Shown in pieces: positions 1 to 64,000 of a stretch of DNA of 64,000 nt (its first letter is position 1; each line of letters opens with the position of its first letter). The DNA lies in contig NZ_AP018920.1 of NCBI RefSeq assembly GCF_003945385.1, positions 1,612,001 to 1,676,000 on the forward strand. Reading direction: 5' to 3'. The stretch comes from Pseudonocardia autotrophica. Its GTDB lineage: Bacteria; Actinomycetota; Actinomycetes; Mycobacteriales; Pseudonocardiaceae. The notes beneath the pieces were generated by a model that saw only the letters and a list, made by a program, of their open reading frames with translations, was not told where the DNA came from and did no database searches. Position numbers and translations under genes: made by a program.

Positions 1-81
1 GGAAAAGCGCACGCGCTCTTGGAGCAGCTGTCCGAGAGCGCGGACGACCAGGAACCACCGGCGCCGCGGAAGCGGCGTTGA
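1..81 (+). CDS. IS3-family OrfA, C-terminal fragment cut by the window edge
   Basis: The last 26 codons of the IS3 OrfA protein (GKAHALLEQLSES... PRKRR) are seen, ending in TGA at 79-81. The same residues end the complete OrfA of copy B at 57879-58355. The stop overlaps the TTG start of orfB at 78, the usual orfA/orfB arrangement of IS3 elements, which often make an OrfAB fusion by frameshifting. Confidence 0.85.
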   Translation, partial: GKAHALLEQLSESADDQEPPAPRKRR

Positions 82-1088
82 ACGGCGCGTTCACCGAGTT
101 GCGCGCCGCTGAGGTGTCGATCAAGGCGGCGTGCGCGTTGACCGGTCGGTCGCGGGCCACGCACTACCGCCGCGCCGACCCGGCGGGGGTGACGCTCGGG
201 CCGCTGCACGGCCCGCACCGTGCGCGCCGGCTCCCGCCCTCGACGATCACCGACGACGAGCGTGCCGCCGTGCTCGCGCTGCTGAACTCCGAGGACTACC
301 GGGATCTGGCCATTCCGCAGGTGTGGGCCCGGGAGCTCGACGAGGGCCGGTGGTGGTGCTCGCAGTCGAGCATGTACCGGATCGCCCGCGCAGCGGGTCA
401 GAACCGGGAACGGCGCGCCCAGGCCACGCATCCGCCGCGGGTGCGCCCGGAGCTGGTCGCTCATGGCCCGAGCGAGGTGTGGTCGTGGGACATCACCGCG
501 CTGAAGGGCCCGCGGAAGGGCGAGTGGTACAAGCTGTATGTGGTGCTCGACATCTTCTCCCGCTACGTAGTCGGATGGCTCGCCGCGAACGCTGAGGATG
601 CCGTCGTGGCGAAGGATTTCCTCGCCGACGCAGTCGCCCGCAACCACGTCATCCCGCAGACGATTCATGCCGACCGGGGCGGGTCGATGACCTCGAAACC
701 GGTATCGGAGCTGATGGTCGATCTCGGTATCTGCCGGTCACATTCCCGGCCGCAGTGCTCGAATGACAACCCGTTCTCCGAGGCGCAGTTCAAGACGCTG
801 AAGTACGTGCCGGACTTCCCGGACCGGTTCGGCTCGCTCGCTGATGCCCGCGCGTTCTGCGAGCGGTTCTTCGAGCACTACAACCACGAGCATCGGCACT
901 CCGGCATCGGCATGCACACCCCGGCGTCGATCCACTTCGACACCGCGACCGAGGTCCGGGCTCAGCGTCAGACCGTCCTCGACCGCGCACACGCCCAGTA
1001 TCCCGAGCGATTCAGTCGCCGGCCCAGCCCGCCGCGCCTGCCCGAGCAGGCGTGGATCAATCAACCCGTCCTACAGCCAACTCAGTAA
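78..1088 (+). CDS. IS3-family transposase OrfB (rve integrase core)
   Basis: 336-residue DDE transposase. An N-terminal helical region precedes an integrase core with the first catalytic Asp in WSWDITALKG, the second in HADRGG and the Glu in NPFSEAQFKTLK, followed by the HRHSGIGMHTPASIH stretch typical of IS3 transposases. The protein looks identical to the product of copy B (56872-57882), so both insertions are recent. The assumed TTG start overlaps the orfA stop; an OrfAB fusion by frameshifting is equally possible. Full length and probably active. Confidence 0.9.
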   Translation: MNGAFTELRAAEVSIKAACALTGRSRATHYRRADPAGVTLGPLHGPHRARRLPPSTITDDERAAVLALLNSEDYRDLAIPQVWARELDEGRWWCSQSSMYRIARAAGQNRERRAQATHPPRVRPELVAHGPSEVWSWDITALKGPRKGEWYKLYVVLDIFSRYVVGWLAANAEDAVVAKDFLADAVARNHVIPQTIHADRGGSMTSKPVSELMVDLGICRSHSRPQCSNDNPFSEAQFKTLKYVPDFPDRFGSLADARAFCERFFEHYNHEHRHSGIGMHTPASIHFDTATEVRAQRQTVLDRAHAQYPERFSRRPSPPRLPEQAWINQPVLQPTQ

Positions 1089-1121
1089 GATCAACTGTCT
1101 CAGTTGACTTGACAGCTACCG

Positions 1122-2864
<1,743 letters not shown>

Positions 2865-2976
2865 CCAGCACGAACCTCACCGCCTGGACACACGCCCGTC
2901 CGGGCGGCCTTCGGCGTTCTCGCAGGTCAACCCCCAGATTCCGTGTCCAGCACCGACATCAGCTGCGGAACCCGGG

Positions 2977-3549
2977 GTGGCCGTTGCGATGGTTTGCCTC
3001 GGTCAGCTTCTTGGTGAACTTGTGCGGACGAACGGCCTTCCAGCCGCTGCCATCCGGCGCGGGGATAACGGTGTGGTCGCTCCGCTCGGTCGCGGGGAGG
3101 AGCTGGACCTGCGTGCCGTCGCGGTACGTCACAGTTACGGCCATCCGCCCGACCTGGATGTCGTTGATCTGCGAGGCCGGGAGCCTCGCCCTGAGCGCGT
3201 CGGCGAAGGCGGTGAGGACGGCGTCAGGGGGCCCAGAGGTGGGGCCGTTGAGGAAGACGAGGCTGTCGACGTCCGACAGGCCGTCGACGTAGGTGTGCTT
3301 GGCGATACTGCCGCCGAACAGCAGGTGGTCCACGTCGTGTCCCAGCTCGCGCAGGACTTCCTCAAGCTGATCGAGCTTGTTCGAGACCGCCTGGGTGTCG
3401 CGGTCGTTGAAGCCGACCAACTGCTCAGCGAGGAACTGGTTGATATCGGCGATGAGCTGCTGCTCCGCCAGTTCTCGCCGTACCTCGGCACGAGTTCGCG
3501 CGAGCTCCTCGTCGCTGCCGCTGTAGGTGCCGCCGCCACTACCGCCCAT
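2977..3549 (-). pseudogene. CD-NTase (CBASS cyclic-nucleotide synthase), 3' truncated by IS
   Basis: The first ~190 residues of a nucleotidyltransferase related to CBASS CD-NTases, enzymes that make cyclic oligonucleotide alarms on phage infection. Seen: a helical N-terminus (residues 12-65), the signature FGGSIAKHTYVDGLSDVDSL with GGS and the D-x-D metal pair, and a strand ending QVQLLPA, where many relatives carry a third acidic residue. The N-terminus MGGSGGGTYSGS is glycine-rich. Coding sequence stops at the IS1634-like right end (2976); the frame then runs five codons into the IS to a stop at 2959. CD-NTases usually exceed 300 residues, so the C-terminal half is missing. Start ATG overlaps the TGT-like stop by one base. 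Confidence 0.8.
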
Positions 3550-4583
3550 CAGTCGATGCCCTTCTCGATCCTTGCCAGCATGGTGGCATGGGTTCGGGCC
3601 AGCACCGCCCCGTGCTCGGCGAACTCATCGAAACCACGGCCGCCGGTCGCCGCGTACCGCTCCATCTGCCGTTTCAGCGCCCGCAGGTGCCCGAGATTCA
3701 CGATGGGCCGCTTGGCGTCCCGTAGTTGCTGTCGGTCATCGTCCTCGCCACGAAGCAGGGCGCCCGCGTCGGGATGGACGGCCAGGCCGCCGATGTACGC
3801 GTAGCGCATCCAACTCAGTCCGTCGAAGATCTCAGCGCCCGCCGAGAAGTACAGCGGTGTGAGGAGCGGATCGAGCGCTCCGAACAGGTGGATCGGTGCG
3901 TCGACGCCGGCCTCGTCGAGAACGATTCGCAGACGCGCCAGGGTGCACAGGCGGGCCAGGTACGAGTCGCCCAGCTCCTTCTCGGTGAACCCGACCACGT
4001 CGAACGCAACCAGATCAGGAGCGTAGGGCGCGAGCTCGCGCGGCGAGTGCCACCGCTCGGTCGGCTTCAGCAAGATGTCGCTCGCCACATGGGTTCGCGT
4101 GGCAAAGAACGCCTGAGCTCTGCGGATCTGCTCGCCGTAAGTGTCGCCCGCGAGGTCGGGACCGTCGTAGGACACGACGAGCGTGGGCCGCTGTGGCGGC
4201 AGCCGATCCACAATGCGGGCGAACGCCGCCGCGTCGTAGAGGCGACGGGCTGGATCGTCTCGTTGGATGTGGCCGGATTCCCACGCCAGGCCGGTCTCGT
4301 AGCCTCCGCTGTCGAGGACTAGCAGCCGCGGCCGGTCGAACACCGTGCCGGAGGCGGTGTCGTCGAGCAGCCGGGTGACGTCTTTGAGCGTGCGGTGCTC
4401 CACGTCGTACGCCGAGACGAGCAGGGCCTCGTCGAGGCCGTCGAGAGCGTACTGCAGGTAGAGGCTGCTCTCTGCGATCCCAGCCGGGTCCAGGGGAAAG
4501 CCCCGGCTGCTCACGCTAGGGATCAGCAGGGGAGTGGTCAGCGTCGCTCCGGCCAACCGCAATGGACGGCTACGCGCGCGCAT
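3549..4583 (-). CDS. TGT-like transglycosylase of type IV CBASS (Cap10-like)
   Basis: About 344 residues with a TIM-barrel tRNA-guanine transglycosylase fold. Supporting stretches are RLLVLDSGGYETG near the N-terminus, FDVVGFTEKELGDSY mid-protein and APIHLFGALDPLLTPLYFSAGAEIFDGLSW near the C-terminus, where TGTs carry the strand order of the catalytic barrel. No PUA RNA-binding domain is visible. TGT enzymes exchange a guanine for a 7-deazaguanine; TGT-like genes next to QueC-like genes and a CD-NTase define type IV CBASS. The ATG at 4583 is preferred to 4634 because it reduces overlap with queC to 14 bp. Part of the five-gene minus-strand operon. A DpdA-like DNA-modifying role is the main alternative. 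Confidence 0.78.
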   Translation of the reverse strand: MRARSRPLRLAGATLTTPLLIPSVSSRGFPLDPAGIAESSLYLQYALDGLDEALLVSAYDVEHRTLKDVTRLLDDTASGTVFDRPRLLVLDSGGYETGLAWESGHIQRDDPARRLYDAAAFARIVDRLPPQRPTLVVSYDGPDLAGDTYGEQIRRAQAFFATRTHVASDILLKPTERWHSPRELAPYAPDLVAFDVVGFTEKELGDSYLARLCTLARLRIVLDEAGVDAPIHLFGALDPLLTPLYFSAGAEIFDGLSWMRYAYIGGLAVHPDAGALLRGEDDDRQQLRDAKRPIVNLGHLRALKRQMERYAATGGRGFDEFAEHGAVLARTHATMLARIEKGID

Positions 4584-5190
4584 CGAGGATCGCCCGGTCG
4601 AGGCAGGAGCGACACCGGCCGCAGGCCGTGTCACCAGCTTCGCAGCTGTGCGTCAGCCCCAGAGGGATCGAGCCGTCCACAGCGAGTGCTAGCACCTCGG
4701 GCTTGGTCAGGTGCAGCAGCGGCGCGAGGAGTCGGACTGCGCCGCCGTGCTGCGCGTCGAGCAGCGACTGCCAGGCGTCCCGGTGCTCCGGTGAGCAGTC
4801 CGCGTAGCCGGTGCCCCCGTGCACGCCGAGCGCGACGTCCCGCCCGGGCGCCGCGGCGCGCGCCACCGCGATCAGCAAGTCGTTACGCCCGATGATCTCG
4901 CCCGAAGACGGGACGCTCAGTCCGCCGATGGTCACGCACTCGCGCGACAGGCCGAAGGCCGCAGCGATGGCCGTGCTGGCGTGCGCCTCGGCCTTCGCCG
5001 CAGGCTGGCCGTAGTCCACGAACAGTCCAGTCGGCGGAGTGCCGGCCTCTATCAGGAACCGCGCAACGAGCGCGCTGTCGACGCCACCGCTCAGGAGCAG
5101 ACACGGGTGACGCACGCGGGACACCCCTGGACCCTGCCAGATCATTCGCTTGAGTTCCCGAGACTCGCCGCGCTGATCGCGACGAGTCAC
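4570..5190 (-). CDS. queC: QueC-like 7-cyano-7-deazaguanine synthase (Cap9-like)
   Basis: 206 residues. LLSGGVDSALV (about 32-42) is the PP-loop ATP-pyrophosphatase motif; the C-terminal HSCEAGDTACGRCRSC holds the zinc-binding cysteines of QueC. QueC converts 7-carboxy-7-deazaguanine (CDG) to preQ0 with ATP and ammonia; in type IV CBASS a QueC-like protein acts with a TGT-like partner. It is slightly shorter than housekeeping QueC (about 220-230). The start ATG overlaps the queE stop (ATGA). With queD, queE and the TGT-like gene it could supply a deazaguanine base made on the spot. Confidence 0.85.
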   Translation of the reverse strand: MTRRDQRGESRELKRMIWQGPGVSRVRHPCLLLSGGVDSALVARFLIEAGTPPTGLFVDYGQPAAKAEAHASTAIAAAFGLSRECVTIGGLSVPSSGEIIGRNDLLIAVARAAAPGRDVALGVHGGTGYADCSPEHRDAWQSLLDAQHGGAVRLLAPLLHLTKPEVLALAVDGSIPLGLTHSCEAGDTACGRCRSCLDRAILDARA

Positions 5191-5912
5191 CTGGCTCGCT
5201 CGTTACCCCACAGCAGAACGTGCATCCTCCCGCTCAGGGACCACCCGCGGCGGTTGACGCCTGGTGCGAGCGCGGCCAGGCCGTCGATGACAGCCTCCCG
5301 GGTGGTCCCCTCGGGCATTACCCAGATCCTCTGGGGAGCGAGCGCGAGCCGCGCCGCGATCTCGTCGACCTCGGCGAGGTCGGACGGCGATGACACGACG
5401 AACTTGAACTCGGTGCTGCGCAGGGCGGCAAACTCGTGCAGCACCCCCCACCGCAGCCGCGCCCGTTCCGATTGTCTGCTGTTGCTGAGCTTCGGTGATA
5501 CGACGAACCGGTCAACGAGCGTGGCCAGACCGCCGGGAGCGACCGAGCCGCTGGTCTCGAACTCGACCCGGCGGCCGGCCGCGGAAACAGCGCGAACGAA
5601 CGAGAGAAGCGTAGTCCTCTGCAGCAGAGGCTCCCCGCCGGTGACCACGACGAGTGGTGCCGCTCGCGACAGCACGTCCCTGACGAGGTCGACCACGGCA
5701 GTGGTCCGGAGCTCGGCGGCGAGATCGTGGGAGGAGCGGTCCCAGGTGTAAGACGTGTCGCACCACGCGCAGGCGAGATTGCACATCCCGAGTCGCAGGA
5801 ACACTGCCGCGCGCCCCGCGCTCGGCCCTTCACCCTGAAGAGTGGGCCCAAACACCTCGCTGACGAGCAGCTCACTTGCGCCAGGCCGAAGCACCCCGCG
5901 GTACGCCGTCAT
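5187..5912 (-). CDS. queE: QueE, 7-carboxy-7-deazaguanine synthase (radical SAM)
   Basis: 241 residues from the ATG at 5912, which overlaps the queD stop. SEVFGPTLQGEG at the N-terminus, the radical-SAM cluster CNLACAWC (C-x3-C-x2-C, the QueE spacing), and VVTGGEPLLQ identify it. QueE rearranges 6-carboxy-tetrahydropterin to CDG. An upstream ATG at 5954 would overlap queD by 46 bp and adds no conserved sequence. It lies between queD and queC in pathway order, so the operon encodes the route from dihydroneopterin triphosphate to preQ0, lacking only GTP cyclohydrolase I. Confidence 0.9.
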   Translation of the reverse strand: MTAYRGVLRPGASELLVSEVFGPTLQGEGPSAGRAAVFLRLGMCNLACAWCDTSYTWDRSSHDLAAELRTTAVVDLVRDVLSRAAPLVVVTGGEPLLQRTTLLSFVRAVSAAGRRVEFETSGSVAPGGLATLVDRFVVSPKLSNSRQSERARLRWGVLHEFAALRSTEFKFVVSSPSDLAEVDEIAARLALAPQRIWVMPEGTTREAVIDGLAALAPGVNRRGWSLSGRMHVLLWGNERAR

Positions 5913-6271
5913 GAGGGCCGACGCAGAACGACCGATCCGCGTTCCGTCTCCCATAGGCGCAGCATGGTCCAGGGGACGGCCGCTTCACTCAGCCAGTCGC
6001 CGATCATGCACGCGGTCAGCTCAGCGGTCGGATTGTTGAGCAGGTCGTTCAGGTAAGAGTGGTCTAGGCGGGCCAGCACGTGCTGCTCGACTTGCGCGTC
6101 GAGTTCGGCGAAGTCCGCGACCACCCCTCGCTCGTCGACGGGCCCCGTGGCCTCGACCTCCATCACGTAGCGATGACCGTGGAGTGCACGGCACTTGCCC
6201 GGATGCCAGCTCAACCGGTGAGCCGCCTCGAATGAGTACCGGCGAAGGATACTCACCTGGTAGCCAGCCAC
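5909..6271 (-). CDS. queD: QueD, 6-carboxy-5,6,7,8-tetrahydropterin synthase
   Basis: 120 residues, PTPS/QueD fold. Zinc-ligand histidines are seen in FEAAHRLSW and ALHGHRY; the catalytic Cys is in HPGKCRALHGH. DHSYLND and a Glu near the C-terminus (LWETERG) are typical. It makes 6-carboxytetrahydropterin from dihydroneopterin triphosphate. GTG start; first gene of the queDEC-TGT-CD-NTase operon. Its promoter must lie in the 129 bp before the IS1634-like element at 6401, or be supplied by that element. Confidence 0.9.
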   Translation of the reverse strand: MAGYQVSILRRYSFEAAHRLSWHPGKCRALHGHRYVMEVEATGPVDERGVVADFAELDAQVEQHVLARLDHSYLNDLLNNPTAELTACMIGDWLSEAAVPWTMLRLWETERGSVVLRRPS

Positions 6272-6558
6272 TCGGGCATTCTATCCGTCGGACGTTCCTG
6301 GCCGTGCAGCCCGAAGCGGGGAGCAAGCCCTTCTCGCTGAGCCGAGCGCCGCATCGGACCCGGTCGTCGCGGAGCACCTGGATCCGTTGCCGGCGCCCAA
6401 CCCGCGTTCCGCAGCTGATGGGCGGATCTGGACACACGCCGCGGTATTCTCCCAGGTCAGCGAGCGGGAGCAGGTCCGGAAGCGGCGAAAATACTGGACA
6501 CACGTTCGATCGGTGTTCGAACTGTTGAGCTGCTGGAACTCATGTAACGTCTGGACAC

Positions 6559-8337
<1,779 letters not shown>

Positions 8338-8475
8338 CCAGCACGAACCTCACCGCCTGGACACACGCCCGTCCGGGCGGCCTTCGGCGTTCTCGCAGGT
8401 CAACCCCCAGATTCCGTGTCCAGCACCGACATCAGCTGCGGAACCCGGGCCCAACCCGCGGATCGTGCGGCGTGA

Positions 8476-8692
8476 TCATTTTGGTCGTGGTCGGTGAGCC
8501 GGTACGGCGAAAGGATGCGAGTGGCCCGTCATTGCGGCCAATGCGGTGGCGACGGCGTGGATGTCGGCCTTGATGTAGGTGGTGGTCGCCGCTCCGGCGC
8601 TGTCGGTGTGTTCGGCGAAGGCGCGGGCGATGCCGTAGCCGTAGTGGCGCTCGACCCAGGTGGAGAGCAACCAGAACAAAGATCAAGAACAA
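8476..8692 (-). pseudogene. Tyrosine recombinase/integrase, C-terminal remnant
   Basis: A 67-residue frame with STWVERHYGYGIARAFAEHT and AATTTYIKADIHAVATALAAMTG, which resembles the C-terminus of actinobacterial tyrosine recombinases, including the region around the catalytic His and Tyr (GHT...TTTYIKA). No N-terminal part is present and the upstream sequence changes to another transposase fragment, so it is a relic. Confidence 0.6.
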
Positions 8693-8743
8693 GAACCGGG
8701 GGTTGACCGGCCCCGCTCCTTCAGGGATGACTCGTGCCGCTGT

Positions 8744-8951
8744 TTAGTGACCTCTCGGCGGTAGCCGATCGAGGATGGCCTGGGCTGCGGCGGGAATGTC
8801 GAGGGCGAGGGTGATCTCGTGGCGGCCGAGACGGATCGTGGCGGAGCGGACCGTCCGTAGCGTGCGCACGAGGTTCTGGATCGAGACTCCGGTGGCGTCC
8901 TGGAGGTGGCGGGAGACCGCCAGCGCGGCGAACACGACGGTCAAGTGGCAC
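8744..8951 (-). pseudogene. IS4/IS1634-like transposase, C-terminal remnant
   Basis: About 66 residues (VVFAALAVSRHLQDATGVS...ILDRL) like the C-terminus of IS4-type transposases that end after a helix-rich FTALAVSRYLQ segment. It differs clearly from the two IS1634-like copies nearby, so it is a separate, older element. No catalytic residues remain. Confidence 0.55.
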
Positions 8952-9109
8952 CCGACGCCGCCCGCGCCCGACGCACGAACCGCGAACTCACCCGGGCGAG
9001 GCTACCGAGCCACCCAATTCTTAGTGACCAGATCCCCGTGCTCGTGCCCGAGAACCACCAGGTCAACCCCTACGACCGCACCAAGATCATCATAAGTGGC
9101 ATGAGTCAG

Positions 9110-9819
9110 GTCAGGAGGTCTACGGCGCCGACCCGGTCCTGCGCGCCGAGCTGGACAACCCGCCGGGTCGGTTACGTGCTGGCCATCGGCTGCGACCGCC
9201 GCATCCCCACCCAGGCCGGGCTCATACGAGCCGACGAGATCGCCGCCGACCTCCCACGCCGGGCCTGGCAACGACTCTCCGCAGGCGCAGGCGCGAGAGG
9301 GCAGCGCTACTACGACTGGGCACTGATCAGCCGCCCCGACCCCACAGGCGCCGCAGACCCCGGCCGACACCCAGTGCTGGTGGCTACTCGTGCGCCGCCA
9401 CCGAGACACCGGTGAACTGGCGTTCTACCGCTGCTACTCACCCGATGTCGTCCCACTCCGCGAACTGGTCCGCGTCGCCGGCGACGATGGACCGTGGAGG
9501 AGAGCTTCCAGGCCGGCAAGGGCCTGGCGAGCACCAGGTCCGGCGCTGGACCTCCTGGCGGCGCTGGACCCTGCTCGCCATGCTCGCGCACGCCCTGCTC
9601 GCCGCGATCGCCGCCCACGAACACGCCGAACAGCCCGCTCCCGACGGGCTGATCGCGCTGACCTGCAACGAGATCCGCCGCCTGTTCGTCACCTACGTCA
9701 TCGAGCCCGCACGCACACTCACCTGCCCACTGGCCTGGTCACTCTGGCGCCGACGCCACCAACACCGCGCCCGCACCAGCCACTACCAGCGCCACGAAGC
9801 AGCCCAGCCATGGACATAA
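9110..9819 (+). pseudogene. IS701-like transposase, frameshifted 3' part
   Basis: Sequential pieces in different frames read EVYGADPVLRAELDN, VGYVLAIGCDRRIPTQ, AWQRLSAGAGARGQRYYDWA, then EESFQAGKGLAG and WRRWTLLAMLAHALLAAIAAH, the order found in IS701-family DDE transposases. At least two frameshifts (near 9165 and 9360-9490) break it and the 5' half is absent. The preceding 150 bp has no recognisable gene. Confidence 0.7.
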
Positions 9820-9926
9820 CGATCTACGGCTGGAGTGCTACTCGCCGATTCGGGGCAGAGCACTTTTGTCGCGACGCGCATACCTCAAGATCACCGTGAA
9901 TACCGCAGGGTGGCACGGCGTTTGCG

Positions 9927-10985
9927 CTACGTGCGTAGCGTAGTGGATGGGGATTCTCCCCACTGCCTTCGATACGCTACTGCGAAGCTTCCAGGGTGAT
10001 TGAATCCCCACCGATGTGCAACCGCAGCTACGGTTACTCCTTCGGAAGGCATGGCGTCGACCAGCTCGTCTCGAACGCGTTCGAGACGGCGCCGCTGAAC
10101 GTAGGCCATAGGGCTGACTCCCAGTTCGTCGTGAAACACTTGTTGGATTGAGCGTTTGCTGAGATGTACGCTTCGGGCGATGTCAGCAACGGTCAGCGCA
10201 TCGCCTAGATGAGTCTCGATAAAATTCAACGCCTTGCGCACGACACGACCCTCACTGTGGATGGACGCGTCACTGAAGTGGTGGCGGAAGTTCGACGGCT
10301 GAAGGTGGAGCAGACTGCTCATTAGCAGCTCCTCAATTGCCCCTATTCCTTCTCCGCGTTGAATTAGTGACCCCGGATAATAGACCTCTGTGTGCATGAG
10401 CTGAACTGCCGAACTCCAGCGCATTGCCGCCTCTGAGGTGAGGTCGAACGCGGGCTCGAAGATTATCTTCGACGGTAGGGTGCGGCCGAGCAGTCGTGCA
10501 AGCAGGGCGTTCAATGCTGACTCTTCGATTCGCACGATCAAGATCGGGGTGTCGACCCCTAGATGTAGCGTCAGGGGCAAGCCGGGACTCGTGACAAGTG
10601 CGCAAACCGTGTTCGCTTCGAGCTTCTGTCCCGCATGTTGATACGTGACCTGCCCATTCGTCGGTAGGCATACCGTGTAGTAGTTGCCAAGGACCGGGAT
10701 GTCGAGGGTTCCGGTGACGGACAGGTCAAGGTGCAGCAGGCTCACGTCACGAAGTCGGACGCCGTGCAGGCTTGCAGCGAAGACAGCCGGGGGCGCAGCA
10801 TCGACCACCAGATGGCCAGGCGCGAGGGCTGCGCCCAGGAGTGCAGCGGTTTCGCGAACGCTCTCGGAGTAGAAGATCTCGTGCGCGGCCAGCGCGGGTG
10901 GCACGCCCCGCGACCGAACCTTGCGCCGCACAGGGCCCTGTGTGCGGCGGATGTCAATGAACCGCAGCCGCTCAAGCCTGGACAT
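9927..10985 (-). CDS. AraC-family transcriptional regulator
   Basis: About 352 residues. An N-terminal AraC-binding-like domain (about 30-210) precedes an AraC HTH pair (about 245-350): ALNFIETHLGDALTVADIARSVHLSKRSIQQVFHDELGVSPMAYV and a second helix-turn-helix with HRWGFNHPGSFAVAYRRQWGESP. The domain pattern (AraC_binding_2 plus HTH_18) is common in actinobacteria. Divergent from the hydrogenase operon with about 170 bp between, so it may control it; the ligand is unknown. ATG at 10985 is chosen over the GTG just before it. Confidence 0.85.
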   Translation of the reverse strand: MSRLERLRFIDIRRTQGPVRRKVRSRGVPPALAAHEIFYSESVRETAALLGAALAPGHLVVDAAPPAVFAASLHGVRLRDVSLLHLDLSVTGTLDIPVLGNYYTVCLPTNGQVTYQHAGQKLEANTVCALVTSPGLPLTLHLGVDTPILIVRIEESALNALLARLLGRTLPSKIIFEPAFDLTSEAAMRWSSAVQLMHTEVYYPGSLIQRGEGIGAIEELLMSSLLHLQPSNFRHHFSDASIHSEGRVVRKALNFIETHLGDALTVADIARSVHLSKRSIQQVFHDELGVSPMAYVQRRRLERVRDELVDAMPSEGVTVAAVAHRWGFNHPGSFAVAYRRQWGESPSTTLRT

Positions 10986-11154
10986 CACTACCCCCGCGAC
11001 AGTCGCGCCACAAGCCTTGACCGCGAGAAGCCGTTTCTGTTCGAACGTGCAAGCTGTGGCGCGGGTATCAGCGCTCCTGCGAGTGCATCTCTGCGCGATC
11101 GTGACAGTCTTCGCGCGATCTCGCTAGGCTAACTGGGCGATGGGAGGTAGCTTT

Positions 11155-11727
11155 GTGCCTCACCTCACACCGGAACCCAACGAAGGGGGCCCCTTGGTCG
11201 TCAACGGCCAGCTCGCCGCCCACTCCCCGGCGGACGAGCTACTCGAGCGGCTCGACGACCCCACGGTCGCGGCGTCGCTGTCAGTCGTGCTCGAACACGC
11301 AGACCTGCTTGCTGTGCTGGTCGTCGCACTCGACGGGTTCCTGCGGCGTGGCGACACCATCATGGAGGGCGTGGCCGACGGCGTGCGCGACCTGCGCCAG
11401 GCGTCTGGCCCCGGCGTGTCGTCGCTGTCAGGCATCGATGTGCAGGGACTGATGTCCAGCGCGACAACCTTGTCGGGGGGTGTGGTAGCTGCCACTCCTA
11501 CCCTTCACGCGCTCCTTACTTCGACTCTGGTGACTGATCCCCGCGCAGCGAAGGCGATCGCGCTGCTCGGCGATGCGGTCGTCGAGGGCGCGGATGCCGC
11601 CTCGGCAATTAAGGCCGGTCCGACGGGAGTCTTCGGCCTGCTCCGAGTGCTCAAGGACGAGAACGTGTCCCGAGGTCTCAATCTCCTGATCGAGATCGTC
11701 CGGTCGCTCGGTCGAAGGCTCGCCTGA
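11155..11727 (+). CDS. DUF1641-like hydrogenase-associated protein
   Basis: About 190 residues, mostly helical. A central repetitive region (LERLDDPTVAASLSVVLEHADLLAVLVVALDGFLRRGDTIMEGV) resembles the DUF1641 family, which occurs beside hydrogenases and formate dehydrogenases; biochemical role unknown. GTG at 11155 is preferred because GGGAGG at 11142-11147 sits 7 bp before it; an upstream ATG at 11140 would include that Shine-Dalgarno sequence. First gene of the hydrogenase operon, 105 bp before hhyS. Confidence 0.6.
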   Translation: MPHLTPEPNEGGPLVVNGQLAAHSPADELLERLDDPTVAASLSVVLEHADLLAVLVVALDGFLRRGDTIMEGVADGVRDLRQASGPGVSSLSGIDVQGLMSSATTLSGGVVAATPTLHALLTSTLVTDPRAAKAIALLGDAVVEGADAASAIKAGPTGVFGLLRVLKDENVSRGLNLLIEIVRSLGRRLA

Positions 11728-11832
11728 GCCCGATCTCGCATTGGATCCACCCGAATCTCGTCAGCGACACGGGTTGCTGACGCCACCTGCGTCCGTGCAG
11801 TTGATGCGGACATGGTTCTGAGAGGATTTCGC

Positions 11833-12804
11833 ATGGCGTCCGTGCTGTGGTTGCAAGGAGGGGCATGCAGTGGGAACACCATGTCGTTCCTGAACGCCGA
11901 GGAGCCGAATGTCGTCGATCTGATCGTCGACTTTGGACTGGACCTGATCTGGCACCCGTCCTTGGGGCTCGAACTCGGCAAAAATGCGCAGAAGCTGTTC
12001 TGGGACTGCGCCAACGGCGACCGACCGCTCGACATCTTCGTGTTCGAGGGCACCGTCATCGAGGCGCCCGACGGCAGTGGTCGCATGGATATGTTTGCCG
12101 ACCGCCCGATGAAGGACTGGGTGATCGACCTCGCCAACTCCGCCCAGATCGTCGTCGCGATCGGTGACTGCGCTTGTTGGGGTGGCATCCCGGCGATGGA
12201 ACCCAACCCGTCGGGTTCGACCGGTCTGCAGTTCCACAAGCGCGCCAAGGGCGGGTTCCTGGGCCCGGACTTCACGTCGAAGATGGGCCTGCCGGTGATC
12301 AACATACCGGGCTGCCCAGCACACCCCGACTGGATCACCCAAATCCTCGTGGCGTTGGCAACCGGCCGCGCCGGTGACATCTCGCTCGACGACCTGCACC
12401 GGCCCGAGACGTTCTTCAAGTCGTTCACCCAGACCGGCTGTACCCGCGTGCAATTCTTCGAGTACAAGCAGTCCACCTACTCGTTCGGCGAGGGCACGCG
12501 CACCGGCTGCCTGTTCTACGAACTCGGATGCCGGGGCCCGATGACCCATTCCCCGTGCAACCGGATCCTGTGGAACCGGGTGTCGTCCAAGACGCGCGCC
12601 GGCATGCCGTGCCTGGGCTGTACAGAACCCGAGTTCCCGCACTTCGACCTTGCTCCCGGCACGGTCTTCAAGACCCAGAAGGTCAGCGGAACCATCCCGA
12701 AGGAGGTCCCCGAAGGCAGTGACCACCTCACCTACATGGCCCATGCTGCGGCCGCCCGCATCGCGGCGCCGCAATGGTCCAAGGAGGACATGTTCGTCGT
12801 CTGA
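11833..12804 (+). CDS. hhyS: Group 1h [NiFe]-hydrogenase small subunit HhyS
   Basis: 323 residues. Carries the iron-sulfur relay from the active site. Seen: ACSGN at residues 11-15 in place of the usual CxxC, IGDCACWGG, IPGCPAHPDW, then the distal-cluster cysteines TRTGCLFYELGCRGPMTHS and AGMPCLGCTEP. The Asn where other groups have Cys agrees with the 3-Cys/1-Asp proximal cluster described for actinobacterial-type enzymes. There is no Tat signal, as in group 1h. ATG at 11833 follows AGAGGA; an upstream ATG at 11812 adds no conserved residues. Group 1h enzymes oxidise H2 at atmospheric levels in Streptomyces and Mycobacterium. Confidence 0.93.
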   Translation: MASVLWLQGGACSGNTMSFLNAEEPNVVDLIVDFGLDLIWHPSLGLELGKNAQKLFWDCANGDRPLDIFVFEGTVIEAPDGSGRMDMFADRPMKDWVIDLANSAQIVVAIGDCACWGGIPAMEPNPSGSTGLQFHKRAKGGFLGPDFTSKMGLPVINIPGCPAHPDWITQILVALATGRAGDISLDDLHRPETFFKSFTQTGCTRVQFFEYKQSTYSFGEGTRTGCLFYELGCRGPMTHSPCNRILWNRVSSKTRAGMPCLGCTEPEFPHFDLAPGTVFKTQKVSGTIPKEVPEGSDHLTYMAHAAAARIAAPQWSKEDMFVV

Positions 12805-12858
12805 GGGGTCGAGACTCCTTAGCCTCAACAATTCACGGTCGTCCTGAAAGGACCCACC

Positions 12859-14466
12859 ATGACCGCGCTCGACCTGCACGTGAGCCCGCTGGGCCGAGTT
12901 GAGGGTGACCTCGACGTGCGAGTGACCATCGAGGACGGCGTCGTGACGTCGGCCTGGACCGAAGCGGCGATGTTCCGCGGCTTCGAGATCATCCTGCGTG
13001 GCAAGGACCCGCAGGCCGGACTCATCGTGTGCCCCCGCATCTGCGGTATCTGCGGCGGCAGCCACCTGTACAAGTCGGCGTACGCGCTCGACACAGCGTG
13101 GCGGACGCACATGCCACCTAACGCGACACTGATCCGCAACATCTGTCAGGCCGCGGAAACGCTGCAGTCCATCCCGCGCTACTTCTACGCGCTGTTCGCG
13201 ATCGACTTCACCAACAAGAACTACGCCAAGTCCAAGCTCTACGCGGAGGCCGTGCGCCGCTTCGCGCCCTACGTGGGGACCAGCTACCAGCCCGGGGTGG
13301 TTCTCTCGGCGAAGCCGGTCGAGATGTACGCCATCTTCGGCGGACAGTGGCCGCACTCCAGCTTCATGGTCCCGGGTGGCGTGATGTGCGGTCCGACGTT
13401 GACCGACGTCACCCGTGCCATCGCGATCCTGGAGCACTGGAAGGACAACTGGCTGGAGAAGATGTGGCTCGGCTGCTCGGTTGATCGCTGGCTGGCCAAC
13501 CGGACCTGGGAGGACGTGCTCGCCTGGGTCGATGAGAACGAGTCGCAGTACAACAGCGACTGCGGGTTCTTCATCCGCTACTGCCTCGACACCGGTCTCG
13601 ACAAGTACGGCAAGGGTGTGGGCAACTACCTCGCGACCGGTACCTACTTCGAGCCGTCGCTGTACGAGAATCCCACCATCGACGGGCGTAACGCGGCGCT
13701 CATCGGCCGGTCCGGCGTCTTCGCCGATGGCCGGTGGCACGAGTTCGATCAGGCCAACGTCACCGAGGACGTCACCCACTCCTTCTACGAGGGCACCGGC
13801 TCACTGCACCCGTTCGACGGGGAGACGAACCCCATCGACCCGGCGGTCGGGGCCAAGCAGGGCAAGTACAGCTGGGCGAAGTCGCCCCGCTACAACGTGG
13901 GCGGCATGGGCCACATCCCGCTCGAGGCCGGCCCGCTGGCTCGCCGCATGGCCGCGGGAGGTCCGAACGCTGCATCGCATCAGGACGACGACGGCCTGTT
14001 CGTCGACATGTTCAACAAGATCGGCCCCAGCGTTTTCGTGCGCCAGCTGGCCCGGATGCACGAAGCGCCCAAGTACTACAAGTGGGTGCGGAGCTGGCTC
14101 GATCAGCTTGACCTCAAGGAGTCCTTCTACTCCAAGCCGGTCGAGCACGCCGAGGGACGGGGCTTCGGTTCGACGGAGGCGGCCCGTGGCTCGCTGTCGG
14201 ACTGGATCGTCATCGAGGACAACAAGATCAAGAACTACCAGGTGGTGACACCCACCGCTTGGAACATCGGCCCGCGCGACGGTGCGTCGACGCTCGGCCC
14301 GATCGAGCAGGCGCTGGTCGGTTCGCCGATCGTCGACCCCGAAGATCCGGTGGAGCTCGGCCACGTGGCCCGCAGCTTCGATTCCTGCCTGGTGTGCACG
14401 GTGCATGCCTATGACGGGAAGACCGGGCGGGAGCTGTCCAAGTTCGTGATCAACGGAATGGTGTGA
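12859..14466 (+). CDS. hhyL: Group 1h [NiFe]-hydrogenase large subunit HhyL
   Basis: 535 residues, holding the NiFe(CN)2CO site. Ligand pair one is RICGICGGSH (Cys62, Cys65); pair two is DSCLVCTVH (Cys510, Cys513, His516). The 19 residues after His516 (AYDGKTGREL...) are the C-terminal tail that a maturation protease removes after nickel insertion. A Shine-Dalgarno GAAAGGA precedes the ATG. The last codons overlap the GTG of the protease gene by four bases. Confidence 0.95.
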   Translation: MTALDLHVSPLGRVEGDLDVRVTIEDGVVTSAWTEAAMFRGFEIILRGKDPQAGLIVCPRICGICGGSHLYKSAYALDTAWRTHMPPNATLIRNICQAAETLQSIPRYFYALFAIDFTNKNYAKSKLYAEAVRRFAPYVGTSYQPGVVLSAKPVEMYAIFGGQWPHSSFMVPGGVMCGPTLTDVTRAIAILEHWKDNWLEKMWLGCSVDRWLANRTWEDVLAWVDENESQYNSDCGFFIRYCLDTGLDKYGKGVGNYLATGTYFEPSLYENPTIDGRNAALIGRSGVFADGRWHEFDQANVTEDVTHSFYEGTGSLHPFDGETNPIDPAVGAKQGKYSWAKSPRYNVGGMGHIPLEAGPLARRMAAGGPNAASHQDDDGLFVDMFNKIGPSVFVRQLARMHEAPKYYKWVRSWLDQLDLKESFYSKPVEHAEGRGFGSTEAARGSLSDWIVIEDNKIKNYQVVTPTAWNIGPRDGASTLGPIEQALVGSPIVDPEDPVELGHVARSFDSCLVCTVHAYDGKTGRELSKFVINGMV

Positions 14467-15308
14467 GTCCGACGCCTTCGGAACGGTTCACCGGACAAGA
14501 GGTCCCCGCCGTCGACATCGAGCCACCAGGATGCGCGGTGCTCGTGGTCGGTTGCGGGAACCTCCTGCGCGGCGACGACGGCGTAGGGCCGGTTCTCGTG
14601 CGGCACCTCTGGGAACGTGGGGTGCCCGACGGGGCTCGGCTCGTCGACGGTGGTACCGCGGGGATGGACGTCGCGTTCCAGATGCGCAACGCCGACCGGG
14701 TCGTCATCGTCGACGCGGCGGCAACCGGCTCGGCACCGGGCACCCTCTTCCGGGTGCCCGGCGCGGAGCTGGCCGAGCTCCCTCCGCTGGAGGGCCTGCA
14801 CAGCCACGCGTTCCGCTGGGACAACGCGATCGCGCTGGCCCGCTGGGCGCTTGGCGACGCGTGCCCCAGCGACATCACGGTCTTCCTTATCGAGGCAGTC
14901 CAGGTCGAGCTGGGCGCGGATCTGTCCGAGCCGGTGACCGCGACGATGGAGCAGGTGATCGACATCATCGAGCGTGACTATCTGGGCCCGTTGCGTCCTG
15001 ACGGTTTGAACGGCGAGCCGACCGTCGAGCTGACCGAGGACGGATATCTCCGGATGGACGCGTGTCTCGCGGCGTACCGCTTTCCGTCCGATGCCGTCGT
15101 CGCCGCCGTACGGGATCTGGAGCTGTGGCTGATCCCGCTCCGCGGACCACGAGCAGGCGGATTGCTGCTCAAGCAGCGCAATCCGGCCGGAGACCGCTCG
15201 TTGCTGGTTCGTGAAGTTCTCGACGGCTGGACGGGCCACGGCTTCCGAACCGCATACTGGGACGAGGCGCAGGGTGCGCTGCGAATCCGGCTGGAGCGGG
15301 AGCAGTGA
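14463..15308 (+). CDS. Hydrogenase maturation protease with C-terminal extension
   Basis: 281 residues. The N-terminal half (about 20-165) is a HybD/HycI-type endopeptidase: LVVGCGNLLRGDDGVGP with the nickel-sensing acid, VDGGTAGMD, and LHSHAFRWDNA with a metal-binding His. These proteases cut the HhyL tail after NiFe insertion. Family members usually have 150-180 residues; about 110 extra residues here (AYRFPSDAVVAAV...) form an unrecognised C-terminal domain. GTGA overlap with hhyL indicates translational coupling. Confidence 0.85.
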   Translation: MSPTPSERFTGQEVPAVDIEPPGCAVLVVGCGNLLRGDDGVGPVLVRHLWERGVPDGARLVDGGTAGMDVAFQMRNADRVVIVDAAATGSAPGTLFRVPGAELAELPPLEGLHSHAFRWDNAIALARWALGDACPSDITVFLIEAVQVELGADLSEPVTATMEQVIDIIERDYLGPLRPDGLNGEPTVELTEDGYLRMDACLAAYRFPSDAVVAAVRDLELWLIPLRGPRAGGLLLKQRNPAGDRSLLVREVLDGWTGHGFRTAYWDEAQGALRIRLEREQ

Positions 15309-15565
15309 TCGTCGTGACCGAGGACCCGGGGGTACGCCCGAAGACCAGTGTTCGATCCGGCAGCTCGGCGGAGGAGGCGCTCGACGTGCAGACCATGGTC
15401 GTTCCCGAGCGTGGGCGATGGGCGGTCGAGATCGTCGTCATCTTCGCCGACGGTGTCGTGCGAACCCGCATCGACACCTTTCCGACCGAGGCTCGCGCGC
15501 ATCTGTCAGCCGGATTGATCAAGCACGCCGCCGAACGAGATCTTCGAGGACCGTTGAATGGTTGA
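15305..15565 (+). CDS. Small conserved-looking hydrogenase operon protein
   Basis: 86 residues, GTG start overlapping the protease stop. The sequence VPERGRWAVEIVVIFADGVVRTRIDTFPT looks like a small beta-rich fold followed by a helix (AGLIKHAAERDL). No cofactor or metal motif is seen and I do not recognise the family. Tight coupling on both sides (it overlaps the next gene by 8 bp) implies a role with the hydrogenase. Confidence 0.7.
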   Translation: MIVVTEDPGVRPKTSVRSGSSAEEALDVQTMVVPERGRWAVEIVVIFADGVVRTRIDTFPTEARAHLSAGLIKHAAERDLRGPLNG

Positions 15566-16838
15566 TGGACTGATTGCGCCTGCTTCTCCCACCACATCAC
15601 GCGAACTTTCTGCGTCGGCGTGTCGGCCGCAACCGATCGGTGCGTTTCCGCTACCGCTCGGCTTCATGCTCGTCCCCGATGGGGACGACACCGACCCGAT
15701 CCGCGAGGAGATGCTGGCGGGACGACTACCCGAGAAGTGGCCGGATGCTCTGCGCGCGCACGAGCTCGCTCTCGCCGGTGATCGCGACGGCGCACTGGCC
15801 GTTCTAGTCGAAGGTGAGGACGTCATATCGCGCTACAACCGCTTCGTCCTCGACCCCGAAAGCGCCGGGATGCACGATGAGATCGAGGCCATGCGCAGCG
15901 AGCTCGGCGATCTCGGCCTGCTCGTCGACCTGGTGTGCTTCGCTGTCGGCCGCACCGATGTCGTCCCGGCGGACGCCGGGGCGGACGGGGAACTGGCGGC
16001 CCTTGCGCTCTCGGCACAGGCCACCCAGGCGACCACGGACGGCGACCGGGATGGCGCGGTCGAGCTGTTGGACAGGGCCGCGGCGATGGCGGAGCCGGTC
16101 AGCCCGGCGCTGGCCGGCCTGCTGCTCGGCGCCGCCGGTTCGATCCTGCGCGACCAAGAGGACCCGACGTGCGAGGAATTGCTCACGCGGGCCCTGGCCC
16201 TGCTGGACGGTGCGTCCGACCTGCGGGTCGGGCGCGCCGAGATCCACCTCAACCTGGCGGGTTTCCTGCACGGCCGGTCGTCGGACCGGCCGGATCTGCT
16301 GAACAAGGCCATCCCGCACTACCACACGACGCTGCAGCTGGTTCTTCGCGACGAAGCGCCCCTGACCTGGGCGGCGGCCCACGCCGGGCTCGGTACCGCC
16401 TACCTCACGATGCCGATGGTCGAGGCATCGGGTCAGCTGCGGCTGGGCATCGCAGCCCAGTCACTGAGGTCGGCTCTGAAGGTCTACAACCGCGAGGATC
16501 ACCCCGCGGAGTGGGCGAGCGTGCAGCTGAACCTGGCCAACTCTCTCGTCTACACCCCGTCGAAGCACCAGGCGGACAACCTCGTCGAAGCCGTCGAGCT
16601 GTACGAGGCCGTCCTCCAGACACGGGACCGAAGCACCGATCCCGTCGGCCGCGCGCGCGTGCTCGCCAATCAGGGCAACGTACTCGCGCATCTGGGGATG
16701 TTCGAGGACGCGAAAGCCAAGCTGTTCGAGGCCCGGTTCCTCTTCGAGGAGAACACCGACGAGGAGTCGGTCCGGGCTGTGCGCGGCGTGCTCGATGAGA
16801 TCGCCCGCCAGCTTGCGCTGGCCCGGACGGCCGACTGA
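15558..16838 (+). CDS. TPR-repeat protein of the hydrogenase operon
   Basis: 426 residues. The C-terminal two thirds is a helical solenoid with TPR-like pairs: ALALSAQATQATTDGDRDGAVELLDRAAAM, AEIHLNLAGFLHGR, AAHAGLGTAYLTMPMVEA, WASVQLNLANSLVYTP, ARVLANQGNVLAHLGMFEDAKAKLFEA. The N-terminal part mentions PIREEMLAGRLPEKWPDAL, of unknown fold. No signal peptide or catalytic motif is seen. It is probably a scaffold for assembly or for docking the NifU-Rieske partner encoded next. Confidence 0.75.
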   Translation: MVDGLIAPASPTTSRELSASACRPQPIGAFPLPLGFMLVPDGDDTDPIREEMLAGRLPEKWPDALRAHELALAGDRDGALAVLVEGEDVISRYNRFVLDPESAGMHDEIEAMRSELGDLGLLVDLVCFAVGRTDVVPADAGADGELAALALSAQATQATTDGDRDGAVELLDRAAAMAEPVSPALAGLLLGAAGSILRDQEDPTCEELLTRALALLDGASDLRVGRAEIHLNLAGFLHGRSSDRPDLLNKAIPHYHTTLQLVLRDEAPLTWAAAHAGLGTAYLTMPMVEASGQLRLGIAAQSLRSALKVYNREDHPAEWASVQLNLANSLVYTPSKHQADNLVEAVELYEAVLQTRDRSTDPVGRARVLANQGNVLAHLGMFEDAKAKLFEARFLFEENTDEESVRAVRGVLDEIARQLALARTAD

Positions 16839-16901
16839 CCGTCGCGACGCCCGGCACCGACCACCCGCGCGATGCCACGTACCAGCAACAAGGAGACGAC
16901 G

Positions 16902-17825
16902 ATGTCCATGACGGTCGCCGATCAGACGGCGAGTGACGCCCGCCCTTCCACGGATGGGACGTCCGAGCCCACGTTCGAGGACCTCGCCCGGCGGGTCGAT
17001 GACGCGATCGCCGCCCTGGACAAGCTCGAACCCGACGCGCGCGGGGTCGCCGACGAGCTGAAGAACGCCATAGAGGCGGTGCACCGGGCGGGCCTGGTCG
17101 TCGTCGTGCGCCGGATGCGGGAGGACGAGAACGCCCGAGCAGTGCTGTTCGACCTGGTCGACGACCCGGTCGTGCACCTCCTGCTCTCCTTGCACGGGAT
17201 CATCCGTCCGGATCCGACCACGCTGGCGAACCGGGTCCTCACCGAGGTGCGGCCACAACTCCAGAGCCACGGTGGCAACGTCAGTCTCGTCCGCATCGAG
17301 GACGGCACCGCCTACGTCCGGTTGGAAGGAGCCTGCAACGGCTGCTCCATGTCGTCGGTGACGCTGCGCAACCTTGTCGAGACCGCGCTGGTAGAGGGCG
17401 TGCCGTCGGTCACGGGTGTCGAGGTCCTGCCCAACGAGCCGTCGCCCACCCTCATCCCGCTGGAGTCCCTGCGGATCGGCTCCGATCCGGCAAAGGAGGG
17501 CTGGGTACGGGCTGCGGCGACCGACGAGGTCGTCGAAGGTCAGCTGACCCGGCTCGATCTCACCACCGGGTCGGGCACAGACGTGCAGGTCGTCGTGGTG
17601 AACTTGGAGCAGCGGCTCACGGCCTACCTCAACGAGTGTGCCCACGAAGGGCTGCCGCTCGACGATGCGATGATCGACAGGTCGAACGGCACACTGACCT
17701 GCCCGTGGCACGGCTTCTGCTACGACGCCACCTCGGGTGAGTGCCTCAGTGCCCCTGGCGCGCAGCTGGAGCAGCTGCCTATGCGCGTTGACGACGGCGA
17801 AGTCTGGATCAGGGTCGGCACATGA
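16902..17825 (+). CDS. NifU-like/Rieske fusion protein, hydrogenase electron carrier
   Basis: 307 residues from the ATG at 16902 behind AAGGAGACGA; an in-frame start 30 bp upstream would include that ribosome site. After a helical N-terminus comes a NifU C-terminal domain (about 110-185) with GACNGCSMSS (CxxC, [4Fe-4S] type), then a Rieske domain (about 215-305) with NECAHEG and CPWHGFCYD, giving C-x-H and C-x2-H ligands for a [2Fe-2S] cluster. Group 1h operons often encode such a protein; I infer that it passes electrons from HhySL towards the respiratory chain. Confidence 0.85.
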   Translation: MSMTVADQTASDARPSTDGTSEPTFEDLARRVDDAIAALDKLEPDARGVADELKNAIEAVHRAGLVVVVRRMREDENARAVLFDLVDDPVVHLLLSLHGIIRPDPTTLANRVLTEVRPQLQSHGGNVSLVRIEDGTAYVRLEGACNGCSMSSVTLRNLVETALVEGVPSVTGVEVLPNEPSPTLIPLESLRIGSDPAKEGWVRAAATDEVVEGQLTRLDLTTGSGTDVQVVVVNLEQRLTAYLNECAHEGLPLDDAMIDRSNGTLTCPWHGFCYDATSGECLSAPGAQLEQLPMRVDDGEVWIRVGT

Positions 17826-19015
17826 GCAGGTTCACAGTCCGGCACAACGTCGCTGGTCGACCGGCGCGGCTGGACTTGGCACCCGAGGCGAGCCTGGCAG
17901 GGGGGTGGGAAGCGAGCCGGTGGCTCGGCGCCCCTGCACCCGGCGGGCTCGCGCTTCCGCAGGCCAACCCGACGTTGGCCTTCATGTACTCGCCGCGGGC
18001 GGTGTTTCTCAGCGACGAGGTGTTGGTGGTCGCCGACTCGGGCAACCACCGAGTGCTGATCTGGCACGGGGTTCCCACCTCCAACCACCAGCCCGCCGAT
18101 GTCGTGCTCGGGCAACCAGACGGAACGACTGAGGGCCGCGCGGCCGCGGGCCGCGGCCCCGAGCGCGGAATGAACCTGCCTACCGGCGTGCTCATCCACG
18201 AGGGGCAGCTCGTCGTCGCGGACGCGTGGCACCACCGGATCCTGGTCTGGAATCAGGTGCCGCAGGCCAGCGATCGGGCGCCCGATCTGGTGCTTGGGCA
18301 GAACGACGCGTCGTCGGTAGCCCCGAACCGCGGCGGGGATTGCTCGGCGTCAACGCTGTACTGGCCGTTCGGCATCGGCATCGTCGGTGGGCGATTCTGG
18401 GTGGCGGACACCGGAAACCGGCGGGTCCTTGGCTGGGATGGCGGGCTACCAGATATGGACCGCCCGGCCGATGTGGTGCTCGGACAGCCCGATCCGACCC
18501 GTCGGGAGGAGAACCGCGGCGACGTGGTTGGCCCGGCGAGTTTCCGGTGGCCGCACGACGTCGCCGGCCGTGATGACCTGCTGCTGGTCGCCGACGCCGG
18601 CGACCATCGTGTCCTGGGCTGGTCGCCACCACCGGACGGCGACGCCGAAGCGTCGTCGGTGCTCGGCCAGCCCGGTTTCGACACGGCCGACGAATGGCCT
18701 TACGGCCCACACAGCAACGACCGATTCCGCTTTCCCTACGCGATCGGCATGGACCGCACGCCGGATGGCGCCGAGCGCGTCGCTGTCGCGGACACGGCGA
18801 ACAACCGGATCCTGCTGTGGGACGGGTTCCCGACCGACGGCCGAGGCGCGGATCACGTGCTGGCCCAGCCGACCTTCGCCGCCAACGGGGAGAACCGTTG
18901 GGCGGCGGTGAAGCACGACACCCTGTGCTGGCCCTACGGTCTCTCGCTGCGGGGCGACCAACTTGCCGTGGCCGACGCCGGCAACAACCGGGTGATGATT
19001 TGGCGGCACCGCTGA
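17822..19015 (+). CDS. NHL-repeat beta-propeller protein
   Basis: 397 residues built of six blades. Each has a strand such as VADSGNHRVLIW, VADAWHHRILVW, VADTGNRRVLGW, VADAGDHRVLGW, VADTANNRILLW and VADAGNNRVMIW, alternating with DVVLGQPD-type turns (five seen). No signal peptide, so cytoplasmic. NHL propellers bind proteins or RNA; here a docking or assembly role for the hydrogenase complex is inferred from position only. ATGA overlap with the Rieske gene and with hypF. Confidence 0.85.
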   Translation: MSRFTVRHNVAGRPARLDLAPEASLAGGWEASRWLGAPAPGGLALPQANPTLAFMYSPRAVFLSDEVLVVADSGNHRVLIWHGVPTSNHQPADVVLGQPDGTTEGRAAAGRGPERGMNLPTGVLIHEGQLVVADAWHHRILVWNQVPQASDRAPDLVLGQNDASSVAPNRGGDCSASTLYWPFGIGIVGGRFWVADTGNRRVLGWDGGLPDMDRPADVVLGQPDPTRREENRGDVVGPASFRWPHDVAGRDDLLLVADAGDHRVLGWSPPPDGDAEASSVLGQPGFDTADEWPYGPHSNDRFRFPYAIGMDRTPDGAERVAVADTANNRILLWDGFPTDGRGADHVLAQPTFAANGENRWAAVKHDTLCWPYGLSLRGDQLAVADAGNNRVMIWRHR

Positions 19016-21375
19016 TGGATGCGCTCATGCTGACGGGGGCCGCGCAGGTCCGGCGCCGGTTCACGGTGACCGGTGTCGTGCAGGGTGTCGGCTTCCGCCC
19101 CTTTGTGCACCGCACGGCTCGTGAGCTCGGGTTGGGCGGCTTCGTCGGCAACGACTCGGCTGCGGTGTTCGCCGAGGTTCAGGGGAGCGCCGTGGCCGTC
19201 GGGGACTTCACTCGCCGGCTGCGCACCGATGCGCCTCCGCTCGCCGTTGTCAGCGACCTGTCATGGGTCGATATTGAGCCCGGCGCGGACGACGAAGGTT
19301 TCCGAATCGTCGCCAGCGGGGCCTCCGATGGGTCGGCTACGGCGATCCCCCCGGATGTGGCGGTGTGCGCGGACTGCCTCTCCGAGCTGTTCGATACTAC
19401 CGACCGGCGGTATCGCCACCCCTTCATCACATGCACCAACTGCGGTCCGCGCTTCACGATCATCCGCGGGTTGCCCTACGACCGCCCGGCCACCACGATG
19501 GCCGACTTCGCGATGTGTCCGCGCTGCGCAGCCGAGTACCGCGACCCCGCTGACCGGCGCTTCCACGCGCAACCGGTGGCCTGTCCGCAGTGTGGGCCAT
19601 CGCTGTGGCTGCTCGACGCGGCCCAACGCATCTCCGGGCCGCCTGACGCCGCGTTGGGCGCCGCGCAGGCGGCGATCCGCAGCGGCCGCGTGGTGGCGGT
19701 CAAGGGCGTCGGCGGCTACCACCTGGCTTGCGCGGCCGACAACGAGTCCGCCGTCACCGCCTTGCGCTCCCGGAAGGCCCGCGGCGGCAAGCCGTTCGCC
19801 GTGCTCGTTCGCGATCTCGAGACGGCGCGTCGTTACGCCGAGATCGACGACGCGGAGGCCGCGGTGCTTCTGTCGCCGGCACGTCCGGTGGTGCTGCTGC
19901 ACCGCCGCCCGGGCGCGCCGGTCGCGCCGGCCGTCGCCCCGGGTAGCCCGCTGTTGGGACTGATGCTGCCCTACACCCCGGTACACCATCTGCTGCTGAC
20001 ACCGGTTCCGGGTACTGCGGACCCGGCCCCCGAGGCGGTCGTGCTGACCAGCGCCAACCTGTCGGACGAGCCGATCTGTTACACCGACGAGGATGCGCGC
20101 GAGCGGTTGCCGGCGCTCTGCGACGCCGTGCTCGACCACGACCGGTCGATCCATGTGCCCTGCGACGACTCCGTCGTACGGGTCGTCGACGGCCACGAAC
20201 TGCCGATCCGCCGCTCCCGAGGATTCGCCCCGCTCCCGATCGACCTGGGCCGTGACGGGCCGCGAGTGCTCGCGGTGGGTGGCGAGCTGAAGAACACGTT
20301 CTGCCTCACCGACGGGCGGCGCGCGTTCTGCTCGGCCCACATCGGAGACATGGGCAGCCTGGAGACTTTGCGCGCGTTCGAGCGCTCGCTGAGCCAGCTC
20401 AGCGGGCTGCGCGGGATCCCGGAGCGGCTGGCGGCCGACCTACATCCGGGCTACCAGACCCGGTCCTGGGCCGAGCGTGCCGCCGGGGACCGGCCGCTGG
20501 ACCTCGTCCAGCACCACCATGCCCACGTGCTCTCCCTGCTCGCCGAGCACGGTCGGCTCGGCGAACCCGTGGTCGGGGTGGCTTTCGACGGCACCGGCTA
20601 CGGCTGCGACGCCACCGTCTGGGGCGGCGAGATCCTGTTGCTCGGCCCCGACGGGCACCGGTTCGTCCGCGCCGGGCACCTGACCGCGGTACCGCTTCCC
20701 GGCGGTGACGTCGCGGTGCGCAATCCGTGGCGGATGGCTCTGTCGCACCTGCGATCGGCGGGTGTGCCGTGGACCACTGACCTGCCGCCCGTACAGGCGG
20801 CGTCGCCGGGCGAGCTGGGCCTGCTCGAATCCCAGCTCGACAGCGGGTTGGGGTGTGTCGACACCACCAGCATGGGCAGGCTGTTCGATGCGGTGGCCTC
20901 GCTGCTGGGAGTTCGCCATCGCATCGGCTACGAAGGCCAGGCGGCGATCGAGCTGGAGGTGCTAGCCTGCTCCTCAGCGTTCAAGCCTGAGCTCACCCAT
21001 CGGCTGCGTCTCGTGGTCGGTTCTGATGGGTCGATTGACACACGGCCGATGATCCGCGCGATCGCGCGGGCGATCCGAAGCGGAACGGACGGCGCTGCGG
21101 ATGTGGCACGCGCCTTCCACGACGCCGTCGCCGTCGCGGTCGGCCAGGTTGTGACCGGAGTGGCAGGTCCGGTTCGCGTCGTCGGTCTCACAGGTGGGGT
21201 GTTCCAGAACGTCCTCCTGCTGCGTGCCTGCCGTGCGCGGCTTGAGGAAGAGGGCTTCGAGGTGCTCACCCACCGCGTCGTTCCGCCGAACGACGGAGGC
21301 CTCGCCCTCGGGCAGGCGGCCGCAGGTGTGCTGCGGGCGTTGGCCGAGCGCCACGAGTTCGAGCTGAAGGAGTGA
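19015..21375 (+). CDS. hypF: HypF carbamoyltransferase for [NiFe]-hydrogenase maturation
   Basis: 786 residues from the ATG at 19015, which overlaps the NHL stop; the frame is open further upstream but that part is antisense-like noise. Domains in order: acylphosphatase (VTGVVQGVGFRPFVHRTA), two zinc-finger CxxC pairs (CADCL...CTNCGPRF and CPRC...CPQCG), YrdC-like ATP-binding domain (VKGVGGYHLACA), then the Kae1-like carbamoyl-transfer domain (HHHAHVLS, GVAFDGTGYG, LTGGVFQN). It turns carbamoyl phosphate into the CN ligands via HypE. Confidence 0.95.
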   Translation: MDALMLTGAAQVRRRFTVTGVVQGVGFRPFVHRTARELGLGGFVGNDSAAVFAEVQGSAVAVGDFTRRLRTDAPPLAVVSDLSWVDIEPGADDEGFRIVASGASDGSATAIPPDVAVCADCLSELFDTTDRRYRHPFITCTNCGPRFTIIRGLPYDRPATTMADFAMCPRCAAEYRDPADRRFHAQPVACPQCGPSLWLLDAAQRISGPPDAALGAAQAAIRSGRVVAVKGVGGYHLACAADNESAVTALRSRKARGGKPFAVLVRDLETARRYAEIDDAEAAVLLSPARPVVLLHRRPGAPVAPAVAPGSPLLGLMLPYTPVHHLLLTPVPGTADPAPEAVVLTSANLSDEPICYTDEDARERLPALCDAVLDHDRSIHVPCDDSVVRVVDGHELPIRRSRGFAPLPIDLGRDGPRVLAVGGELKNTFCLTDGRRAFCSAHIGDMGSLETLRAFERSLSQLSGLRGIPERLAADLHPGYQTRSWAERAAGDRPLDLVQHHHAHVLSLLAEHGRLGEPVVGVAFDGTGYGCDATVWGGEILLLGPDGHRFVRAGHLTAVPLPGGDVAVRNPWRMALSHLRSAGVPWTTDLPPVQAASPGELGLLESQLDSGLGCVDTTSMGRLFDAVASLLGVRHRIGYEGQAAIELEVLACSSAFKPELTHRLRLVVGSDGSIDTRPMIRAIARAIRSGTDGAADVARAFHDAVAVAVGQVVTGVAGPVRVVGLTGGVFQNVLLLRACRARLEEEGFEVLTHRVVPPNDGGLALGQAAAGVLRALAERHEFELKE

Positions 21376-21380
21376 TAGCG

Positions 21381-21635
21381 ATGTGCCTTGGCATTCCGGG
21401 ACGGATCTCGGAGATCTGGGACGAGGGGTCCGGCGCCCGGATGGCCCACGTCGAGTTCCCGGGGGAGACGAAGAAGCTGTGCCTGGCCTACCTTCCAGAC
21501 CTGCAGGTCGGCGAGTACACCATCGCGCACGCCGGGTTCGCGCTGAGCAGGATCGACGAGGACTCCGCGCGGGTCACGCTCGCCACCATGGCCGAGTACG
21601 GCGTGTTCGGCGACGAGAACGTAGTGCCCACATGA
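21381..21635 (+). CDS. hypC: HypC-family hydrogenase chaperone
   Basis: 84 residues starting MCLGIPG; Cys2 binds the Fe(CN)2CO unit with HypD. Downstream GEYTIAHAGFALSRID is the HypC beta-barrel end. First of three HypC-like domains in this operon. ATG five bases after the hypF stop; its TGA overlaps the ATG of the following SIS-HypC gene. Confidence 0.93.
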   Translation: MCLGIPGRISEIWDEGSGARMAHVEFPGETKKLCLAYLPDLQVGEYTIAHAGFALSRIDEDSARVTLATMAEYGVFGDENVVPT

Positions 21636-22360
21636 CGACCGTCGTCGACGAGGGACTGAGCGAGGAGCTGGCGGCGGACCTCGCGGCCGCGTCGCTCACC
21701 CTGGCCCGCCGCTTCGCGGCCGGCGCCACCATGTGGTGCCTGGCTCCGTCGTGGGAGCCACATGCTCAGCACGTCGCCGTGGAGTTCGTCCACCCAGTGA
21801 TCGTGGGCAAGCGAGCGCTGCCGGCGGTTGCCCTCACCGGGCCCGACCTGGTGTCGACCGCGCGGCTCGCCGTTCGCGCCGGCGATATTATCGTCGCGGT
21901 CGCGGGAGCGGCAGAATGTGACGTCCGGTCGATCATGCGACGCGGCCCGGCCTGGGGTGCGACCACGATCTGGATCGGTAGTGGATCACGGCCGACCGCG
22001 GGCGCCGCTGACCACGTGTTGTGGCTCGACGATCCGGACCCACGCGTGCCGGCGACCGGGGGTTTCGTACTGCTCTACCACCTCCTCTGGGAGCTCACGC
22101 ACGTCTGCTTCGAGCACCCGGGGCTGCTCGCCGAACAACCCGGCGACTGCGAGGGGCCGGTCTGCGTCACATGCAGCGACGAAGGCCGGCTGGGCGAGGT
22201 GGCCGGGGCGCCGGAGGGGGGTACCGCGACGGTACGGACCGCGGACGGACCGGAGCAGGTGTCGACGGTGCTCGTGGAGCCGCTCGAGCTCGGTGACCTG
22301 GTACTCGTGCACGCAGGCACGGCGATCAGCAAGGTGCTCGAGACCGTGGGTCAACGATGA
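21632..22360 (+). CDS. SIS-domain/HypC-like fusion protein
   Basis: 242 residues. The N-terminal ~150 residues resemble a SIS sugar-isomerase fold (LARRFAAGATMW, RLAVRAGDIIVAVAGAA, WGATTIWIGSG) without an obvious catalytic site. The C-terminal ~75 residues (CVTCSDEGRLGEVAGAPE...LGDLVLVHAGTAISKVLE) are a HypC-like barrel, but the functional N-terminal Cys of HypC is replaced by an internal CVTC. It is the second HypC-like domain of the operon. Role unknown; it may tie a SIS partner (next gene) to the maturation complex. Confidence 0.7.
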   Translation: MTTVVDEGLSEELAADLAAASLTLARRFAAGATMWCLAPSWEPHAQHVAVEFVHPVIVGKRALPAVALTGPDLVSTARLAVRAGDIIVAVAGAAECDVRSIMRRGPAWGATTIWIGSGSRPTAGAADHVLWLDDPDPRVPATGGFVLLYHLLWELTHVCFEHPGLLAEQPGDCEGPVCVTCSDEGRLGEVAGAPEGGTATVRTADGPEQVSTVLVEPLELGDLVLVHAGTAISKVLETVGQR

Positions 22361-23037
22361 AGCCGCAGAGCCTGCCGGGCGCGCCGCGGGCCGAGGCGAC
22401 CAGCTTCCTCTATCCGTTCATCGACGCGGAGGAGAGTGGCCCGCGGTCGCTGCTCTCCGACCTCGCCGCCTCGGCACGGGCAAAGGCGATCGAGAGCGCG
22501 GCGTTGCGCCGGGCGACGCTGTCGTCCTCTGCTGCCCTGGTCGCCGAAGCGGGGTTGCAGATCGCACGTCGGTTCGCTCGCGGCGGACGGATGTTCACGT
22601 TCGGCAACGGTGGGAGCTCCACCGACGCCACGACGTTGGCGACTCTGTTCTCCCGCCCGCCGGCCGGGCCCGGGCTGCCTGCCTGGTCGCTCACTGCCGA
22701 CCAGGCGATCGTCACGGCACTTGGCAACGACGTCGGGTTCAATCTCATATTCGCGCGCCAGCTGATCGCCCGCGCCGGCGCCGCTGACATCGCGGTCGCG
22801 ATGTCGACCAGCGGGAGCTCGGCGGACCTCCTTCAAGGGCTATGGGAGGCCAAGCGCCGGGGGATGTACACGGTCGGCTTCGCCGGGTACGACGGCGGTG
22901 ACTTCGCCCGCAGCCGGGACGTCGACGTGTGCTTCGTCGTCGCATCACAAAGTGTCCACCGGATCCAGGAGGCACAGGCCCTGCTGGGGTTCCAGCTGTG
23001 GTGCACAGTGCGAGAGCACGGAACGGAAAACCCATGA
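22357..23037 (+). CDS. SIS-domain protein (GmhA-like) in hyp operon
   Basis: 226 residues. FTFGNGGSSTDATTLATLF and VAMSTSGSSADLLQGLWEAK are the two phosphosugar-binding loops of phosphoheptose isomerase-type SIS proteins; QALLGFQLWCTV sits at the C-terminal helix. Sugar isomerase genes recur in actinobacterial hydrogenase operons, but the substrate is not known. ATGA overlaps on both sides place it firmly in the operon. Confidence 0.75.
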   Translation: MKPQSLPGAPRAEATSFLYPFIDAEESGPRSLLSDLAASARAKAIESAALRRATLSSSAALVAEAGLQIARRFARGGRMFTFGNGGSSTDATTLATLFSRPPAGPGLPAWSLTADQAIVTALGNDVGFNLIFARQLIARAGAADIAVAMSTSGSSADLLQGLWEAKRRGMYTVGFAGYDGGDFARSRDVDVCFVVASQSVHRIQEAQALLGFQLWCTVREHGTENP

Positions 23038-24146
23038 GCAACACAGTCCACGACTACCTGACGTCGGGTCCGACGTTCGCCGAGGGCGAGGTCATTGCGC
23101 GGATCGAGGCCTTCCGCAAGCGGCGACCGCGGCTACGGGACACGATCGTCACCCTCGCACACGGGGCGGGCGGCAAGTCGTCCGCTGCGCTGGTCGATGC
23201 GGTGTTCATCGAGGCGTTCCGCAACCCCGTGCTCGACGCACGCGGAGACGGCGGCATCGTGACCCTGCCCGGAGGCGAGCGAATGGCGTTCTCCACAGAC
23301 TCGTTCGTCGTGCAGCCGTTGCGCTTCCCGGGTGGCTCGATCGGGCACCTCGCGGTGCACGGAACCGTCAACGATCTCGCGATGTCCGGTGCCATCCCTT
23401 CGTGGATCTCCGCAGCCTTCGTGCTCGAGGAGGGTTTCCCGATCGACGAACTCAAGGAGATAGTGGCCGACATGGCCGCCGCGGCCGCCGCCGCCGACGT
23501 ACAGATCGTCACCGGCGACACCAAGGTCGTCCCCCGTGGCGCGGCCGACGGCGTGTTCATCACGACCGCGGGCGTCGGCGTCATCCCGGCCGGCCGGCGG
23601 CTGTCGGCCGACGCCGTACGCGAGGGCGACCGGCTGATTCTGTCCGGTCCGATGGGTGACCACGGCATGGCGGTGATGCTGGCCCGTGGCGACCTCGCGA
23701 TCGAAGCCGACATCCGCTCCGATACCGCGGCGGTGAGCGGCCAGGTGGAGTCGTTGCTCGCTGCGGCCCCGTCCACCCGCTGGTTGCGCGACCCCACTCG
23801 TGGCGGCGTCGGGACCGTGTGCAACGAACTGGCTCAGGCGACGGGACTGGGCGTGGTGCTCGACGAGGAACGCCTGCCGGTGCGGCCGATGGTCAACGGT
23901 GCCTGCGAGATGCTCGGCATCGACCCGCTCTATGTCGCCAACGAGGGCCGGTTCCTCGCGGTCGTCGCGCCGGAGGAGACCGATGCCGCACTCGACGCCC
24001 TGCTCGCGGACGCCGCGGGTGAGGAAGCGGCGATCATCGGAACGATCGTGGCCGAGCCGGCGGCGACGGTCGTGCTCCGTACCGGCTTCGGCGGCACAAG
24101 GATCGTCGACATGCTCGTCGGTGACCCCTTGCCGCGGATCTGCTAG
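23034..24146 (+). CDS. hypE: HypE, carbamoyl dehydratase of hydrogenase maturation
   Basis: 370 residues from the ATG at 23034. AHGAGGKSS near the N-terminus and an AIR-synthase/PurM-like ATP-binding fold (TGDTKVV, DPTRGGVGTVCNEL) are clear. It ends PRIC: the C-terminal Cys accepts the carbamoyl group from HypF and is dehydrated to thiocyanate, the source of the CN ligands. A long upstream extension of the frame overlaps the SIS gene and is not used. Confidence 0.95.
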   Translation: MSNTVHDYLTSGPTFAEGEVIARIEAFRKRRPRLRDTIVTLAHGAGGKSSAALVDAVFIEAFRNPVLDARGDGGIVTLPGGERMAFSTDSFVVQPLRFPGGSIGHLAVHGTVNDLAMSGAIPSWISAAFVLEEGFPIDELKEIVADMAAAAAAADVQIVTGDTKVVPRGAADGVFITTAGVGVIPAGRRLSADAVREGDRLILSGPMGDHGMAVMLARGDLAIEADIRSDTAAVSGQVESLLAAAPSTRWLRDPTRGGVGTVCNELAQATGLGVVLDEERLPVRPMVNGACEMLGIDPLYVANEGRFLAVVAPEETDAALDALLADAAGEEAAIIGTIVAEPAATVVLRTGFGGTRIVDMLVGDPLPRIC

Positions 24147-24161
24147 AGGAAGGTTTGGACC

Positions 24162-24434
24162 ATGTGCCTCGGAATCCCGGGCCGAATCGTAGAGGTCACC
24201 GACACCGAGAACTGCTTGGCGAAGGTCGACGTGAGCGGCGTGCAGCGCACCATCAGTGTGAGGCTGCTGGAGAAGGACCTTCCGCAGCCGGACGACTGGG
24301 TGCTCGTCCACGTCGGCTTCGCAATGGCGAAGATCGACGAGGCCGAAGCGCTGCTCACGCTGGCGGCGGTCCAGAAGCTCGGTGATGCCTACCAGGACGA
24401 GATCGAAGCATTCGACTCGTCGTCGATCGTCTGA
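24162..24434 (+). CDS. hypC: HypC-family hydrogenase chaperone, second copy
   Basis: 90 residues starting MCLGIPG, with DDWVLVHVGFAMAKIDEAEA. GAGGAAGG lies 9 bp before the ATG. Located between hypE and hypD, the usual hypC position, so this copy is probably the HypD partner and the copy at 21381 may serve HhyL binding; this split is inference. Confidence 0.93.
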   Translation: MCLGIPGRIVEVTDTENCLAKVDVSGVQRTISVRLLEKDLPQPDDWVLVHVGFAMAKIDEAEALLTLAAVQKLGDAYQDEIEAFDSSSIV

Positions 24435-24448
24435 GTACGGAGTCAGCC

Positions 24449-25591
24449 ATGAGGTTCGTCGACGAGTTCCGTGACCCTGCCGCAGCGCGGAAGCTGCTGG
24501 GCGCCATCAGATCGCTCGCCACGGGCGGTGACGATCAGCACTACAAGTTCATGGAGGTCTGCGGGGGGCACACCCACACCATCTACCGGCACGGCATCGA
24601 ACACCTGCTCCCGGACAACGTGGAGCTGGTGCACGGCCCTGGCTGCCCGGTGTGCGTCATCCCGATGGGTCGTGTCGACGACGCGATCTGGCTCGCCGAG
24701 CAGCCCGACGTGATCTTCACCTGCTTCGGGGACATGATGCGCGTTCCCGGCTCCAGCGGAAGCCTGCTGGACGCCAAGGCCCGCGGGGCGGACGTACGGT
24801 TCGTCTACTCGCCGTTGGACGCTCTGAAGATGGCCGTCGACAACCCGGGCAGGCAGGTCGTCTTCTTCGCGATCGGCTTCGAGACTACCGCGCCGTCGAC
24901 GGCGGTGACCCTGGTCCGGGCGCGCGAGCTCGGCGTGACCAACTTCAGCGTCTTCTGCAACCACGTCACCATCGTCCCGCCGATCAAGGCGATCCTGGAC
25001 TCGCCGGACTTGCGGCTGTCGGGATTCCTCGGCCCCGGGCATGTCTCGACCGTCGTGGGCAACCGGCCCTACCGGTTCGTGCCCGATGTCTACGGCAAGC
25101 CGCTCGTCGTGGCCGGGTTCGAGCCGCTCGACATCCTCGCGTCGGTCGCGATGCTGCTGCGCCAGCTGCGCGAGGGCCGTTGCGAGGTCGAGAACCAGTA
25201 CGCGCGGGTGGTGCAGGAGGACGGCAACCCCGCAGCGCTCGCCCTGATGGCACAGGTCTTCGCCCTGCGACCGCACTTCGAATGGCGGGGGCTCGGGTTC
25301 ATCTCGCAGAGCGCGCTGAAGCTACACGACGACTTCGCGGCTTTCGACGCCGAACAGCGCTACGCGATGCCCGGTGTGCGCGTCGCCGACCCCAAGGCGT
25401 GTCAGTGCGGCGAGGTCCTCAAGGGTGTGCTCAAGCCGTGGGAGTGCAAGGTGTTCGGTACCGCTTGCACGCCGGAGACCCCGATCGGCACCTGCATGGT
25501 GTCCCCCGAGGGCGCCTGCGCCGCCTACTACAACTTCGGCCGGATGCACCGGGACGCGGCTCAGCTGGTCGGGCAGGCGGGACGGCCCTGA
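24449..25591 (+). CDS. hypD: HypD, Fe(CN)2CO assembly scaffold
   Basis: 380 residues. MEVCGGHTHTIYRHGI, VHGPGCPVCVIP, GFETTAPSTA, FCNHVTIVPP and the C-terminal [4Fe-4S] cysteines (CQCGEVLKG, PWECKVFGTACTPETPIGTCMVS) are all present. HypD with HypC builds the Fe(CN)2CO group. Length is typical. Starts 15 bp after hypC2. Confidence 0.95.
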   Translation: MRFVDEFRDPAAARKLLGAIRSLATGGDDQHYKFMEVCGGHTHTIYRHGIEHLLPDNVELVHGPGCPVCVIPMGRVDDAIWLAEQPDVIFTCFGDMMRVPGSSGSLLDAKARGADVRFVYSPLDALKMAVDNPGRQVVFFAIGFETTAPSTAVTLVRARELGVTNFSVFCNHVTIVPPIKAILDSPDLRLSGFLGPGHVSTVVGNRPYRFVPDVYGKPLVVAGFEPLDILASVAMLLRQLREGRCEVENQYARVVQEDGNPAALALMAQVFALRPHFEWRGLGFISQSALKLHDDFAAFDAEQRYAMPGVRVADPKACQCGEVLKGVLKPWECKVFGTACTPETPIGTCMVSPEGACAAYYNFGRMHRDAAQLVGQAGRP

Positions 25592-25593
25592 CT

Positions 25594-26364
25594 GTGTCGA
25601 ACCCGACGGAGTTGGCAGAGGAGGCGCAGTCCGACCAACGGGGAACGGAGATTTTCGCCCGCTACGCCTTCGCGCCCAACGCGCTGGGCTACTGCGGTCC
25701 CCCGGGCGCGTCGGCGATGCGTAGGGGATCGGGTGTGGAGGTCCGTTCGGCGGCCCGGCGCTTCTCCGGTGCGTGGCCCTATCTTCAGGTACTCGCGCGG
25801 ATGTCCGGGATCTCCGATCCCCTGGATCATCGGTTGGTCGAGTCGTACTGGCTGGGAGGCGGGTTGGGTGCCCGGCTGGACCCCCAGGAGTTCGGCAGCG
25901 AACTGCTGGCCGTCATCGGCCCACAGGCCGGGTCCTACTGGACGCACCTCACTCCCGAGCTGTTCGCCGAAACCTCGGCGAACCACTGCTTCCATGTCTT
26001 CGGCGTCTACCCCTGGACCAGGCTTCTCGCCAGGGGGGCCGATGGACCCGCGTTGCACGTCCTCGACAACTGCCGGATCTCCTGGGGTACCGTGCTCTCC
26101 CGGGACGGCTCGGAGGCCGACGTCTGGTGCCGTCGGCTCGCGCTCGGCGAAGTGGGGCTACAGCTGTCCGACCCGGCTGTCTTTCGCGTACCGGTTTGGG
26201 TCGACGGCTACAGCGCAGTTCCCCACACGGCTGTGGGTGACACCGTCGCGCTGCACTGGGGTCAGATCTGCGGTCGACTCGATGCGCGGCAGGTCCGCGA
26301 TCTCGAGATGAGCACCCAGCGCCAGCTACAGCACACCAATCGTCGACTCAAGAGGGAACGATGA
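25594..26364 (+). CDS. DUF6390-like hydrogenase operon protein
   Basis: 256 residues, GTG start two bases after hypD. ARYAFAPNALGYCGPPG at the N-terminus and NHCFHVFGVYPWTRLL, NCRISWGTVL and VALHWGQICGRL further on are conserved-looking, with well-placed Cys, His and Trp. I recall similar proteins (DUF6390) beside actinobacterial hydrogenases; no function is established. No membrane segment. Confidence 0.6.
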   Translation: MSNPTELAEEAQSDQRGTEIFARYAFAPNALGYCGPPGASAMRRGSGVEVRSAARRFSGAWPYLQVLARMSGISDPLDHRLVESYWLGGGLGARLDPQEFGSELLAVIGPQAGSYWTHLTPELFAETSANHCFHVFGVYPWTRLLARGADGPALHVLDNCRISWGTVLSRDGSEADVWCRRLALGEVGLQLSDPAVFRVPVWVDGYSAVPHTAVGDTVALHWGQICGRLDARQVRDLEMSTQRQLQHTNRRLKRER

Positions 26365-27203
26365 GGCCTCGCATCCTCCAGTCCGACGGACAGGTCGGAT
26401 TCCAGTGGGCGACCCCGGACGGTCAGCCGACGTCACTGCAGTCCCTGGTCGTCGACGACGACGAGCCGGACCGGCTCGTAGCCACACACCTGGCGGCCCT
26501 GGACGACGCACTGATCATTGCCGCCGAGCGGTTCGGCGAACTGCTCGGTGGTGCACGGCGGCCGACGGGGGAGGAGGAACGTGACGGGCTCCTGGAGCTG
26601 CACCGGGTCCTGGACCGTCTGAGCCACGAGTTCGCCATCGCGCTCAAGCTCACCGGCCTGAACGCCGACGTGCGGGCCGGTCAGATCGTCGGAACCGCGA
26701 CGCTGTTCTCGATCCGTGCACGCCAGCCCCTGGATCTGCTCGGGCCGGCGCCGCTCGACGGCGAGCTGGACGAACCCGAGATGGGCGTCGTCGGCGGATT
26801 CGGGGAAATGGTGCAGGTCGACCCGAGTAAGCCGTGGCGGGGAGGTCGATGGGTGGTCCGCACAGAGGCCGGGCGTCGAATCCCCCTGACATTGTCGACA
26901 CTTCTGTTCGACAGCTCCGGCACCAACAAGGATGCCGCCCGCCGAGAACACCGGGAGGCGCTGTTGTCGGTGATGACAGCTGCCGAGTCCGCTGATGCGG
27001 ACCCGTTCGCCGTCGCGTGCGCACTGGATTGGCTGCTGTACGACTTCTTGATGGCGCATCGCGATGGACCTGACAGCGCAGCGGTCGTGATCCCCAAGGG
27101 GCAGGAGGGCGACGCCGCTCTGGTCGTTGCGGCGACGGCGGCATCGGTCGCCGCTCGAGCAACGTTCGATCCCGGCCTCGTCGGTCTCGGCTCCCCACCC
27201 TGA
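26361..27203 (+). CDS. Uncharacterised last gene of hydrogenase operon
   Basis: 280 residues; ATGA overlap with the DUF6390-like gene. Opens with RPRILQSDGQVGFQWATPDGQPTSLQSLVVDDDEP, then a helical region with ALDDALIIAAERFGELL and LHRVLDRLSHEFAIALKLTG; the second half looks alpha/beta (GRWVVRTEAGRRIPLTLSTLLFDSSG, DPFAVACALDWLLYDFLMA). I do not recognise the family and see no catalytic motif. Confidence 0.65.
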   Translation: MRPRILQSDGQVGFQWATPDGQPTSLQSLVVDDDEPDRLVATHLAALDDALIIAAERFGELLGGARRPTGEEERDGLLELHRVLDRLSHEFAIALKLTGLNADVRAGQIVGTATLFSIRARQPLDLLGPAPLDGELDEPEMGVVGGFGEMVQVDPSKPWRGGRWVVRTEAGRRIPLTLSTLLFDSSGTNKDAARREHREALLSVMTAAESADADPFAVACALDWLLYDFLMAHRDGPDSAAVVIPKGQEGDAALVVAATAASVAARATFDPGLVGLGSPP

Positions 27204-27271
27204 TCGAGCGCTCCCAACGTGCTGTGCTCGGTAGAGCTCGTGGCGAGAAGCCCTGGTCCTCACCCCCCCAC

Positions 27272-27286
27272 CCCCCACCTTGGGGG
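27272..27286 (+). terminator. Hairpin after the hydrogenase operon
   Basis: CCCCCA-CCT-TGGGGG, a perfect 6-bp stem with a 3-base loop, 70 bp after the last operon gene. The following ATTAAG is only weakly T-rich, so terminator function is tentative. Confidence 0.4.
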
Positions 27287-27403
27287 ATTAAGTGATCGGC
27301 GTAGCATGCCACACTTTGGGCGCCCTTGACGACTGCGGTTTCGCCCCGTTGGGACCACTCGAGTCAATCCGGGCAATCCAAATGTCATGGAGGTGCGACA
27401 TCA

Positions 27404-27607
27404 ATGTCCCTTCTTTCGGGGGAAGACATCGCGCTGGCTCGTCGACGTTTTGTCCTCGATCAGAGCGACGCGGAGTACGTCGAGTACGCCGAGGCAATGG
27501 CGCGGATTGGTCGACGTCGATGCTGGCTGCGGCGCCGACGCAGGTTCCTGCAATCCCGTGGCTACGATACGAGTATGCAGGAGTGGGTGACGCCCCCAAT
27601 CGAGTAG
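27404..27607 (+). CDS. Small basic protein of unknown function
   Basis: 67 residues, ATG preceded by GGAGG 12 bp upstream. MSLLSGEDIALARRRF, then an acidic DAEYVEYAEAMARIG and a very basic RRRCWLRRRRRFLQS. The charge pattern suggests a nucleic-acid- or membrane-associated peptide, but no family is recognised. The 200 bp before it hold only the hairpin described; the 250 bp after it (27608-27858) show no gene or clear signal. Confidence 0.5.
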   Translation: MSLLSGEDIALARRRFVLDQSDAEYVEYAEAMARIGRRRCWLRRRRRFLQSRGYDTSMQEWVTPPIE

Positions 27608-27858
27608 GGAGTGGCCGGTGACCATCGCGCGGGGCGAGTAGGCGCGGCGACCGCTACGGAGCATCGATTAACTCAACCGGGCGCTGATCAATACAATCGA
27701 CGAACACCCATCTCAGCTTCAGTGACCCCTGGCTGTCCCCCGCGGGAACGGGACGCAAGTCGTGCGTTTGGGTCACGAAGATAGCTGTCTGAAGTAGATT
27801 CATCGACCTTTCGCCCTACTGCGAATGCGGCACGTTCTGGGTCGCGCGGAGGCTACGC

Positions 27859-28836
27859 ATGAGATCGTTGCTGTCGAGTGGTCGAGGCGTGATGGTTCTC
27901 TCTCCGCTCCAGACGCAGGTAGCTAAGGCATTGAGGCGAGCGGGCCTGTCGACTGATGTTGGATCAGTTGCCGATTTCATCGAGGTCGTTCTTGGCCTGC
28001 CGATGCTCGACCGCGTTGTCAGCGGAGTACTTCTCGACGCCAGCGCCATGGCTTCGTCGGATCGGCCCCGATCGTGGTCCGCCCCGGCGGGGGTTCGCGT
28101 CGGTGCCGACGTCAGCGGAACCGTACCGCTGCGACTCCGAGACTCCGGCGCCTATCTCGAGTGTCGGATCGCCCGCCTCGCGAGTGCCGGCGTGACGTTC
28201 AGCGGTTGGACCCATATCGCGGGCGCCGAACTGACTTCCGACGAATCATCCAGACGGACAGCGCTTGCCGTGTCGTGGGCCAAGGCGTCGTCCGCGGTGG
28301 GTCTACCCGCACTGCTGAGCTGCACGATCAATCCGCCGGCACGTGCATCGATGTCAGTGGCGGAACGCGCGCATCGCGTGGCTGTCGACGAGCTGATGAT
28401 GGCGTTTCGATCTGGACGCGTTGATCTCGGCAACATCGTCTTGGCGGTGAACGTCGTCGTTCCAGGCCCGCTCGCCTGGGATGTTGCCAGCGCAGATGAC
28501 GTCGCATACGCGACCGCGCGCAGTCTGGGTGGCGCAGGACATGAGTCGTTCGCCGGCGTGGCAGTCGGCGGGAACGCGTCGTCAGCGGACCTGTTGGCAA
28601 GCCTGTACGCGTTGCACGGACGCAGACTGCCGTATCCCCTGGGCTTCCGGGTCGATGGCACGATCCTCTCGGCGATCGCGGCGGTCTGGAAGGGGCGGCC
28701 CGACCACGTCGACCGGGCTCGTCGCGAGCTGCGGGCACACCTCGATGGACTCGCGATGGTCGGTCGGGTGGAGCGTCCCCTACGGAAGCCGGGCGAATCA
28801 CCGACCGCAAGATCGTCCGCGTCCGCCCGTCCGTAG
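27859..28836 (+). CDS. Class I fructose-bisphosphate aldolase-like pseudoenzyme 1
   Basis: 325 residues that align end to end with the true class I aldolase at 47893-48894: RRAGLSTD with KAGVPGT, SGVLLDASAMAS with SGIIFCDETLNQ, AGVTFSGWTHI with LGAAFAKWRAV, DLGNIVLAVNVVVPG with DLAGIVLKPNMVIEG, YPLGFRVDGTILSAIAAVWKG with WPLSFSFGRALVDPALAAWHG. All active-site lysines are replaced: the Schiff-base Lys217 by Ala196, Lys95 by Gly82, Lys134 by Gly116; the EPE acids are SCT. It cannot be a Schiff-base aldolase. Start could be Met12. A binding or regulatory role is inferred. Confidence 0.7.
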   Translation: MRSLLSSGRGVMVLSPLQTQVAKALRRAGLSTDVGSVADFIEVVLGLPMLDRVVSGVLLDASAMASSDRPRSWSAPAGVRVGADVSGTVPLRLRDSGAYLECRIARLASAGVTFSGWTHIAGAELTSDESSRRTALAVSWAKASSAVGLPALLSCTINPPARASMSVAERAHRVAVDELMMAFRSGRVDLGNIVLAVNVVVPGPLAWDVASADDVAYATARSLGGAGHESFAGVAVGGNASSADLLASLYALHGRRLPYPLGFRVDGTILSAIAAVWKGRPDHVDRARRELRAHLDGLAMVGRVERPLRKPGESPTARSSASARP

Positions 28837-28865
28837 CGTTGTTGTTGTTCGCCGCGCTGGTGGCA

Positions 28866-29733
28866 ATCCGGCTCTTCAACTTTGAGCGGGCACCGTCGGT
28901 TTCCTCGCTGACAATCGGCGGGTGCGCCGGGTGTAGTGCAACCGTACTCGGCGCCGGTAGTTGTCCCAGTTCCGGAAGCCGCAGGCGGCCCGTTTCACCT
29001 GCTTGATCAACCGGTTCGTTCCCTCGGCGCTGGTCCGGCCGTCGACCTGCCCCAACAGCGCTTGATCGCCGGTGATGTCGACGAACCCGGTCTCCCACGG
29101 ATCCGTGCGGACCCAGCGGACCCGGCCGTCGTCGTGCACGCCGTCGGGCAGCCATCGCGGGCGCCCGAACCGGGTCTCATCCATGCCCAACACCGTCGTG
29201 GGCTCCGGCTCGACCAGCTCCACCGCGCCCAGGGCAACCACCGCGCGCTGCACCGTCGGCCACGACACCCGATACGCCGCAGCGACCTCGGACTGATCCC
29301 GCCCGTCCTCGACCGCCACCGCGAGCGCGGCCCGCAGCCGGGTCGTCGTGCGCATCCCCGCCGGCACCTGCGCGACCTGCTCGGTGAACGACTGCCGCAC
29401 ACAGTCCACGGTGCGACAGCGCCAGCGCCGCTTACGCCACTGCACCACCGCGAACTCACCCCCGCACGGCAGGTCCCGCGGCCGGGTCAGCACCCAGTCC
29501 TTCCCCGACGTCGACACCGTCGCGCACGACGGGCACCGGGCCGCGTCCGAGTCGTCGGTCACCAACTGCACGATCTTCACCCCGAGCACGGTGAGCACGA
29601 CACGCTCCACCGCCAACCCGGCCAGCCCCAACAGACATGACGCATCATCACTACGGTCAACCACGGCCCGCGGCTCTCCTCTCGCTGCTCCAAGCACAGC
29701 GAGGCTCAAGGAGTTGCGGGCTCATTGCCGAGG
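28866..29733 (-). mobile_element. ISL3-like element with internally deleted transposase
   Basis: Lies between pseudoenzyme 1 and hypB. The left end GGCTCTTCAACTTTGAGC and the inverted right end GAGCCCGCAACTCCTTGAGC are similar but imperfect, as in decayed ISL3 ends. No clear direct repeats were found. Boundaries are approximate. Confidence 0.6.
28876..29709 (-). pseudogene. ISL3-family transposase with central deletion
   Basis: 277 residues in frame. N-terminal zinc-finger half: CPSCATVSTSGKDW, then RKRRWRCRTVDCVRQSFTEQ and a helix-turn-helix (VAAAYRVSWPTVQRAV). VLGMDETRFGRPR carries the first catalytic Asp. The sequence then jumps from LLGQVDGRTSA to EGTNRLIKQVKRAACGFRNWDNYRRRV, the C-terminal catalytic region. 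ISL3 transposases exceed 400 residues, so about 120-150 residues between are missing, without loss of frame. Inactive. Confidence 0.75.
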
Positions 29734-29749
29734 ACGATCCCGCGCTAGG

Positions 29750-30517
29750 CTAGGAGCGCTTGACCTGCGGCAGTGTGCGCTGGGTGAGGAGCCAGTCACA
29801 CCAGCCGGCCACGCCCTTCCCGGATCGGGCACTTGTCTCCACTACTTCAACGTCCTTATTCACCTTGCGCAAGTTGCCGTAGAACTCGTCCAGATTGAAA
29901 TCGAGGTGTGGAAGCAGATCCATCTTGTTGACGAGCACCAGGTCCACGGAGCGGAACATGACCGGGTACTTCAGTGGCTTCTCCTCGCCCTCGGTGATCG
30001 AGTAAACCATCGCGCGCCGGTGCTCCCCGACGTGGAACTCGGCCGGGCAGACGAGATTCCCCACGTTCTCGACGATGAGCAGGTCGAGCTGGGTCAGGTC
30101 AAGGGACTTGAGGGCTGTGCGGACCATCGGCGCATCGAGATGGCATTCGCCACCGAAGCCGTTGGCGGTGTTGAGCAGGGCGACGGTGGCGCCGAGTCCC
30201 TGGAGCCGGTCCGCGTCGATGCTCGTCTCGATGTCCCCCTCGACGATCCCGATCCGGAGGCGGCCGCGAAGCGCCTTGAGGGTCTCCCGGAGCAGCGACG
30301 TCTTGCCGGCGCCGGGTGACGACATGAGGTTGATCGTCAGCACGCCCGCATGGTCGAAGTCGGCTCGGTTGGCATCGGCGGTGCGGTCGTTCTCGTCGAA
30401 GATGCGCTCGAGAACCTCGATTCGCTCGGTGCCGGTCGTGTAGCCGGAATGATCGAGACTTGGCGCGTGGCCGTGGCCGTGGCCGTCGTTGTCATCGTGG
30501 CGGTGGAAACGCCCCAT
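29750..30517 (-). CDS. hypB: HypB, nickel-inserting GTPase
   Basis: 255 residues. A His-rich N-terminus (HRHDDNDGHGHGHA) for nickel storage, P-loop LMSSPGAGKTS, GDIET switch, GGECHLDA with the metal-binding Cys-His, and NKMDLLPH of the G domain. Works with HypA to insert nickel into HhyL. On the opposite strand to the main operon; six bases after hypA stop. Confidence 0.95.
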   Translation of the reverse strand: MGRFHRHDDNDGHGHGHAPSLDHSGYTTGTERIEVLERIFDENDRTADANRADFDHAGVLTINLMSSPGAGKTSLLRETLKALRGRLRIGIVEGDIETSIDADRLQGLGATVALLNTANGFGGECHLDAPMVRTALKSLDLTQLDLLIVENVGNLVCPAEFHVGEHRRAMVYSITEGEEKPLKYPVMFRSVDLVLVNKMDLLPHLDFNLDEFYGNLRKVNKDVEVVETSARSGKGVAGWCDWLLTQRTLPQVKRS

Positions 30518-30523
30518 TGCAGC

Positions 30524-30862
30524 TCAAACCTCCGTGAGTTCGAGCGAAGTGATGAGGAACTCTTCGCCCGTGATGATCTCGACGCCGTCGCTGGCGCAAG
30601 CATTGCAGACGAGCATTTGGGTCTCGAGCTCGGCAGTGTGGCCGCAGGTCGGGCATCGTGCAGTGGCCGGCACATGCTCGACCTCCAGCGTGGCGGACTC
30701 GAGCGAGGATCCTGCGGTGACGAGCGTCCAGCAGTAGGAGAGTGTGGCCGGCACGATCTGGCGCAGCATCCCGACCTGCAGATGAACCGTCTGGACAGGG
30801 CGACCCTCCGCGTGCCGGTCGACGATGTCGACAATGGCACGGCAGATCGAAAGCTCGTGCAC
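30524..30862 (-). CDS. hypA: HypA, nickel metallochaperone
   Basis: 112 residues from a GTG start giving HELSICRAI; the His at position 2 is the nickel ligand. The zinc site is CPTCGH...CNAC. The frame is open ten codons upstream but all HypA proteins start at this MHEL motif. Forms an operon with hypB. Confidence 0.92.
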   Translation of the reverse strand: MHELSICRAIVDIVDRHAEGRPVQTVHLQVGMLRQIVPATLSYCWTLVTAGSSLESATLEVEHVPATARCPTCGHTAELETQMLVCNACASDGVEIITGEEFLITSLELTEV

Positions 30863-31070
30863 AGAAATGCCTCCGTCAGTGTGCGAGCGCATGTGACATC
30901 CGCGCAGACCTGGCGTTACGGCATGCCCTTCGTGGGGACCGCCGAGGCATCAGCCTGTACACGTGACGCCACCCTACACAGCCCCACTTTACGGGGATTC
31001 CGCGGTTCGATCGACTCCGATGCGTGGAAGCGGTGCCGAACGGGAACCCGTTTACGTCCAACGAGGTCAA

Positions 31071-31321
31071 ATGAGCTGGAGGTCGAACAGGCCCGAGCAG
31101 TCGCCTGTGTCGGATTTCGAGGTCGCTGTCGAGCCGCAGGATGAGGGCTGGGCCGTCGTCACGGTCGCCGACGGCGAACGGTCGGTCGTGAGCCATCATC
31201 CCGACAGGACGCGGCCGAGAACGCCGCGGCGACGATCAGGGAGACCGCCACCCGGCACGACGGTGCGATTCCCGCGGTGCCGCCGGACCCGCAGAAGTAC
31301 CCGGGTGACCAGACGGACTGA
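31071..31321 (+). pseudogene. Frameshifted small protein, DUF2188-like
   Basis: FEVAVEPQDEGWAVVTVADGERSVVSHHPD is followed, after a one-base shift near 31205, by QDAAENAAATIRETATRHDGAIPA and a stop at 31319. The joined product looks like a short DUF2188-type protein (a GW-type sheet then a helix). ATG at 31071 is assumed. Either a broken gene or a chance pairing; the coherent amino-acid content on both sides of the shift favours a broken gene. Confidence 0.4.
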
Positions 31322-31404
31322 CCCGACGGGACAGATGTCCGGTGTCCCCGGTCGACTTTCCATAGGGTCGACCGGCCCGCGTTCCGCGTAATTCGGCTGG
31401 TCTG

Positions 31405-31636
31405 CTGCTCTGCTGGCTCGCGCTGCTCCTGATCAGGATCGTCGAGACCACGACCGGCCAGACCTGGCACCACGTCCGCCATCACCTCGACCGGCTCCAC
31501 GCCGGTACCTTCACCGGACCCGCCGGGAACGTTCCGCCAGCGCACCGAGCTGTCCAAGCCCCAACAAGATCTGCTCGCCCGCCTCGACATCCCCGCACCG
31601 AAGCAGATCATCGAACTCACCATCGCAGGCCGCTGA
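31405..31636 (+). pseudogene. IS1634-like transposase, C-terminal remnant
   Basis: CWLALLLIRIVETTTGQTW, FRQRTELSKPQQDLLARLDIPAPKQIIELT in shifting frames match the C-terminus of the two IS1634-like transposases in this window but with many substitutions, so it derives from a diverged third element. One frameshift near 31525. Confidence 0.75.
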
Positions 31637-31663
31637 CCAGCAGCGACATCACCGCCTAGAGAC

Positions 31664-31680
31664 ACGCCCCTTCGGGGCGT
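31664..31680 (+). terminator. Hairpin downstream of the IS1634-like remnant
   Basis: ACGCCCCTTCGGGGCGT is a perfect stem-loop; a related hairpin follows the transposase in both full IS copies, so it belongs to the element. Confidence 0.5.
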
Positions 31681-31699
31681 CTCGACCCGTTCCCGCAGG

Positions 31700-32080
31700 T
31701 CAAGCACCACATCGCGGCTCTAGACGACCTGATTTACGCGGAACGCAGCCCAGGATGAACCCGACGTCGGTCGCGTTGGCTGTCGCATCGTGGGCCGCGG
31801 CGAGCTCCTTGAGACGGGCTATCTCGGCCGATGGAGGGGCACCGTCGGTGAGCATCGTGACCTGGGCGGTCATGGGGGGTACCGGCAGCGGCCGGGCCCG
31901 GCGCACGTGCACCTCGTCGTGCGCCGCGATGCGGCCGGAGGCGTCCGGGGGCAAAACTGGGGGCACCGCCGACATGCTGCTGGACCTCGCTCCTGCTGGT
32001 GGAGGGGCAGGTGAGGGCCCGGCCCGCACCGGGTTTGGCGGGCTGCGCTGATCGCCCTGGGCGATCGTACCCGCCTGCAC
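31700..32080 (-). CDS. Hypothetical ORF, possibly a decayed SHOCT-type protein
   Basis: 126 codons, proline- and alanine-rich, with PSAEIARLKELAAAHDA near the end that resembles the start of a SHOCT helix pair; the rest of that motif is missing and the sequence runs into the IS remnant. No ribosome site stands out. It may be only an open frame in a decayed stretch. Confidence 0.25.
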   Translation of the reverse strand: MQAGTIAQGDQRSPPNPVRAGPSPAPPPAGARSSSMSAVPPVLPPDASGRIAAHDEVHVRRARPLPVPPMTAQVTMLTDGAPPSAEIARLKELAAAHDATANATDVGFILGCVPRKSGRLEPRCGA

Positions 32081-32115
32081 CGAAACGACCCCCGGCCAGC
32101 CGGACGACCCGGCCG

Positions 32116-35125
<3,010 letters not shown>

Positions 35126-35249
35126 GAGCTCCTCTCCCCTCGTCGATCGATCAGCTCGATGCGAACGACCCTGTCCAGCACAACCGGGCTCTGCGTCTGG
35201 CGCCATCCGGGCCGGCGGTGCGGGCCGCCCCAGGCTCGATGCACCGCGC

Positions 35250-36278
35250 TCAAGGTTGGTAGTCGACCGAGCTGAACCTGGCGAGTCGGTCGAGCTGGTG
35301 CACACTTTGCATACGCCGAACCGTGCCGCTGCGGGCTCGGGTAATGATCGACTCGGTGTGCGCGGCATCGTGCACGTAGCGGACCCCGCGAACCAGTTCG
35401 CCGTCGGTGATCCCGGTGAGCACGAAGAAGGCGTCCTCACCCCGCACGAGGTCGTCCGCCGTCAACACTTGTCCCGGTTCCACTTCATTGCTTTCCAGCG
35501 GGGCGCGCTCCCGATCGTCGCGGGGTTCCGCGCAGGCCTGCAGCGTGCCGCCGAGCGCCTTTACCGCGCAGGCCGCGATCACGGAGTCCGTCAGGCTGCT
35601 GCGTCCGACCATCAAGTCGATGCCACTGCCGGCACTGGCCGCGAGAAACGCGGCAGTCACGTCGCCGGTGGTGAGAAAGCGGATTCGGGCTCCGGCCTCA
35701 CGGACCTCGCGCGCCAGCTGCTCGTGGTGTGGTCGAGCCAGCATCCCTACCGTGATGTCGCTGGCGTGACACGACCGGGCCTTGGCCAACGCGATCACGT
35801 TCTCGCGGATGGGCACGCGGACGTCCAGAAGGCCTTGAGATTCTCGTCCACCGACGATCCGGTCAACTTGGGCGTACGCCCTGGGATTCAGCATCGCTCC
35901 GCGAGGCGCAACGCACAGCATGGAGATGGCGTTCGACAACCCCTTCGCCGTGAAGCTGATGCCGTCGACCGGATCGAGGGCGACGTCGTATGCGAGCCCG
36001 GTGCCGTCACCCACTGTCTCGCCCGGCAACAGGCTCGCCGGATCGTCCTCAGGTCCTTCGCCGATCACGATCGTGCCCACCATCTCGACCGTGCCGAGCA
36101 TGACGCGCATCGCGTGGATGGCGGCCGCGACTGCGCCGTGGGTGTCGTTGCGACCGACCCACCGACCAGTGGCCATGGCAGCTGCCTCGGTGACCCGGAC
36201 CAGCTCCAGAGCGAGATTGCGGTCGGGGGCGGACTTGCCAGCCGAACTCGTGTCGTCGCGCACAGGCTGCCCTTCCAT
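35250..36278 (-). CDS. glpX: Class II fructose-1,6-bisphosphatase GlpX
   Basis: 342 residues. VTEAAAMATGRWVGRND, IVIGEGPEDD, DPVDGISFTAKG with metal-binding acids, and GRSSLTDSVIAACAVKALGG are GlpX hallmarks. Hydrolyses fructose-1,6- and perhaps sedoheptulose-1,7-bisphosphate. A second, unrelated class I enzyme is encoded at 52982. First gene of the operon ending with pgk; divergent from the aldolase-like gene at 36686. Confidence 0.93.
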   Translation of the reverse strand: MEGQPVRDDTSSAGKSAPDRNLALELVRVTEAAAMATGRWVGRNDTHGAVAAAIHAMRVMLGTVEMVGTIVIGEGPEDDPASLLPGETVGDGTGLAYDVALDPVDGISFTAKGLSNAISMLCVAPRGAMLNPRAYAQVDRIVGGRESQGLLDVRVPIRENVIALAKARSCHASDITVGMLARPHHEQLAREVREAGARIRFLTTGDVTAAFLAASAGSGIDLMVGRSSLTDSVIAACAVKALGGTLQACAEPRDDRERAPLESNEVEPGQVLTADDLVRGEDAFFVLTGITDGELVRGVRYVHDAAHTESIITRARSGTVRRMQSVHQLDRLARFSSVDYQP

Positions 36279-36480
36279 CGTCGGTGCGGTGGGACAAGGT
36301 CACGCCCGAGTGCGCGCGTTATCCGACCCGAGGTGACTCTGGGCGCCCCACTCCATGTGAGGACCATGGCGCTCGGACGAGCCTCACGGCACCCGCTGGT
36401 GCCTGCGACCCACGAGCTCCTTCGTCGATCCGGGAACACCTTGCCGACCCCATGAAAGCGGGTGTCACCGGCGGTGCCAT

Positions 36481-36555
36481 CCCCCGCCCCGGGGGGCTCG
36501 CGGGGGAAGCGACCGTCGGGTACAGCGTGCCCGGCCGAATCCCCCGTCCCGGGGG
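36481..36555. repeat. Paired GC-rich palindromes in the glpX / aldolase-like gap
   Basis: ATCCCCCGCCCCGGGGGG (core 36481-36496) and ATCCCCCGTCCCGGGGG (core 36541-36555) lie exactly 60 bp apart in the 408-bp divergent gap 36279-36685. Each is a near-perfect inverted repeat. They could be operators for a dimeric regulator or hairpins. No other feature was identified in the gap. Confidence 0.5.
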
Positions 36556-36685
36556 TACGGGTGCGACATCGATCGGGCAGCCTCGATCGACCGGCGGGCG
36601 TAGGACGCTGGCAAGCGTACGCAGCCGACGAGATGGTCGTGTCCCACGAGCCCGAATCCGAGCGGGCCGAACCTGGCAGGAGGTC

Positions 36686-37855
36686 GTGGTGGTAGTCGTT
36701 CCCGACCGCTCCGGAGCACCCCGCCTGTCGCTGTGCGGAGGAGACGTGCTCCTTGATCTCGACGACCGGTGGATGCTCACGGGTCGGGTGTCATCAGAAG
36801 CGGCGGGATGGCCTGCCTCCGATTCGGCTCGCCGAAACCTTGTGCGGCTCGTCCTGGGCACTCCCAACCTGCAGGAGCTGGTCGGCGGGGTAACGGTTGA
36901 CACCGTCGATCTGCACGGCAGGGACAGGGTGGGCGCCGCTGTCTCGCTGGCCGCGACGATGATCCCGATCGGAGTCCGCATGGGAGGACAGCACCCGCGC
37001 CTGCGTGGCGCAGCGCACGCCGATCCAGCCAGGGCAGTCGCACGCCACGCCGAGGCCGGCGCAACCTTCGCCCGCTGGCGGATCACGAGCTGGGAACGCC
37101 ATCGGGACCTCGGGCTCGGCGCACGTTGCCGAGCGGCCGCCGAGTGGGCCGGAGCGTGCCTGCGCGGTGGGCTTACGCCGGTGATCGACTGCGTCGTCCG
37201 CGTCGCCGATGTCGACGGGATCGACCGGGTCGAGCGCGTGCACTCGCGGGTGGTGTGCGCCGCTGTCGAGGCGCTGCGGTCCGCCGGTGCCGACGTCGCG
37301 GCGACGGTGATCGGAGCGACGGTGGTCACCCCGGGCCGTCGGCGCCTCGATGCCGAGGTGCACCACGTCGCCCGGATGACGATGCACAGCCTGCGACGGG
37401 CGGATGCGCGCCTGGCTGGAGTCGTGCTGACGTCGGTCGTGCCCGATCCGCGGATGGTGGCCTACGTCGGCGCGGTGCACTGGATGCGCCCGGAGTGGCC
37501 GGTCGGCTTCTGCCTCGGCCGCAGCGTCCTCGAACCCGCCGCCCGCATCTGGCGTGGCGAAGCCGGGCGTGGCGCGGATGCGCAGCGCCATGTGGCGGCC
37601 GAGCTGAGCCGCGTCGCCGCCGTACTCCGGGTGGGCCGCGCCGAGGTGACCAGGCGCGAGGGGCGAGCCTGGTGGAACGACCGCGACGAGCAGGGAGTAC
37701 GGACATGCCAGACGGACTCAGCGACATCGCCGAACGCTATCGGGCGGTGCTGTTCGACCTGGACGGGACGCTCGTCCGGGCTCGGGAACCGCTGCCCGGC
37801 GCACCGGAGGTGGTCGCCGAGCTGCGTCGGCGCGGGACGGCGATCCGGTACTTGA
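36686..37855 (+). CDS. Class I fructose-bisphosphate aldolase-like pseudoenzyme 2
   Basis: About 389 residues; aligns with the aldolase at 47893: LVRLVLGTPNLQELVGGVTVD with YRELLAATPGLADGASGIIF, AGATFARWRIT with LGAAFAKWRAV, GLTPVIDCVV with GIVPIVEPEV, WPVGFCLGRSVLEPAARIWRG with WPLSFSFGRALVDPALAAWHG. The Schiff-base Lys217 position is Gly210 (VIGATVVTPG for VLKPNMVIEG), Lys95 is Gly96, Lys134 is Arg130, the EPE acids are reduced to one Asp. Start uncertain: GTG at 36686 is close behind CAGGAGG. The last 151 bp overlap the HAD gene. Confidence 0.65.
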   Translation: MVVVVPDRSGAPRLSLCGGDVLLDLDDRWMLTGRVSSEAAGWPASDSARRNLVRLVLGTPNLQELVGGVTVDTVDLHGRDRVGAAVSLAATMIPIGVRMGGQHPRLRGAAHADPARAVARHAEAGATFARWRITSWERHRDLGLGARCRAAAEWAGACLRGGLTPVIDCVVRVADVDGIDRVERVHSRVVCAAVEALRSAGADVAATVIGATVVTPGRRRLDAEVHHVARMTMHSLRRADARLAGVVLTSVVPDPRMVAYVGAVHWMRPEWPVGFCLGRSVLEPAARIWRGEAGRGADAQRHVAAELSRVAAVLRVGRAEVTRREGRAWWNDRDEQGVRTCQTDSATSPNAIGRCCSTWTGRSSGLGNRCPAHRRWSPSCVGAGRRSGT

Positions 37856-38760
37856 CCAACAACGCATGCCGGGGACCCGCCAGCGTCGCCGCGTTGCTCA
37901 GCGCCGGCGGGTTCCCGGCCAGTGCCGACGACGTCAGCACCAGCGCCCAGGCGGCGGCCGATCTGCTGGCCCGGCGACTCCGCACCGGTGCACGGGTCCT
38001 GGTGGTCGGCACCGACGATCTGCGTGCCGAGGTCGAGGCGGTCGACCTGGTTGCCGTCGGCACGGCCGACGACGACCCGGTCGCCGTCGTCCAGGGCTTC
38101 TCGCCGCAGCTGGACTGGTCGCTCCTCGCCGAGGCGTGCCTGGCCATCCGTGCTGGCGCGTGGTGGGTGGCGACCAACCGTGACGTGACGTTGCCCGGTC
38201 CCCGGGGTCTCGTCCCGGGCAACGGATCGATGGTCGCTGCGCTGCGAGCGGCCACCGATCGGGAGCCGGTGTTCGCCGGCAAGCCCGAGCCCGCATTGTT
38301 CCACCATGCCGCACGCGCCGGTGAGGGTGAACCGGTGCTCGTGGTCGGGGACCGTCTGGATACCGACATCGCCGGCGCCGCCCGGGCCGGGCTGGACGCG
38401 ATCGCCGTCCTGAGCGGAGTGACCCGCCCGATCGACGTGCTATCCGCGGTGGGCCCTCACCGCCCCTGGCTGGTTGCTGCCGACGTCACCGGGCTCTTGC
38501 ACCCGATCGACGGGCTGGCCGTCGGTCCCCGTGCGGCGTGGCGGGTCGAAAGCTCCGCCGCCGGGGTGATCGTGCTCCATTCGGCCGGCCGGGGGTCCGA
38601 GACCGCCGAGCCACCACCGTGTGCGGTGGACGCGCTCCGGTCGCTCTGCTCGGCATGGTGGACCTCCGGCGGCGAGGGTCGCCCTCAGTCCGTCGACGCC
38701 GGAGATCAGGCAGCGGCCGTGGTGTTGTCGAAGCTGGGGCTGGAAGCGACCGTCGAATGA
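37705..38760 (+). CDS. HAD-IIA phosphatase, phosphoglycolate phosphatase-like
   Basis: 351 residues from the ATG at 37705. VLFDLDGTLVRAREPLPGAPEVV, YLTNNACRG, a C2-type cap (residues ~80-200), KPEPALFHHA and VVGDRLDTDIAGAARAGLDAIAVLSG identify the NagD/PGP (HAD-IIA) family. In an autotroph it may hydrolyse 2-phosphoglycolate from the RuBisCO oxygenase reaction; that is inference. The C-terminal ~80 residues are unlike NagD proteins. Confidence 0.8.
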   Translation: MPDGLSDIAERYRAVLFDLDGTLVRAREPLPGAPEVVAELRRRGTAIRYLTNNACRGPASVAALLSAGGFPASADDVSTSAQAAADLLARRLRTGARVLVVGTDDLRAEVEAVDLVAVGTADDDPVAVVQGFSPQLDWSLLAEACLAIRAGAWWVATNRDVTLPGPRGLVPGNGSMVAALRAATDREPVFAGKPEPALFHHAARAGEGEPVLVVGDRLDTDIAGAARAGLDAIAVLSGVTRPIDVLSAVGPHRPWLVAADVTGLLHPIDGLAVGPRAAWRVESSAAGVIVLHSAGRGSETAEPPPCAVDALRSLCSAWWTSGGEGRPQSVDAGDQAAAVVLSKLGLEATVE

Positions 38761-38872
38761 TCGTCGGCGTTGATGCCGGAACCGCTGTGACGGGGATGCC
38801 TCGCCCGTTCCGGGGACGGGCCGGGACGGCCCAGGCCGGACGGGCGACTGTCTCCCGTCCACAATGCCCGAC

Positions 38873-39709
38873 TTAAGAGGCTGAGCTCGTCCCGGTGCCC
38901 TCCGGCGGCTGGCGCCCGGTGCGGTGCTCGGGCGCCTGAAAGAGCCGGTAGAGGAACACCAGGGACGGCACCAGCACGAGTGTTCCGACGTTGAGGGCGA
39001 CGAGAAGGGCCTCGAGCATGGCCCGGCCACGTGCGGTGTCCTCGACGGTCAGCGTGCGCGGGAGCACGTACGGGCACTGGGCGACGGCCCAGCGGACCAG
39101 GATCGTCGTGACGGCGGCCGCTGAAGCCAACCGGGCGGCCTGGTAGCGGCGGGTGAGGAGCAGGGCGACCACCACTACGCCGGCGAGTACCGACAGGGCG
39201 ATGACCGGGAGCCCCTGACCGACGAGACCGGCGAACAGCAGCGGTGCGTCGGCGCGCAGCACGAGTAGTCCCACGAGCCCCATTGCCCCCGTCACCGCGG
39301 CCGTCGCGAGTGCGCGTCTGCGGAATCCGTCGGCCAGGTCGGCCCGACCTTCGCGACGTGCGTCGGCGCAGAGGAACACCGCCGCGAGGTAGGCGCAGAC
39401 CAGGATGGCCATCACCTCACCCAAGCGATCATGCCGAAGGCGGCCAGGGTCAGCGGCAGGTAGAGCGTCATGGTGACCGCGACGAAGGCACCGGAGAACG
39501 CGGTCCACAGGATCACCAGCACGAAGATCAGCCAGACGTGGTTGGCCTCCCACACCGGTCCGATCGAGTGCTCGATGAGTTCTCGCTGACGCCGGCCGCG
39601 CCGGGTTCCACCGGCCAGCAGGTCCCAGATCCCGGCGCCGAAGTCCGCCCCGCCGAATGGTGCGTACGCCACCAGCCCGACGAGCATCACCCCGAGCACG
39701 ACCTCGGCG
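38873..39709 (-). pseudogene. cydB: Cytochrome bd oxidase subunit II (cydB), IS-interrupted and deleted
   Basis: N-terminal part EVVLGVMLVGLVAYAPFGGADFGAGIWDLLAGG and PVWEANHVWLIFVLVILWT is typical CydB. After TLAAFGMI (about 39430) the sequence jumps to ILVCAYLAAVFLCADARREG in another frame, so roughly 90 residues are lost. The remaining part runs to a stop at 38873. Codons 1-4 (ATGACGCTCGC) lie at 41015-41025, beyond the IS inserted at 39710-41014. Removing the IS and one CGC restores MTLAEVVLG, overlapping the cydA stop. Confidence 0.88.
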
Positions 39710-39779
39710 TGAGGTTCCCCCGCTTTGCCGGAGTGTCTGAACACTGGTTCGATCTTGAGAACCAGGAAGGAAGGCACTG

Positions 39780-40091
39780 GTGCCCGCACCGAAGAAGTAC
39801 CCCGATGAGCTGCGCGAACGAGCGGTCCGGCTGTATCGGGAGTCCGACCCCCGCCCGACGTTCCGCGGGCTCGCGCAGCAGCTCGGGGTGCATCACGAGG
39901 CCCTGCGCAACTGGGTCCGCCAAGCGGAGGCCGACAAGGGCGAGCGCGATGATCGGCCGTCGACCGACATGCTCGCCGAGAACCGGCGGTTGGCGAAGGA
40001 GAACGCCGAGCTGCGGCGGGTCAACGAGGTCCTGCGCGCGGCGAGCGCCTATTTCGCCAGCGAGATCGGCCCGACCCGGAGGTGGTCATGA
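39780..40091 (+). CDS. IS3-family OrfA (helix-turn-helix)
   Basis: 103 residues. KKYPDELRERAVRLYRES and GLAQQLGVHHEALRNWVRQAE form the HTH; RLAKENAELRRVNEVLRAAS is the leucine-zipper coiled coil. GTG start (38 further in-frame codons do not extend it usefully). Stop overlaps orfB. Confidence 0.9.
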   Translation: MPAPKKYPDELRERAVRLYRESDPRPTFRGLAQQLGVHHEALRNWVRQAEADKGERDDRPSTDMLAENRRLAKENAELRRVNEVLRAASAYFASEIGPTRRWS

Positions 40092-40984
40092 GCTTCGTCG
40101 ACGCCCATGACTTCCCCGTCGGTCTCGTACTACGGGTCCTGAACATCGCGGCCTCGACCTACTACGACTGGCGCGCCCGCCGCGCGTCACCATCGCAGCG
40201 GCAGCTCGACGACGCCGTCCTGCTCGAGCAAATCGTGAAGATCCGCTCGATCAGCGAGTTCGCCACCACCTACGGCTCCCCGCGGGTCTGGCTCGAGCTG
40301 CGCCGCCAGGGCGTGCACGTCGGCCGCAAGCGCGTCGAGCGGATCATGCGCGAGCACGGCCTACAGGGCGCCCACCTGCGCCGCGGCTGGAAGGGCGGCT
40401 CGACCCGGCAGAACCCCGCCCACCGGCCGGCGCCGGACCTGCTCGAACGCGACTTCACCGCGACCGCGCCGAACCGCGTCTGGGTGGCCGACCTGACCCG
40501 GATCGTCACCGGCGAGGGCGTGTTGTGGCTGGCCTCGGTGCGTGACGCGTTCTCCAACCGGGTCGTCGGCTGGGCCACCGACCCCCGTGCGACGACCGCG
40601 CTGGTCCTCACCGCGCTCAACCACGCCCTGCGCTCGCGGGACCTGCGCCCCGGCCAGTTGATCTTTCACAGCGACAAGGGAGCCCAGTACACGGCGCTGC
40701 GACTCACCCAGCGCCTGGTCGACGCCGGTGTCGCCCCGTCGACCGGGTCCACAGGGGACAGCTACGACAACGCCCTCGCCGAGAACCTGTGGTCCACCCT
40801 CAAGATCGAGCTGCTCTACTGGCCCGGCACCACCTTCACAACCCGCCGCGACGCCGAGCACGCCCTGATCCGCTACCTCGACGGCTGGTACAACCCGCGC
40901 CGGATCCAGGCCCGCCTCGGCGGGCTCTCACCCGACGAGTACGAAGACGACTATCGTCGCACCCAGCGCGACGCCGACAGGTAA
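40082..40984 (+). CDS. IS3-family transposase OrfB
   Basis: 300 residues. HTH_21-like start (YGSPRVWLELRRQGVHVGRKRVERIMRE), then the rve core: VWVADLTRI, FHSDKGAQYTAL and DNALAENLWSTLKIELL give the DDE triad. Complete. An OrfAB fusion by frameshifting in the overlap is likely. Confidence 0.92.
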   Translation: MVMSFVDAHDFPVGLVLRVLNIAASTYYDWRARRASPSQRQLDDAVLLEQIVKIRSISEFATTYGSPRVWLELRRQGVHVGRKRVERIMREHGLQGAHLRRGWKGGSTRQNPAHRPAPDLLERDFTATAPNRVWVADLTRIVTGEGVLWLASVRDAFSNRVVGWATDPRATTALVLTALNHALRSRDLRPGQLIFHSDKGAQYTALRLTQRLVDAGVAPSTGSTGDSYDNALAENLWSTLKIELLYWPGTTFTTRRDAEHALIRYLDGWYNPRRIQARLGGLSPDEYEDDYRRTQRDADR

Positions 40985-41021
40985 CCCGCACTCCGGCGAA
41001 CCGGGGGAAGCTCAGCGAGCG

Positions 41022-41980
41022 TCATCGCCGGTCGGACCGGTCGTCGGCGGGAGCCGTCGGCGGCTGCTCGCGGTCGACGGGTGGCGGATCGCGCGGGGCG
41101 ACGAGGCGGTGACTCGCCGCGAGCCGACGCAGCACGACGATCGTGAGCGCCGTCAGGATCACGTAGATGGCGGAGACGGCCCAGACACCGAGGTGCAGGC
41201 CCGCGGCCGGGCTGACGGCATCCTCGGTCCGCAGCAGGCCGTATACGATCCACGGCTGGCGCCCGACATCGGTGGTGACCCAGCCGGCCTCCATCGCGAC
41301 CACCGTGGCCACCCCGACAGGCCCGTTGCCCGCAGGAACCACCGGGTGTCGGGGATTCGCCGACGCCGCCACCAGGCCCAACCCAGCCACGCCGCGAGTG
41401 CGAGCAACGCGAACCCGATGCCGACCATGACGTTGTATGACAGGTGCACGACGTTGCCCGCCGGGCGGTCCTCCTCCGGGAACTCTTCCAGGCCGAGCAC
41501 GACGCCGTTCGGGTCGTGGTGCACGAGCAGGGACAGGCCGTAGGGGATCTCCGGGGCGTAGTGCAGCTCGTCGTCGCGATAGGTCCCACCCAGCGAGAGC
41601 GGTGCACCTGCCTGGGTGCGGAACTGACCCTCCATGGCGGCGAGCTTCGCAGGCTGGTTGTCCGCAACGGTGACCATGAACGCCGCCAGCTACATGTGCA
41701 CGAACTGCGGCCAGGTCGACGGCCCGAACATCGCCGCCCACGGATCGGCGTCGACCACGAGGCCCTGTGCGTCGATCCGGAACCCGGTGGGGTTGTCCAT
41801 CCACGCGTTAGCCGTGATGACGAAGAACGCCCCGGCTGCGCCTGTGACGATCATCGGGAGGGCGCTGATCATGTGCGCCCTCGGCGACAGCCGGTTCCAG
41901 CCGAACAGGTAGACCTCGACGAAGCGGGCAGGCAGCAGGTTTGCGTTCGCGGCGGCCAGCACGTCACCGAGTTCGGGCAA
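41022..41980 (-). pseudogene. cydA: Cytochrome bd oxidase subunit I (cydA), multiply broken
   Basis: Pieces in order: VYLFGWNRLSPRAHMISALP and AFFVITANAWMDNPTGF, GPSTWPQFVHM then an in-frame TAG, LAAFMVT joined directly to VADNQPAKLAAMEGQF (about 50 residues deleted), ALAAWLGWAWWRRRRIPDTRWFL, a frameshift, then VAMEAGWVTTDVGRQPWIVYGLLRT. The first ~100 residues are missing. Final TGA overlaps the original cydB ATG. With cydB it was a cydAB operon encoding a high-affinity quinol oxidase. Confidence 0.88.
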
Positions 41981-42082
41981 CGGGTGAATCTCCTGTCGGG
42001 CGGCCCGGACGATCCGGGCGTGGAGTTGCGTCCTCGTGCAGGCGGCAGCTGCCCGGATCCCTGGAGAATGGATCAGTGTGCC

Positions 42083-43027
42083 CTAGCGGGCGCCGGCCAG
42101 AAGGTGGTGGAGCAACAGGACCTGACCCACGGCCAACGGAAGGCTGTGGGCGCTCGGTCCCACCCGCCCTAGACCGTCCGGGACGTCGGAGCTCGGGTCG
42201 ACGACCGCAGCCCAGAGCATGGCGAGTGCAGCGGCACCGTCCTCCGGCGAGCCGTACCCGTGGACGTGCAGGCTGTCGACCGGGCGACCGTCGGTGTCCC
42301 TCGCGAGCCGCAGGTGCACCAGACCGGTCGTGCGGGAGTCCAGGATCTCGGCCAAGTCAGGCTGCGGGATGGTCGATCGCAGCAGTAGCTCCGCGGACAG
42401 GGGGGTGCCCGGCGGGTCCGCCCGTCCGTCCACGTGGGCGAACCGGACGACGAGGTCGGCATGAGCCCGCTGCGGGCGGATGTACCTCTCGGAGTCGGCC
42501 TCGCGTGCGGCCAGCTCGGTGACCACCTGCTCGGCGTTGTAACCGCGGCTAGCGGTGTCCCGCCGCACCTTCCAGGACCTGCGAACCTCCTCCTCCGGAT
42601 CGAGGTAGACGGTCACGTCGAAGCATGCCCGGGCGAGCTTGGTATGCAGTGGAAGCAGACCGTCGACGATCACGAACTCGCGCGGCTCGATGAGCTCGGG
42701 ACGAACCAGGTGGCCGGTGGCGTGGTCGTAGACCGGTTTCAGGACGGGCTGCCCGGACGCGAGCAGTTGGAGGTGCTGCTCCATGATGTCGATGTAGTTG
42801 GCCTTGGGGAGCAATGGCGTGATCGACAGTTGGTGCCGCTCCGCACGATCGTAACGGTGATAGTCGTCGGTGGACACAAGTGCGCACCGGTTCGTGCCCA
42901 ACGCCTCTGCCAGCCCGGCGGCGAACGTCGTCTTGCCCGCCGCACTGTCGCCGGCGATGGCCAGCATCATCGGCCGAACAGTGCTGGGGTCTCGAGCCCG
43001 CTGGATGCGGAGCGCCTTCTCAGCCAC
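42083..43027 (-). CDS. prk: Phosphoribulokinase/uridine kinase family, copy 1
   Basis: 314 residues. P-loop AIAGDSAAGKTTFAAGL, STDDYHRYDRAERHQL, VYDHATGHLVRPELI and VDGLLPLHTKL match PRK. PRK makes ribulose-1,5-bisphosphate from ribulose-5-phosphate. It differs strongly from the proteobacterial-type PRK at 54071; a C-terminal part (VHLRLARDTDGRPVDSLHVHG) is extra. GTG overlaps the tkt stop by 8 bp. Last gene of rpe-tkt-prk. Confidence 0.85.
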   Translation of the reverse strand: MAEKALRIQRARDPSTVRPMMLAIAGDSAAGKTTFAAGLAEALGTNRCALVSTDDYHRYDRAERHQLSITPLLPKANYIDIMEQHLQLLASGQPVLKPVYDHATGHLVRPELIEPREFVIVDGLLPLHTKLARACFDVTVYLDPEEEVRRSWKVRRDTASRGYNAEQVVTELAAREADSERYIRPQRAHADLVVRFAHVDGRADPPGTPLSAELLLRSTIPQPDLAEILDSRTTGLVHLRLARDTDGRPVDSLHVHGYGSPEDGAAALAMLWAAVVDPSSDVPDGLGRVGPSAHSLPLAVGQVLLLHHLLAGAR

Positions 43028-45104
43028 CTTCGAGCGCCTCGGCCTCCACCGGTGTCCTGCCGACGGCAACGAATGCCGCCCGAACGACGGCGACGACCGA
43101 GAGCCCCATGTGTACGGCCACCTCCTGTCCGGGTCCGCTCTCTCCGAACCGTTCGATGCCGATCACGGGGTCGCCCGGTCGCGCGATCGCGCGCCAACCT
43201 ACACCGACTCCGGCCTCGATCCATACGACCGGAACGTCCGGCAGCAGGTTCTGCCCGGCGCGCAGCGCCGCATCGAGACGATCGCGCCACATGACCGACA
43301 CCACCATCGCCTCGATGTCACGGGCGGCGAGCAGTTCGGCCGCCTTCACCGCGAGCGTGACCTCAGAGCCACTCGCGGCGAGGACGACGTCGACCCTTCC
43401 CGGATTGCGCACGATCCGTGATCCGTGGTCGCGGACCTCCGCCAGCCCGGCCGGACCGATGACCGGAAGATCCTGACGACTGAGAACGAGCGCAGTCGGT
43501 CCGTCCAGGTTGTTCGCCGCCAGCTCCCAGGCCAGCGCAGTCTCTGCGGCGTCGGCGGGCCGCAGCACCGTGAGCCCGGGGATCAGGCGCAGTGCCTCGA
43601 TGTGCTCCACGGGCTGGTGGGTCGGCCCGTCCTCGCCGACGTGCACCGAGTCGTGGGTGAAGACGTACACCACGGGCAGCCGCATGAGGGCGGACAGCCG
43701 TAAGGCCGGCCGCAGATAGTCGGTGAAGACGAGAAAGGTACTGCCGAACGGGCGAAGCCCACCGTGCAGCGCGATTCCGTTGAGCGCTGCGGCCATCGCG
43801 TGCTCGCGGATGCCGAAATGGATCGTGCGTCCGGTGAACTCTCCCCGTGCGACGTCACCGCCGTCGATCGCGGTGTTGGTCGAGGAGGCGAGATCTGCCG
43901 AACCTCCCACGAGCGCGGGGTACCGAGCCGCCAACGCTCGCAGGGCGGCTCCGGAGGCCTTGCGGGTGGCGACCGTCGCGCCGGGCTGGGCGCCATCGGC
44001 GAGGTCGGACAGGACGGAGAGGTCCGGGGCGGCCGGGGTCCGGTCGAGCGGGAAGTCGGCGGCGGATTGCGGATTGGCGGCGCTCCACTCGGCGTGATCC
44101 CGCAGCCACTCGGCCCGGCAAGTGGCCCAGCGGGTGCGCTTCTCCACCATGGCCAACCGCACGGCCCCGGGCACGTGGAACGGTGCGGAAGGCCAGCCGA
44201 ATCGGCTACGCATGGCGGCGATGGTCTCGTGGCCGAGCGGGCTGCCGTGCGCCTTCGAGGTCCCCTCGACCCCGGGCGCGCCGAAGCCGATCGTGGTGCG
44301 CACCGTGATGAACGTGGGGCGGTCGTCGCCGGCCCGCGCCTCGCTGAACGCGCGGTCGAGTGCCTTGAGGTCGTTGCCGTCGTCGACCCACAGCGTGCGC
44401 CATCCGTAGGCAGCGAACCGGCTGGCGTGGTCGTCTCCGCAGCTGCGGTGAGCGGGTCCGTCGATGGTGACGTCGTTGTCGTCGAAGATGACGGTGAGCT
44501 TGCCGAGCGCGAGCCGTCCCGCGAGCGACGCCGCCTCGTGGCTGATGCCTTCCATGAGGCAGCCGTCGCCGACCAGCGCCCACGTCCGGTGGTCGACCAC
44601 CACGTGCTCGGCGGTGTTGAGGCGCGCGGCGAGCATCCGCTCGGCGAGCGCCATCCCCACGGCGTTGGCCAGGCCCTGGCCGAGCGGTCCCGTGGTGGTC
44701 TCGACCCCGGGGGTGTGGCCGTGCTCGGGATGACCGGGCGTGCGCGAGCCCAGCTTGCGGAATCGCTTGAGTTCCCCGACGGGCAGGTCGTAGCCGAATA
44801 CGTGCAGCAGCGCGTAGAGCAGCATCGACCCGTGGCCAGCGGAGAGGACGAACCGGTCGCGGTCTGGCCAGTCGGGGGCGGCGGGATCGTGCCGGAGGTG
44901 GCGGGACCACAGGACCCATGCCGCCGGCGCGGCGCCCAAGGGGAGGCCGGGGTGTCCACTGTTGGCCGCCTGGACGGCGTCGGCGGCCAGGAACCGCAGG
45001 GCGTTGACGGCGAGCACGTCCAGGTCGCCCGACGGTCCGGTCGCGGGGCTCGCCTCGACCTGCTCAGCCGGTCCGGCCTGAGCGAGCCGGTCGGTCGAGC
45101 TCAT
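43020..45104 (-). CDS. tkt: Transketolase
   Basis: 694 residues. LRFLAADAVQAANSGHPG, thiamine-diphosphate motif VGDGCLMEGISHEAASLAG...DDNDVTIDG, HGSPLG, FGIREHAMAAALNGIALHGG and THDSVHVGEDGPTHQPVEH are present. Moves two-carbon units in the regeneration of ribulose phosphate. ATGA overlap with rpe. Confidence 0.96.
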   Translation of the reverse strand: MSSTDRLAQAGPAEQVEASPATGPSGDLDVLAVNALRFLAADAVQAANSGHPGLPLGAAPAAWVLWSRHLRHDPAAPDWPDRDRFVLSAGHGSMLLYALLHVFGYDLPVGELKRFRKLGSRTPGHPEHGHTPGVETTTGPLGQGLANAVGMALAERMLAARLNTAEHVVVDHRTWALVGDGCLMEGISHEAASLAGRLALGKLTVIFDDNDVTIDGPAHRSCGDDHASRFAAYGWRTLWVDDGNDLKALDRAFSEARAGDDRPTFITVRTTIGFGAPGVEGTSKAHGSPLGHETIAAMRSRFGWPSAPFHVPGAVRLAMVEKRTRWATCRAEWLRDHAEWSAANPQSAADFPLDRTPAAPDLSVLSDLADGAQPGATVATRKASGAALRALAARYPALVGGSADLASSTNTAIDGGDVARGEFTGRTIHFGIREHAMAAALNGIALHGGLRPFGSTFLVFTDYLRPALRLSALMRLPVVYVFTHDSVHVGEDGPTHQPVEHIEALRLIPGLTVLRPADAAETALAWELAANNLDGPTALVLSRQDLPVIGPAGLAEVRDHGSRIVRNPGRVDVVLAASGSEVTLAVKAAELLAARDIEAMVVSVMWRDRLDAALRAGQNLLPDVPVVWIEAGVGVGWRAIARPGDPVIGIERFGESGPGQEVAVHMGLSVVAVVRAAFVAVGRTPVEAEALEGG

Positions 45105-45790
45105 GCGCCGACCGCCGACCCGGCTGCGGCGGCGCGCAGCGCCGAGGTTCGCTCGGCCATCGTGCCCGGGCCGGTGAAGAGACTGGAACCGGCGCAGAAG
45201 ACGTTCGCCCCCGCGGTGGCGGCACCGCCGATCGTGCCCGCCCCGATGCCGCCGTCCACCTCGAGCTCGATGTCCAACCCGCGACGCTCGATCTCGGCGC
45301 GCGCGCGCGCGATCTTCGGTTCCATCGAGGCGATGTAGGCCTGACCGCCGAAGCCCGGGTTCACCGTCATGATGAGCAGGAGATCAACCATTTCCAGCAC
45401 ATCCTCGACCGCTGCCAGGGGCGTGGCGGGGTTGAGGGCGACACCGGCCCTCGCACCGAGCTCCCTGACCGCCCCTAGGGTGCGGTGCAGGTGACCGGTC
45501 GACTCGGCGTGGACAATGACGATGCCGCAGCCAGCCTCGACCCACCGTGGCAGCATCGGGTCGGGATTGTCGACCATGAGGTGCGCCTCGAATCCCATTT
45601 GGACGTGTCCGCGACATGCCGCGATGACGTCGGGGCCGAAAGTGATGTTCGGGACGAATCGGCCGTCCATCACATCCCATTGGATCCGGTCGACGCCCGC
45701 CTTCTCGATCTCCTTGACCTGACCGCCGAGATCCGCGAAGTCCGCGGGGAGGACCGACGCCACCAGCGTCGGAACAGTCGTGCTCGCCAT
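45101..45790 (-). CDS. rpe: Ribulose-phosphate 3-epimerase
   Basis: 229 residues from the ATG at 45790 behind AGGAGG. VASVLPADFADLGGQV, WDVMDGRFVPNITFGPDV, FEAHLMVDNP, MTVNPGFGGQAYI and VDGGIGAGTIG mark the TIM barrel with metal-binding Asp and His. Interconverts xylulose- and ribulose-5-phosphate. First gene of rpe-tkt-prk, divergent from the response regulator. Confidence 0.96.
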   Translation of the reverse strand: MASTTVPTLVASVLPADFADLGGQVKEIEKAGVDRIQWDVMDGRFVPNITFGPDVIAACRGHVQMGFEAHLMVDNPDPMLPRWVEAGCGIVIVHAESTGHLHRTLGAVRELGARAGVALNPATPLAAVEDVLEMVDLLLIMTVNPGFGGQAYIASMEPKIARARAEIERRGLDIELEVDGGIGAGTIGGAATAGANVFCAGSSLFTGPGTMAERTSALRAAAAGSAVGA

Positions 45791-45924
45791 CAAATGAACC
45801 TCCTCCGATGTTGCTGCGACGCTACGGACGCCGGCACAGGCGCTCGTCCCCGATGCGGGGGTGGGTCCGGGGGAGGCGTGGTGTCGCGATCCGGCGAGTG
45901 GCGCGAGCGACTACGATCTGAGAA

Positions 45925-46593
45925 ATGACCACGCCGCGCACCCCGCCCGTTCGGGTCGTGCTGGTGGACGACCATGAGATGGTGATCGCCGGGCTTAAGG
46001 CGATGCTCGCGCCGTTTCGCGACCGGGTGCGGGTAGTGGGGCAGGCGGTCGGGCCCGGCGCCGCCCAGGCCGTGGTCGAGGGCATCCAGCCCGACGTGGT
46101 GCTGTGCGATGTGCGGATGCAGGGCACGAGCGGGCTGGATCTGTGCCGTGCGATGGTGGAACGCGACCCCGGCCGCAAGGTCGTGCTGCTGTCGGTCTAC
46201 GAGGACGAGCAGTACCTGTTCCAGGCCTTGCGGGCCGGTGCGGCGGGCTACCTGCTCAAGCGGATCGGCAGTGAGGACCTGGTTCGCCAGATCGAGCTCG
46301 CCCACTCCGGCCAGACGGTGATCGATGCCGGGATGGCGGCGCGGGCGGCGGACACCGCCGCTCGCATGCAGCGCGACGAGTTCTGGCCAGGTGCGCGGCA
46401 GGGGCTGACGCAGCGGGAGAGCGAGATCCTGTCGTGCATGGTGGGGGGTCTGTCCAATCGGGCGATCGCGGTCCGGCTCGTGATCAGTGACGAGACGGTC
46501 AAGAGTCACCTCCGATCGATCTACCGGAAGCTCGCGGTCGCGGACCGGACGAACGCGGTCGCGACCGCATTGCGGGAGGGAATCTTCCTGTGA
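45925..46593 (+). CDS. NarL/LuxR-type response regulator
   Basis: 222 residues. Receiver with VLVDDHEMVIAGL, phospho-acceptor Asp62 in VVLCDVRMQ, and YLLKRIGSEDL; C-terminal LuxR HTH (LTQRESEILSCMVGGLSNRAIAVRLVISDETVKSHLRSIYRKL). Its stop overlaps the kinase ATG/GTG, forming one operon. Placement amid Calvin-cycle genes suggests control of carbon fixation or of energy supply (inference). Confidence 0.92.
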   Translation: MTTPRTPPVRVVLVDDHEMVIAGLKAMLAPFRDRVRVVGQAVGPGAAQAVVEGIQPDVVLCDVRMQGTSGLDLCRAMVERDPGRKVVLLSVYEDEQYLFQALRAGAAGYLLKRIGSEDLVRQIELAHSGQTVIDAGMAARAADTAARMQRDEFWPGARQGLTQRESEILSCMVGGLSNRAIAVRLVISDETVKSHLRSIYRKLAVADRTNAVATALREGIFL

Positions 46594-47846
46594 CCCGCCG
46601 CGGGGACCGAACGGCCGGCCCGACCTCTGTAGGGCCGGGCGCCGTCCGCGGGCTCGTCGACGCCGGAGGGGAGGTCGCGTTGCTGCTCGAGATCATTCGC
46701 CTCACCGCCAACGGCCCGGCGGTCGAGCCGCTCGCTGCGGCAGTCGCACGCATGATCACGGAAGCGACCGCCACCGACGTGTGCTTCGTGCACATTCTCG
46801 ACGACACGGAACGGACCTTGATCCTGGCCGGGGCAACCTCGCCCTTCGACGACCACGTCGGACAGGTGCAGCTGCCACTGGGCATGGGGGTGTCCGGGTG
46901 GGTGGCGAGCCATCGGACCCCGGTCGTGATCACCGAGGACAAGGAGTCCGACCCGCGGTACCTGCCACTGCCGGCCCTGCGCGGGACGGAGTTCATCTCG
47001 ATGGCTTCGATCCCGATGGAGAGCGACCGGGGCGGGCTGGTCGGCGTGCTGAACGTGCACACGGTCGAACGGCGTGAGTTCTCCCCTCGCGACCTGGAGC
47101 TGCTGCACGTCATCGGACGCCTCGTCGCGGGCGCCCTGGACCAGGCGCGGCAGCACCGCCGCCTCGCGATGCGGGAGCGCGCGCACGAACGTTTCGTCGA
47201 GCAGGTCATCGCGAACCAGGAGGCGGAGCGCCGGCGGATGGCGGGGGACATCCACGACGGCATCTCGCAGCGCCTGATCAGTCTCTCCTACCACCTCGAC
47301 GCCGCCACGCATGCCGTCGACGACGATGCGGTCGAGGTCGCCGTACAGCTCGCTCATGCACGTGACCTGCTTGGCTTGGCTTTGGACGAAGCTCGCGTCG
47401 CCATCGGTGGCCTGCGGCCGCCCATCCTCGACGACCTCGGACTCGCCGGCGGTCTCGCCAGCCTGGCCCGCTCGACACCTCAACTACCGGTCGACATCGC
47501 TGTCGACGATGAGCGACTGCCCGAGCATGTCGAACTCGCCCTGTACCGGATCGCCCAGGAAGGTCTGCAGAACATCGTCAAACACGCAGCAGCGGCGCTC
47601 GCCACGTTGCGCTTCCGCGTGCACCATGGTGTCGCTCGGCTGGACGTGAGTGATGACGGCGTGGGCTTCGACGTGACCCGGACGCAACAGTTCGGTGCTA
47701 CTGCAACCCCCAGCGGTTATGGGCTGGCGTCGATGACCGAGCGGGCCGAACTGGTCGGTGGCCGGCTGCGCATCCGGTCGCGTCGCGGGGTCGGGACGAC
47801 CGTCACCGTAACGGTACCGCTCGGCCACCAGCGCGAGCGGTGCTGA
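46590..47846 (+). CDS. GAF-domain sensor histidine kinase
   Basis: 418 residues, no membrane segment. GAF domain (about 30-180: VCFVHILDDTERTLILAGATS, MGVSGWVASHRTPVVI, GGLVGVLNVHT), HisKA_3 dimerisation helix ERRRMAGDIHDGISQRLISL with the phospho-His, and an HATPase with LYRIAQEGLQNIVKHA and SGYGLASMTERAELVGG. A cytosolic GAF kinase of this kind may sense redox or oxygen (DevS-like); no heme ligand is evident. GTG start. Confidence 0.9.
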   Translation: MTRRGDRTAGPTSVGPGAVRGLVDAGGEVALLLEIIRLTANGPAVEPLAAAVARMITEATATDVCFVHILDDTERTLILAGATSPFDDHVGQVQLPLGMGVSGWVASHRTPVVITEDKESDPRYLPLPALRGTEFISMASIPMESDRGGLVGVLNVHTVERREFSPRDLELLHVIGRLVAGALDQARQHRRLAMRERAHERFVEQVIANQEAERRRMAGDIHDGISQRLISLSYHLDAATHAVDDDAVEVAVQLAHARDLLGLALDEARVAIGGLRPPILDDLGLAGGLASLARSTPQLPVDIAVDDERLPEHVELALYRIAQEGLQNIVKHAAAALATLRFRVHHGVARLDVSDDGVGFDVTRTQQFGATATPSGYGLASMTERAELVGGRLRIRSRRGVGTTVTVTVPLGHQRERC

Positions 47847-47892
47847 AGGACGGCGCGAGGACCCGCGAACCTCTCGCGGGTCCGCACGACCG

Positions 47893-48894
47893 TCAGGAGG
47901 CCGGCTGAAGCTGAGAGCGCAGCCGGACGGCTGCCGCGTTCGCTGCGACCCGATCGGCCAGCGCCGCCTGCCCCGCGGCGACGAGGTCCGCGTCGCCGTG
48001 CCAGGCCGCGAGCGCCGGGTCCACCAGTGCCCGGCCGAACGAGAAGCTCAGTGGCCATGAGGTCCGGTGATGCTGCATCGCCTCGAGATTGGCGGTCGCC
48101 CGCTCCGGCGGCTGACCCCCCGAGAGGAAGGCGACGCCTGCCAGCTGGTCGGGCCATGCGCGCAGCACCGCGACCGTCGCAGCGGCGACCTCCTCGGGTG
48201 TGGACGTCTCGGGGTTGCCGCTGCCCTCGATGACCATGTTCGGTTTGAGGACGATGCCGGCCAGGTCGACGTTGAGCAGTGCGAGCTCCTCCCGGACCGC
48301 GGCGTGCACCGCGGTCGTGACCTCAGCACACCGGTCGAGGCCATGGTCGCCGTCCATGAGCACCTCGGGCTCGACGATCGGCACGATGCCGGCTTCCTGG
48401 CAGGCCGCGGCGTAGCGGGCGAGCGCATGGGCGTTGGCACGGATCGCGCCCGGGCTCGGGAGCTGCGGCGTGATGGTGTAGACCGCCCGCCACTTCGCGA
48501 ATGCGGCTCCCAGGTCGGCGTAACCGCTCAGCCGCGCGGGGAGCCCGTCGAGGCCCTCGGTGATCGTCTCGCCGGGCAGGCCCGGACAGGGCCTGGCCCC
48601 GGTGTCCACCTTGATACCGGGCAGGATGCCCAGTGCGAGGACGGCCCGGGCGAACGGCGTGCCGTCGGCGAAGGTCTGGTTCAGCGTCTCATCGCAGAAG
48701 ATGATGCCGGAGGCGCCGTCGGCCAGCCCGGGGGTCGCCGCCAGCAGCTCGCGGTAGACCTGACGGTTCTCCGCAGTGCCGGGTACGCCGGCCTTGTCCA
48801 GTCGGGAGTTCATCGTGCCGATGCTCTCGTCCGCGGCGAGGATCCCCTTGCCGGGCGCCACCAGCTTCTCGGCGATCTGACTGCACGGGTTCAT
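47893..48894 (-). CDS. fba: Class I fructose-bisphosphate aldolase
   Basis: 333 residues. KGILAADESIGTMNSRL, Lys95 in GIKVDTG, Lys134 in AFAKWRAV, Glu175 and Glu177 in VEPEV, and the Schiff-base Lys217 in GIVLKPNMVIEG are all intact. It condenses dihydroxyacetone phosphate with glyceraldehyde-3-phosphate or erythrose-4-phosphate. Divergent from cbbL across a short promoter region. Reference for the two pseudoenzymes in this window. GGAGG precedes the ATG. Confidence 0.95.
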   Translation of the reverse strand: MNPCSQIAEKLVAPGKGILAADESIGTMNSRLDKAGVPGTAENRQVYRELLAATPGLADGASGIIFCDETLNQTFADGTPFARAVLALGILPGIKVDTGARPCPGLPGETITEGLDGLPARLSGYADLGAAFAKWRAVYTITPQLPSPGAIRANAHALARYAAACQEAGIVPIVEPEVLMDGDHGLDRCAEVTTAVHAAVREELALLNVDLAGIVLKPNMVIEGSGNPETSTPEEVAAATVAVLRAWPDQLAGVAFLSGGQPPERATANLEAMQHHRTSWPLSFSFGRALVDPALAAWHGDADLVAAGQAALADRVAANAAAVRLRSQLQPAS

Positions 48895-48913
48895 GTTCGG
48901 TCCTCCACACCTG

Positions 48914-50489
<1,576 letters not shown>

Positions 50490-50499
50490 GAGACCATCG

Positions 50500-50925
50500 A
50501 TGCGCATCACGCAGGGCACGTTCGCCTACCTGCCCGACTTCACCGACGCCGAGATCACCCAGCAGGTCGAGTACTGCCTGCAGAACGGCTGGCCACTGTC
50601 GGTGGAGTTCACCGACGACCCGCACCCCCGCAACACCTACTGGGAGATGTGGGGCCTGCCGATGTTCGACCTCAAGGACCCGGCCGGGGTGCTGCTGGAG
50701 CTCAACGCCTGCCGCACCGCCAACCCGAACGTCTACGTCCGCCTCAACGCCTACGACGCGAGCCTCGGCCGGCAGACCACCGCGCTGTCGTTCATTGTGC
50801 AGCGTCCGAAGAACGAGCCGGGCTTCCAGCTCGTTCGCCAGGAGGCGGCTGACCGCCAGGTCCGCTACACGACGCAGGCCTACGCCACCAACCGTCCCGT
50901 CGGGGACCGATACGGCCAGGACTGA
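50500..50925 (+). CDS. cbbS: RuBisCO small subunit
   Basis: 141 residues, ATG after [38 protein letters not shown] and [12 protein letters not shown] are the small-subunit signature; the extended C-terminus ([17 protein letters not shown]) is the red-type hairpin that forms the central barrel of L8S8. 11 bp after cbbL. Confidence 0.95.
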
Positions 50926-50928
50926 TCC

Positions 50929-51948
50929 ATGACGACCGGACACACCGAACACGACCGTCGGTCCTTCGCCTTCACGCCGCGTCCGGGGTCCGGTCCGCAG
51001 CTCGAACCGGACCCGTCCGACGAGGCGACCGTCGAGTACCTTCCTGCCGACGCCGTGGTCGACCTGTCCACGGCGCGGCAGGAAGCCGGCATCGACGACG
51101 TGCTCTCCACGCTCGACACCGAACTGGTCGGCCTCGCACCGGTGAAGACCCGCATCGCCGAGATCGCCGCGCTGCTGCTAGTCGACCGGATGCGGGCCCG
51201 CTTCGGCATCACTGCCCAGCAGCCGACCCTGCACATGTCCTTCACCGGCAACCCGGGGACCGGCAAGACGACCGTCGCCCTGCGAATGGCCGGCCTGCTG
51301 CACCGGCTCGGCTACCTGCGCCGGGGACACCTGGTTGGCGTCACCCGCGACGACCTGGTGGGTGAGTACGTAGGGCATACCGCACCGAAGACCAGGGACG
51401 TGATCAAACGCGCCATGGGCGGGGTGCTGTTCATCGACGAGGCCTACTACCTGTACAAGGTGGAGAACGACCGGGACTACGGCTCGGAGTCGATCGAGAT
51501 CCTGCTGCAGGTCATGGAGAACAACCGCGACGACCTCGTGGTCATCCTGGCCGGGTACGCCGACAAGATGGACACCTTCTTCGCGGCCAACCCCGGGATG
51601 CAGAGCCGGATCGCCCACCACATCACCTTCCCCGACTACACGGTCGTCGAGTTGGAGCAGATCGCCGACCTGATGACCGAGGATCTGGGCTACCAATTCT
51701 CCACGGACGCCCGCGAGGCCTTGCACGACTACCTCGAGCGACGGGTCGGGCAGCCGTGGTTCGCCAACGCCCGCAGCGTGCGCAACGCCGTCGAGCGGGC
51801 ACGGCTGCGCCAGGCGAAACGGCTGCTCGAGGCGGAGGACCCCAGGGTTGATCTGAAGACACTGATGACGATCGAGCCGGCCGACATCCTGTCGAGCCGG
51901 GTCTTCAGCGAGGAAGCCGGCGCCGGGAAGACGGTCCGATCGGCCTGA
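50929..51948 (+). CDS. cbbX: CbbX, AAA+ RuBisCO activase
   Basis: 339 residues. Walker [19 protein letters not shown], pore-loop-like [27 protein letters not shown], Walker [14 protein letters not shown], sensor [12 protein letters not shown], arginine fingers in [17 protein letters not shown]. CbbX pulls on the red-type large-subunit tail to release inhibitory sugar phosphates. A ~55-residue acidic N-terminal extension is unusual. Four bp after cbbS. Confidence 0.95.
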
Positions 51949-51974
51949 CAATCTGACACGAGGGGACGTCGACG

Positions 51975-52856
51975 ATGACCACCAACGCGAGGCTCCGCGC
52001 GCTCGTCGAGCTGGCCGAGGCCGGGTCGGTGCGCGCTGCGGCCAGAAAGCTTGTGGTGACCGAATCGTCGGTCTCCTCGTCGGTCACCGCACTCAGCGCC
52101 GAGCTCGGCGTCCCGCTCGTCGAGCGGCACGGGCGCAGCGTCCGCCTCACCCCGGCCGGTGCGCGATATGTCGACTACGCGCGTCGCATCCTCAACCTGC
52201 ACGCCGAAGGCGTGCTCGCAGCTCGCGGCGAGGCGGACCCTGAGCACGGCTCGGTCCGCCTCGCCGCCGTCACGACTGCTGGTGAGCTCCTCATCCCCGC
52301 GATGCTGGCTTCGTTCCGTGCCAAGCATCCGGGGGTCGTCCTACGCCTGGAGGTGGCCCCCCGCGGTCGCGTGTGGCCGCTACTCGCCGAGCATGCGACC
52401 GACCTGGTGGTCGCCGGTCGTCCTCCCGACTCGTTGCGAGATACCTGCGTCCACGCGGTCAGCCCGAACACGCTGGTCGTGGTGGGGCCGCGCGACGCAC
52501 GATCCGGTTTCGACCCCGCCGAGCACACCTGGCTCATGCGTGAGCCCGAATCAGGCATCCGTGCGACCTGCGAACTCATGCTGCTGCGCCAGGACATCGC
52601 GCCGCCGCTGATGACGCTCGGTTCACACGGAGCCGTGGTTGCGGCGGCGGTCGCAGGGCTGGGCATCACACTCGTCTCCCGGCAGGCGGTTCGCCACCAA
52701 CTGGAGTCGGGAGTGCTCGTCGAACTGCCGGTGCCGGGCACCCCCCTGGACCGCCCGTGGAATGTGGTCAGCCAACCCGATATCACTGCATCTACTCGGC
52801 TCCTGATCGAGCATGTGTTGGCCGACCGCCAACTTGGATGGCGAGCGATCGACTGA
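51975..52856 (+). CDS. cbbR: LysR-type regulator, probable CbbR
   Basis: 293 residues. N-terminal HTH (LRALVELAEAGSVRAAARKLVVTESSVSSSVTALSAELGV), then a periplasmic-binding-like effector domain (SVRLAAVTTAGELLIPAMLASFRAKHPGV, LATIDLVVAG-like AEHATDLVVAGRPP). It is in tandem behind cbbLSX rather than divergent from it as in proteobacteria. Position suggests control of the cbb genes; the effector is unknown. GAGGGGAC lies before the ATG. Confidence 0.8.
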   Translation: MTTNARLRALVELAEAGSVRAAARKLVVTESSVSSSVTALSAELGVPLVERHGRSVRLTPAGARYVDYARRILNLHAEGVLAARGEADPEHGSVRLAAVTTAGELLIPAMLASFRAKHPGVVLRLEVAPRGRVWPLLAEHATDLVVAGRPPDSLRDTCVHAVSPNTLVVVGPRDARSGFDPAEHTWLMREPESGIRATCELMLLRQDIAPPLMTLGSHGAVVAAAVAGLGITLVSRQAVRHQLESGVLVELPVPGTPLDRPWNVVSQPDITASTRLLIEHVLADRQLGWRAID

Positions 52857-52981
52857 CGCCCACCCGCTCTCCCACCCGCCGGGGGGATGGCGTTCACAGC
52901 ATCCGTTGCCAGTCTCGGCACAACGCCCATGCGAGCCCACGGTTCGCACGGTTCTAGGCTCACCGCGCTCGAGGGGTTGCC

Positions 52982-54055
52982 ATGCTTGCCGAACGCACGA
53001 CACTCGCTCAGTTCCTCATCGAGGAGCGACGCCGCCACCCTGGGGCGAGCGGAGACCTCAATGCCCTCATCCTCGACGTCGCCCTCGCCTGCAAGGCGAT
53101 CTCCAACAAGGTCGCCGTCGGCGCCCTGGGAAACGTCCTAGGCAGCGCAGAGCAGACCAACGTTCAGGGCGAGGTCCAGCAGAAGCTCGACGTGATCGCC
53201 AATGACTACTTCCTGCGGGCGACGGAGTGGAACGGTCACGTCGCCGGCCTGGCATCCGAGGAACTGGACGATCCGTACAAGCTTCCCGACCAGTACCCGC
53301 GGGGGAAGTACTTGCTGGTGTTCGATCCGCTCGACGGATCGTCCAACATCGACGTGAACGTTTCCGTTGGCAGCATCTTCTCCGTCCTGCGGGCACCCGA
53401 CCCCGGGCGGGACCCCGCCCCCGAGCACTTCCTGCAGCCCGGGGTCGAGCAGGTCTGCGCCGGGTACGCCATCTACGGCCCGTCCACGATCCTGGTGCTG
53501 ACACTCGGGAACGGTGCCCACGCATTCACCCTCGACACCGTGCTCGGCGAGTTCATCCTGACCCGGGTCGGGATCCGGATCGCCGACAGCGCCTCGGAGT
53601 TTGCCATCAACGCCTCGAACAATCGCTTCTGGGAGCCGGCCGTGCGGCGCTACGTCGACGAGTGCCTCGCTGGGCGTGCCGGGCCGAGGGAGAAGGACTT
53701 CAACATGCGTTGGGTGGCCTCACTGGTGGCCGAGACGCACCGGATCCTCACGCGTGGCGGTGTCTTCCTCTATCCGCGCGACTCCAAGGACGCCGCCAAG
53801 CCGGGCAAGCTCCGACTGCTCTACGAGGCCAACCCCGTCGCGATGATCGTCGAGCAGGCCGGGGGGATGGCCAGTACCGGCCGCGGGCGCGTGCTCGATC
53901 TTGCTCCGAGTGAGCTGCACGAACGGGTTCCCCTGATCTTCGGGTCCCGTGACGAGGTGCAGCGCCTCGACCAGTACCACCGCGAGCAGCACGACCGCCC
54001 CTACGACTCACCGCTCTACGCCACACGTGGCCTGTTTCGCACGGCAACCGGCTGA
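52982..54055 (+). CDS. fbp: Class I fructose-1,6-bisphosphatase
   Basis: 357 residues. [46 protein letters not shown] with metal-binding acids and [20 protein letters not shown] are the FBPase I signatures. This second FBPase beside glpX may be the autotrophy-specific one. Followed by prk2, rpiB pseudogene and a CBS protein on the same strand. Confidence 0.95.
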
Positions 54056-54070
54056 AAGGAGTCACCGCGC

Positions 54071-54955
54071 ATGTCACAGAAGCATCCGATCATCTCGGTC
54101 ACCGGGTCATCCGGGGCTGGAACGACGTCTGTGATGCGGACGTTCGACCAGATCTTCCGCCGGGAAGGTGTCAATGCGGCCTTCGTAGAGGGGGACAGCT
54201 TCCACCGGTACGACCGGGTCGAAATGCGGGCCGCCATGGCGGAGGCGCACGAGCGCGACGACCACGCCTTCAGTCACTTCGGGCCGAAAACCAACTTGTT
54301 CGAGCAGCTTGAGGAGTTGTTCCGATCCTACGCTGAGACCGGATCGGGCAAGGTGCGCAAGTACCTTCACGATGAGATCGAGGCCAAACCGTACGGGCAG
54401 AGCCCCGGCACCTTCACATCGTGGGAGGACCTCCCTGGTGACTCCGATCTGCTGTTCTACGAAGGACTGCATGGTGCCGTCGTCACCGATGGCGTAGACG
54501 TCAGCCAGCACGCGGACCTCAAGATCGGGGTCGTGCCGGTGATCAACCTCGAGTGGATCCAGAAGTTGCATCGGGACAACGTGGCTCGAGGGTACTCGAC
54601 CGAGGCGGTCACCGAAATCATCCTGCGACGGATGCCCGACTACGTCAACTACGTGTGTCCGCAGTTCTCGCGAACCGACGTCAACTTCCAGCGCGTTCCG
54701 GTCGTCGACACCTCGAACCCGTTCATTGCGCGAACGATTCCGACGGCCGACGAATCAATGCTCATCATCCGATTCAGAGATCCGCACGGCATCGATTTTC
54801 CCTACCTGGTCTCAATGCTGCACGACTCCTTCATGTCGCGTGCCAACACGATCGTGTGCCCTGGCGGGAAGATGGACCTTGCCATGCAGCTGATCTTCAC
54901 TCCTATGGTTCTGCGGTTGATGGACCGCCGCAGGTCTGAACGTGCAGGAAGCTGA
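54071..54955 (+). CDS. prk: Phosphoribulokinase, proteobacterial type (copy 2)
   Basis: 294 residues. P-loop ISVTGSSGAGTTSVMRTF has Thr in place of the P-loop Lys, as in this PRK class; FVEGDSFHRYDRVEM, HFGPKTNLFEQLEELF, LLFYEGLHGAVVTD and VNLEWIQKLHRDNVARGYSTEAVTEIILRRMPDYVNYV... continue the family pattern. About 290 residues, as in allosteric octameric PRKs activated by NADH. GAAAGGAG precedes the ATG. Probably the main Calvin-cycle PRK. Confidence 0.93.
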   Translation: MSQKHPIISVTGSSGAGTTSVMRTFDQIFRREGVNAAFVEGDSFHRYDRVEMRAAMAEAHERDDHAFSHFGPKTNLFEQLEELFRSYAETGSGKVRKYLHDEIEAKPYGQSPGTFTSWEDLPGDSDLLFYEGLHGAVVTDGVDVSQHADLKIGVVPVINLEWIQKLHRDNVARGYSTEAVTEIILRRMPDYVNYVCPQFSRTDVNFQRVPVVDTSNPFIARTIPTADESMLIIRFRDPHGIDFPYLVSMLHDSFMSRANTIVCPGGKMDLAMQLIFTPMVLRLMDRRRSERAGS

Positions 54956-54956
54956 G

Positions 54957-55294
54957 ATGCGTCTCTACCTTGGTTCTGACCACGCCGGCCACGAACTTGG
55001 GACGTGCCTCGTTGGGCAGTTGGCGTCGGATGCACATGACGTCTCGGACCTCGGCCCGAGCGAGTATGACGCCGAGTACGACTACCCGCCGTTCTGCATT
55101 GCTGTAGCGCAGGCCGTAGTCGATGATTCTGGCAGTTTGGGGATTGTGGTGGGCGGATCGGGAATGGCGAACAGATCGCCGCCAACAAGGTAAAGGACGT
55201 CCGTGCTGCACTGGCCTGGTCGGAAGCGACAGCCCGTTTGGCCCGAGAGCACAGCGAACAACGACTTGAGCATGTTCCTGCGTCCGGTCGATGA
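54957..55294 (+). pseudogene. rpiB: Ribose-5-phosphate isomerase B, frameshifted
   Basis: MRLYLGSDHAGHELGTCL, VSDLGPSEYDAEYDYPPFC and GIVVGGSGM are RpiB. One base is lost near 55162; the other frame resumes GEQIAANKVKDVRAALAWSEATARLAREH, and a second shift occurs near 55258 where the product degrades. The family also needs a C-terminal segment that is not seen. The regenerative pathway then needs an isomerase elsewhere (rpiA or another rpiB). Confidence 0.85.
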
Positions 55295-55460
55295 GCGGCC
55301 ACGCGGACGAGGTGATCAAGTCACGTATCGACACCGCGCGGATCCTTCGTCTCGTGTTCTCGCCAAGGATTCGAGTTTGGGCTCGCAATCAAATGCATTC
55401 AGGGTTGCCCGTGGCACCATTGAGGTCGGTAGTACCGATTCGTCCAGGAAGGAATCAGCG

Positions 55461-55895
55461 ATGCGGATCATTGGCATTCTGGACCAAAAGGGGCGCACTG
55501 TGCATGCTGTGTCTCCTGAGGCTCGCGTGACAGAGGCGGTAGATGTGTTGTGCGAGGCAGCGGTTGGTGCTGTCCTGGTGCGAGACGAAGATGGCAAGAT
55601 CCGCGGCATTCTTTCGGAGCGGGATATCGTGCGCGCCTTCCGGACTCGCGGTGCCAAACTTGCGGACGCCACGGTCGCGGATATCATGACCCGCAATGTG
55701 ACGACGTGTCGACCCAATGACACTGTGGCGGGCGCCATGGCGGTAATGACTCGAGGACGCTTTCGTCATCTACCGGTGATGGATGGAAGCCAACTGGTGG
55801 GGCTGGTGAGCATCGGTGACCTCGTCAAGCATCGGGTGCGAGAGATGGAGCTCGAGACTGGGGTACTCCGCGACATTGTGATCGCGAAGCGCTGA
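55461..55895 (+). CDS. CBS-domain pair protein
   Basis: 144 residues; GAAGGAATC precedes the ATG. Two CBS motifs: VSPEARVTEAVDVLCEAAVGAVLVRDEDGKIRGILSERDIVRAF and MTRNVTTCRPNDTVAGAMAVMTRGRFRHLPVMDGSQLVGLVSIGDLVKHRV. Such stand-alone pairs bind adenine nucleotides or NAD. It may report energy state to nearby metabolism (inference). The stretch 55896-56348 after it has no gene I recognise. Confidence 0.9.
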   Translation: MRIIGILDQKGRTVHAVSPEARVTEAVDVLCEAAVGAVLVRDEDGKIRGILSERDIVRAFRTRGAKLADATVADIMTRNVTTCRPNDTVAGAMAVMTRGRFRHLPVMDGSQLVGLVSIGDLVKHRVREMELETGVLRDIVIAKR

Positions 55896-56871
55896 ATGTG
55901 AGTTCCACGGCATCAGATGGTCGGTCAATTCCTCTGTCCGGTCTCGAAGTGGGTGCGGTGGTGGCAGACCGACTCGACCCACGCGGTGAACAATGCGCGT
56001 TGAGCTCAAGCAGCCTGGCGGGCGGGGACAACCCGCCGGTCGGCCAACTGGTCGGCGGTGGACAGCCAGCACGATCAGCGACACTGATGCCGACGGTGCC
56101 CACGCTGGGCCGGGTCTGGGCGGCGTACGTCGCCGACGACGCCGGGCACGCCGATGTCGCCGTGGCGGTGGCCGCGCTCGGGCTGGACGGCCCCAGCCCG
56201 CTGTCCGAGGCTTGTCCGGACCCGGACCGCCTTGCTGCCCCGGCCTCACCCCCCGGGTCCCCCGCGAGGGGGAACCCTCAACCGTCCCGCATCCCATAAC
56301 GTCCGACGCGCGGCGTCCCCCGACCGCCGCGAGATGGCGAGGTCGACGATGGCGCGGATCCCTGACTGCGACGGTGTGCACGGTGCGCCTGCACTCGTCC
56401 GCCTCGTGCACCAGGTGACCGCGCTCGAGTTCGGCCCGGCGACCCGCTACGACGGCGGGCTCCTCACCATCGAGCGCCACGACGCCGAACGGCTGCTGGC
56501 CCAACCGGCGCTCGCCGCGGTCCGGCTCTCGCTGGCCAGCCCCGGCGACTCCGTCCGCCTGGTCAAGGTGCTCGACGCGGTGGAGCCGCGCGCCAAGGGT
56601 GCCGGTGGCGGAGGGGTGTTCCCCGGCTTCGTCGGGCCGGCCCGGTCGCAGGGCCGGGGGAGCACGCACGTGCTGCGCGGCATGGCCGTGGTGGCGGCCG
56701 GGTACCTGCCCCGGGCCCAGGAGTCGCTGGTCGACATGTCCGGCCCGGCCGCGCCGCTGTCGCCGCTCGGGGCCACGCACAACCTGGTGGTCGAGTTCGA
56801 CCCGGCCCCCGACGCCCGCTGGGAGGACGTCGACGAAGCGGTAGCTGTCAAGTCAACTGAGACAGTTGATC

Positions 56872-57882
56872 TTACTGAGTTGGCTGTAGGACGGGTTGAT
56901 TGATCCACGCCTGCTCGGGCAGGCGCGGCGGGCTGGGCCGGCGACTGAATCGCTCGGGATACTGGGCGTGTGCGCGGTCGAGGACGGTCTGACGCTGAGC
57001 CCGGACCTCGGTCGCGGTGTCGAAGTGGATCGACGCCGGGGTGTGCATGCCGATGCCGGAGTGCCGATGCTCGTGGTTGTAGTGCTCGAAGAACCGCTCG
57101 CAGAACGCGCGGGCATCAGCGAGCGAGCCGAACCGGTCCGGGAAGTCCGGCACGTACTTCAGCGTCTTGAACTGCGCCTCGGAGAACGGGTTGTCATTCG
57201 AGCACTGCGGCCGGGAATGTGACCGGCAGATACCGAGATCGACCATCAGCTCCGATACCGGTTTCGAGGTCATCGACCCGCCCCGGTCGGCATGAATCGT
57301 CTGCGGGATGACGTGGTTGCGGGCGACTGCGTCGGCGAGGAAATCCTTCGCCACGACGGCATCCTCAGCGTTCGCGGCGAGCCATCCGACTACGTAGCGG
57401 GAGAAGATGTCGAGCACCACATACAGCTTGTACCACTCGCCCTTCCGCGGGCCCTTCAGCGCGGTGATGTCCCACGACCACACCTCGCTCGGGCCATGAG
57501 CGACCAGCTCCGGGCGCACCCGCGGCGGATGCGTGGCCTGGGCGCGCCGTTCCCGGTTCTGACCCGCTGCGCGGGCGATCCGGTACATGCTCGACTGCGA
57601 GCACCACCACCGGCCCTCGTCGAGCTCCCGGGCCCACACCTGCGGAATGGCCAGATCCCGGTAGTCCTCGGAGTTCAGCAGCGCGAGCACGGCGGCACGC
57701 TCGTCGTCGGTGATCGTCGAGGGCGGGAGCCGGCGCGCACGGTGCGGGCCGTGCAGCGGCCCGAGCGTCACCCCCGCCGGGTCGGCGCGGCGGTAGTGCG
57801 TGGCCCGCGACCGACCGGTCAACGCGCACGCCGCCTTGATCGACACCTCAGCGGCGCGCAACTCGGTGAACGCGCCGTTCAA
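56872..57882 (-). CDS. IS3-family transposase OrfB of copy B
   Basis: 336 residues with the same DDE core as copy A (WSWDITALKG, HADRGG, NPFSEAQFKTL). The frame is open further upstream through orfA antisense-frame sequence, which is not part of the protein. Intact, so mobility of this element is likely current. Confidence 0.9.
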   Translation of the reverse strand: MNGAFTELRAAEVSIKAACALTGRSRATHYRRADPAGVTLGPLHGPHRARRLPPSTITDDERAAVLALLNSEDYRDLAIPQVWARELDEGRWWCSQSSMYRIARAAGQNRERRAQATHPPRVRPELVAHGPSEVWSWDITALKGPRKGEWYKLYVVLDIFSRYVVGWLAANAEDAVVAKDFLADAVARNHVIPQTIHADRGGSMTSKPVSELMVDLGICRSHSRPQCSNDNPFSEAQFKTLKYVPDFPDRFGSLADARAFCERFFEHYNHEHRHSGIGMHTPASIHFDTATEVRAQRQTVLDRAHAQYPERFSRRPSPPRLPEQAWINQPVLQPTQ

Positions 57883-58355
57883 CGCCGCTTCCGCGGCGCC
57901 GGTGGTTCCTGGTCGTCCGCGCTCTCGGACAGCTGCTCCAAGAGCGCGTGCGCTTTTCCCATGATGTCCAACGCGGTCCGCGTCTTCGTCAGGTCGGATT
58001 CGAGTTTCGCGTTCCGGGCCCGGAGCCGTTCCAACTCGGCCGCCTCCGCCGACCGCTTCGGACGTTTCGCCGACCGCCTCGAATCGGCTACGCCCTCCAG
58101 CGCGCCGACGTCCCGGGCCCGGGTCCACTCGATCACGTGCGACGAATACAGGCCCTCCCGGCGCAGGACCGCGCCCTTCTCACCGTTCGGCGCGTTCTCA
58201 TACTCCGCGACGATCGCCAGCTTGTATTCCGCGCTGAACGACCTACGCGACGGACGCGGCGACGGACCACCAGCCGACCGCGGACCCGACGACGACGCCG
58301 TCGACCCGCTGCTGCCGGCCCCCGCACCGCGACGCTCCTCCGATGACACGAGCAC
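57879..58355 (-). CDS. IS3-family OrfA of copy B
   Basis: 158 residues. A Ser/Gly/Pro-rich N-terminus precedes RRSFSAEYKLAIVAEYENA and HVIEWTRARDVGALEG (HTH) and a coiled coil (AAELERLRARNAKLESDLTKT). The stop overlaps the orfB start by four bases. Confidence 0.88.
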   Translation of the reverse strand: MLVSSEERRGAGAGSSGSTASSSGPRSAGGPSPRPSRRSFSAEYKLAIVAEYENAPNGEKGAVLRREGLYSSHVIEWTRARDVGALEGVADSRRSAKRPKRSAEAAELERLRARNAKLESDLTKTRTALDIMGKAHALLEQLSESADDQEPPAPRKRR

Positions 58356-59270
58356 CAGGATCTCCGATCACGCCCTCTACTGTGAACCGCTGACTTCAAC
58401 CTGTCTCAGGTGATCTTGGCAGAGAGGGAAGCGCTGCGGCGCGGCGTGCTCGCGCTCGCGGCCCGGCTGGCCGAGGCGGCCCTCGACACCGAGCCCGATG
58501 TTGTCGAGCACGTGCCGGGCAGCGCACCGGTCGCCGGCCTCGACTTGCCCCGGGTGGTGGCGGTCACCAACCTGCAGACCCAGGGCGCGTTCAAGGACGT
58601 CTTCGTCTATGGCCGCAGCTTCCGTTCCTCCCTGCCGACGTTCGTCGACCCCGGGGACCTCGACGACGGCGCGGTGGTGAGCGGCCAGTTCGGCCACCCG
58701 GGGCTGAAGAACCCGACCTACCTGCACCAGAACAACCCGGTGGTGGAGGCACTGCGCGCCCGGCACGGCCGCGATCTGATGCTCGCCGGGGTGGTGCTCG
58801 CGCCCGAACCGACCGACCAGGCGGGCAAAGAACTCATCTCGGCGCACGTCGCCCGGCTCTGTGTGACGGCCGGGGTGCACGCCGCGGTGCTCACCAAGGA
58901 GGGCGGCGGCAACGCCGACGCCGACGTCGCCCTGAAGATGGACGCGCTGGAGGACGTCGGGATCACCGCGGTCGGCCTGTTCGGCGAGATGGCCGGGATC
59001 GACGGCACCGCCCCGCCGATCGTGGTTCCCCCTGAGCGGGCCACCGCGATGATCAGCACCGGCAACTACGACGCGCCGCTGCGGCTGCCCGCGGTGGCCA
59101 GGGCACTCGGTGGCGCCCGCTTCGCCCTGCTCGACGTTGCGGCCACCGAAGCGCTCGACGTCCCCACCGCGGTCGTCTACTGCTCGCTCAGCCCGCTCGG
59201 CTGGGGCCACCTGACCTGCAGGGAGGCCGCGTGAGACAGCGAGCCTGCCGGCGACGCTCAAGGAGCTGAC

Positions 59271-60578
59271 GTGACCCGGATCGTGCACTACCTCAACCAG
59301 TTCTTCGCCGGCGTGGGCGGTGAGGAGTCGGCCGGGAGCCCGCCCGCCCGCGTGGACGGCCCGGTGGGGCCGGGGCGGCGCCTGCAGGCGCTGCTCGGCG
59401 ACGGGTTCGAGATTGTCGCCACGGTCTGGTGTGGCGACGACTACGCCGCGGGGGAGCCGGGAGCCGTCGCGGAGATCCTCGCCCTCGCCGCCGAGGCGGA
59501 GCCGGACCTCATCGTGGCGGGGCCGGCCTTCGGCAGCGGCCGCTACGGTCTGGCGTGTGCCCGGGTGGCCGCGACCGCCGTCGCGGCCGGCACGCCCGCC
59601 CTGGCCGCTATGCACGAGGACAACCCCGGGCTGGAGGACGCCGGGGTCGCCCCGGTGGTCGGCATCGGGGCCACCAGCCGGGAGATGAAGAATTCGCTGC
59701 CGGTGCTGGCCGCGGCCACCCGGAAGGTCGCCGCGGGCGATCGGCTCACCCGCGAGGACGGACGGGCAGGGAAGCTGCCCCGCGAGTCCGTCACGAGCGA
59801 GAAGCGCGCCGCCGAGCGCGCCGTGGACCTGTTGCTGGCCCGCCTCGGCGGTGACCGGGACCGGACCGAGGTCCCGCTGCCTAGCTTCGACCACGTCACC
59901 CCGGCGCCGCCGTTGAAGGATCCGACGACCGCGACGATCGCGCTGGTCACCGAGGGCGCCCTCGTGCCGGACGGCAACCCAGACGGGCTGGAGTCCGCCC
60001 GGGCCAAGCGCTGGCTGCGCTACCGCATCGACGGCGTCGACACGCTGTCAGCCGGCAGCTGGCAGTCGGTGCACGGCGGATTCTCGACCGTCCGCGCCAA
60101 CGAGGATCCGAACCGGATCGTGCCCCTCGACGTGGCCCGCGACCTGGAGCGGGAGGGCGCGATCGGCCGCCTGCACGGCGAGTACCTGGTGACGGTGGGC
60201 AACGGCACCACGGTGTCCGCGGCCCGTCGCTACGGCACCGAGTGGGCCGCCGACCTGCGCCGGACCGAAGCCCGAGCGGCCATCCTCACCGCCACTTGAG
60301 GAACCGGAACGCGTTGCGGGTCAACGCTTGCGAAAGAGCTGGAGCGGGCCGGGATCCCGACGGTGGTGCTGTGCAACCTGGTCGGCATCGCCCAGCGGGT
60401 CGGCGCACCCCGGATCGTCCCCACCCGGGGCATCCCGTATCCGACCGGGGATCCGGAGCTGAGACCGGAGCAGGAACGCGCCTGGCGGCGCCGGCTGGTG
60501 GAACGGGCCCTGGAGGCGCTCGCCACACCGGTCGAGGGGCCCACCGTCTTCCCCGTCGACATCGGAGAGAACACATGA
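59271..60578 (+). CDS. grdB: Selenoprotein GrdB/GrdF/GrdH-like, component B gamma, with Sec at TGA 60297
   Basis: 435 residues if TGA 60297-60299 is read as selenocysteine (residue 343). IVHYLNQFFAGVGGEE, GPAFGSGRYGLACARVAATAV and PNRIVPLDVARDLEREGAIGRL lead to LTAT-U-GTGTRCGSTLAKELERAG, the UGTxTRCG context of the GrdB family; LVGIAQRVGAPRIVPTRGIPYPTGDP continues in frame to the stop at 60576. The homologous protein reads through to a normal end, so TGA is not a nonsense mutation. In the family this subunit binds the substrate (glycine, sarcosine or betaine). ATGA overlap with grdC. Confidence 0.88.
60311..60327 (+). promoter_or_regulatory. Candidate bacterial SECIS stem-loop of grdB
   Basis: GCGTTG-CGGGT-CAACGC is a perfect 6-bp stem with a 5-base loop. 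The loop begins 17 bases after the TGA, inside the 16-37 base range described for bacterial SECIS, and has G at its second position. This hairpin would position SelB with Sec-tRNA. Confidence 0.6.
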
Positions 60579-62017
60579 CGGCCACGCACGCCCCGGTCGT
60601 GGTGACCGCCACCACCCAGGTGCTGGCGCACACGCCCTCGCTGGCCCGGTTCGGTTCCAAGCCGGCCCGCAGCCTGCCCGGCAGACCCGAGGTCGACGAG
60701 CGCTTCACCGCCGCGCTGCGCAGCCACGCCGACGCGATCGCCTACTCGCCCCACCAGGCCTACATCGGCGCCCTGCATCCCCGCGACCTTCCGGCCAGGC
60801 CGTGGGCGGGGGTCACCGGTGGTGCCGCCGACCGCTTCGGCCCGGACGGCGAGGTGATGCCCGAGGCGGAGTTCGTTGGCCTGATGGCGGCGGTGGAGCA
60901 CTTCGGGCTGCTCACGCTGTCTCCGGCGGCCGTCGACGAGGCGCTCGCCGCGCTAGCCCGGCACCCGCTGGCCAAGTGGATGGACCTGGAGCGCCTCGAG
61001 GCCCACCGCGGCGACGCCGAGGCGGCGGCCGCCGAGCCCGGCACGCTCGTCGTATCCGGGTCGTCCGGCCCGCGGGCGGTGATGCGCCGTGCCCACGACA
61101 AGGACGAGGCGCTGTGCGCGTCGGTGCTGCTGGAGAATCTGGCCGGCAAGGCGACGGCCACCCTGGCGGTGCTGCATATGCTAGACCGCAGCGGCGTCGA
61201 CCCGACCTCGATCGACTACGTGCTCGGGTGCGGCGAGGAGGCCATCGGTGACCGCTACCAGCGCGGCGGTGGGAACATGGCCAAGGCGGTCGCCGAGGCG
61301 GCTGGGCTGACCGAGGCGTCCGGCGCCGACATCAAGGACTTCTGTGCCGCCCCGGTGCCGGCGCTGGTCATCGCGGCCAGCCTGGTGACCGCGGGGGTGT
61401 TCGAGCGGGTCGCTGTGGTGGCCGGCGGGTCGCTGCCGAAGCTGGGCATGAAGTTCGAGGGCCACCTCGCCCACGACCTGCCGGTCCTGGAGGACGTGCT
61501 GTGTGGTTCGGCCGCACTGGTCACCCGCGACGACGGCTGCTCGCCCCGGCTGCGGCTCGACGCGGTGGGACGCCACCGGGTGAGCGCGGGCGGCTCGGGC
61601 CCCCAGATCATGCAGGCGCTGGCCATCGAGCCGCTGGAGCGCCTCGGGCTGCGCACCACCGACGTCGACGACTACGCCACCGAGCTGCACAACCCGGAGA
61701 TCACCGAGCCGCAGGGCTCGGGTGACGTAGCCGCGCGCAACTACAAGACGTTGGCCGCGCTGGCCGCCCGGCGCGGCGACATCGAGCGCGGCGACATCGC
61801 GGACTTCGTGACCCGCCGGGGGATGCCCGGCTTCGCCCCCACGCAGGGGCATCTCGCGTCCGCGCTGTGCTACCTGCCGCACGCGACGACGCGGCTGACC
61901 ACGGGCGACGCCGAGCGGGTGCAGCTGGTGGGGAAGGGCAGCCTGTTCCTCGGCCGGATCACCCAGCTGTCGGACGGGATGAGCGTCCTGCTCGAACGCA
62001 ACGAGAGAGGTGGCTGA
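60575..62017 (+). CDS. grdC: Glycine/sarcosine/betaine reductase protein C beta subunit (GrdC)
   Basis: 480 residues from the ATG at 60575. TATTQVLAHTPSLARFGSKP, PHQAYIGALHP, VLGCGEEAIGDRYQRGGGNMAKA, IKDFCAAPVPALVIAASLV and YATELHNPEI are GrdC/FabH-like, with a Cys in the DFCAAP loop. Protein C turns the carboxymethyl selenoether on GrdA into acetyl phosphate. The usual partner GrdD (alpha) is not found in the window. Upstream open frame ignored. Confidence 0.88.
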   Translation: MTATHAPVVVTATTQVLAHTPSLARFGSKPARSLPGRPEVDERFTAALRSHADAIAYSPHQAYIGALHPRDLPARPWAGVTGGAADRFGPDGEVMPEAEFVGLMAAVEHFGLLTLSPAAVDEALAALARHPLAKWMDLERLEAHRGDAEAAAAEPGTLVVSGSSGPRAVMRRAHDKDEALCASVLLENLAGKATATLAVLHMLDRSGVDPTSIDYVLGCGEEAIGDRYQRGGGNMAKAVAEAAGLTEASGADIKDFCAAPVPALVIAASLVTAGVFERVAVVAGGSLPKLGMKFEGHLAHDLPVLEDVLCGSAALVTRDDGCSPRLRLDAVGRHRVSAGGSGPQIMQALAIEPLERLGLRTTDVDDYATELHNPEITEPQGSGDVAARNYKTLAALAARRGDIERGDIADFVTRRGMPGFAPTQGHLASALCYLPHATTRLTTGDAERVQLVGKGSLFLGRITQLSDGMSVLLERNERGG

Positions 62018-62034
62018 GATGGTGATGGACGTGG

Positions 62035-62370
62035 GTGACGGTCGTGGGTGATGTCGTCGAGGCGACTCGGGACGACTTCCGGGATCTGGTGGCCGACGGG
62101 CTGGTGCTCGTCGACGTCTGGGGACCGTGGTGCGCCCGGTGCCTGGCCCTCATGCCGCACGTCGACGAGCTCGCCGCGCAGCGCGACGACCTGCGGGTGG
62201 TCAAGCTGGAGGCCCCGAAGGCGCGCCGGCTCTGCATGGAGCTCAAGTTGATGGGCCTGCCCGCGTTCCTGCTCTTCGCCGGCGGCGAGGAGGTGTCGCG
62301 CATCGCCGATCCGAACCTGACCGCACAGCAGCTCGATTCCTGGCTGGACGAGTCACTCGCCAGGGCGTGA
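62035..62370 (+). CDS. Thioredoxin of the grd operon
   Basis: 111 residues, GTG start. DVWGPWCARCLALMPHVDEL gives a CxxC active site (CARC, unlike CGPC), GLPAFLLFAGGEEV the conserved cis-Pro. Dedicated thioredoxins feed electrons to grd reductases; the gene sits between grdC and grdA. Confidence 0.88.
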   Translation: MTVVGDVVEATRDDFRDLVADGLVLVDVWGPWCARCLALMPHVDELAAQRDDLRVVKLEAPKARRLCMELKLMGLPAFLLFAGGEEVSRIADPNLTAQQLDSWLDESLARA

Positions 62371-62386
62371 GAAGGAGGTGAGACGG

Positions 62387-62854
62387 ATGCTCAACGGGAA
62401 GAAAATCGTCGCGCTCGGTGAACGCGACGGCGTCGCCGGGCCCGCCATAGCGGCTTGCGCCGAGGCGGCCGGGGCAGAGGTGGTGTTCACCGCCACCGAA
62501 TGCTTCGTTTGAACGGCATCCGGAGCCATGGACCTGCAGAGCCAGGAGGCGATCGCTCGCCTCGCCGAACTCCACGGACGCGACAACCTCGTCGTCATCA
62601 TCGGCGCACCTGATGCCGAGAGCGCCGAGATCGCCGCCGAGACCGTGGTGTTGGGAGATCCGGCTTGTGCAGGAGCCTTGGCAGAGGTCCAGTTGGGCCT
62701 CGCCGTGTACCACGTCCTCGAGGACGAAATCCGCAGCGCCGTCCCCGCGGACGTGTACGAGGACCAGGTCGGTGTGATGGCAGACGTCCTCGACGCCGCC
62801 GAGCTGAGCAGTGCCGTGGCCGGCATCCGGGCGCAGGCGCCGCAGCCATCGTGA
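62387..62854 (+). CDS. grdA: Selenoprotein GrdA, with Sec at TGA 62510
   Basis: 155 residues if TGA 62510-62512 (codon 42) is Sec. MLNGKKIVALGERDGVAGPAIAACAEAAGAEVVF, then TATECFV-U-TASGAMDLQSQEA, the hallmark CFVUTAxGAMDL, then VQLGLAVYHVLEDEIRSAVPADVYEDQVGVM to the stop. GrdA is the shared carrier that takes the carboxymethyl group as a selenoether. AGAAGGAGGTGAGACGG gives a strong ribosome site. I could not find a convincing SECIS stem by eye here. Confidence 0.9.
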
Positions 62855-63179
62855 CGCAGCCGTCGTGACGACGGGCGGGCCGGCGCCCTCGTGGTGCCGG
62901 TTCGCCCGGGTCGCTCTGGGCCAATCCGACGAACCCCAACCGCCGCCCTGGGAGGTCTGGCTCTGTCGGTCTCACCGACGAAGCCAGAGGTCGTCCCTCG
63001 ACACACCACACGTCCCGTGGACGCCGTCGCGGAGGTGCCGCTCAGGCGGCGGACGGCGACCGACCAACGACACCGTGAGGTACGAGCTGACCACGAAGCG
63101 GGGATCCAGCAGCAGGTCGCGGAGGCGGTCGAGTTCGGCAGGCGTCATCAACCCGGCGTCGACGACGGGCTACTGTAGT
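62855..63179. other. 325 bp without a recognised gene after grdA
   Basis: Open frames here are GC-driven and match nothing I recognise. The sequence probably joins the grd operon to the transposase remnant to the right. Confidence 0.5.
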
Positions 63180-63600
63180 TGCCGTGAGTTCACGCGCAGC
63201 CCATCGATCCACCGGGCGATGGGTGTCCATGTCGATCAGCACCGTGCCGTAGACGCGGCCGCGGCGTAGCGCGAAGTCGTCCACACCGAGCACTACCACG
63301 ACGCCGATCTGCGGGTCGGGTAGCCGACTGATCAGCCGCAGCAGCGTGCTGTGGCCGGTCAGCAACCCCAGCCCGGCGGCGAGCAGGGCCCCAGCCCGGC
63401 CGGGCCGACGCCAGTCCGACCGCGGCGAGCATCCGCCCGAGCTCAGGCTGCGGCGGGCATACCGCGAGGTCAACCCCGGGATCTGCTCGGCGAAGGTCCG
63501 CTTCGGACAGTCGGGGTGGTCGCAGAAGAACCGCCGTACGCCCAGCTCGATCACCACATCAACGCCGCTGATCGGCGCATCGGCGACCCGGCGTGCGTAG
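63180..63600 (-). pseudogene. ISL3-family transposase, N-terminal remnant with frameshifts
   Basis: VVIELGVRRFFCDHPDCPKRTFAEQIPGLTSRYARR holds the ISL3 zinc-finger region, LLTGHSTLLRLISRLPDP the HTH end, and VVVLGVDDFALRRGRVYGTVLIDMDTH the first catalytic Asp, as in ISL3. A frameshift near 63440 and lack of the C-terminal half show decay. Unlike the element at 28866. Confidence 0.75.
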
Positions 63601-63629
63601 CGGCTGTGGGTACGGACCGCGACACCGCC

Positions 63630-64000
63630 GCTACCCGGGGCAGCAGGCCTGCATCACGGCGGCTGCGGCCAGCCCGTCGGGGCCGACAGTGAGCAGCGCG
63701 ACGACGGCGACGATGGCGTAATGCCGAGGACGAGCCCGAGCGCGACGGGGACGGCGCGGGGAATGGTGCATGCGGGGTCGCGGACCTCCTCCGCGATGGT
63801 GGCGAGGCGGGCGTAGCCGGCGAAGGCGAAAGAAGCAGCAGCGCGGCGGACTGGCGATGCCCAACACCCCTGCAGAGGTCCAGCCGGTCAGCCGGGCCGG
63901 GTCGGCGGCGCCTCCGCCGAGCCCGGCGACGACGACCGCGGCCAGCGCCAGCAGGTAGGCGCGACGAGCACTCGGGTGAGTGCCGCGGTCTTCATGTCGC
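63630..64000 (-). pseudogene. APC-family amino-acid permease, frameshifted, runs off the window
   Basis: Read in shifting frames from the right edge: ALTRVLVA, YLLALAAVVVAGLGG, FAFAGYARLATIAEEVRDPA, TIPRAVPVALGLVLG, YAIVAVVALLTVGPDGLAAAA. The AFAGYAR...EEVRDPARTIPRA stretch is typical of APC permeases. At least three single-base shifts break the frame. Its N-terminus lies beyond the window. Confidence 0.7.

Follow-up and report, generated by a model that had tools for sequence, protein, structure and literature searches.

A single overlapping operon on the minus strand, at positions 2977-6271 of the window (the whole 64,000-nt stretch of Pseudonocardia autotrophica DNA that was analysed), is likely to be a type IV CBASS operon of actinobacteria equipped to supply its own substrate, the cdnD of which was later split in this genome. 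All five genes (queD, queE, a QueC-like gene, a TGT-like gene and a CD-NTase gene) were located and ordered by their ORFs, in the arrangement given by a preliminary description of this DNA (Table 1). Gene content and order, recurrence in other genomes, co-divergence, host background and an insertion were observed in this analysis and are presented below.

Gene content of the locus

Table 1. Features of the operon and of the adjoining insertion elements. Positions are those of the window unless preceded by L037.
Feature	Position	Strand	Matches and remarks
queD (6-carboxytetrahydropterin synthase-like), first gene of the operon	5909..6271	-	PTPS 2.4e-26; motifs CRALHGH, LDHSYLN
queE (CDG synthase-like radical SAM), 241 aa	5187..5912	-	Radical_SAM 1.5e-8; TIGR03365 3.9e-32; CX3CX2C motif CNLACAWC
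cap9, QueC-like ligase (NDG conjugation enzyme)	4570..5190	-	PF06508 9.8e-21; PADLOC QueC 7e-46; PDB Cap9 9NTO 2.9e-29
cap10, TGT-like, 344 aa from ATG 4583	3549..4583	-	PADLOC TGT 3.2e-75; PDB Cap10 9NTN 1.3e-38
cdnD, N-terminal ~190 codons of CD-NTase, start MGGSGGG	2977..3549	-	SMODS 2e-8; PADLOC Cyclase PDLC00790 4.8e-51, model 1-191 of 310
cdnD remainder (model 192-300, PADLOC Cyclase)	L037:15970-16323, ~0.7-1.0 kb left of position 1		Own-genome search, separate match
2TM effector	L037:15390-15965, left of position 1		PADLOC PDLC00681 5.4e-30
OGG	L037:14493-15362, left of position 1		PADLOC PDLC00910 8.1e-58
IS1634-family element in cdnD, right part	1121..2976	+	Left end L037:16324, ~0.7 kb left of position 1
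IS3-family element, right part, nested in the IS1634-family copy of cdnD	1..1120	+	NF033516 3e-49
Second IS1634-family copy, ~130 bp upstream of queD	6402..8449	+	Transposase NF033559 5.9e-114; own 6-bp duplication CCCAAC

Sequence comparison places the locus in type IV CBASS: it encodes Cap9, Cap10 and a CD-NTase that begins with MGGS; PADLOC and PDB matches to all three proteins, including a check of the CD-NTase against the SMODS and PADLOC Cyclase models, agreed with the class proposed earlier. The features of such systems that were present comprised the CD-NTase, Cap9, Cap10, OGG, a 2TM effector gene (for which a killing role is predicted) and the MGGS N-terminus, while an intact CD-NTase gene was missing. 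The MGGSGGG start is an MGGS-type tail, the NDG site of type IV CBASS, and an MGG start was found in 26/30 CD-NTase ORFs examined, that of the window included. Cap9 carried the motifs SGGVDS, GRN and YADC together with a four-Cys motif. The queE start (ATG 5912) overlaps the queD stop, with a longer ORF possible from 5954, and the resulting product has the length of P0121; that of cap10 has the length of P0001, its ORF being open to 4634. The effector and OGG genes had been expected either left of position 1 or lost with the IS insertions, and the L037 matches placed both, together, about 1.0-2.5 kb left of position 1, so that the first option stood and the second fell.

DNA modification with 7-deazaguanines also uses TGT-like and QueC-like genes together with queDE, and dpd systems share queD, queE, queC and a TGT relative with the operon. 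That the locus is a Dpd-like system, in which QueD, QueE and QueC make preQ0 and the TGT-like enzyme inserts it into DNA, is nevertheless highly improbable, even though the same types of part serve 7-deazaguanine DNA modification in a phage example (PMC10002423, available text): the QueC-like protein matched Cap9, the TGT-like protein was by the matches seen Cap10 (PADLOC TGT, PDB 9NTN) and not DpdA-type, and the CD-NTase, 2TM effector and OGG come next in the operon. No dpdB or dpdC was encountered among the neighbouring genes that were scanned. The closest resemblance is to the type IV CBASS of Wassarman et al. 2025 (PMC11996544; structures 9NTN and 9NTO), which, in the text available, has an MGGS-tailed CdnD, Cap9, Cap10, OGG and a membrane effector, with the same order cap9-cap10-cdnD; what differs here is that queD and queE stand in front, within the operon.

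QueD, QueE and Cap9 relative to canonical families

QueD scored 83.7 bits against TIGR03367 and QueE 111.7 bits against TIGR03365, below the NCBIfam curated cut-offs of 89.25 and 206.1, respectively, and the two proteins are therefore regarded as divergent by sequence, yet they kept the motifs checked (CRALHGH and LDHSYLN; CNLACAWC), which we take to be the catalytic motifs of QueD and QueE. For Cap10, NCBIfam gave only TgtA (6.7e-4), far under its cut-off. In the canonical queuosine/preQ0 operon queC-queD-queE, QueD and QueE make 7-carboxy-7-deazaguanine (CDG), as is predicted for the pair in this operon; the QueC encoded here, in contrast, is Cap9, and neither a canonical QueC nor a tRNA-TGT was found in the host. 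A canonical QueC was ruled out, the protein reaching 63 bits against TIGR00364 where 150.3 are needed. The preliminary description had spoken of a complete preQ0 module, which did not hold: besides this score, Cap9 uses CDG to modify the N-terminus of the CD-NTase in the available text of two published studies (PMC13279940; PMC11996544), so that a role of Cap9 as preQ0 synthase was rejected and preQ0 is probably never made by the operon.

Recurrence of the operon in other genomes

The same seven-gene order was found in an actinomycete MAG (L003), in Modestobacter (L004) and in Phycicoccus flavus (L005), which upheld the earlier suggestion that queDE form part of the system. The queD and queE products were 57-60% and 52-59% identical, respectively, to those of the three relatives; the effectors and OGGs of L004 and L005 were named by PADLOC, and the L004 CD-NTase homologue matched the CdnD of 9NTN/9NTO (9NTN 3.9e-70). 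Relatives of Cap10 and QueE fell on contigs of the same length and source in 15 pairs (mean 0.37 at shifted lengths), drawn from the best 120 of 256 and the best 120 of 2494 matches with the window's own P0001 and P0121 excluded; co-occurrence is here read from equal length and source, one length being printed per cluster. One pair (Modestobacter) was L004 itself, and Cap10 and this QueE thus seem to be encoded together on 14 further contigs.

In a tree of 36 rows, the Cap10-linked QueEs and the QueE of L076 were split from 17 other actinomycete QueEs with support 100/100, a grouping that is partly by selection for the QueEs linked through pairing, since these were found as matches to the window's QueE; L003-L005, found via Cap10, are free of this. 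Left out of the tree were L009, L044, and L086 and L091 with short QueE frames, the last two from 20 fetched regions; these regions cover the 23 genomes that gave a strong match to QueE, less G000 (the genome of the window), G689 and G487, the last being taken as the same MAG as L003 (31,023-nt contig in both). L009 was rejected as a carrier of the same cassette, its QueE falling outside the group. Distances among Cap10 and QueE proteins were correlated (18 pairs, Mantel r 0.81, 0/9999 permutations).

In 23/26 judgeable type IV CBASS loci among genome contigs, queDE were not directly upstream; four of 30 loci were excluded, L028 and L032 because cap10 has no cap9 next to it, L016 and L029 because <1.2 kb is available upstream. 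The locus of G173 also ends at cap9, and the single QueD and QueE of that genome sit on a different contig together with a canonical QueC. Among 13 genomes of the order of G436, a QueE of this group was found at E 1e-20 in G436 only.

Defence islands gather unrelated genes, and queDE adjoin a different QueC-like gene in L076; queDE might accordingly have come to lie there by chance or as part of an island, as a cassette for preQ0 or a natural product that ended up at a type IV CBASS and plays no part in its action. Such a coincidence is improbable: the window and L003-L005 share one gene order, both genes seem to be present on 14 further contigs, QueE and Cap10 co-diverge, and neither a canonical QueC nor a tRNA-TGT that could use the product was found in these hosts. 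The recurrent queDE-Cap9 linkage conflicts with a 2026 survey, the available part of which reports queD/queE linkage in none of the major QueC clusters except the canonical one.

Host background and distribution

In the genome of the window and those of L003-L005, no QueE match other than that of the operon, no tRNA-TGT (0/4) and no QueC-family match above 24 bits besides Cap9 were found, the absences in the L003-L005 hosts resting on assemblies, one of them a MAG. FolE was present in 4/4 of these genomes, and the only match for GTP cyclohydrolase I in the window's genome lay outside the operon, as expected if the host supplies this enzyme. A second PTPS gene was found outside the operon in the genomes of the window and of L003. 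Hosts with queDE-adjacent loci lacked tRNA-TGT in 4/5 cases, other hosts in 2/28 (Fisher p = 0.0017; 2/24 and p = 0.003 without the four unjudgeable loci; p = 0.0007 without L009, otherwise counted as queDE-adjacent), a contrast confounded by phylogeny (p = 0.14 within 8 Actinomycetota loci). The assemblies of L006 (Cellulomonas MAG) and L022 (actinomycete MAG) contained a type IV CBASS with no PF01242 and no credible QueE match, so that either the system can do without CDG made locally or these MAGs are incomplete.

Among 390 genomes of the family, Cap10 was found in the window's genome only, and the operon probably arrived there laterally. Searches for Cap10 gave 51 pattern matches and 0 relatives on viral contigs, no match in phages, and one Pseudanabaena record (35% identical) among plasmids; there was thus no sign of a phage-borne operon in these collections.

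Proposed function

The chemistry of Cap9, Cap10 and NDG, and the fact that defence requires it, have already been published by others, as far as the available texts go. In the scheme proposed here, host FolE would convert GTP to dihydroneopterin triphosphate, from which QueD and QueE of the operon would make CDG; Cap9 would join CDG onto the N-terminal glycine of CdnD (the MGGS tail), Cap10 would bind the modified tail, and the armed CdnD would upon infection make a cyclic nucleotide acting on the 2TM membrane effector. As the substrate of Cap9 is the product of QueD and QueE, the operon would itself encode what feeds its protein modification, and the presence of queDE would be explained by the lack, in such hosts, of a queuosine pathway from which CDG could be borrowed. 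These particular QueD and QueE are predicted to be active and to supply Cap9.

If so, the genetics alone points to CDG, the QueE product, as the metabolite required by type IV CBASS, and indicates how such a system can persist where the host does not synthesize queuosine. A self-contained operon should also make protein deazaguanylation reconstitutable in strains without que genes and the dependence on CDG directly testable.

Insertion elements and state of this copy

The identity of the CD-NTase gene was correctly recognized at the outset, that it is cut was not: the window holds only the first ~190 residues, cut by the IS1634-family element ending at 2976. A 6-bp target duplication (GTGGCC) flanks this element at L037:16318-16323 and window 2977-2982, and its right part aligned with the second copy over 1856 positions with 0 mismatches and one 12-base gap (99.35%). 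A composite transposon formed by both copies was rejected, because each has its own 6-bp duplication and cdnD resumes beyond the left copy. In this genome the operon would have arrived laterally and cdnD been split later; as a consequence of the split, this copy is probably inactive, with queD, queE, cap9 and cap10 remaining as open frames. We consider it unlikely that the split enzyme still works, the 196-aa N-terminal piece being modified by Cap9 and keeping some function alone or with a separate C-terminal piece: the N-terminal piece retains the MGGS tail and the GGS...DVD motif and queD through cap10 are open frames, but it has no model positions from 192 on and two ISs lie between the pieces.

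The QueE lineage beyond CBASS

To our knowledge, Qat systems include neither a CD-NTase nor a TGT. Like the Cap9 system, qatABCD has an enzyme of the QueC family that works on a flexible glycine N-terminus (QatC and the MGTS tail of QatB; PMC13279940, available text), QatC being larger than Cap9. The QueE lineage of the operon also occurs next to another QueC family, 'Cluster 4', which is linked to PfkB and which the available text of PMC13329287 files under purine salvage; in this family, a small MSGSG/MGGS-tailed protein is encoded in front of PfkB.

The QueE lineage offers a handle for other defence systems that use deazaguanine. It is conceivable, though doubtful, that queDE are an immune CDG-supply cassette beyond CBASS, with the PfkB-linked QueC family as a third, CD-NTase-free protein-deazaguanylation system whose acceptor is the small tailed protein. 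Were this true, protein deazaguanylation would be a general immune chemistry, with QueDE supplying the nucleobase locally where hosts have no queuosine synthesis.

Membership of the SIR2 gene in a QueC-queDE-SIR2 system in L076 is not claimed: SIR2 relatives and the QueE list (78 x 119) had 0 same-length contigs in common, and an MGxS start occurred in 0/79 SIR2 relatives, the GTA codon in L076 being no start. At E 0.01 the small MGGS protein of L028 matched nothing in Pfam or among plasmids, and its best PDB match (E 0.69) was not credible; relatives of the L028 QueC were found on viral contigs (9, at 26-32%).

Identity and organization of the operon

Five minus-strand genes, namely queD and queE, then QueC-like and TGT-like genes and finally the N-terminal portion of a CD-NTase gene, had overlapping stops and starts throughout; the single overlapping operon of the preliminary description was confirmed, but only this portion of its CD-NTase lies within the window. 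Family assignments were concordant across Pfam, PADLOC and NCBIfam. At an E-value cut-off of 0.001, the sole solved-structure matches were Cap10 (9NTN, 1.3e-38) for the TGT-like protein, Cap9 (9NTO, 2.9e-29) for the QueC-like protein and CdnD (9NTN/9NTO, 3.9e-70) for the full-length CD-NTase of the Modestobacter locus L004. The N-terminus of the window's CD-NTase reads MGGSGGG, MGGS being, according to PMC13279940, the CD-NTase motif whose glycine accepts deazaguanine. The operon is, on sequence grounds, a type IV CBASS; these matches and the MGGS start bear out the earlier assignment. Motifs were kept in its Cap9 (SGGVDS, GRN, YADC and four cysteines), QueD (CRALHGH, LDHSYLN) and QueE (CNLACAWC), with QueD and QueE scoring under the NCBIfam curated cut-offs. 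In 29 of the 30 CD-NTases examined (window plus L003-L035), a QxLPA-type motif, not found in that of L015, placed Q at the position of the third catalytic acid of CD-NTases, as it also does in the solved CdnD 9NTN.

The effector and OGG gene, which had been expected either left of position 1 or lost with the insertions, were both found to the left, in L037 (the adjoining stretch of the same genome; window position = L037 position minus 17000), where the C-terminal part of the CD-NTase was followed in operon direction by the 2TM effector and then OGG (table). The IS1634-family element splitting cdnD, with a nested IS3-family element, was flanked at both ends by a 6-bp duplication, most simply read as one insertion into a previously intact cdnD; we infer that this CBASS copy is now inactive. 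The two IS1634-family copies aligned over 1856 positions with no mismatch and one 12-base gap. About 5 kb past the OGG gene lay a TOTE conflict system primase-helicase, with a recombinase gene and IS genes between, and the surroundings look like a defence island.

Coordinates of features in the window, in L037 and at related loci
Feature	Location	Strand	Remarks
queD to first part of CD-NTase	window 6271 to 2977	minus	
CD-NTase C-terminal part	L037:15970-16323	minus	model positions 192-300
2TM effector	L037:15390-15965	minus	PDLC00681, 5.4e-30
OGG gene	L037:14493-15362	minus	PDLC00910, 8.1e-58
IS1634-family element between CD-NTase parts	L037:16324 to window 2976		GTGGCC duplication
Second IS1634-family copy	window 6402-8449		~130 bp upstream of queD; own duplication CCCAAC
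Recombinase gene	L037:10794-12200		
TOTE primase-helicase	L037:6782-9325		AEP-TOTE, 3.4e-73
Frame resembling NiFe-hydrogenase small subunit	window 11812-12804		judged by eye
Second PTPS/QueD-family gene, window's genome	L002:1501-1881		G000:C1:827472-827852
queE, queD and PfkB kinase, Polyangiaceae locus	L009:9601-10610 and 10985-12433		downstream of type IV CBASS
PfkB kinase, actinomycete MAG	L022:8993-10372		after type IV CBASS
queE, queD and CHTG-type QueC, actinomycete locus	L076:6289-9907		
PfkB-QueC locus, Bosea MAG	L028:2311-6655		
VUT family genes, plasmid loci	L109:6344-6883; L113:5308-5883		near-copy loci

Recurrence and co-divergence of queDE with type IV CBASS

A Cap10 alignment run once against genome_contigs (84,980 species) recovered 30 loci, in 28 of which cap9 adjoined cap10. 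Among the 26 of these with 1.2 kb or more of sequence ahead of cap9, queD-queE lay directly upstream in three (L003, actinomycete MAG; L004; and L005, Phycicoccus flavus), and each of the three has, further along, cdnD plus 2TM-effector and OGG relatives (PADLOC naming of these relatives covered the L004 and L005 proteins). Of the five Actinomycetota loci in the scan, L006 (Cellulomonas MAG) and L022 were without queDE. In L009 queE and queD were downstream, and PfkB kinases came after the system in both L009 and L022. Pairing of 119 Cap10 with 119 QueE relatives (from the best 120 of 256 and 2494, respectively, own proteins omitted) gave 15 pairs, one being L004 itself, that appear to share a contig (equal length and data source), versus a chance level of 0.37 on average and 3 at most (lengths shifted). 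A literature search, covering sources in part, returned no text describing queDE in type IV CBASS; an earlier mention is possible, for example in Wassarman et al. 2025, Millman et al. 2020 or supplements.

Cap10 and QueE distance matrices were correlated over 18 pairs (r = 0.81, a value reached in 0 of 9999 permutations). Careful tree-building set the 18 Cap10-linked QueEs and that of L076 apart from 17 other actinomycete QueEs (support 100/100). A quick tree of 141 rows placed 19 of 20 linked rows within one 77-row branch (support 96), for a minority of whose rows the neighbourhood is known and which contained none of 18 other loci; the sole linked row outside was that of L009, whose QueE stands outside the actinomycete group.

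Proposed role of QueD and QueE, and host background

In published work (PMC11996544, PMC13279940), Cap9 attaches 7-carboxy-7-deazaguanine (CDG) to the glycine at the CdnD N-terminus, Cap10 binds the modified N-terminus, and defence depends on this modification. QueE makes CDG from the product of QueD (PMC13329287). Since Cap9 uses CDG and CDG comes from QueD and QueE, the operon's pair would provide precisely the compound on which Cap9 acts. No preQ0 step, as in the module originally proposed, is needed, the published Cap9 substrate being CDG.

Whole-genome searches covered 33 Cap10 hosts, 12 of them also searched for FolE. The genomes of the window, L003, L004 and L005 had no QueE match beyond the operon's own and no tRNA-TGT; all four had FolE, and QueC-family matches besides Cap9 were limited to 22-24 bits in frames of 654-897 aa. 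A second PTPS/QueD-family gene was seen in the window's genome. The tRNA-TGT was missing in four of five hosts with operon-side queDE versus 2 of 28 others (Fisher p = 0.0017), or 2 of 24 with four unjudgeable loci left out (p = 0.003). Phylogeny could nevertheless be the cause of this contrast, because among the eight loci from Actinomycetota (window, L003-L006, L022, G065, G173) the figures were 4/4 versus 1/4 (p = 0.14). Neither a PF01242 match nor a credible QueE match came from the L006 and L022 host assemblies (actinobacterial MAGs), which argues against a strict need for queDE unless these MAGs are incomplete. Within the window's family, Cap10 was found in 1 of 390 genomes, the window's own, which points to lateral gain of the operon.

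A CHTG-type QueC module

At L076, a queD and a queE of the CBASS-linked group accompanied a different kind of QueC-like gene (CHTG...CGSCGGCIK), truncated by the end of the contig; a SIR2_2 protein adjoined these genes, a link with no sign of recurrence. The nearest relative of this QueC-like gene among fetched loci (41%) was the QueC of L028, grouped there with genes for PfkB, OGG, a Cap10-like protein and a 109-aa protein with an MGGS start; no CD-NTase was seen at this locus. At E 1e-15, 24 plasmid records carried relatives of this QueC kind. In 10 of the 11 plasmid loci opened (L105-L113, L115; L109 and L113, and L105 and L110, being near-copies), a protein of 108-135 aa starting MSGS, MSGG or MSSG preceded PfkB, while in L114 the preceding ORF had none of these starts. 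The nine annotated plasmid regions included an 8-oxoguanine glycosylase gene in four, a DNA adenine methylase in three and, in two, a VUT family gene labelled as queuosine salvage. In PMC13329287, this QueC type is Cluster 4 (CH(x)5CxxCxGCxK), with a PfkB neighbour in ~89%, filed under purine salvage. Judged from gene content, the small protein, PfkB and CHTG-type QueC are a candidate third protein-deazaguanylation system, differing from type IV CBASS in having no CD-NTase and a QueC-like gene of the CHTG type. VUT family genes lay near PfkB-QueC at L109 and L113, raising the question of deazaguanine import instead of synthesis.
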